From a virus: a DNA stretch of 24,852 bases. The notes beneath the pieces are model-generated. The model ran no database searches. It saw only the letters and a list, made by a program, of their open reading frames with translations, and was not told the origin of the DNA. The stretch lies in IMG/VR virus record IMGVR_UViG_3300002144_000053, positions 1-24,852 of that record. The stretch is one strand, 5' to 3'. The translations under genes were made by a program, and so were the position numbers. Of this stretch, positions 1-24,852 are shown piece by piece. Each line of letters opens with the position of its first letter. Position 1 is the stretch's first letter.

Positions 1-1
1 A

Positions 2-349
2 TACTCACCAGGTCAAGTTGTAGACTTTGGTGGAGAAAAAGAAGTCACTCTTTCTACTACAAAATGTAGTCAACGAGTTGCAGGTGTTGTTTCAACTGAA
101 CCAGCATTTATGATGAACGAAGATTGTCCTGGCCACAAAGTTGCAGTCGCACTACAAGGTCGAGTTCCTACTCAAGTAACTGGTCACTGTGAAAAAGGAG
201 ACTTGATGGTTTCTGATGGCAATGGTCACGCAACTGCTTGGCACAACGTAGCGACAATCATGCAACCTGGTGTTGTTATCGGTAAAGCGATTCAATCATA
301 TTCAGGATCTGACATTGGTATTATCGAAATAGCAATCGGAAGATTATAA
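2..349 (+). CDS. C-terminal part of a fibre-like virion structural protein (5' end outside window)
   Basis: The frame is open from base 2 and gives 115 residues ending in IGRL. It has the look of the C-terminal domain that closes many long structural or fibre proteins of marine T4-like phages: a YSPGQVVDFGG start, a central RVAGVVSTEPAFMMN stretch, ALQGRVP, a KGDLMVSDGNGHA turn, and a GKAIQ...IIEIAIGRL end. The assignment rests on remembered family resemblance, not a search. The real start lies upstream of the window, so the ATG at 110 is only an internal methionine. The stop lies 7 bases before the next gene. It probably sits on the outside of the virion (fibre or baseplate appendage); the precise role is unknown. 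Confidence 0.7.
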   Translation, partial: YSPGQVVDFGGEKEVTLSTTKCSQRVAGVVSTEPAFMMNEDCPGHKVAVALQGRVPTQVTGHCEKGDLMVSDGNGHATAWHNVATIMQPGVVIGKAIQSYSGSDIGIIEIAIGRL

Positions 350-356
350 TAATCTA

Positions 357-962
357 GTGAATAAATTAGAAACCTATAAAAGTTTCCAACACACAGATTT
401 AGTAGACTCTATTAAGTTTGATAAATTACTTTCCCTACAAAATGAAATAGTCAATCGTCCTGGATTAATTATCGATGAATTCGGCGTAGTAACTGAAGAC
501 CCATCAGACAGGCCAAGTCATGTAACTAACAAAGGTAGTAACGAAGATTTATCTGAAGTCTTCAGTCCTGAGTTTGTAGAATTGTTTATGATTATCCGCG
601 ATAAAATTATAGAAGCAGGCGCTATCAATCCTAGACTTGACGGCTTCGTAGCTTACCGTAATTCAGATTCAATGGAATGGCATAGAGATTTTAATCATGC
701 AAAACACTTACCAGACAATAAAGTATGGCGAGTGTTTTATACTTTATATCCCCTTAAGCAATTAGAAAATTTTAAATCAGAACTGTTTATTACTCCAGAT
801 GGTGTTTGGCCTAATATTTGGAATTTACAATTATACAACAACTTTGTTGGTAACATGCTAACGGGTCATACTCAATCTTTTGGACATGAATATAAAGCCC
901 AAGGTGATCATGTTGATTTTAATGATATCTTAGGCATGACTTGGTATGACGAAACAGTCTAA
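357..962 (+). CDS. Hypothetical protein, possibly 2OG-Fe(II) oxygenase-like
   Basis: A 201-residue soluble protein starting with GTG; the next in-frame Met is near residue 78, so GTG is the only sensible start. No strong Shine-Dalgarno sits at normal distance (GGAAG ends about 14 bases upstream, inside the previous gene). Residues 97-131 (GFVAYRNSDSMEWHRD then RVFYTLYPL) resemble the first metal-binding strand of 2OG-Fe(II) dioxygenases. H109-x-D111 could be the HxD pair, and H177 in the GHEY segment could be the distal histidine before a C-terminal TWYD strand. Such oxygenases are common in marine T4-like phages, but this match is weak and the usual distal Arg is not obvious. It lies directly downstream of the structural gene and could be co-transcribed with it. 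Otherwise unknown. Confidence 0.6.
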   Translation: MNKLETYKSFQHTDLVDSIKFDKLLSLQNEIVNRPGLIIDEFGVVTEDPSDRPSHVTNKGSNEDLSEVFSPEFVELFMIIRDKIIEAGAINPRLDGFVAYRNSDSMEWHRDFNHAKHLPDNKVWRVFYTLYPLKQLENFKSELFITPDGVWPNIWNLQLYNNFVGNMLTGHTQSFGHEYKAQGDHVDFNDILGMTWYDETV

Positions 963-975
963 ACCTATACAATAA

Positions 976-983
976 GATAAATA
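976..983 (+). promoter_or_regulatory. T4-type late promoter box GATAAATA
   Basis: GATAAATA lies in the 133-base gap before the structural gene at 1096. With T4-like spacing the transcript would begin near 989, giving a leader of about 107 bases, the longest in this window. The leader holds one weak 5-bp hairpin (CGGTG 1030-1034 with CACCG 1043-1047) and a good Shine-Dalgarno (TAGGAG) before the ATG. Its +1 is G rather than the usual A. Confidence 0.7.
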
Positions 984-1095
984 CATTTGATTGTTCTCGT
1001 TTATCGAAAACTCAATAAACAATCTCATGCGGTGCATATTCCCACCGAACGTGTGACCTAGAACGTCTTAACTAATTCTTTAGGAGAAAAATAAA

Positions 1096-2457
1096 ATGGC
1101 GAATAAATTAAAAATAGCAAAGGTTTCAGCGTTACCGGTATTATCCGATACGACTGCAACCACAAACGTAATCACAGTAGATTCTACTACTGGATTAACA
1201 ATCGGTGACAGATTTGTCCCTACTTCAACAGTAGGTGGATTAACTGGCGGAACAACTTACTATGTAAATGAAGTACTAAGTACTACAACTTTTACAGCAT
1301 TAGTTTCACACCCTTCAGTACAACCTCAAGTCTCACCAACACTAACAACTACAACCGGCGGAAGTGTTAACTTAAGTGTTAACCAAGTTGGTGAAGGATA
1401 CCCATCTGACACACCACAAGATATGGGCGTAGTCGGTGGAGATACTGCACAAACAGGTAAACAGTTAACTGCATTTGGTGCAGTTGCAGTATCACAGCCT
1501 GGTAAGTTCTGGTTCAGTACAGCAACTACTGATGTATACGGTGACAAAGATGCAGACTTTACTACTAACGTATCAGTAGGTGAGCAACTTTCATTTGTAG
1601 GTGACAATACACCTTTCACAGTAGGTGCATTAGTTACTGGCGTTACTTATGTAATCAACAACACTGTTGGTACAACTGAAGCACAATGGATTACAATGGG
1701 TGCAACAGGTGCTAACTTAGGTGAAGTATTCGTAGCGGCTGCCGCTGGAGCAGGTACTGGTACAGTATCATATGCTTCTAGCGGTGTTAATGTACCATTA
1801 GGCACAGTCTCTGCATTAGCAGTAGTGTCAACAGCAACAGCAAGTTCAAATGCAACAACTGATCTAATCACAGTAACTTCAACAGCGGCATTTGATGTAG
1901 ATGCTCCAATTTGGTTTGCGGCAACGATCGGTGGATTATCAGCAGACACTACTTACTTTGTTAAAACAATTGACAGTGGAACAACTTTCGGTGTTTCAGC
2001 AACAAGAGGTGGAACAGCATTAGCATTAACAACAACAACTGTTGTATCAACTGCTAACATTGAAAAATTAGATTTAAGTGCAGTAGCAACATTCACAAAG
2101 AATGAAATCTCAGTACTTGGTTCTAATGATGAAGCAGTTTACATCAAACGTCAAAAAGGCAAAAGAAAGTACTTAGTAAGTAACGCGGCAGGCACAAGAT
2201 CAGGTATCTGTACTTTAGTTAATAAAGCACAAGCAGATTTACTTGCTGGTGAGATGAGCATACAAGGTACATATGACAATGCGGGCGTTACTTACATTGA
2301 GTCTATCTCTGATGTTAATGGTTTACCATTCGATAACGATAGTGGTTCACCTCTTACTCAGGCTGATCAGACTGGAATGCAGGCAACGTTTGAAACAATC
2401 GCTGGTACTCCACTAGCTGGTTCAGTCAAGCCAGTTATCAAACTTCCTTCAGCATAA
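1096..2457 (+). CDS. Modular virion structural protein with duplicated surface modules
   Basis: 453 residues, Thr/Val/Gly/Ala-rich and beta-type in composition. The start is set by the TAGGAG Shine-Dalgarno just upstream. Two copies of one module are visible: residues about 18-92 (NVITVDSTTGL, GGLTGGTTYYV, TTTF) and about 246-318 (DLITVTSTAAF, GGLSADTTYFV, GTTF). Between them, about 175-227, lies a different module (VTGVTYVINN, GTTEAQWITMGA, AGTGTV) that also occurs in the gp15 homologue of this window. The C-terminal third (KRQKGKRKYLVSN then GICTLVNKA) looks like the conserved part found in other marine myovirus structural proteins. It is probably an external decoration or tail component. 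It is followed after 17 bases by the small gene at 2475. The T4 counterpart is not recognised. Confidence 0.75.
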   Translation: MANKLKIAKVSALPVLSDTTATTNVITVDSTTGLTIGDRFVPTSTVGGLTGGTTYYVNEVLSTTTFTALVSHPSVQPQVSPTLTTTTGGSVNLSVNQVGEGYPSDTPQDMGVVGGDTAQTGKQLTAFGAVAVSQPGKFWFSTATTDVYGDKDADFTTNVSVGEQLSFVGDNTPFTVGALVTGVTYVINNTVGTTEAQWITMGATGANLGEVFVAAAAGAGTGTVSYASSGVNVPLGTVSALAVVSTATASSNATTDLITVTSTAAFDVDAPIWFAATIGGLSADTTYFVKTIDSGTTFGVSATRGGTALALTTTTVVSTANIEKLDLSAVATFTKNEISVLGSNDEAVYIKRQKGKRKYLVSNAAGTRSGICTLVNKAQADLLAGEMSIQGTYDNAGVTYIESISDVNGLPFDNDSGSPLTQADQTGMQATFETIAGTPLAGSVKPVIKLPSA

Positions 2458-2474
2458 GGGAGTTGGTGAACTAA

Positions 2475-2804
2475 ATGGCTCAATCTCAAGCACAGAAACA
2501 ACTACTGAAGTACGATGCTGATATAGCCGTACTTCAAGTAGAGTTTAGAAACTTAGATTCTAAGTTTGATGCATCTTTGGCCGACGTTAAGGCTGACGTT
2601 AAAGAAGTATCTTTGAAGATGGACAAGCACAATGATAGCACCCATACTTTGTTGAGAGAATTTCAAGCAACAAATATAAGTCAACACGCTGATATGGCTA
2701 TGAAAATAGCTGGATTAGAAAAGTGGAGATGGATGCTGATTGGTGCAGGTTGTGTTCTTGGTGGCTTAGGCTACTCAGGTTTCGAGGCTTTGATGGTACA
2801 TTAA
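2475..2804 (+). CDS. Small coiled-coil protein with one C-terminal membrane segment (XhlA-like architecture)
   Basis: 109 residues. Residues about 5-75 are heptad-rich and charged (LDSKFDASLADVKADVKEV and onward), predicting a coiled coil. Residues about 84-104 (KWRWMLIGAGCVLGGLGYSG) form a single hydrophobic segment led by a Trp/Arg cluster. This N-terminal coil plus C-terminal anchor resembles XhlA-type phage haemolysin/holin accessory proteins, which act at the inner membrane in lysis; the resemblance is architectural only. The gene is probably co-transcribed with the structural gene ending at 2457 and is the last one before a strong terminator. No endolysin is next to it, so a lysis role is a guess; a virion-associated membrane protein is an alternative. 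Confidence 0.65.
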   Translation: MAQSQAQKQLLKYDADIAVLQVEFRNLDSKFDASLADVKADVKEVSLKMDKHNDSTHTLLREFQATNISQHADMAMKIAGLEKWRWMLIGAGCVLGGLGYSGFEALMVH

Positions 2805-2820
2805 CAAACATTAAAACGTT

Positions 2821-2848
2821 TAAAGGGGACTTCGGTCCCCTTTATTTT
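2821..2848. terminator. Hairpin terminator with UUCG loop between convergent genes
   Basis: A 10-bp perfect stem (TAAAGGGGAC 2821-2830 with GTCCCCTTTA 2835-2844), TTCG tetraloop and a TTTT tail on the plus strand. It ends the rightward unit finishing at 2804, and its tail overlaps the stop codon of the leftward Nudix gene. The stem also forms on the other strand, but the tail there is poorer in T, so plus-strand termination is favoured. Confidence 0.85.
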
Positions 2849-3260
2849 ACAAGTTTTTTAATAATTGTATCTTTTCTACTACAACATCGATGTTTACAGT
2901 AGTGAATAACCCGGGATGTAATGGCTTGGGATACTTATCATCTCCTACCCAAGCATACCCACAATGTTCTGCGTTTAACTTAGGTATAAATTCGTCTTCT
3001 ATTGCACAAAAAAATGTATGATACGCAAAAGTGTTGTTGACAAACTTTTGTATCGGGACAAGTTTCATAACACTAATGTCAAATTGAATTTCTTCGGCGC
3101 ATTCTCTTTTTAATCCGTCAAGTAAAGTTTCGTTCTTGTTAATTTTTCCACCTGGAATTGACCATGAATGGTTCTTTGCATCTGTTCTTAAAAGATACAA
3201 GGAACGTTGAGTGGATTTGCTGTAAAAAAAGATGCCAGCAGATTGATTAACAATGATCAT
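2847..3260 (-). CDS. Nudix hydrolase
   Basis: 137 residues. The Nudix box is clear at residues 38-60: G38, five residues, E44, seven residues, then R52-E53-C-A-E56-E57, which supplies the metal-binding glutamates. The usual Gly after the EE pair is Gln59. The family hydrolyses nucleoside diphosphates linked to another moiety; the substrate cannot be told from sequence, but nucleotide sanitation or NAD/Ap(n)A-type compounds are typical for phage members. The gene follows gp15 on the same strand after 30 bases. It has no Shine-Dalgarno; an AATAAATA box ends exactly 5 bases before the ATG, predicting a leaderless transcript of its own. The small size (single Nudix fold) is normal. Confidence 0.9.
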   Translation of the reverse strand: MIIVNQSAGIFFYSKSTQRSLYLLRTDAKNHSWSIPGGKINKNETLLDGLKRECAEEIQFDISVMKLVPIQKFVNNTFAYHTFFCAIEDEFIPKLNAEHCGYAWVGDDKYPKPLHPGLFTTVNIDVVVEKIQLLKNL

Positions 3261-3265
3261 ACAGT

Positions 3266-3273
3266 TATTTATT
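3266..3273 (-). promoter_or_regulatory. Late promoter box AATAAATA, predicted leaderless start of the Nudix gene
   Basis: On the minus strand the order is AATAAATA, ACTGT, ATG. T4 late transcripts start about 6 bases after the box, which here is the A of the start codon. It differs from the window's common GATAAATA only at the first base. Confidence 0.5.
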
Positions 3274-3290
3274 AGACAAATAGATGCCCC

Positions 3291-4865
3291 TTAAATAACT
3301 ATACTGTAATCTCCTTCGTTATAATAACCTTCGTATGACTTCATCCATGCGGCTTCTTCTGCTGGATGAACACTGTTTGCGGGTGTAGATGCAAAACGAT
3401 ATTGAACTTGTGTAGTTAGATTGAGTACATATTCTGTTGTTGTTATCTCACTTGAATCAAATGCAACATACCATTTACCTAACGATGAACTGTACTGAAG
3501 GATATCATTTGCCTCACCATTAGCAATCGTGTAGATTGTACCTGTTCCTGCAGGTTGGACAGTGTTGTAAGTAAATTCTGTACCAATAGTATTTGATGTC
3601 GCTCCTAACTGTGTAAAATCAGTGTCTCCTACAAAAGCAATCATATATCGGTTGCCAGTAACCATTGTAGTTACTGCTCTTGCAGTGGTACTACTGAGTA
3701 TTGTACCCCATGAAGTAGCATCATCTCCGACTGTATCGACAATCAAATACCTTTTGTTTGCAATTGGTCCAGGCAGTCCTGCGTTAGGTCCAACAAGAAT
3801 CGGATTGATCACACTGTCAACTGGATCTAATGTATTTGTGGGTAAAGTATCAGGATCAATACTAAAGATTAGATATCGATCATCTAACGGGTCAACAACG
3901 ATTGTACCCACAATCTCATTTTCCATATACGGATTGTCTAACCACACTTGAGAAATGCCTGGTCTATATGCGCCGTATACGTTTAACAAACTTGTCCAAT
4001 AGATATTTGTATCTGGGTTAACCGGAGTCTCTAACGAACTATTCGGTGTATCTTGGAACGTTGATGCTTCTGGTAATAGTTGCAATGCATTGCCTATTAA
4101 TAATAATTTGTATCCGTATGGTGAAATCTTTTGACGAGTGCCCATTAACAAATCATCATCTTTCATGTCTGCTTGTGTTTTTCCTTCGAAGATAGAAGCA
4201 ATGATTTTATTAATGACACCGTATTTTTTAAGTTTAGACGATGTAGTTAACCATATAGGAATATAAAACTTCCAACTCATTACGTCAATTGGATTACCTG
4301 TGCCTTGTGGTATAGTACGGGAAGAGAATGTTAACCCATCTTGGTATACAACTGTCAATGATGTCCAATCTATATAATTGTCTGTGCTTTGAATTTCTAA
4401 ACTTGGATTGAACAATGTACCCAATTGTTCAATGATTTCTAATTTCTGTTGATAGTTAGTTGTCCAAAAATCAACTTGAAGTCTTAATGTGTACGGAACG
4501 GGCATTAACTTCTCAACAGTGAAGGCCTGCCCCTGTACTGTCTCATACGAGTCGGTCCCTGCATTGTATGCTCTTTGACGCACTTGTTGCTTCTCAACGA
4601 AGAAGGGCTCCTGTGTGCGTCTCTGATCGTATTCTAAGCCATTGATGTAGTATGTACACAACGGTGCAGAGGGCATGTTAGATGCCGAGTTGTTGGCAAT
4701 AATAGTAGATGCTTGTCTACTTGAATCTCCGTATTGAATTGGAACTCTAACTAAAATATCATTTCCGTTAGGATCCTTTCCTTTAGTCACGTACCAGTTA
4801 CTAAAGATTTTTGCAAATTGAATTAAGAATCTGCGTATTTGGTTATCGTAAAAATATTGTGCCAT
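3291..4865 (-). CDS. 15: Tail sheath stabiliser / tail completion protein gp15, with long C-terminal extension
   Basis: 524 residues; T4 gp15 is 272. The first ~230 residues follow T4 gp15: YFYDNQIRRFLIQFAKIFSN at the N-terminus, LVRVPIQYGDSSRQ (about 38-51), PLCTYYINGLEYD (about 68-80), PVPYTLRLQVDFWTTNY and IIEQLGTLFNP (about 122-154). In T4, gp15 caps the finished tail and joins it to the neck. The C-terminal half is extra: a domain around 370-391 (KRYLIVDTVG, SWGTI) and 449-471 (NGEANDILQYSS, KWYVAFDSSE) appears split by an inserted module at about 398-446 (VTGNRYMIAF, DTDFTQLGATSNT, AGTGTIY) that is also in the protein encoded at 1096. It lies 5 bases after gp14, in T4 order, with a weak GGGA ribosome site. 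Confidence 0.85.
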   Translation of the reverse strand: MAQYFYDNQIRRFLIQFAKIFSNWYVTKGKDPNGNDILVRVPIQYGDSSRQASTIIANNSASNMPSAPLCTYYINGLEYDQRRTQEPFFVEKQQVRQRAYNAGTDSYETVQGQAFTVEKLMPVPYTLRLQVDFWTTNYQQKLEIIEQLGTLFNPSLEIQSTDNYIDWTSLTVVYQDGLTFSSRTIPQGTGNPIDVMSWKFYIPIWLTTSSKLKKYGVINKIIASIFEGKTQADMKDDDLLMGTRQKISPYGYKLLLIGNALQLLPEASTFQDTPNSSLETPVNPDTNIYWTSLLNVYGAYRPGISQVWLDNPYMENEIVGTIVVDPLDDRYLIFSIDPDTLPTNTLDPVDSVINPILVGPNAGLPGPIANKRYLIVDTVGDDATSWGTILSSTTARAVTTMVTGNRYMIAFVGDTDFTQLGATSNTIGTEFTYNTVQPAGTGTIYTIANGEANDILQYSSSLGKWYVAFDSSEITTTEYVLNLTTQVQYRFASTPANSVHPAEEAAWMKSYEGYYNEGDYSIVI

Positions 4866-4870
4866 AAGTC

Positions 4871-6622
4871 TTAAGTCCCGTCACTTGGGGGTATTGGGTC
4901 TGGTGCTAATTTTAAAATACTCGATAAAGGTTGTGCTGATGCAATGTTACTACCTTCATTCGCACTGTATATGAGTGTTGTATTATTGATAAAATCAGAT
5001 AATTGAGATTTATCTGTTGCACTGAATCCAGTTTGTGTTCTAACATTCTCTGAGATTCTAACCCAAAGTTGTCCGTCCCATCTATATAGTAGATTTGGAG
5101 AATAATCAATGCGTAAGAAATAATTTCCTACTTGTGGACTTGCTGGGAACGATATCCCTGCTCCAGTGGGTAATCCGTCAGGCGCAATATCTGTTCCTGT
5201 CATGTAACCTGCTGTATATCCAAATGTTCTTGGAGTTGAACGAGCAATGAATTGGAATCGAGGATCACAATCTGCTCTGTAGTCCATAGTATTCGGACCA
5301 TATGGTTCAGTACCTGTGAACCCTGTCGCTGTCGGATCTTGGTCTGCTGTTGCGTAAGTGTTATCAGCAGTACCATATGGTCCTGTAATAGGCCCTGTTA
5401 TCTGAACTGATAAAACCTTTGTTCCTTCTACTGCACCTGAACTAGTTCCAGTTGCTGACATTTCAGGGGTCATCTCAATGATAGACAATGAGGCTTGTAC
5501 AAATTTGTCAATCATTGATTCTAAATCTATCTTATCTTTAAGTTGCGACTGCATTACATCTAATAATTCTTTAGATATTTTAATACCTGTTGACTCATTA
5601 CGGTATCCCTGAGTACGCATTGTAATAACTTGTCCTGTTCCACTGAGTGCAGAGTTACCAGGCATCCATGTTCGAACATCTGTCGGAGGAGCAGGCTGAT
5701 TGTATTTCTTAGACAACACACCGTTCGCTTCATACTCACCGTAACCAGGCACAACATAAAGTTGACTTGTATCGTAACCTGATTTAGGAACAAGACGCTC
5801 TGCTTCTTTTAGATTAGCATCGTTGATTCGAATATTTTCATTGTATCGACCTAATATGTCTTTTAATGAATTGTTCGTATCAAGTTGCCAATAAGGATCA
5901 GGATCAGTTGCCCCAGGCGTAACTCCAGCTGGTACTTCTTGTATAGCGATGTAATTCTTATCACCGAATGTCATTGAGTATCCAGGTGGATAGACTTTTG
6001 TTTTTTCCCAATCACCTAAATAATTATCAAGGTTAATCGGTTGTTGTAAGATGTCACTGAATTCTTGGCTGTCAACTAATGGCTCACACTTAATACGCCA
6101 AAGATGAGGATACCATGTACTAGAGAATCCTTCACTTGCATAGTTTGCGTCAGTGATCTGCATGAACCTTTTTAGTGCTACTGGTATCGTCTCACTTAAC
6201 GGATTGTAATCAAGTAAGTGAGGTAACTCGATTACATCACCAACCATTAATTTTCTACCAACAATATCAATCATGTCATTGTAGTGAATTGTTACAAAAA
6301 TAATATCATTACTTAAGAACAACCCAAATTGACTGAGATCAAAGTCTAAGTTTTGTACATTGTAATGTCCACGCAATCGATAGATATCTTTAGCATACTT
6401 GCGATCTCTGTTTTCTAGGAACAGTAAGTCTTGTATGTTTGTTGGGTCTAATTTATCATATTGTGGTTGAGTATAATCAACAGATGGGCCCTGATCTTCA
6501 GGCCCTAAATACTTGTGTATGTATAAATCGGTCCCACCGACCGTCAGTTGTTCAGAGATATTTCTATCCATAAAACGGTAGTCGTTTTGTTTCTCGGGAC
6601 GATATAATGATAGTCTTGGCAT
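4871..6622 (-). CDS. 14: Neck protein, gp14-like
   Basis: 583 residues, more than twice T4 gp14 (256). The N-terminus (MPRLSLYRPEKQNDYRFMDR) and the segment about 80-136 (YRLRGHYNV, FDLSQFGLFLSNDIIFVTIH, KLMVGDVIELPH) are of the type seen in marine T4-like phages next to gp15. The latter parallels the T4 gp14 pattern of a beta strand followed by GDLIYFP. gp14 forms the neck with gp13 and closes the filled head. Residues about 203-249 (W205, Y211, G214, Y224, W245) look like a carbohydrate-binding CBM5/12-type insert. A C-terminal segment (GNYFLRIDYSPNLLYRWDG then LWVRISE) is another recurrent phage surface motif. Position before gp15 supports the call. The start ATG has no Shine-Dalgarno; a late box ends 5 bases upstream. 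Confidence 0.7.
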   Translation of the reverse strand: MPRLSLYRPEKQNDYRFMDRNISEQLTVGGTDLYIHKYLGPEDQGPSVDYTQPQYDKLDPTNIQDLLFLENRDRKYAKDIYRLRGHYNVQNLDFDLSQFGLFLSNDIIFVTIHYNDMIDIVGRKLMVGDVIELPHLLDYNPLSETIPVALKRFMQITDANYASEGFSSTWYPHLWRIKCEPLVDSQEFSDILQQPINLDNYLGDWEKTKVYPPGYSMTFGDKNYIAIQEVPAGVTPGATDPDPYWQLDTNNSLKDILGRYNENIRINDANLKEAERLVPKSGYDTSQLYVVPGYGEYEANGVLSKKYNQPAPPTDVRTWMPGNSALSGTGQVITMRTQGYRNESTGIKISKELLDVMQSQLKDKIDLESMIDKFVQASLSIIEMTPEMSATGTSSGAVEGTKVLSVQITGPITGPYGTADNTYATADQDPTATGFTGTEPYGPNTMDYRADCDPRFQFIARSTPRTFGYTAGYMTGTDIAPDGLPTGAGISFPASPQVGNYFLRIDYSPNLLYRWDGQLWVRISENVRTQTGFSATDKSQLSDFINNTTLIYSANEGSNIASAQPLSSILKLAPDPIPPSDGT

Positions 6623-6627
6623 ATATA

Positions 6628-6635
6628 TATTTATC
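6628..6635 (-). promoter_or_regulatory. Late promoter box GATAAATA, predicted leaderless start of gp14
   Basis: The minus strand reads GATAAATA, TATAT, ATG. The predicted +1 is the A of the gp14 start codon, and no Shine-Dalgarno is present. It would drive gp14 and gp15, and perhaps the Nudix gene by read-through. Confidence 0.65.
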
Positions 6636-6674
6636 GTAACAGAATCATTGTAATAATTCTGGGTAAATAAACGA

Positions 6675-6703
6675 TTGCGTTGTTAAAGAATATACTGTAT
6701 ACT
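6675..6703 (+). promoter_or_regulatory. Weak sigma70-like promoter for the gene at 6745
   Basis: TTGCGT (6675-6680), 17 bases, TATACT (6698-6703). The -35 is poor and the -10 is 5 of 6. A perfect TATAAT at 6725-6730 lacks a -35 at the right distance. A late-like GGTAAATA at 6662 lacks the downstream T-A of the other boxes. None is convincing alone. Confidence 0.3.
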
Positions 6704-6744
6704 ATTTCAACTAAGTATGAACTATATAATGAATTGGGGACAAA

Positions 6745-7887
6745 ATGGCTACTAGAAAACAAAAAAACGTTTACTTCACACCTGAACCAAAATGGGAAAC
6801 CTTTAAGAAACTTGTTGATCCTACTGAACAATCTAAGGCATATCAAGACTGCCAGTACTTTATCCGTACCGAAATCAATGATAAGAAACGCATCACTATT
6901 GCCAGAAAATGGATTAAAGAAGAATCAGATTGGGATGCTGGTGACATAGAGGTTATTCTCAGAAATCCAGATTGGACTTTTGGCTCTTCTTCAAGTGCGT
7001 TCTTTTTCAAAACAAAGGTAGGATACCTGCCTGAAGCAAATAGAAGCCATGTTGAGAAACTGTCAGCCGAATGGATAGACTCGGGTAATAAAATTCTACA
7101 AGAAAAAGAAGAGAAGATTAAAGACAGACCTAATCGACCTTCAATACAAGATATCATGCTAGAAAAGTTATTTGAAGCAGGCGGAACAATTGATGGTCTA
7201 ATAGATCAATGGATTGAAGATGAAATAAAACTTGACTTGAAATTTAATGCTCAAGTTATGAAAATCTTAAACGAGTACAATCCATTAGCAAACCATGTTC
7301 CTCAACTCGTCTCTGCTTATGAAAGAGAGAAAGCAGAATTTGTAGAAGTGTTATCTGGGAAAGATGAACAGTTAAATGAAGCATATAGCAATTTTAGTAA
7401 AACTAAAATCAAGCAAACAATAGGTCTTTATGATACTATTATTAGTCTGTTGAACTCTTATGCTACGTTGAAGATTCAATCTAGGGTAAAACGTAAGACT
7501 AAACCAATATCTCCAGAGAAGGCTGTATCTAAGTTAAAGTATCTAAAAAAGTTTACATGTGATCAAACCAAAATAACATTAGAAAGTGTCCGACCAACAG
7601 AACTGCACCACGCAAAAGAAGCATGGGTGTATGATACTGCAAAACGCAAACTGCACCACTATGTCGCAGATGAGTTTGCCGGCGAGATGTTTGTTAAAGG
7701 TAATACATTGCTTGGCTTTGACAAAGCAAAGAGTCAGATTAAGACTCTGCGTAAACCTAAAGAGCAACTCAAAGAAATCATGGGAAGCAAGCCTTCCGCA
7801 AGAACTTACTTTGACAAGATCAAAGCAGTAAGCATCAAACCTACTGGTCGTTTCAATGATGCTCTTGTTATCTTAAAGGCATTCTAA
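6745..7887 (+). CDS. Conserved marine T4-like phage protein of unknown function
   Basis: 380 residues; start set by GGGGA upstream of the ATG. I recognise the type from marine myoviruses but know no function. The N-terminal half is charged and helical, with a probable coiled coil about 110-140 and 200-240. The C-terminal ~120 residues carry the most conserved-looking stretch: KLKYLKKFT, then SVRPTELHHAKEAWVYDTAKRKLHHYV, KGNTLLGFDKAKS, LRKPKEQL, and a closing ALVILKAF. The protein is Lys-rich and has no signal or membrane segment. It lies divergent from gp14 and 33 bases before gp13, so a role in neck or head assembly is possible, but that is inference from position only. The frame at 6680 and its overlaps are shadows. 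Confidence 0.75.
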   Translation: MATRKQKNVYFTPEPKWETFKKLVDPTEQSKAYQDCQYFIRTEINDKKRITIARKWIKEESDWDAGDIEVILRNPDWTFGSSSSAFFFKTKVGYLPEANRSHVEKLSAEWIDSGNKILQEKEEKIKDRPNRPSIQDIMLEKLFEAGGTIDGLIDQWIEDEIKLDLKFNAQVMKILNEYNPLANHVPQLVSAYEREKAEFVEVLSGKDEQLNEAYSNFSKTKIKQTIGLYDTIISLLNSYATLKIQSRVKRKTKPISPEKAVSKLKYLKKFTCDQTKITLESVRPTELHHAKEAWVYDTAKRKLHHYVADEFAGEMFVKGNTLLGFDKAKSQIKTLRKPKEQLKEIMGSKPSARTYFDKIKAVSIKPTGRFNDALVILKAF

Positions 7888-7891
7888 AGAA

Positions 7892-7899
7892 GATAAATA
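7892..7899 (+). promoter_or_regulatory. Late promoter box GATAAATA before gp13
   Basis: GATAAATA, CTCGT, then A at 7905 as the predicted start. That gives a 16-base leader containing CAGGA before the gp13 ATG at 7921. It lies just after the stop of the preceding gene. Confidence 0.75.
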
Positions 7900-7920
7900 C
7901 TCGTAACAGGAATTTATTAT

Positions 7921-8706
7921 ATGGCCGCAAACGAATTATCAGTACCCAACAATCAGAACCTTGAACAACTGAAAGAGTCAATGTTCGATAGCATTCGCTA
8001 TAGGCTGGGCGATGGGATTGTGGACCTTGAATTAGATCCAGAGCATTATGAAGCCGCATATAAGTATGCTGTTAAAACTTATAGACAACGAGCAGAGAAC
8101 TCAGTACAAGAATCTTACACACTGTTGACAGTACACAGAGACCAAGACACTTATACATTACCAAATGAGTTTATTAACGTAAGACAAGTCTTCAGAAGAA
8201 CAATCGGACTTGAAACCGGTCCAGGGGCATCGTCATTTGATCCATTCTCAAGTGCGATTCTAAACACTTACTTGTTGAACTACAACTATGCTGGTGGTCT
8301 AGCAACATATGACTTCTATGCAGGCTATGTAGAACTTGCCGCTAGAATGTTTGGTGGCTTTGTTATCTACACATTTGATCCTGTTACTAAAACAATTAGA
8401 TTTGTTAGAGACTTCAAAGGCTCTGGTGAACAAATTCTTATCTGGGCAGATGTAACACGTCCAGAAACTTCGCTATTACAAGATCCTGGCATATCACCTT
8501 GGATGGAAGACTTTGTACTAGCAACAGTTACTATTGCTATTGGACAAGCACGTGAAAAGTTCTCAACTATTCAAGGCCCAGGCGGCGGTACTGCTCTAAA
8601 CGGTGCGGCTATGAAAGCAGAAGGTAAAGCAGGACAAGAGCAATGTCTCAAAGACCTCAGAGACTACGTTGATTACTCACAACCTCTTACTTGGATTCAG
8701 GGTTAA
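7921..8706 (+). CDS. 13: Neck protein gp13
   Basis: 261 residues (T4 gp13 is 309). The N-terminal part (SIRYRLGDGIVDLELDPEHYEAAYKYAVKTYRQRAENSVQESY, abridged here to its key RLG, LDPEHYE and YRQRAEN elements) is the helical neck-protein region, followed by a beta-rich centre and the helical end (WMEDFVLATVTIAIGQAREKF, GGGTALNGAAMKAEGKAGQEQ). In T4, gp13 and gp14 make the connector-side neck that the completed tail attaches to. The gene has its own late promoter and a CAGGA ribosome site. Here gp13 is on the plus strand while its usual followers gp14 and gp15 are on the minus strand. The last 224 bases are repeated exactly at 10390. Confidence 0.8.
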   Translation: MAANELSVPNNQNLEQLKESMFDSIRYRLGDGIVDLELDPEHYEAAYKYAVKTYRQRAENSVQESYTLLTVHRDQDTYTLPNEFINVRQVFRRTIGLETGPGASSFDPFSSAILNTYLLNYNYAGGLATYDFYAGYVELAARMFGGFVIYTFDPVTKTIRFVRDFKGSGEQILIWADVTRPETSLLQDPGISPWMEDFVLATVTIAIGQAREKFSTIQGPGGGTALNGAAMKAEGKAGQEQCLKDLRDYVDYSQPLTWIQG

Positions 8707-8711
8707 CATCA

Positions 8712-9977
8712 TTGATTGATAGTATTCAATTCACAGACAATATTTGGTATATCGGAGTTGAATGTGGAGAGATTCCATCTAAAAGACCTCCATTTCGAGG
8801 TCATATCAACACCGCTGATATTACAACCACTGATTTAGAAAATGTAGACCATTTGATTATGGGGTTCATGTTATATGAACCACAAATATACGATGATTTT
8901 ACAGATTGGGTAAAAGATACAGTAAACTATCTTCATCAAAGCAATATGTTCCCCAATCTAAAAAACATATATATATTGTATTCAAATGTTACAGTTAATG
9001 TTGCAGAATTACCTGATCATTATATGATTTATGGTCATCAACCTCGATACTATATTTTACGATCTGATGGGACTGAAGAAAAATCTGTTGGTTTAGATCC
9101 TAATAAGAACTGGATAGATACCCTTGCTAATCCTAAAGCCATATGGTTAGTAGGAGATGTGTCAAATAGAGTTCATAAATTACCTCTGTTGTATAAATTT
9201 GTAACTACCAATTCGTTAGACTCATTAGATTATTCTTTGACATCTGTATTAAATGATTCAGACATGGGCGATCCTTTAGATAAAACTGATCCTATGAGAA
9301 CCGAGTCTATAATTCACACTTTTAAACAAGTGCATAATATGGATATAGATTATGACCAGTTAGTTGGAATATATAACTCACATGTAAAGACACTGCCTGG
9401 TGATGAATTCAGTAACTTAGTACGTAAAGGTAAACATGCGTTTGATATTGCTACCTATACTTTTCCAAAAGAATGGAACGATGCGTGTCTAGTTGTTATG
9501 CCAGAGACTTGGTTCGATCATCCGCATCCAAATAATAGACATTTTTGGGAAAGCAATACCTACCCAACAACAGAAAAGACATGGAAACCTATTGCCACTA
9601 AAAAACCTTTGTTAGGCATCAGTAAATTTGACCAACAAGAGAAAACATTAGAAAGTTTAGGATACCGAACTTTTAGAAAATACACTACACGCCCAGAGTT
9701 ACTAGATAATGAACATGATATGAAAGTATATATTGATGTAGCCCACGAAAGAATAATGTCATTTCTTTCACAGTGTGAAAGTTACAAAGAAGGTATACAA
9801 GCAGACATAGAATATAACTACCAACACCATCAACGAGTGTTAAAGGATGAATGGGAATTGTTATATAAAAGTTGTCCACCTCTAAAACATGTTAATAAAA
9901 TAAAATTCCTAAGGCTATTCACTGTCCCAGCAGAGTCAAATATAAATACATTCCCTATATCTGATTGGGTATTGTAA
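8712..9977 (+). CDS. Glycosyltransferase-like protein, copy A
   Basis: 421 residues from a TTG start, chosen because it is the TTG shared by both copies, lies 5 bases after the gp13 stop and has AGGG 9 bases upstream; an in-frame TTG at 8691 inside gp13 is less likely. The N-terminal half (DNIWYIGVECGEIPS, MGFMLYEPQI) is unfamiliar. The C-terminal part resembles the nucleotide-sugar side of GT-B enzymes of the exostosin/fucosyltransferase type: VVMPET (261-266), then TEKTWKPI (287-294), a KPLLGIS strand, and LESLGYRTF (313-321). Such proteins could modify virion, DNA or host glycans; the acceptor is unknown and activity is inferred only. It is probably translationally coupled to gp13. Confidence 0.7.
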   Translation: MIDSIQFTDNIWYIGVECGEIPSKRPPFRGHINTADITTTDLENVDHLIMGFMLYEPQIYDDFTDWVKDTVNYLHQSNMFPNLKNIYILYSNVTVNVAELPDHYMIYGHQPRYYILRSDGTEEKSVGLDPNKNWIDTLANPKAIWLVGDVSNRVHKLPLLYKFVTTNSLDSLDYSLTSVLNDSDMGDPLDKTDPMRTESIIHTFKQVHNMDIDYDQLVGIYNSHVKTLPGDEFSNLVRKGKHAFDIATYTFPKEWNDACLVVMPETWFDHPHPNNRHFWESNTYPTTEKTWKPIATKKPLLGISKFDQQEKTLESLGYRTFRKYTTRPELLDNEHDMKVYIDVAHERIMSFLSQCESYKEGIQADIEYNYQHHQRVLKDEWELLYKSCPPLKHVNKIKFLRLFTVPAESNINTFPISDWVL

Positions 9978-9990
9978 GACCCAAAAACAC

Positions 9991-10019
9991 TTGACTTTCG
10001 TCATCAACTACTCTATAAT
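9991..10019 (+). promoter_or_regulatory. Near-consensus sigma70 promoter before dNMP kinase copy A
   Basis: TTGACT (9991-9996), a 17-base spacer, and TATAAT (10014-10019). This is the classic host-polymerase promoter, 5 of 6 plus 6 of 6. The start would be near 10026, giving a short leader with AGAGGA before the ATG at 10046. It implies early, host-driven expression of the nucleotide-metabolism gene. Confidence 0.85.
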
Positions 10020-10045
10020 AGACTTCTAACTAGAGGATTATCCAT

Positions 10046-10435
10046 ATGATTATAGGCATTACAGGCTTAATTAGCAGTGGCAAAGATACTGCCGCAGACT
10101 ATCTTATCAGATTTCATGGCTTTAAGAAACTCAGTTATGCTGGAACTCTTAAAGATTGCGTAGCATCTATCTTTGGCTGGGATAGAGAAATGCTAGAAGG
10201 CACGACTCAAAGCAGTAGAGAATGGAGAGAAAAAATTGATCCATGGTGGGCAAAACGATTAGACATGCCGCATCTAACTCCTCGTTGGGTCTTACAGTAT
10301 TGGGGAACTGAAGTAGGTAGACGTACTTTTCATAACGACATCTGGGTAGCATCGATTGAGAATCAACTACGACAAATCACAGACATCTCTTACAAGATCC
10401 TGGCATATCACCTTGGATGGAAGACTTTGTACTAG
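10046..10435 (+). pseudogene. 1: Truncated dNMP kinase (gp1-like), copy A, chimeric 3' end
   Basis: Codons 1 to about 112 match the full kinase at 11962: the phosphate-binding loop GLISSGKDT (7-15) and the TTQSSREWREKIDP stretch are intact. After base 10314 the DNA diverges at mainly synonymous sites from the other copy (EVGRRTFHNDIWVASIENQLRQ versus EVARR...), so this end comes from a different allele. At about 10384 the reading frame runs into duplicated gp13 DNA out of frame and stops after a meaningless tail (ISYKILAYHLGWKTLY). The C-terminal ~90 residues of the kinase, including the VITDCRF segment, are missing. It keeps promoter and ribosome site, so a 129-residue product may be made but is probably inactive. 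Confidence 0.85.
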
Positions 10436-10620
10436 CAACAGTTACTATTGCTATTGGACAAGCACGTGAAAAGTTCTCAACTATTCAAGGCCCAGGCGGC
10501 GGTACTGCTCTAAACGGTGCGGCTATGAAAGCAGAAGGTAAAGCAGGACAAGAGCAATGTCTCAAAGACCTCAGAGACTACGTTGATTACTCACAACCTC
10601 TTACTTGGATTCAAGGATAA
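10390..10620 (+). pseudogene. 13: Orphan C-terminal fragment of gp13
   Basis: This is an exact copy of the last 224 bases of gp13 followed by a slightly different stop region (AAGGATAA instead of AGGGTTAA). An internal ATG at 10417 would allow a 67-residue peptide starting MEDFVLATVTIA, but no ribosome site is evident. It is a by-product of the tandem duplication. Its 3' end supplies the AGGA site for the downstream TTG start at 10628. Confidence 0.9.
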
Positions 10621-10627
10621 CTCTGAA

Positions 10628-11893
10628 TTGATTGACAGTATTCAGTTCACAGATAATATTTGGTATATCGGAATTGAATGTGGAGAGATTCCATCTAAAA
10701 GACCTCCATTTCGAGGTCATATCAGCACTGATCGTATTACAACCACTGATTTAGAAAAAGTAGACCATTTGATTATGGGGTTTATGTTGTATGAACCACA
10801 AATATGTGATGATTTTACAGATTGGGTGAAAGATACAGTAAACTATCTTCATCAAAGCAAAATGTTTCCCAATCTAAAAAACATATATATATTGTATTCA
10901 AATGTTACAGTTAATGTTGCAGAATTACCTGATCATTATATGATTTATGGTCATCAACCTCGATACTATATTTTACGATCTGATGGGACTGAAGAAAAAT
11001 CTGTTGGTTTAGATCCTAATAAGAACTGGATAGATACCCTTGCTAATCCTAAAGCCATATGGTTAGTAGGAGATGTGTCAAATAGAGTTCATAAATTACC
11101 TCTGTTGTATAAATTTGTAACTACCAATTCGTTAGACTCATTAGATTATTCTTTGACATCTGTATTAAATGATTCACACATGGGCGATCCTTTAGATAAA
11201 ACTGATCCTATGAGAACCGAGTCTATAATTCACACTTTTAAACAAGTGCATAATATGGATATAGATTATGACCAGTTAGTTGGAATATATAACTCACATG
11301 TAAAGACACTGCCTGGTGATGAATTCAGTAACTTAGTACGTAAAGGTAAACATGCGTTTGATATTGCTACCTATACTTTTCCAAAAGAATGGAACGATGC
11401 GTGTCTAGTTGTTATGCCAGAGACTTGGTTCGATCATCCGCATCCAAATAATAGACATTTTTGGGAAAGCAATACCTACCCAACAACAGAAAAGACATGG
11501 AAACCTATTGCCACTAAAAAACCTTTGTTAGGCATCAGTAAATTTGACCAACAAGAGAAAACATTAGAAAGTTTAGGATACCGAACTTTTAGAAAATACA
11601 CTACACGCCCAGAGTTACTAGATAATGAACATGATATGAAAGTATATATTGATGTAGCCCACGAAAGAATAATGTCATTTCTTTCACAGTGTGAAAGTTA
11701 CAAAGAAGGTATACAAGCAGACATAGAATATAACTACCAACACCATCAACGAGTGTTAAAGGATGAATGGGAATTGTTATATAAAAGTTGTCCACCTCTA
11801 AAACATGTTAATAAAATAAAATTCCTAAGGCTATTCACTGTCCCAGCAGAGTCAAATATAAATACATTCCCTATATCTGATTGGGTATTGTAA
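10628..11893 (+). CDS. Glycosyltransferase-like protein, copy B
   Basis: 421 residues from TTG, equivalent to the gene at 8712; the AGGA at 10614-10617 sits 10 bases upstream. It differs from copy A only near the N-terminus (for example IGIECGE for IGVECGE, STDRI for NTADI, DLEKV for DLENV, QICDD for QIYDD, SKMF for SNMF) and at one later residue, NDSHMG for NDSDMG. The C-terminal GT-B-like motifs TEKTWKPI and LESLGYRTF are the same. Both copies are intact, so the pair could be functionally redundant. Copy B precedes the intact kinase, so copy B plus kinase B may represent one parental arrangement. Function remains inferred. Confidence 0.7.
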   Translation: MIDSIQFTDNIWYIGIECGEIPSKRPPFRGHISTDRITTTDLEKVDHLIMGFMLYEPQICDDFTDWVKDTVNYLHQSKMFPNLKNIYILYSNVTVNVAELPDHYMIYGHQPRYYILRSDGTEEKSVGLDPNKNWIDTLANPKAIWLVGDVSNRVHKLPLLYKFVTTNSLDSLDYSLTSVLNDSHMGDPLDKTDPMRTESIIHTFKQVHNMDIDYDQLVGIYNSHVKTLPGDEFSNLVRKGKHAFDIATYTFPKEWNDACLVVMPETWFDHPHPNNRHFWESNTYPTTEKTWKPIATKKPLLGISKFDQQEKTLESLGYRTFRKYTTRPELLDNEHDMKVYIDVAHERIMSFLSQCESYKEGIQADIEYNYQHHQRVLKDEWELLYKSCPPLKHVNKIKFLRLFTVPAESNINTFPISDWVL

Positions 11894-11906
11894 GACCCAA
11901 AAACAC

Positions 11907-11935
11907 TTGACTTTCGTCATCAACTACTCTATAAT
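11907..11935 (+). promoter_or_regulatory. Near-consensus sigma70 promoter before dNMP kinase copy B
   Basis: Identical to the promoter at 9991: TTGACT (11907-11912), 17 bases, TATAAT (11930-11935). The start near 11942 gives a short leader with AGAGGA before the ATG at 11962. It serves the intact kinase gene. Confidence 0.85.
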
Positions 11936-11961
11936 AGACTTCTAACTAGAGGATTATCCAT

Positions 11962-12582
11962 ATGATTATAGGCATTACAGGCTTAATTAGCAGTGGCAAA
12001 GATACTGCCGCAGACTATCTTATCAGATTTCATGGCTTTAAGAAACTCAGTTATGCTGGAACTCTTAAAGATTGCGTAGCATCTATCTTTGGCTGGGATA
12101 GAGAAATGCTAGAAGGCACGACTCAAAGCAGTAGAGAATGGAGAGAAAAAATTGATCCATGGTGGGCAAAACGATTAGACATGCCGCATCTAACTCCTCG
12201 TTGGGTCTTACAGTATTGGGGAACTGAAGTTGCTAGACGCACATTTCATAATGACATTTGGGTAGCATCAGTAGAGAATCAATTAAGACAGGTAGAAGAT
12301 GATGTTGTTATCACTGATTGTCGATTTAAGAATGAAGTTGAAGCAATCAAAAATGCAGGTGGAACAACAGTCAGAATTAAAAGAGGTGAGCAACCTAACT
12401 GGTTAATTGATGCCGTTGATTACAATTACTATCAAAACCCACAAGCACTTGCTCGTCTAGTTGATCAGAATGTACATGCTAGTGAATATAGTAGTGTAGG
12501 ATTAGATTACGATCACATAGTTGATAACAACGGTACAATCGATGACTTACATAAATATATGGAGTTAATAGTCAACGGTTAA
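11962..12582 (+). CDS. 1: Deoxynucleoside monophosphate kinase (T4 gp1-like)
   Basis: 206 residues (T4 gp1 is 241). The N-terminus MIIGITGLISSGKDTAADYL has the Walker-A-like loop GLISSGKDT at 7-15, and the Asp after Lys is typical of this family (T4 has RSGKDT). The segment LSYAGTLKDCVASIFGW matches the T4 AGPIKDALAYAWG region. VLQYWGTEV parallels LMQALGTDL, VVITDCRF parallels YYIVPDTR, and the closing VDNNGTIDDL parallels ITNDGSLEEL. The family phosphorylates dNMPs to dNDPs for phage DNA synthesis in the cytoplasm. It has its own sigma70 promoter and AGAGGA site. Its 3' end overlaps the convergent HNH-like gene by 18 bases. Confidence 0.88.
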   Translation: MIIGITGLISSGKDTAADYLIRFHGFKKLSYAGTLKDCVASIFGWDREMLEGTTQSSREWREKIDPWWAKRLDMPHLTPRWVLQYWGTEVARRTFHNDIWVASVENQLRQVEDDVVITDCRFKNEVEAIKNAGGTTVRIKRGEQPNWLIDAVDYNYYQNPQALARLVDQNVHASEYSSVGLDYDHIVDNNGTIDDLHKYMELIVNG

Positions 12583-12915
12583 ATCACCGCGTTTCCAAAT
12601 AACTTCTTTTTTCTTTACTACCTCAACACAGTTTAAACAAACTGTTCGTAGGTTAACAAAACCTACATTGGTTGGATTCCCATCAATATGATATACGGTC
12701 ATCTGTGTGTGGTATAAACTTTTAAACCCACACAAAAAACAATTGCTGTCTTTTTTGTATCCTGCTCTTTGCCATAGGTAAACATGCTGTCTTTTGGGAT
12801 TCTTCTTCTTACATAACTCACACATGCTTCTATAATGCCGTACGCCTTCCCTTACATAATTGACTGCACACACACTTTTATTGCATTTTTTACAGATTGG
12901 CCTAGGTAAACTCAT
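12565..12915 (-). CDS. Small zinc-binding HNH-like protein
   Basis: 116 residues with two treble-clef-like cysteine sets: C8/C11 with C32/C35, and C59/C62 with C93/C96. Between the last two pairs lies H76-I-D-G-N80 and N88-L-R-T-V-C, the layout of an HNH nuclease fold (first His, middle Asn, closing Cys pair). The family is common in marine T4-like phages near the tail genes and is usually called hypothetical or HNH endonuclease. Activity is uncertain because the canonical HH/HN pair is not complete. It could be a homing-type nuclease or a structural zinc protein. It overlaps the dNMP kinase gene tail-to-tail by 18 bases. A perfect TATAAATA box ends 5 bases before its ATG. Confidence 0.8.
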   Translation of the reverse strand: MSLPRPICKKCNKSVCAVNYVREGVRHYRSMCELCKKKNPKRQHVYLWQRAGYKKDSNCFLCGFKSLYHTQMTVYHIDGNPTNVGFVNLRTVCLNCVEVVKKKEVIWKRGDLTVDY

Positions 12916-12920
12916 ACTAG

Positions 12921-12928
12921 TATTTATA
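12921..12928 (-). promoter_or_regulatory. Late promoter box TATAAATA, predicted leaderless start of the HNH-like gene
   Basis: The minus strand reads TATAAATA, CTAGT, ATG. The box is the exact T4 late consensus and the predicted +1 is the A of the start codon. There is no Shine-Dalgarno. Confidence 0.7.
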
Positions 12929-12973
12929 AAAAACCTTCAAAGGTGCCTTAAATTGCTGTTTTTTGAAATACGA

Positions 12974-12981
12974 GATAAATA
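12974..12981 (+). promoter_or_regulatory. Late promoter box GATAAATA upstream of gp18
   Basis: GATAAATA, ATAAT, then ATG at 12987. The predicted +1 is the first base of a 20-codon upstream ORF, leaving 53 bases before the gp18 start. It lies back to back with the leftward promoter of the HNH-like gene. Confidence 0.75.
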
Positions 12982-12986
12982 ATAAT

Positions 12987-13049
12987 ATGAAAAAACAACC
13001 AGGGTGTAACCCTCACAATCATACAAAAGGAAAATTATCATGGCACTAA
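12987..13049 (+). CDS. Possible 20-codon upstream ORF overlapping the gp18 start
   Basis: It would encode MKKQPGCNPHNHTKGKLSWH. Its ATG is at the predicted transcription start of the gp18 promoter, so it would be read as a leaderless ORF. It runs through the gp18 ribosome site (AAAGGAAAA) and ends at TAA 13047-13049, 7 bases inside gp18, in another frame. A role in tuning sheath translation is conceivable; it may also be chance. Confidence 0.35.
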   Translation: MKKQPGCNPHNHTKGKLSWH

Positions 13050-16000
13050 CATCACCAGGCGTAGAAGTAACCATCGTTGACGAGAGTCAATATTTGCCGG
13101 CCGCTCCGGCATCAATACCATTAATCGTATTAGCTACAGCAACAAATAAAGCAGACCCAACTTCAACAGGCATAGCACAAGCAACTACAGCGGCTAATGC
13201 AGGTAAAATGTACAGAATTACATCTCAACGTGATTTAGTTACTTTGTATGGTAATCCATTCTTTTACACATCGGGAGCCGGAACACCTATTCAAGGCTAC
13301 GAGTTAAATGAATATGGTTTACTTGCGGCTTACTCAGCACTTGGCATTAGTAACCAAGTTTTCTGTTTAAGAGCAGACATTGATCTAGCAAGTTTAGTAG
13401 GATCAACAGGTCGTCCAACAGGAGCACCAACAAACGGCGCTTACTGGGTAGACACAACAAATTCAACTTGGGGTATTAACGAGTTTAATGCAACAACTGG
13501 AGCATTTACTGCAAAGTCTCCGATCGTTCTTACTGACCTAACATCATTGGTAGGCGGCGTGGCAGGTGGTGCACCATTACAATCAATCGGAACTATCGGT
13601 GACTATGCAGTTGTAGCGTTATTTAACTACAATCAACCTACTGCTACTACTGCACCACAATATTACTACAAAAATACTAACAATGCTTGGATAGCAGTAG
13701 GTTCTAGTGCATGGCAAAATGCATGGCCAACACTTCAAGGCACTGTGGCTAATCCTACTTTAACACAAGGCGACTCTTTTGACATCATTTTAAGTGGTAC
13801 AAACAGTGCAACTATTTCTATTAGTGCAACTAACACATTAGCACAAGTTGTTTCTGATATCAATGCATTAGGTTGGGAATATCTTACAGCATCTTCAGCT
13901 AACAGCAAATTAACACTTTACTCTGCTCAAACAGGTGGCGACGATTCTCCTTACTTTATTAGACTTAACAACGGAGTAGGTACAGTTCTTGCTGATTTAG
14001 GTTTCTCTCAAGCAGTTACTACCAGTCAACAACCACAATTAACATATGGTACATCTGCTCAACAGCCATTATGGCAGTCAGGTCAGAACGCACCAAAACC
14101 AACTGGTTCAGTATGGATTAAAGTATCAGGAACTGGATTACAGCCTGATGTCTCTACATACAACAGTGCTACAGCAAATTGGGTAGCTAAAACCCCAACA
14201 TTTGCAGAATCTGACTGGGCTCAAATTTATGCGGCAGACTCAACAGGTGGCGGAGCAATCCCAGCTGGTTCAGTTTATGCACAATATGCATTCGATGGCA
14301 ACGCCTTCTCAGCAGGTCCAGTATACTTATGGTATCGTTCTGCAACAGGCGCAACAACAATTACAGGTAACAACACAACTCCTGACTTTACTTCTGGTCC
14401 TTATGTTGGTAAAGTACAAATTACTACACCAGGTGTTTCTGGTATAGGTGGTGCATTTACAATCAACTTAGCTGATGCAACTGATGCAACAGACTTTGTT
14501 ACTGCATGGTCTGGCGCAGGTATTCCAAACACAACTGCTGTTGTCAATGATGACGGATCAATTTCTTTATCACACACCAAAGGTGGTGTTATTGTATTAG
14601 ATGACTATGATGCATCAACAGGCGTTTCTAGTGGTTTATTCACAGAAGCTGGCTTTATTGCAGGTACAACAACAGGCTGTAAGTATGGTCCTTTCAAAAA
14701 TGACATTACATTCACTCCTGCTACTACAGCATCTGCTTCAGGTACTGGCTTTATTCCGAGTGTTACAAACAACTACCAACAATATGATTTTGACCCTGAC
14801 ACATTCTCAGTTCCAGGAACTGGCTACGCAGTAGGAGAGACTGTTACTATCTTAGGTACAGCATTAGGCGGAGCTACCCCTGCTAACGATTTAGTACTTC
14901 GTGTTACTAACGTTACTGCTGGTGTCCCAACTGGTGTTACATTGGTATCAGGTACAGGCGCGGCCTCTTATAAAGTACAATTGTCTAATTGGCAAGCACT
15001 ATCAACAACAACTTCAGGTGCTAACTCAATTACATCAAACGAAGGCGCTCCAACAGCGATCCCTACTAACTTGACTAACTGGTACTATTCAGCAACTAAT
15101 CAAGTTGATATTATGATTAACTATAACGGTGTATGGAGTGGCTACAAGAATCAAGGATATGATTCAAATGGCTTACCAAGTCCATCAGTAGCAAACGTAA
15201 CTGATTCTAAAGGACCATTAGTAGCTGCCACTGAGCCAACACTACAAAGTGACGGAACAGCATTAGAGTACGGTGATCTTTGGATCGACAGTTCTGACTT
15301 AGAAAACTATCCTGTCATTAGAAGATGGCAGTCAGTGACAAATGTTGACCAGTGGGTCTTAATAGACAATGCTGATCAAACTACACAACAAGGTATTTTA
15401 TTCGCTGACGCACGTTGGGCAACTAACGGTACAACTAACCCAGCAAACGATCCTATTCCAAGTATTGTATCAATGCTAACATCTGGTTACTTAGACGTAG
15501 ATGCTCCTTTATCATCAAATTCCCCAACAGGTATGTTACTTTGGAACACCAGACGCTCAGGTTACAACGTTAAGCAATACAGAGTTAACTACTTTAATGC
15601 TGACAGATTCCCTTCACCAGCAGTACTTCCTGCTCAAAAGGATGCATGGGTAACGGCTTCAGGCTTACAAGCAGACGGTTCACCTTATATGGGTCGTAAA
15701 GCACAAAGAGCAATGGTTGTTAAAGCATTGAAGTCCACTATTGATAGCAACACTGCTATTAGAGATGATGATAACTTCTTTAACTTACAAGCAACACCTA
15801 ACTATCCAGAACTACAACCTAACATGATTTTGTTGAACGCTGATAGAGGTGAGACCTCATACGTTATTGGCGATACACCAATGAGACTGAAAGATGACGC
15901 AACTGACATTCAGGCTTGGGCAACTAACGCTGTTGGCGCAACTGGCACTGGTGAAGATGGACTTGTAACTAGAAATACTTACATGGGTCTATTCTATCCA

Positions 16001-16633
16001 TCAGGAATCACAAACGACTTAGCAGGCAATACTGTTGCTGTTCCTTCATCACACATGATGATCAGAACTATGTTACGCAACGATAATATTGCTTATCCTT
16101 GGTTAGCTCCAGCTGGAACTAGACGTGGTATCATTGACAATGCTTCAAGCATTGGTTACATTGATGCACAATCTGGTGAGTTCCAAGTCATTAGAACACG
16201 TGTTGGTATTAGAGATGTGTTATACACAAACTTTATCAACCCAATGGTATTCTTCACAGGTAACGGCTTACTGAACTATGGTAACAAAACATCATTCGAT
16301 TCAGCATCTGCACTTGATAGAGTTAACGTAGCACGATTAGTTGCTTACATACGTAGACAACTGATTATTGCTTCAAGACCGTTTGTATTTGAACCAAACG
16401 ATCCACAAACAAGAAAGTCTATCTCAGCAGTAGTAGAAACATTATTCCAAGATTTGATTTCAAAGCGTGGATTATATGACTACTCAGTAGTTTGTGACGA
16501 GTCTAACAACACTCCAGCAAGAATTGATAGAAACGAACTTTGGATTGATATAGCAGTTGAGCCAGTCAAAGCGGCTGAATTTATATACATTCCAGTGAGA
16601 ATCTTTAATACTGGTGAGTTATCAGGTTCATAG
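13040..16633 (+). CDS. 18: Tail sheath protein gp18, greatly enlarged
   Basis: 1197 residues against 659 in T4. The N-terminus (MALTSPGVEVTIVDESQY) and the C-terminal ~380 residues (LLWNTRRSGYNV, MMIRTMLRNDNIAYPWLAPAGTR abridged, YIDAQSGEF, LNYGNKT, VARLVAYIRRQL, RPFVFEPND) are the conserved contractile sheath core. About 120-750 is a block of inserted domains: GAYWVDTT (133-140), a segment at 238-322 and another at 457-545 that look like flagellin hook-IN motifs (TISISATNTLAQVVSDINALG and the GSISLSHTKGG part), GTGYAVGETVTILGTALGG (593-611), and GDLWIDSSDL (745-754). These should decorate the outside of the tail. It has the AAAGGAAAA ribosome site and a late promoter, and is followed by a hairpin. 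Confidence 0.93.
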   Translation: MALTSPGVEVTIVDESQYLPAAPASIPLIVLATATNKADPTSTGIAQATTAANAGKMYRITSQRDLVTLYGNPFFYTSGAGTPIQGYELNEYGLLAAYSALGISNQVFCLRADIDLASLVGSTGRPTGAPTNGAYWVDTTNSTWGINEFNATTGAFTAKSPIVLTDLTSLVGGVAGGAPLQSIGTIGDYAVVALFNYNQPTATTAPQYYYKNTNNAWIAVGSSAWQNAWPTLQGTVANPTLTQGDSFDIILSGTNSATISISATNTLAQVVSDINALGWEYLTASSANSKLTLYSAQTGGDDSPYFIRLNNGVGTVLADLGFSQAVTTSQQPQLTYGTSAQQPLWQSGQNAPKPTGSVWIKVSGTGLQPDVSTYNSATANWVAKTPTFAESDWAQIYAADSTGGGAIPAGSVYAQYAFDGNAFSAGPVYLWYRSATGATTITGNNTTPDFTSGPYVGKVQITTPGVSGIGGAFTINLADATDATDFVTAWSGAGIPNTTAVVNDDGSISLSHTKGGVIVLDDYDASTGVSSGLFTEAGFIAGTTTGCKYGPFKNDITFTPATTASASGTGFIPSVTNNYQQYDFDPDTFSVPGTGYAVGETVTILGTALGGATPANDLVLRVTNVTAGVPTGVTLVSGTGAASYKVQLSNWQALSTTTSGANSITSNEGAPTAIPTNLTNWYYSATNQVDIMINYNGVWSGYKNQGYDSNGLPSPSVANVTDSKGPLVAATEPTLQSDGTALEYGDLWIDSSDLENYPVIRRWQSVTNVDQWVLIDNADQTTQQGILFADARWATNGTTNPANDPIPSIVSMLTSGYLDVDAPLSSNSPTGMLLWNTRRSGYNVKQYRVNYFNADRFPSPAVLPAQKDAWVTASGLQADGSPYMGRKAQRAMVVKALKSTIDSNTAIRDDDNFFNLQATPNYPELQPNMILLNADRGETSYVIGDTPMRLKDDATDIQAWATNAVGATGTGEDGLVTRNTYMGLFYPSGITNDLAGNTVAVPSSHMMIRTMLRNDNIAYPWLAPAGTRRGIIDNASSIGYIDAQSGEFQVIRTRVGIRDVLYTNFINPMVFFTGNGLLNYGNKTSFDSASALDRVNVARLVAYIRRQLIIASRPFVFEPNDPQTRKSISAVVETLFQDLISKRGLYDYSVVCDESNNTPARIDRNELWIDIAVEPVKAAEFIYIPVRIFNTGELSGS

Positions 16634-16642
16634 GAAAATAAT

Positions 16643-16668
16643 ATTTGAGCGGCGCGGGTCGCTCAAAT
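16643..16668 (+). terminator. Hairpin after the sheath gene
   Basis: A 9-bp perfect stem (ATTTGAGCG 16643-16651 with CGCTCAAAT 16660-16668) and an 8-base GC-rich loop, 10 bases after the gp18 stop. There is only a short T tract, so it may act as a weak terminator or as a 3' end stabiliser. The next late promoter begins 4 bases later. Confidence 0.7.
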
Positions 16669-16671
16669 TTA

Positions 16672-16679
16672 GATAAATA
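16672..16679 (+). promoter_or_regulatory. Late promoter box GATAAATA before the tail tube gene
   Basis: GATAAATA, AAAGT, then A at 16685. The 37-base leader ends with TAGGAG before the ATG at 16722. Confidence 0.78.
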
Positions 16680-16721
16680 AAAGTAGACTATAAAATATAG
16701 TCAAATTAATAGGAGATTAAC

Positions 16722-17372
16722 ATGGCAACAGCCTCAGATACATTAAGAAATCTTTCGGTACAACCCGAAGATGGGAGCAATCAAGGCTTATTGATGCCTA
16801 AACTTCAATATAGGTTCCGTGTGAACTTTATTGATTTCGGAGCACAAGGCGATGATCAAGGAGCATTATCATTGACTAGACAAGTTATTGATGCCGCTCG
16901 TCCTCAAGTACAATTCGACGAGATTACATTGAATGCATATAATTCACGTGTATATCTTGCAGGTAAGCATACTTGGCAGCCTTTATCAATCAACGTCAGA
17001 GACGATGCTTCTGGTTTAATATCAAAAGCAGTTGGAGCTCAGTTACAGAAGCAATTAGACTTCTTCGAACAAGCATCAGCGGCCTCAGGTCAAGATTATA
17101 AGTTCTCTACAGAGATTCAAATTTTAGATGGTGGTAATGGCGTTAATGCACCGACTGTATTAGAAAACTGGTCATTAGCAGGTTGTTTCTTACAACAAGC
17201 AAACTATCAAACATTGAATTACGGTACTTCAGAAGCAGTTACTATTGCATTAACGATTCGTTTCGACAACGCAATTCAGACAAATGGCAACGGTGACTTA
17301 GCATCTTTACCTGGAGCAGGCGTAGGACAATCTGGTTTACAATCTACTCGTACACCAACTGGTACTGTTTAG
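16722..17372 (+). CDS. 19: Tail tube protein gp19
   Basis: 216 residues (T4 gp19 is 163). The protein follows the tube fold in order: the first beta strand in LQYRFRVNFIDFG, the loop and strand QVQFDEITLNAYNSRVYLAG, HTWQPLSINVRDD, a helix LQKQLDFFEQASAA, ENWSLAGCFLQQANYQTLNYG and the closing strand AVTIALTIRFDNA. Compared with T4 it has an N-terminal extension and a Gly/Ser/Thr-rich C-terminal tail. Tube subunits stack as hexamers inside the sheath and form the DNA channel. Its place directly after gp18 is the T4 order. It has its own late promoter with TAGGAG and a strong terminator, suited to a high-copy product. Confidence 0.9.
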   Translation: MATASDTLRNLSVQPEDGSNQGLLMPKLQYRFRVNFIDFGAQGDDQGALSLTRQVIDAARPQVQFDEITLNAYNSRVYLAGKHTWQPLSINVRDDASGLISKAVGAQLQKQLDFFEQASAASGQDYKFSTEIQILDGGNGVNAPTVLENWSLAGCFLQQANYQTLNYGTSEAVTIALTIRFDNAIQTNGNGDLASLPGAGVGQSGLQSTRTPTGTV

Positions 17373-17407
17373 TAACATCATTTTTGCTTAGGCAACAATC
17401 ATACAAG

Positions 17408-17439
17408 CCGAACTTAATTAATTTTAAGTTCGGTTTTTT
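17408..17439 (+). terminator. Rho-independent terminator after the tail tube gene
   Basis: A 10-bp perfect stem (CCGAACTTAA 17408-17417 with TTAAGTTCGG 17424-17433), a 6-base loop and TTTTTT (17434-17439). It is a textbook intrinsic terminator. Confidence 0.92.
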
Positions 17440-17445
17440 GTTTCT

Positions 17446-17453
17446 GATAAATA
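17446..17453 (+). promoter_or_regulatory. Late promoter box GATAAATA before the second tube-like gene
   Basis: GATAAATA, ATAGC, then A at 17459. The transcript would carry AAGGAAA and a 7-codon mini-ORF before the gene at 17497. Confidence 0.75.
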
Positions 17454-17473
17454 ATAGCATAAGGAAACAACCT

Positions 17474-17497
17474 ATGCCAATTGAAGGGACAATGTAA
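17474..17497 (+). CDS. 7-codon mini-ORF coupled to the tube-like gene
   Basis: It would encode MPIEGTM. It has its own ribosome site (AAGGAAA, 17461-17467) and its stop overlaps the next start as TAATG (17495-17499). A second ribosome site for the downstream gene, GAAGGGA, lies inside it. The arrangement suggests a leader peptide with translational coupling, but expression is unproven. Confidence 0.4.
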   Translation: MPIEGTM

Positions 17498-18552
17498 TGA
17501 CAACATATCTGCGTGATTTTAGACATGCCTCTAAAATATTTTTACCAAATAGTCAGAGTAATTCTCCTAAGGTTAAATTTTTATTTCATGCATATTTTGA
17601 AATTAACGAACAGGCATACAAGCCTCCTACTGGCGATAACTTTGGTATTCTTGTTAAGTCAGTTAAACTTCCTTCTTTTAAATTTGATACAGAAATAATG
17701 AATCAATATAATAGAAAAAGAATTATTCAAACTAAAATTAAATACGATCCAATAGAAGTTGTATTCCATGATGATAACCAAAGTCAAATGACAGCTATGT
17801 GGAATGCGTACTATCAATATAACTATGCTGACTCTGTTAATCAGACTGATGTACTTGGCGTGGCCAAAGCCGGCGTTGGTGCAAAATACCAAGCCAGAAA
17901 CATTTACAATCCTTCAATTGAAGGAGATGATAATTATGGTTATAGGGGTGGATCAACACAAGAAGACGGTACAAAAATTCCCTTCTTCAAAGATATTACA
18001 GTGTTTGGCTTTTGGCAACAGAACTTTCTTGCTTATACGTTAATTAATCCAATCATTACAAGTTTCGCACACGATACATATGATTATGCTGAAGGTGGTG
18101 GCGTCATGTCTAATACGATGACACTAGATTATGAAACTGTTACCTATAACACAGGTAAAATGGATGCCGCATCTCCTGAACTTTTTGTTACAGGGTTTGC
18201 TAATAATGCAAACTATGATAGAACAGAAAGCCCATTAGATTCTTATGCTAGTAATAGTCCTACCTCATCTCCTATAGGAGATACAGCCAGCGGCGCATAT
18301 GATAATCAAAACACTCAGGTAAGACCAAGTTCAGTATCTATAATAAATCAAGGCTTGAAGTCGGCCTTGGCGGCTAATCAGTCCAATAGTCCAAATACTA
18401 GAACACCTTCTGCAACTGCATTTTTTCCGACTAATGCGTCTAGTCCAACAGACATAAACCAAGCTAATCAGGGACAACCAACTGGGTCAAACAATAACAC
18501 AGTAGTTGACGCACCTCGAACAGCAGGTGTGCAAGTTACAGGTAATAGATAA
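17497..18552 (+). CDS. Tail tube-like (gp19/gp54-type) structural protein
   Basis: 351 residues. The first ~230 look like a tube-fold protein: KVKFLFHAYFEINE, FGILVKSVKLPSFKFDTEIMNQYNRK (abridged), YDPIEVVFHDD, a helix MTAMWNAYYQYNYAD, and the closing strands ITVFGFWQQNFLAYTLINPI and MSNTMTLDYETVTYN. This is the order seen in gp19. The remaining ~120 residues are Ser/Asn/Pro/Thr-rich, low-complexity and probably disordered. A likely job is the first ring of tube on the baseplate (T4 gp54 role) or the tail-end terminator ring; the sequence does not decide. It follows gp19 after a terminator and new promoter, and shares TAATG with the next gene. Confidence 0.75.
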   Translation: MTTYLRDFRHASKIFLPNSQSNSPKVKFLFHAYFEINEQAYKPPTGDNFGILVKSVKLPSFKFDTEIMNQYNRKRIIQTKIKYDPIEVVFHDDNQSQMTAMWNAYYQYNYADSVNQTDVLGVAKAGVGAKYQARNIYNPSIEGDDNYGYRGGSTQEDGTKIPFFKDITVFGFWQQNFLAYTLINPIITSFAHDTYDYAEGGGVMSNTMTLDYETVTYNTGKMDAASPELFVTGFANNANYDRTESPLDSYASNSPTSSPIGDTASGAYDNQNTQVRPSSVSIINQGLKSALAANQSNSPNTRTPSATAFFPTNASSPTDINQANQGQPTGSNNNTVVDAPRTAGVQVTGNR

Positions 18553-18917
18553 TGGCAACAACATTTAAAGTTAATGAGTACGATCAAACAGTTTTGATCT
18601 TTAATAATTTTTATACAGCAGATTTGGTTGTACCAGCACCCGAATGGGATGTAGTGTACTCATACTTTGTGGGTACCTCAAAAAGTAAAACCACGGCGGC
18701 CGCATTCGCATCAGTTTTGTTTAGAATTGCACAAGAAGCAGGCGTAGAAGTAATGTCTTTGTTAGAAGATATTCAAGGTGGTTCAGGCGATAACAAATTA
18801 AAACTATCAGAGTCTATGGCCTTTTATTTGAATCTAGTACGAACAAAGACTGCTCTATACGGAGTAAGTACTGTACCTAGTCCTAATCAAACAATACAAA
18901 GAAATGTATTACAATAA
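18552..18917 (+). CDS. Small conserved protein of unknown function, tail/baseplate-associated by position
   Basis: 121 residues, starting within the stop of the tube-like gene (TAATG), so its translation is coupled to it. No motif for an enzyme is visible. The layout is a short N-terminal strand pair (DQTVLIFNNFYTADLVVPA), an acidic-aromatic segment (EWDVVYSYFV) and helical segments (AAAFASVLFRIAQEAGVEVMSL abridged, KLKLSESMAFYLNLVR), ending in a polar tail. Similar small proteins occur next to tube-like genes in marine T4-like phages. It may be an assembly chaperone or a minor baseplate part, inferred from coupling only. Confidence 0.75.
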   Translation: MATTFKVNEYDQTVLIFNNFYTADLVVPAPEWDVVYSYFVGTSKSKTTAAAFASVLFRIAQEAGVEVMSLLEDIQGGSGDNKLKLSESMAFYLNLVRTKTALYGVSTVPSPNQTIQRNVLQ

Positions 18918-18929
18918 GGTTGAGTTGCT

Positions 18930-19376
18930 ATGGCACGAAAACAAAAGTATGCTCAAGGGCTATACGAAGTAAAAAACATAAAAAAGTATGTAGGTAAGGG
19001 TAAGCCCAAGTATCGATCAGGCTGGGAACTTACATTTATGATCTTCTGTGATACAAATGATAAGATCATCACCTGGGCCTCTGAATCAATGGCCATTCCA
19101 TATCGTCATCCTTTAGACGGTAAGGTACATAAGTATATTCCAGATTTCTTTATTGTTTACCAAGACAAATCAGGTAAAGTCAAAGCAGAAATTATAGAAA
19201 TAAAACCAAAAAAACAAAGTATTATAGAAAGTAAAGTTGCTAATGCAAAAGATAGAGTAACAGTGGCAATTAATCATGCTAAATGGCAGTCTGCTAATGC
19301 ATATGCTAAGTCACAGGGGTTAGTATTCAGAGTAATTACTGAAGATGATCTTTTCTACAACGGTAGGGCAAAGTAA
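18930..19376 (+). CDS. 4: Head completion protein gp4 (TnsA-like nuclease fold)
   Basis: 148 residues, almost the length of T4 gp4 (150), and collinear with it: KNIKKYVGKGKPKYRSGWE, IITWASESMAIPY, KVHKYIPDFFIVYQD, EIIEIKPKKQ, a helical stretch with AINHAKWQSANAYAKSQG, and FRVITEDDL. The elements E33, P71-D72 and E90-I-K92 form a PD-(D/E)xK nuclease-type signature as in TnsA. In T4, gp4 acts late in head completion, after packaging, making the head competent for tail joining. It follows the previous gene by 12 bases (AAGG as weak ribosome site). Confidence 0.9.
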   Translation: MARKQKYAQGLYEVKNIKKYVGKGKPKYRSGWELTFMIFCDTNDKIITWASESMAIPYRHPLDGKVHKYIPDFFIVYQDKSGKVKAEIIEIKPKKQSIIESKVANAKDRVTVAINHAKWQSANAYAKSQGLVFRVITEDDLFYNGRAK

Positions 19377-19383
19377 CTAAATA
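19376..19383 (+). promoter_or_regulatory. Variant late box ACTAAATA, predicted leaderless start of the gp16-like gene
   Basis: ACTAAATA, GATGT, ATG. Two bases differ from GATAAATA, but spacing to the ATG is the same 5 bases as at the three leftward leaderless starts, and no Shine-Dalgarno is present. It overlaps the last base of the gp4 stop codon. Confidence 0.4.
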
Positions 19384-19388
19384 GATGT

Positions 19389-19874
19389 ATGACTAAAAAA
19401 CTTGAAGAATTGTTTGATATTGCGTCTCAGGACGAGAATGAGTTGAATGAACCTATTCCAGGCGTAGCAAGAGAAGTTACACGAGAGGCACTTAGTAACC
19501 TCGAGAAAATAGAAACAGCATTGCCTACAGTACGAGGTTTAGAAGCATCTGACCAAGAGTTAGATCATTTAGCACAGTTAGCACAAACAAGTTTTCAAGA
19601 CCTTATGGATTTAGGTATGCAAGTAGATTCACGTTTTAGTGGAGATATCTTTAGTGTTGCGAGTAACATGTTAAATCATGCTATCACTGCTAAAACTGCT
19701 AAACTAAACAAAAAATTAAAGATGATCGATCTACAGTTAAAGAAGGCAACATTAGATCAACGTCAAGCAAAAGTTGATGAAAAAATTGATAATATCCCAA
19801 TAGGAGACGTTGGACAGACTCTGGATCGCAACGAGTTACTACGACTATTATCTGGCAAAACCTCACAGGAATGA
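19389..19874 (+). CDS. 16: Probable terminase small subunit (gp16-like)
   Basis: 161 residues (T4 gp16 is 164). The predicted architecture fits gp16: an acidic N-terminal segment, a central pair of long helices (ELDHLAQLAQTSFQDLMDLG and IFSVASNMLNHAITAKTAKL, abridged, parallel to T4 FATLMGQMTTTNREILKL), a Lys/Leu helix KKLKMIDLQLKKATLDQ, and a polar C-terminal tail. gp16 forms rings that recognise DNA and stimulate the gp17 motor. Sequence identity to T4 is low, so the call leans on pattern and on similar proteins of marine myoviruses. Oddly, gp17 does not follow; the gene sits after gp4. There is no ribosome site. Its TGA stop overlaps the next late box. Confidence 0.6.
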   Translation: MTKKLEELFDIASQDENELNEPIPGVAREVTREALSNLEKIETALPTVRGLEASDQELDHLAQLAQTSFQDLMDLGMQVDSRFSGDIFSVASNMLNHAITAKTAKLNKKLKMIDLQLKKATLDQRQAKVDEKIDNIPIGDVGQTLDRNELLRLLSGKTSQE

Positions 19875-19880
19875 TAAATA
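19873..19880 (+). promoter_or_regulatory. Late promoter box GATAAATA before the internal-protein candidate
   Basis: The box begins inside the TGA stop of the preceding gene. The start would be near 19886-19887, and the leader carries ACGGGAAC before the ATG at 19903. Confidence 0.7.
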
Positions 19881-19902
19881 TATTACACGGGAACAAAACA
19901 TT

Positions 19903-20523
19903 ATGAGAAGTCTTAAAAAATTTATTGCAGAAAGCATTCACACTTATGATTACACAATCAAAGTGGCAGGTGATGTTAACAAAAACTTCTTAGAGTTGTT
20001 CAAATACAACCTAGACAAGTTCTCACCTATAGAAATTAAAGGTCCAACATCAACCCCAATTCAAAAAGATCCATATGGATTTCCAAATTTACACGATGAA
20101 CCCGTGCATATTTTTAAGTGCAAATTTGCATATCCTTGCACTGAACCAATGGTTCAGCAGATGGCTCAGTTGTTAGGTCACAACGTTAACTATGTAAGAA
20201 TGATCGATACTGCATACAATGATAGCATCAACAAAGAAGTAGATCAATACGAAAATCAAATGTCACATACTCCTGTTTTAGATCACACTGAACTAGAAGA
20301 TAACGGAAAAGATGCCGCTAAAGAGTATGGTGATAAATATTTAAACAGCATCAAAGATCAAACCGAAGATCAAAAGAAAGTAGGTCTACCTGTTGATCAA
20401 AAGAATACTAAAGACTCGTTTGATCCTTGGAAGCCTTGGACAGATGATCAGCAAGGCGGAAACAAGAGTCCGATGACTGATATTAAACGAGGCCCTAAGC
20501 CGGCAACGTCAGCAGGATTATAA
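19903..20523 (+). CDS. Putative internal head protein with T4-type capsid-targeting N-terminus
   Basis: 206 residues from the ATG at 19903. A longer frame from 19810 is rejected because it overlaps the upstream gene and the late box. The N-terminus MRSLKKFIAES matches the T4 internal-protein capsid-targeting sequence MKTYQEFIAEA in length and in the FIAE block, with a small residue after Glu as required for cleavage by the gp21 prohead protease (I-x-E then Ala/Gly/Ser). This suggests a protein packed in the prohead, cut after E10 and possibly injected with the DNA. The centre (YTIKVAGDVNKNF, VHIFKCKFAYPCTEPMVQQM) may be a small alpha/beta domain; the last ~90 residues are polar and disordered-looking. 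It precedes the acidic protein by 12 bases. Function is otherwise unknown. Confidence 0.65.
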   Translation: MRSLKKFIAESIHTYDYTIKVAGDVNKNFLELFKYNLDKFSPIEIKGPTSTPIQKDPYGFPNLHDEPVHIFKCKFAYPCTEPMVQQMAQLLGHNVNYVRMIDTAYNDSINKEVDQYENQMSHTPVLDHTELEDNGKDAAKEYGDKYLNSIKDQTEDQKKVGLPVDQKNTKDSFDPWKPWTDDQQGGNKSPMTDIKRGPKPATSAGL

Positions 20524-20535
20524 AGGAAAAAAACA

Positions 20536-23145
20536 ATGGATTTTAAAAACATACTCAATCAATTAGACAGCATCAACGTTGTTGAAGCTCCTAAACGTAG
20601 ACCTGTAAGCCCCTCAGGAGCTCCTAAGCAGCCTTTAAACGAATCTGTTGCTGTTGCTACAAAATCACCAAGACCATCATTGCGAGACGTGTTCAACACT
20701 CTTTTAGAAAATGATATCACAATGGAGCCTGCAAAGCCAGGAGCCATGGCAATCAAGTCAGGCGATAATGTTATCGGAACCGCACACACTCCTCAAGCCG
20801 CTAATCAAATGAAACAAGCGATTGATAAAGGTGAAATCACAATGGGTGCAGAAGAAATACAAGAAGCCGAAGATTGGATTGATGGAGCAGTTAAGAAGCC
20901 AGGCGCTTTCAAAGCACAAGCAGAAAGAGCAGGAATGTCTACAGCGGCATTTGCTAAACACGTCTTAGCACACAAAGCCAAGTTCAATGCTAAAACAGAA
21001 AAAAGAGCAAACCTTGCTCAAACATTTAGCAAGATGGATGAAGCCAAGTCTCCATCTCAACTAATGAGAGACAAAGCAAAAGCAGACGTAAAACGTGATG
21101 ATAAAGCAGAAAAAGCAGGCAAAGAAGTCGCTAAAGATGCTAAGTATGATGGACGTAAACACCCAGGTAAAGATGGTAAAGAAGTTGCTAAAGACATTGA
21201 ATATGATGAATGGAAAGAAAAGAAGCTACCAAGCATTTCACGTATCAAAAAAATGTGTAAAGATGGACTTAACCAAACTGAAATTTTAAAACTGCACTCT
21301 ATGTGCGACAAACCGAAACTAAAAGATATGATTAAAAAATGCAAAACAAATTTAAAAGAAGGTGTTGACCACATTCTTAAAGCGGCTAAGCACATGGGTA
21401 AATCTCATGGTCTATGTAAAGGCGGATATGCGTGTCCACACGAAACAGGTTCTGAAGGCCATAGAGCATACCACGAAGGCTACAAAGAAGGCCTAGACGA
21501 GTGTATGGGGATTCGTAACGAACCCGTTCTTGGAATGGTAGACGAAACTGAAGGCAAAGTAGTAGACACTATGGCATCATACGGTGCGATGGGTGAAGAC
21601 GAAACTTACGAAGGCAATGCTTTCACTGGTGCTCTTGCAAGTACTGCAAAAGGAGACACTTTCAAAGTAGGTGGAAACACTTACAAAGATACTTCTTCCT
21701 TAGAAGAAGCAAACAAAGATGCTGGTGATTACGACAAGTACGATTGGAATGCATCTACAAAAGCTGACAGAACAGATGAATGGGCTTTTGAATCTTTAGA
21801 AGCAGAACTAGAGTCTCTTTTAAACGAAGATAAAGTAGAAGAAGGTGTTAATATTTCTGTATCTTCAGGTCAAGACAATCAACCAGATTCAGTCTCAGTT
21901 AACGCAACTGACGATGAAGCATCAAAATTAATTCAATTTGTTAAATCAGTAGGTCTAGGTATCTACGGTGATGAAGAAGTTGAAGCCGAAGTTGTAGAGC
22001 CAGGCGAAGTATCATTCTATGGTTCAGAAGCTCCATCAGAAGAGCCTCAAGGTTCACATGATGACATGCTCAAGTTAATGGGTATTGTTGATATGGGTGA
22101 TGAAGGTGAAGAAGATTATGCTGACGAAGAAACTACTGGTTCACATGACGAACATTTACCAGTCGTAATTGATGCAGATTCAGAAGAAGAAATGTGCGAA
22201 GCATGTGGAACAAAAATGACTACTGAAGGTTGTGGTTGTTCTAAGACTGACGAAGGCGCACAATACGGCCCAGACGATGGTTCACACAATTCAATAAACG
22301 ACAGAGACGGCAATGACGCAACTAACGCGGCATTAGCATCACAAGAAGCCGGAACACCTCAACTTGTAAAAGAGAAGCATGAGTCAGAAGCAGAAGAAGA
22401 CGATCATGCAGAAGAAGCAGGCGAACGTTATCATAGCGAAAAAGTCAAAGACGAAGACGAATATGATGATAAAGAAGACAAAAGTAAATACAGTGACGAT
22501 TGGAAGCGACTTCAGAAAGAGCATCCTGCAATGGGCAACAAGTCTGATTGGAGCAAGACTGACGAAGATAGTCATCTAAAAGAAATGATGTCTATGCTTT
22601 CAGAAGTTGGTTCAGAAGCATCAGAAGAGCCTACACAGCCTCTTTCACAGCACGATGATGACAACTTAACAACAGAAGGCGCAGAAGACGCTCCTGCTGA
22701 TGACTTAGATGGATCAGTAGAGCCTGTAACTGAAACTCAAACTGAAGATCAAAAAGAATTCGCAGTAGCAGAATCTGAAGAAAATGACTTAGAAGAAGGT
22801 AAGATACCCGCAGGTCTAAAAGCATACCAAGATAAAAAGAAAGGTAAGAAAGACGATTCTGAGAAAGATGTTAAAGAAGAAGAAGAAGAACTTACTGAAT
22901 GGGCCAACGATGCTGGTAAGAAAGGCACAGACACTTCATTCGAGCAAGACATCGACTTTATGACTAAAGTAATCTCAGGTGGACTTAACAAGCAGAAATC
23001 AACAGGTCAAACAACTATTCCAGTTATTGCAGGTCAAAATGATCGCACTGGCTACAATGGTGCTGACTTAGTTAAAGAAGGCTCTGTTATGTCACACGAT
23101 GGACTAGCAAATTTAATGAATAGACTTGATTATCTTAGTAAGTAA
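20536..23145 (+). CDS. Large acidic low-complexity protein, possible prohead core or internal protein
   Basis: 869 residues, with AAAGGAAA before the ATG. The N-terminal third is Lys/Ala-rich (DKAKADVKRDDKAEKAGKEV around 179-198) with two partial repeats of GKEVAKD (195-201, 214-220). A Cys/His-rich patch follows (C294, C300, H302, H309, H313, C323). Residues 434-476 form a small folded-looking unit (EEGVNISVSSG, DSVSVNATDDEASKLIQFVKS abridged). The rest is dense in Glu/Asp, with the cluster C554-x-x-C557 and C566-x-C568. A short N-terminal leader ending NVVE-A, or LLE-N at 56-59, resembles prohead-protease sites only loosely. High acidity suits a T4 gp67/gp22-like core component, a scaffold for cleavage, or a packaged protein. 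No T4 homologue is recognised. Confidence 0.7.
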   Translation: MDFKNILNQLDSINVVEAPKRRPVSPSGAPKQPLNESVAVATKSPRPSLRDVFNTLLENDITMEPAKPGAMAIKSGDNVIGTAHTPQAANQMKQAIDKGEITMGAEEIQEAEDWIDGAVKKPGAFKAQAERAGMSTAAFAKHVLAHKAKFNAKTEKRANLAQTFSKMDEAKSPSQLMRDKAKADVKRDDKAEKAGKEVAKDAKYDGRKHPGKDGKEVAKDIEYDEWKEKKLPSISRIKKMCKDGLNQTEILKLHSMCDKPKLKDMIKKCKTNLKEGVDHILKAAKHMGKSHGLCKGGYACPHETGSEGHRAYHEGYKEGLDECMGIRNEPVLGMVDETEGKVVDTMASYGAMGEDETYEGNAFTGALASTAKGDTFKVGGNTYKDTSSLEEANKDAGDYDKYDWNASTKADRTDEWAFESLEAELESLLNEDKVEEGVNISVSSGQDNQPDSVSVNATDDEASKLIQFVKSVGLGIYGDEEVEAEVVEPGEVSFYGSEAPSEEPQGSHDDMLKLMGIVDMGDEGEEDYADEETTGSHDEHLPVVIDADSEEEMCEACGTKMTTEGCGCSKTDEGAQYGPDDGSHNSINDRDGNDATNAALASQEAGTPQLVKEKHESEAEEDDHAEEAGERYHSEKVKDEDEYDDKEDKSKYSDDWKRLQKEHPAMGNKSDWSKTDEDSHLKEMMSMLSEVGSEASEEPTQPLSQHDDDNLTTEGAEDAPADDLDGSVEPVTETQTEDQKEFAVAESEENDLEEGKIPAGLKAYQDKKKGKKDDSEKDVKEEEEELTEWANDAGKKGTDTSFEQDIDFMTKVISGGLNKQKSTGQTTIPVIAGQNDRTGYNGADLVKEGSVMSHDGLANLMNRLDYLSK

Positions 23146-23171
23146 ATAATAAGAAACTCGTTTTAATATTT

Positions 23172-23200
23172 AAATACCCGGCTAAGTCGGGTATTTTTTT
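23172..23200 (+). terminator. Rho-independent terminator after the acidic protein gene
   Basis: A 9-bp perfect stem (AAATACCCG 23172-23180 with CGGGTATTT 23188-23196), a 7-base loop and a continuous T tract to 23200. It ends the 17459-23145 unit. Confidence 0.9.
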
Positions 23201-23224
23201 GGATAGTCATTACAATTTACAAAC

Positions 23225-23232
23225 GATAAATA
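23225..23232 (+). promoter_or_regulatory. Late promoter box GATAAATA before the tail-fibre gene
   Basis: GATAAATA, CTACT, then A at 23238. The 17-base leader carries AGGAAAG before the ATG at 23255. Confidence 0.78.
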
Positions 23233-23254
23233 CTACTATTAGGAAAGACTTGTT

Positions 23255-24852
23255 ATGGCACAAAGAAATATTGACTTCGGAGCATTCCCAGACGATCCAA
23301 ATGCGGACGCTATACGCTCGGCATTTGAAAAAGTACAGTTAAATTTTACAGAAGTATTTGCTGGCCTAGGCGACCAAGCAGTAGTCTCGGTCAATAAAAC
23401 AGCAGGCGCCGGAATATCAGTAAACCAACCAACTGGTAACGTTGTCATTACAAATAAAATGGCATGTGTGACAGTTCAATCAACCTCACTGGATTTAGGT
23501 TTAAATGCGTCCGATTCATTATCTCAAGTAGTATTGACGAGTGCGTCACAATCAGTCTTTATTGACCTACCTGCAAACATTACTACTGGATTACATAATT
23601 TATCGTTAACAGGCAATTTAATTGCACAAAACATAGTATCAAATGCAAACTTAACTACTGCAAATCTAGTAGTATCAAGTTCTGCTAATTTTTCAACTGT
23701 TCCTCTTACTGTACTATCATTAACTTCTACTGGCAACATTTCAGGCGGTAATTTAACTGTAAATACTGGCAATATTTCAGGCGGTACTGTAATTGTCACT
23801 AATGTTTATGCAAACTCTGGCGTAGTCAAGGGAGCAACTTTAAGTGGTAGTCTTACCACTGCGGCGCAACCAAATATTACATCTACTGGTACATTAACTT
23901 CATTAGCAGTAACTGCTAACGTTACTGCCGGAAATATCAATGCTACAGGTGGTAACTTTACATACGTTAAGGGTAATGGAGCTAATTTAACTGCTCTTAC
24001 TGGTGCTAATGTTACTGGTACAGTTGCTTTAGCAACCAAAGCAGGTACTGTTACAACTGCCGCCCAACCAAACATCACAAGTGTCGGGACATTAACAACA
24101 TTAAATGTTACAGGCAACGTTTCTGGTGCAGGCGGTATCTTTACATACGTTAACGGCAATGGTGCTAATCTATCTTCACTTACTGGAGCAAACGTCACAG
24201 GCGCAGTTCCTTTCGCAACTACAGCAAACGCAGTAGCAGGTGCAAACGTATCAGGTACAGTTGCTTTAGCAACCAAAGCAGGTACAGTAACAACTAATGC
24301 ACAACCAAATATCACATCTGTCGGCATTCTAACTGGACTAGGTGTTAATGGAACAATTACTGCTTCAGCGATTACAGCAAACACAGGGGTGTTTACAGGT
24401 AACGGATCTGGATTATCATCATTAACAGGTGCCAACGTAACAGGCGCTGTTTCCTTCGCTACAACAGCAAATGCAGTAGCCGGAGCCAATGTCTCTGGTA
24501 CAGTTGCTTTTGCTACAACTGCTAATGCAGTAGCCGGAGCAAATGTAAGTGGAACAGTCGCATTAGCAACAAGTGCAACAAGTGCAAACTCAGTCGCAGG
24601 TGCTAATGTATCTGGTACTGTAGCAAGTGCGACTTTAGCAACATACGCAACAACTGCAAACTCAGTCGCAGGTGCAAACGTATCAGGTGCAGTAAGTTTC
24701 GCATCAACTGCAAACGCAGTAGCAGGTGCTAATGTCAGTGGTACTGTTGCTTCAGCAACAAGTGCCGCAAGTGCAAACTCAGTCGCAGGTGCAAACGTAT
24801 CAGGTGCAGTTGCATTAGCAACATTTGCAGGTACAGCAAACGCAGTAGCAGG
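23255..24852 (+). CDS. Repetitive tail-fibre-like structural protein (3' end outside window)
   Basis: The frame is open for 532 codons to the window edge; start set by AGGAAAG and the late promoter. The N-terminus MAQRNIDFGAFPDDPNADAI with AFEKVQLNFTEVF is the usual virion-attachment start of marine myovirus fibre proteins. From about residue 190 the chain is built of repeats: QPNITSxGxL units near 23866, 24067 and 24302, FTYVxGNGANL units, and short ANxVAGANVSGxV units towards the end. Composition is almost only Ala, Val, Thr, Ser, Gly, Asn, Leu, as in trimeric beta-fibres. It should project from the baseplate and contact the host. The tip lies outside the window. The long minus-strand frame opposite it is a composition shadow. 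Confidence 0.85.
   Translation, partial: MAQRNIDFGAFPDDPNADAIRSAFEKVQLNFTEVFAGLGDQAVVSVNKTAGAGISVNQPTGNVVITNKMACVTVQSTSLDLGLNASDSLSQVVLTSASQSVFIDLPANITTGLHNLSLTGNLIAQNIVSNANLTTANLVVSSSANFSTVPLTVLSLTSTGNISGGNLTVNTGNISGGTVIVTNVYANSGVVKGATLSGSLTTAAQPNITSTGTLTSLAVTANVTAGNINATGGNFTYVKGNGANLTALTGANVTGTVALATKAGTVTTAAQPNITSVGTLTTLNVTGNVSGAGGIFTYVNGNGANLSSLTGANVTGAVPFATTANAVAGANVSGTVALATKAGTVTTNAQPNITSVGILTGLGVNGTITASAITANTGVFTGNGSGLSSLTGANVTGAVSFATTANAVAGANVSGTVAFATTANAVAGANVSGTVALATSATSANSVAGANVSGTVASATLATYATTANSVAGANVSGAVSFASTANAVAGANVSGTVASATSAASANSVAGANVSGAVALATFAGTANAVA
24224..24852 (+). repeat. In-frame ANxVAGANVSG coding repeats in the fibre gene
   Basis: The unit GCxAAxxCAGTxGCxGGxGC starts at 24224, 24467, 24521, 24584, 24656, 24710, 24773 and 24836. 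After the first gap of 243 bases, spacings are 54, 63, 72, 54, 63 and 63 bases: 18, 21 or 24 residues, always steps of three residues. The tract continues past the window. Confidence 0.9.

Follow-up and report, generated by a model that had tools for sequence, protein, structure and literature searches.

In the virus record IMGVR_UViG_3300002144_000053, a stretch of about 1.9 kb is repeated in tandem, and its two copies appear to be two alleles of one single-copy region, made up of the 3' end of a gp13-like neck gene, an accessory gene (hereafter X) and a dNMP kinase gene. Both alleles would circulate together among jumbo-type myoviruses that recombine with one another, and the blocks of identity and divergence between the copies would be recombination tracts inside those alleles, a view for which other contigs provide support. 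The tandem order itself most likely is not the structure of a viral genome, and the explanation that we consider probable, and favor over a real duplication, is that two single-copy haplotypes were joined head-to-tail during assembly. The window analyzed here is the whole virus record, 24,852 bases with no N, in which the gene order is gp13, X, a broken kinase, a gp13 3' fragment, a second X and an intact dNMP kinase (Table 1).

Table 1. Coordinates of the repeat copies, their blocks and the genes that they carry
Feature	Position	Strand	Basis
gp13-like neck / head-tail adaptor Ad2, intact, 261 aa	7921..8706	+	phrog_211, E 3.4e-23
Block near-identical to contig L013 (8139-8486, 348 bp, exact)	7843..8486	+	sequence comparison
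gp13 3' block, equal to 10390-10613	8476..8699	+	base-by-base copy comparison
Allele block 1 (gp13 end and X start), 23 columns different from 10614-10867	8700..8951	+	
Gene X copy 1, accessory, possibly GT-B-like, 421 aa from TTG	8712..9977	+	
1363-bp block, single difference (9261) from 10868-12230	8952..10314	+	
Sigma-70-like promoter TTGACT-17-TATAAT, 5' of kinase; repeated at 11907-11935	9991..10019	+	consensus match only
Broken dNMP kinase, L013-like allele up to its end	10046..10385	+	
Junction: kinase allele end 10385, TCTC 10386-10389, shared gp13 block from 10390	10385..10390	+	
gp13 3' fragment, 77 codons and stop	10387..10620	+	
Allele block 2, closest to L007 (97.6%)	10614..10867	+	
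Gene X copy 2	10628..11893	+	
Intact dNMP kinase, 206 aa; departs from L013-like sequence past 12230	11962..12582	+	

The gp13-like neck protein shares ~36-39% amino acid identity with its counterparts in the jumbo phages RaK2, PBECO4 and Atu_ph07. Other structural genes are found elsewhere in the window, including a long tail sheath protein of 1197 aa (13040-16633, +), another sheath-related protein encoded on the other strand (3291-4865, -), and two adjacent tail-tube-like proteins (16722-17372 and 17497-18552, +), both assigned to phrog_4542 and weakly similar to each other. The record ends inside an open reading frame (23255-24852, +) that carries many imperfect 'ANAVAGANVSG' repeats and is weakly tail-fibre-like (phrog_6942, E 7.5e-4). 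A 380-aa protein at 6745-7887 (+) belongs to phrog_11903, its HEPN-like Pfam match being weak and below cut-off.

Self-alignment places copy 1 at 8473-10374 and copy 2 at 10387-12290 with 98.1% identity, and a base-by-base alignment contains 42 differing columns in 1913. The copies are identical over the first 224 bp (8476-8699 and 10390-10613), differ at 23 columns, including four gaps, between 8700-8951 (252 bp) and 10614-10867, and then agree over 1363 bp (8952-10314 and 10868-12230) save for one base, G at 9261 and C at 11177, with exact runs of 309 and 1053 bp inside this block. At the kinase end (10315-10385 and 12231-12301), identity falls to 75%, as 18 of the 71 sites differ. The initial annotation had described this blockwise pattern correctly to the base, and it had also rightly called the kinase-end differences mostly synonymous (10, against 4 non-synonymous); in the middle gene, X, synonymous and non-synonymous differences number 8 each.

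The same annotation had argued that a simple duplication would diverge evenly, and the differences are not spread in this way: when the 42 differences were shuffled 20,000 times, the longest identical run averaged 190.5 bp and never exceeded 614 bp, and no shuffle reached the observed 1053 bp. Moreover, across the 38 substitution sites, the states of both copies occur among 11 relatives at 21 sites, that of copy 1 only at 10, that of copy 2 only at 7, and neither at none, so that at least one state is found in relatives at every site. Since the copy states recur in this way, most copy-to-copy variants are, by this alignment, natural polymorphisms rather than sequencing errors, and a single-copy error may still be conceivable, site by site, at any one of the 17 one-state sites. 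The lone difference in the long block is likewise polymorphic, with G at 9261 in L005 and L006 and C in L003, L004 and L007. The alignment used for site states and run lengths consists of 11 hand-picked relatives, those nearest to the window together with the X-less loci L022 and L040. Nothing was found in favor of sequencing errors or of a simple duplication followed by even divergence, and to this explanation we consequently give almost no credence.

Evidence for two parental alleles comes from an independent 7.1-kb contig, IMGVR_UViG_3300024433_000412 (L013), which has a single gp13, a single full kinase and no X. It matches the copy-1 kinase end (10313-10385) at 72 of 73 positions and then extends into a full 206-aa kinase, indicating that this end is a real allele; a contig in which the 10315-10383 allele runs on into an intact kinase gene is what the initial annotation had proposed looking for. 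Compared with copy 1 over 9990-10385, L013 shows one difference, and compared with copy 2, it is exact over 11906-12230 and diverged beyond. Upstream, identity between L013 and the window is 77.9% for 7000-7842, yet 8139-8486 match exactly. Breakpoints had been suggested near 8699, 8951 and 10314. That at 10314 holds, as L013 equals both copies up to 10314/12230 and then follows copy 1, and that at 8951 finds moderate support, L007 siding with copy 2 at 15 of 19 sites and with copy 1 at 4; the one at 8699 has no independent support.

The copy-2 X block is nearest to L007 (97.6%) and that of copy 1 to L003 (96.7% over 241 bp, 95.3% over a wider block). By sites, L003 is itself split, agreeing with copy 1 at 10 and with copy 2 at 8, so that these comparisons yielded no close carrier of the copy-1 X block. 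The two kinase ends relate differently to relatives. In exact searches of viral contigs, a stretch of the kinase from the shared block matched one contig (that of L013) and a stretch of X from it one (that of L004), and no other carrier was found of the shared gp13 block or the copy-2 kinase end.

The same patchwork recurs among the related contigs, which further supports two parental alleles. L005 and L006 share an exact run of 783 bp at 89.5% overall identity, L004 and L005 one of 496 bp at 90.3%, and L006 and L007 one of 350 bp at 89.6%, where the overall identity of these pairs would predict roughly 52-56 bp; some other pairs show no such excess, for example L022 and L040 (68 bp). Because independent contigs thus carry long exact runs beside diverged stretches, the blocks in the window can be read as ordinary recombination tracts of a mosaic population, with no special event needed in this genome.

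X lies between gp13 and the sigma-70-like promoter of the kinase, a pattern present within 100 bp upstream of the kinase in 73 of 156 loci. Loci were collected with the kinase (best 80 of 249 loci) and gp13 (best 80 of 594) among the queries; the resulting 165-locus set, used for direct repeats and the promoter, and 167-locus set come from overlapping queries and hold several loci per contig. The 167 loci reduce to 101 distinct gp13-to-kinase sequences, including a few truncated duplicates; among these 101, the gap is empty (<110 bp) in 41, holds one X in 31, two X in 2 (both from one contig), a remnant in 2 and unrecognised content in 25. L004, with X, and L022, without it, differ at only 5 of 786 gp13 and 4 of 621 kinase positions, so that X comes and goes cleanly, and their comparison puts the right edge of the X cassette at the promoter (9991..10019). 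X is thus, to judge from these sequences, an accessory gene at a gain/loss site where empty, occupied, doubled and remnant states occur. Examples of the site are the two window copies (8712-9977 and 10628-11893), L004/L022, L009 and L010. Within the 165 related loci, only one direct repeat reached both 150 bp and 85% identity, a 284-bp repeat at 87% in L155:2040-2914.

What X does is suggested by its predicted structure at most. No match was found in Pfam or PHROGs, in cultured phages, or among solved structures searched by sequence (E up to 1), and none of 123 candidate stretches from bacterial and archaeal genomes was confirmed as a relative; a literature search on the gene pair at this locus returned no paper. 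For the 22 members of an alignment (A1) drawn from the X types, leaving out short or cut pieces and near-duplicates, Pfam and PHROGs gave no glycosyltransferase family at E up to 0.1. The model of X (pLDDT 87) has its best Foldseek match in the PDB at E 5.8e-3, the matches being mostly GT-B enzymes and none reaching E 0.001. GT-B entries score VIA Z 7.5-9.5, in the same list as unrelated receptor entries with Z 7.8-8.5. The resemblance to GT-B glycosyltransferases is weak; that to unnamed phage proteins is clearer (best E 6.1e-9). X is therefore possibly a GT-B-like glycosyltransferase, which is a lead from modeling rather than a finding.

Downstream, a small HNH/zinc-finger-like protein (12565-12915, -) overlaps the kinase end on the opposite strand. 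Matches to the gene are found in 85 of 87 related loci, the exceptions being L086 and L058, a locus that stops at the kinase. The idea that a mobile HNH gene drives conversion of the kinase end was considered and dropped, the gene being apparently a fixed neighbor.

At the junction the joint is blunt and breaks both the kinase and gp13. The four bases TCTC mismatch both the L013 kinase and copy-1 gp13 and fit other gp13 alleles, such as those of L030 and L040, so that the right-hand partner seems to carry a different gp13 allele. When the closest alleles are compared, that of L013 for the kinase and the nearest ones for gp13, the overlap at the joint is 0 bp; the true parents may share a few bp. 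A 26-mer across the junction had no exact match in other viral contigs, a set that may lack the records nearest to the window. No second gp13 or kinase match was present in the 167 loci fetched from best-match lists, which are pieces, 153 of them holding both genes, and the same search on the window found two matches of each. Elsewhere, the copy-1 kinase end occurs in single copy in L013, and the copy-2 X block comes close to that of L007 (97.6%), with no exact carrier found of the copy-2 kinase end or the shared gp13 block.

These observations, namely the lack of a second gp13 or kinase in the 167 loci, the absence of the junction from the other viral contigs scanned, the blunt joint and the fit of TCTC to other alleles, are why merging is favored. 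Two haplotype contigs overlapping by ~1.9 kb would have been placed end to end, the first running 71 bp beyond the fork at 10314 and the second beginning 4 bp ahead of the shared gp13 block. In gp13, resemblance to L013 stops at 8486, no more than 11 bp from where the shared block begins (8476), and the kinase fork is followed by the joint after 71 bp; both end positions would follow from haplotype contigs that stop just past forks, and the first may be coincidence. Two points count against merging and duplication alike: a joint free of overlap is not made by a k-mer graph alone and requires a scaffolding-type join or a chimeric molecule, and a perfect repeat of 1053 bp is hard to resolve with short reads. 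A further point against merging is that the record contains no N. The k-mer size of the assembler was sought at the right contig end, where the last 21 bases recur once, which is uninformative. In simulated viromes, as far as the accessible text of PMC5610896 goes, chimeric contigs from two distinct genomes usually make up <5% of contigs of at least 10 kb, so that merging is uncommon but not rare. The initial annotation had left the choice between recombination and strain merging open: the allele blocks are supported as recombination tracts, and merging is favored, unproven as it is.

An alternative that we regard as rather unlikely is a genuine tandem duplication, produced when two co-infecting phages underwent unequal (illegitimate) recombination or template switching. 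The kinase of one partner would have been fused to the 3' end of gp13 from the second, leaving two X, a broken kinase and a gp13 remnant; the two alleles are indeed present, in the order expected from one unequal exchange. A perfect direct repeat of 1053 bp should be lost quickly by recombination. Equally doubtful in our judgment is the variant in which the window captures a short-lived intermediate, a hybrid genome with two X alleles and debris, formed by an unequal exchange between the kinase and gp13 of jumbo phages in the same infection. If true, unequal exchange would be a route for extra X copies at this site. A natural adjacent X pair does exist at the same site in IMGVR_UViG_3300014775_000479, and L008 begins partway through another X that precedes its own; however, the natural pair is 41% identical and free of debris, and kinase or gp13 debris is absent from all other fetched loci. 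Phage T4 readily makes tandem segmental amplifications, according to the accessible part of PMC9391042, but these typically have 6-10 bp of microhomology, which the joint lacks against the nearest alleles. Duplication inside one genome, with the copies made different later by gene conversion patches from other strains, would need only the junction and two tracts of conversion, one over 8700-8951 and one at the kinase end, and mosaic tracts of such size are common at the locus. It is nevertheless very improbable, as 10386-10389 fit the sequence of copy-1 gp13 no better than that of the L013 kinase, mismatching both, unless they are filler, and the kinase ends differ in their relationships to relatives.

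Under the favored reading, in which assembly merged two haplotypes, the window carries a warning: where such viral contigs show duplicated and broken genes, two strains may have been placed end to end. In addition, the gp13-kinase locus is one at which recombination adds, removes and reshuffles an accessory gene, and allele tracts can therefore be traced there. Strain-merged (chimeric) metagenome contigs resemble the window in that a single contig contains the same region in two allelic versions, with long shared stretches, two ways in and two out, and a junction absent elsewhere; here, in contrast, the versions stand in tandem with a clean joint and are not switched inside one copy. The T4 amplifications at dmd-tifA, in the portion of PMC9391042 available, are likewise direct tandem repeats in a myovirus with an accessory gene inside. 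However, the T4 repeats arise from one genome, typically at 6-10 bp of microhomology, whereas the joint here is blunt and two alleles are found at the X block and the kinase end, which does not fit a one-genome origin. Wild cyanophages, as the accessible text of PMC5112629 describes them, similarly recombine within and between co-occurring lineages, and the present case differs in its phage group and in its scale, 100-800 bp around one accessory gene.

Follow-up and report, generated by a model that had tools for sequence, protein, structure and literature searches.

The open reading frame at positions 19903-20523 (+) of the viral DNA analysed here (24,852 nucleotides, hereafter the window) encodes a protein of 206 aa, the target of this analysis, which begins MRSLKKFIAES and probably serves as a conserved structural prohead component in a marine Rak2-like (T4-related) jumbo phage. 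It would enter the prohead by means of a leader resembling the capsid-targeting sequence (CTS) of phage T4 and, in the clade of the window, would be trimmed after E10. If true, this provides a mechanism, a targeting helix with an optional gp21-type cut, for a conserved jumbo-phage structural protein of hitherto unassigned role, and the T4 head-loading code reaches distant uncultivated relatives of T4.

The proposed route has four steps. A ten-residue amphipathic helix would, like the T4 CTS, use residues 4, 7 and 8 to dock the target on the scaffold core, and during head maturation of phages of the window clade an S77 (gp21-type) protease would cut after E10, leaving a mature protein that begins at S11. 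The mature ferredoxin-like domain and its acidic flexible tail would be retained by the virion as a minor structural protein of the head; virion presence is taken from orthologues, and the position within the particle is putative. The adjoining acidic, site-rich protein would be a second core component acted on by the same protease.

Start codon and leader

The original prediction held that the leader mirrors that of the T4 internal proteins (IPs), including I-x-E and a small residue after it, and this observation is confirmed. The open reading frame and its leader are real, and the leader is in register with MKTYQEFIAEA of ipII and ipIII in the T4 sequence record. M1 is the correct start, because similarity among relatives begins there, while the frame ahead of it either is unrelated or is interrupted by stops; a longer start offered by the ORF finder, TTG at 19810, is without conservation. 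Residues 1-10 (MRSLKKFIAE, 19903..19932, +) are predicted to form a CTS-like helix and propeptide, with the putative cut after E10 falling between 19932 and 19933, and the only [LIM]xE[ASGTN] site of the protein is at residue 10. A strict leader, with T4-spaced hydrophobic residues, the glutamate and a small residue, is expected by chance in about 0.13% of genes (0.58 of 429). A single such match in a window of around 30 genes is not decisive alone, and it is conservation that makes the case so.

Conservation in the window clade

Relatives of the target are encoded by 341 stretches found on scanning IMG/VR and by 535 found in a second, profile-based scan; the 160 relatives fetched for leader statistics represent 82 distinct proteins. 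I8, E10 and S11 (I-x-E-S) are invariant in 82/82 of these, residue 4 (L/F) and residue 7 (Y/F) are always hydrophobic, and residues 6 and 9 vary freely in the entropy profile, giving a clade consensus of M-[KR]-S-[L/F]-[KR]-x-[Y/F]-I-x-E-S, from which only residues 2 and 3 depart, and rarely. The serine at residue 11 is encoded by either of its codon families (72 AGY, 10 TCN), and both GAA and GAG are used for E10. According to a review of the T4 work, ten residues of the CTS suffice for head targeting, and mutagenesis assigns residues 4 and 7 to targeting and residues 8 and 10 to processing (PMC9026906); these are exactly the positions that the window clade keeps. The suggestion that the leader is a T4-type capsid-targeting and processing sequence thereby gains support by inference. 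The body of the protein is conserved as well, at 55-85% identity in a 36-sequence alignment of the family with a mean column identity of 73%.

Family identity and presence in virions

Judged by sequence chains and gene order, the target is a syntenic orthologue of a conserved virion structural protein of Rak2-like jumbo phages, phrog_14802, and over the whole open reading frame (19903..20523, +, 206 aa) corresponds to CBB_210, GAP32_204, RaK2 ORF047, 121Q 557 and PA5oct gp282. The window protein itself matches phrog_14802 at only E=0.038 (residues 1-158) and gave no match by tblastn against 50,697 phages. A relative used as query (L078) reaches PA5oct (E=4e-5) and Atu_ph07 (E=6e-6), and the orthologue in Vibrio phage 2.275.O connects to CBB, RaK2 and 121Q at E 3e-30 or better and to phrog_14802 at E 3e-53; XbC2 and GAP32 also hold orthologues, reached via the PA5oct/Atu_ph07 chain. 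The window and Rak2-like phages share the gene order dNMP kinase, sheath, tubes, gp4, phrog_16202-type neighbour, target and acidic structural proteins, and target orthologues are spread across phages of very different hosts.

CBB_210 was found by mass spectrometry of CBB virions with 13 unique peptides and 60.5% coverage (PMC5259590), and PA5oct gp282 carries the annotation ESI-MS/MS, i.e. it was detected in virions. Presence in the virion is thus shown for these two orthologues and would extend to the window phage by homology. The RaK2 paper is silent on processing of ORF047. The start annotated for gp113 of Atu_ph07 (NC_042013.1; L151:10001-10756) lies 29 codons late and omits the conserved leader MKTLQDYLTES.

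Distant orthologues

The nine distant orthologues, eight of which were aligned (GAP32 was omitted, having the same leader as CBB), share with the window clade homology, gene order and the hydrophobic residues of the start helix, and differ from it in that the invariant I-x-E-S belongs to the window clade only. Vibrio 2.275.O (MKDLNTILTES) and Atu_ph07 retain the glutamate followed by serine; CBB and GAP32, identical over the leader (MNKLQKILTEL), and 121Q (MNRLQQILTEK) retain E10 and have L or K, not a small residue, at P1'. E10 is lost in 4/9, namely RaK2 (MINLQKILTDN), XbC2 (MNKLQKILTDL), PA5oct (MKSFRDYYDAS) and Phosso (MKNFYEYLSSV). The expectation that the leader would be conserved in homologues consequently stood for the window clade and failed for the cut site in these four, a loss which, together with the P1' residues of CBB, GAP32 and 121Q, counts against the explanation favoured here.

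Positions 4, 7 and 8 are nevertheless hydrophobic or aromatic in all nine. The D10 carried by the RaK2 and XbC2 orthologues is the same change that in T4 blocks processing and leaves targeting intact (PMC9026906). From the loss of the cut site alongside retention of the docking residues in RaK2, XbC2, PA5oct and Phosso we conclude that targeting is likely to be the older property, with trimming a lineage-specific or optional addition.

Protease and cut sites in related phages

The 24.9 kb window is itself without a protease or capsid gene, and the data on both come from relatives. Two long ones, G007 (352 kb) and G013 (250 kb), have a T4-type head cluster comprising portal, a small gp68-like protein, an acidic gp67-like protein, S77 protease, gp22-like scaffold and gp23. 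Identification of the target as the missing gp67 or gp68 was rejected, the candidates for these sitting between portal and protease in both relatives. A gp21-type S77 prohead protease is present in 9/9 phage genomes examined (G007, G013 and seven named phages); its LxE specificity is presumed from capsid and scaffold sites.

The major capsid proteins of all nine genomes carry a putative cut site, (L/F)xE immediately ahead of the conserved start of the mature protein: LLAE/SSAG, LLSE/SSAG, MLRE/SATAG, MLTE/SATSG, ALFE/SATAG, QLME/SATNG, FLVE/NASAG, PLME/TATAG and PLME/NATAG (the slash marks the predicted cut). Those of RaK2, PA5oct and Phosso keep the site, though the target orthologues of these phages lack theirs. 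Counts of [LIM]xE[ASGTN] were compared with those in shuffled sequences, a four-letter motif being only indicative for single proteins. By this measure the gp22-like scaffold heads the ranking in G007, G013, Vibrio 2.275.O, RaK2, CBB and Atu_ph07 and comes second in PA5oct, gp22 scaffolds having 9-19 sites, and the scaffold is also top in site excess among the T4 proteins tested. The sheath and tube proteins of the window have zero sites. This pattern supports reading the motif as a protease site with LxE specificity.

The scaffolds of RaK2 (MTKLEKLLKES), CBB (MSKLDKFLNES), 121Q (MSKLEKLLKES) and Vibrio 2.275.O (MSKLEQLLKES) begin, like the target, with M-x-x-L-x-x-[LF]-L-x-E-S, and this common N-terminal register is consistent with a scaffold-docking helix. 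The scaffolds differ from the target in having many sites and, in T4, the scaffold is degraded; the target has one site and its orthologues are retained in the virion.

Genomic neighbourhood

The gene is surrounded by genes for tail tubes, gp4 and other connectors, outside the gp20-gp23 core cluster. Upstream on the same strand are a tail sheath gene (13040..16633, +), gp18-like by synteny, two gp19-like tail tube genes (16722-17372 and 17497-18552, +), none of the three with protease sites, a T4 gp4-like head completion or head closure protein with a TnsA-like nuclease fold (18930..19376, +; phrog_218 E=8e-43, PF08722 E=8e-21) and a conserved neighbour, phrog_16202 (19389..19874, +), whose place is unchanged across the Rak2-like phages examined.

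Downstream, at 20536..23145 (+), is a protein of 869 aa and pI 4.6, a predicted prohead-core component and protease substrate. That an acidic protein follows the target was correctly noted at the outset, and the pairing of the two is supported by inference. The acidic gene follows the target in the relatives readable at that position. The protein has eight [LIM]xE[ASGTN] sites against 4.1 in shuffles (8-9 against 3-4 expected), and its homologues rank 2nd of 337 proteins in G007 and 4th of 214 in G013 for site excess. PA5oct gp281, in the same position, was found in virions, and the L197 homologue begins MKSLKEYFVEV, resembling the target leader. The acidic protein is highly variable in length among relatives, reaching 1630 aa (L064), with residues 113-167 forming a small block of conservation (phrog_20603).

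This setting gives the strongest rival its ground. The target could be a neck, connector or tail protein with an ordinary N-terminal docking helix and an uncut LxE, a reading which we regard as unlikely and yet as deserving real weight: the gene adjoins gp4 and tail tubes in relatives too, presence in virions is equally consistent with tail or neck, and RaK2, XbC2, PA5oct and Phosso lack the cut site in the target, even though a cut site persists in the capsid proteins of RaK2, PA5oct and Phosso. It does not, however, account well for I-x-E-S in 82/82 proteins with a free P2 residue and serine codon switching, for the absence of such sites from the adjacent tail proteins, for a next gene encoding a site-rich, core-like protein, or for the leader register common to the scaffold.

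Two further observations were made in the window. Between 8473 and 12300 there is a tandem duplication of around 1.9 kb (start-to-start 1914-1916, identity 94-99% over the blocks reported) holding two copies of a 428-436 aa ORF and of the start of the dNMP kinase, the first kinase copy being truncated; it may be either a recent genuine event or an assembly chimera. The ORF at 6745-7887 gives a near full-length match to phrog_11903 (E=5e-48); Pfam offers nothing for it beyond a sub-threshold match to HEPN.

Predicted structure and comparison with T4 proteins

Structure prediction by AF2, proposed as a check with the original prediction, yielded a ferredoxin-like domain and a low-confidence tail, and the fold offered no functional clue. 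The domain (beta-alpha-beta-beta-alpha-beta) is predicted for residues 11-102 (19933..20208, +); in the model (m0f67a97f5f33) it spans approximately residues 15-101, with pLDDT mostly 66-82 per block over 11-100 and a dip to 57 at 51-60, the N-terminal helix (residues 4-10) is at low pLDDT, and the mean of 62 for the whole protein indicates modest confidence. Residues 103-206 (20209..20520, +) form an acidic, low-confidence C-terminal tail of pI 4.8 with conserved FDPxKP and SPM motifs. The top PDB matches by Foldseek are generic ferredoxin folds of the ribosomal protein S6 type (query-normalised TM <=0.32), uninformative as to function, and a T4-like 'Ip7' among many generic matches (E=0.01) was set aside as evidence. 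A Pfam search of the target found no family and a PDB sequence search found chance matches only.

The target resembles T4 IPII and IPIII in leader length, the hydrophobic residues at 4, 7 and 8, E10 and the small residue 11. It differs in having a body that is not homologous to IPIII and is predicted to be ferredoxin-like, in being acidic (pI 5.7, charge -5; orthologues pI 4.6-5.3) where the T4 proteins are basic, and in being conserved where they are variable, since a family with 341 relatives at the identities given above is neither hypervariable nor patchy. Profile alignment, which was made with IPIII, covers residues 1-11 only, at a probability of 0.35%. The original prediction had proposed an injected anti-host factor, on the grounds that T4 IPs bearing this kind of leader are ejected into the host, where IPI blocks a restriction enzyme (PMC3012670). 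We consider this role very unlikely, because the target is acidic, conserved and fixed in position, in contrast to the basic T4 IPs, which are diverse (PMC3012670) and not highly conserved (PMC9026906); its orthologues occur in virions and across very different hosts, and it shows no IPIII homology beyond the leader and no informative Pfam or PHROGs domain.

Moreover, a leader of the CTS type marks prohead assembly and gp21 processing and not injection in itself, because gp24 (MAKINELLRES) and gp22 (MLKEQLIAEA) carry it too in the T4 record. The head vertex protein gp24 is like the target in leader register, in the serine at P1' and in being a structural virion protein cut by gp21; it differs as a pentameric vertex protein of 427 aa. 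T4 gp24 has an HK97 fold. By analogy, then, the target appears to act like a CTS-bearing T4 prohead protein and to stand outside the IPI-IPIII families. The same leader type occurs in T4 gp2, the DNA end protector (L367:16062-16886, -; MAIFQIINES). Homology of the target to gp2, which is a neighbour of gp4 in T4, was rejected (hhalign probability 0.1%, 13 columns).

Other leader-bearing proteins

The pattern M[RK]x1-3[EDQ][FIL][ILVF]xE, which was built on G007 and G013 and tuned by eye, matches 9/429 ORFs of G007 against 0.15 expected (0 or 1 when E is replaced by other residues) and four of G013 against 0.04 expected. Applied to the window and ten further contigs of the group, it matches 15/839 ORFs against 0.31 expected (with E replaced by S 3, by D 1 and by the rest 0); all these statistics come from uncultured contigs with a crude gene caller and from related genomes that are not independent. 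RaK2, CBB, Vibrio 2.275.O and Atu_ph07 have 0 or 1 matches, near chance, and PA5oct has three. The 28 leader-bearing proteins, among them the target of contig G004 (MRNLKQFIAES), form 14 families without similarity of body, one with 12 members, and leader variants across at least 14 families include MRAxEF[IVL]xE, MKISQIIQET, MRFNQILSES and MRISEILTES.

That the T4 resemblance of the target is due to chance, with IxES arising by accident in a short amphipathic start helix, is the least credible of the explanations: at the chance rate of the strict leader one per window is conceivable, but 82 proteins are invariant exactly at the T4 functional positions, the capsid-protein sites match, and similar E-requiring leaders are in excess in the ten contigs outside pattern building.

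The leader-bearing loci are found in G007 at 102342-103108, 188672-201220 (L160, L164, L165) and 223343, several of them clustering at 188-201 kb, and in G013 at 148174-148943, 230077 and 234283, with similar loci in G001, G006 and G008-G012. Going by sequence, these families would be better candidates than the target for packaged cargo. We suggest tentatively, as a possibility a little short of probable, that a portable T4-CTS-like leader (MR-A-x-E-F-[IVL]-x-E together with the ten-residue form of the target) marks unrelated proteins of marine and freshwater Rak2-like jumbo phages for prohead loading, processing and perhaps injection, with the target family recording how docking is kept as the cut site comes and goes. 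No description of capsid-targeting leaders in Rak2-like phages was found in the literature searched, coverage of which was incomplete. If the suggestion is true, genome-wide reading of leaders gives a short testable list of proteins carried in jumbo-phage heads or injected.

Some of these proteins have recognisable likenesses. Three (G007 194866-195735 and 195732-196604; G013 131403-131762) look ADP-ribosyltransferase-like by eye (HYTG/YHAT...), which would parallel T4 Alt, and Pfam, PHROGs or PDB sequence searches gave no confirmation of this where tested. Next to the two in G007 is a leader-bearing amidoligase-2-like protein (196615-198993; PF12224 E=7e-10), and beside its gene, at 198995-199861, lies that of a leader-bearing GH19 glycosidase (PF00182 E=1e-12).
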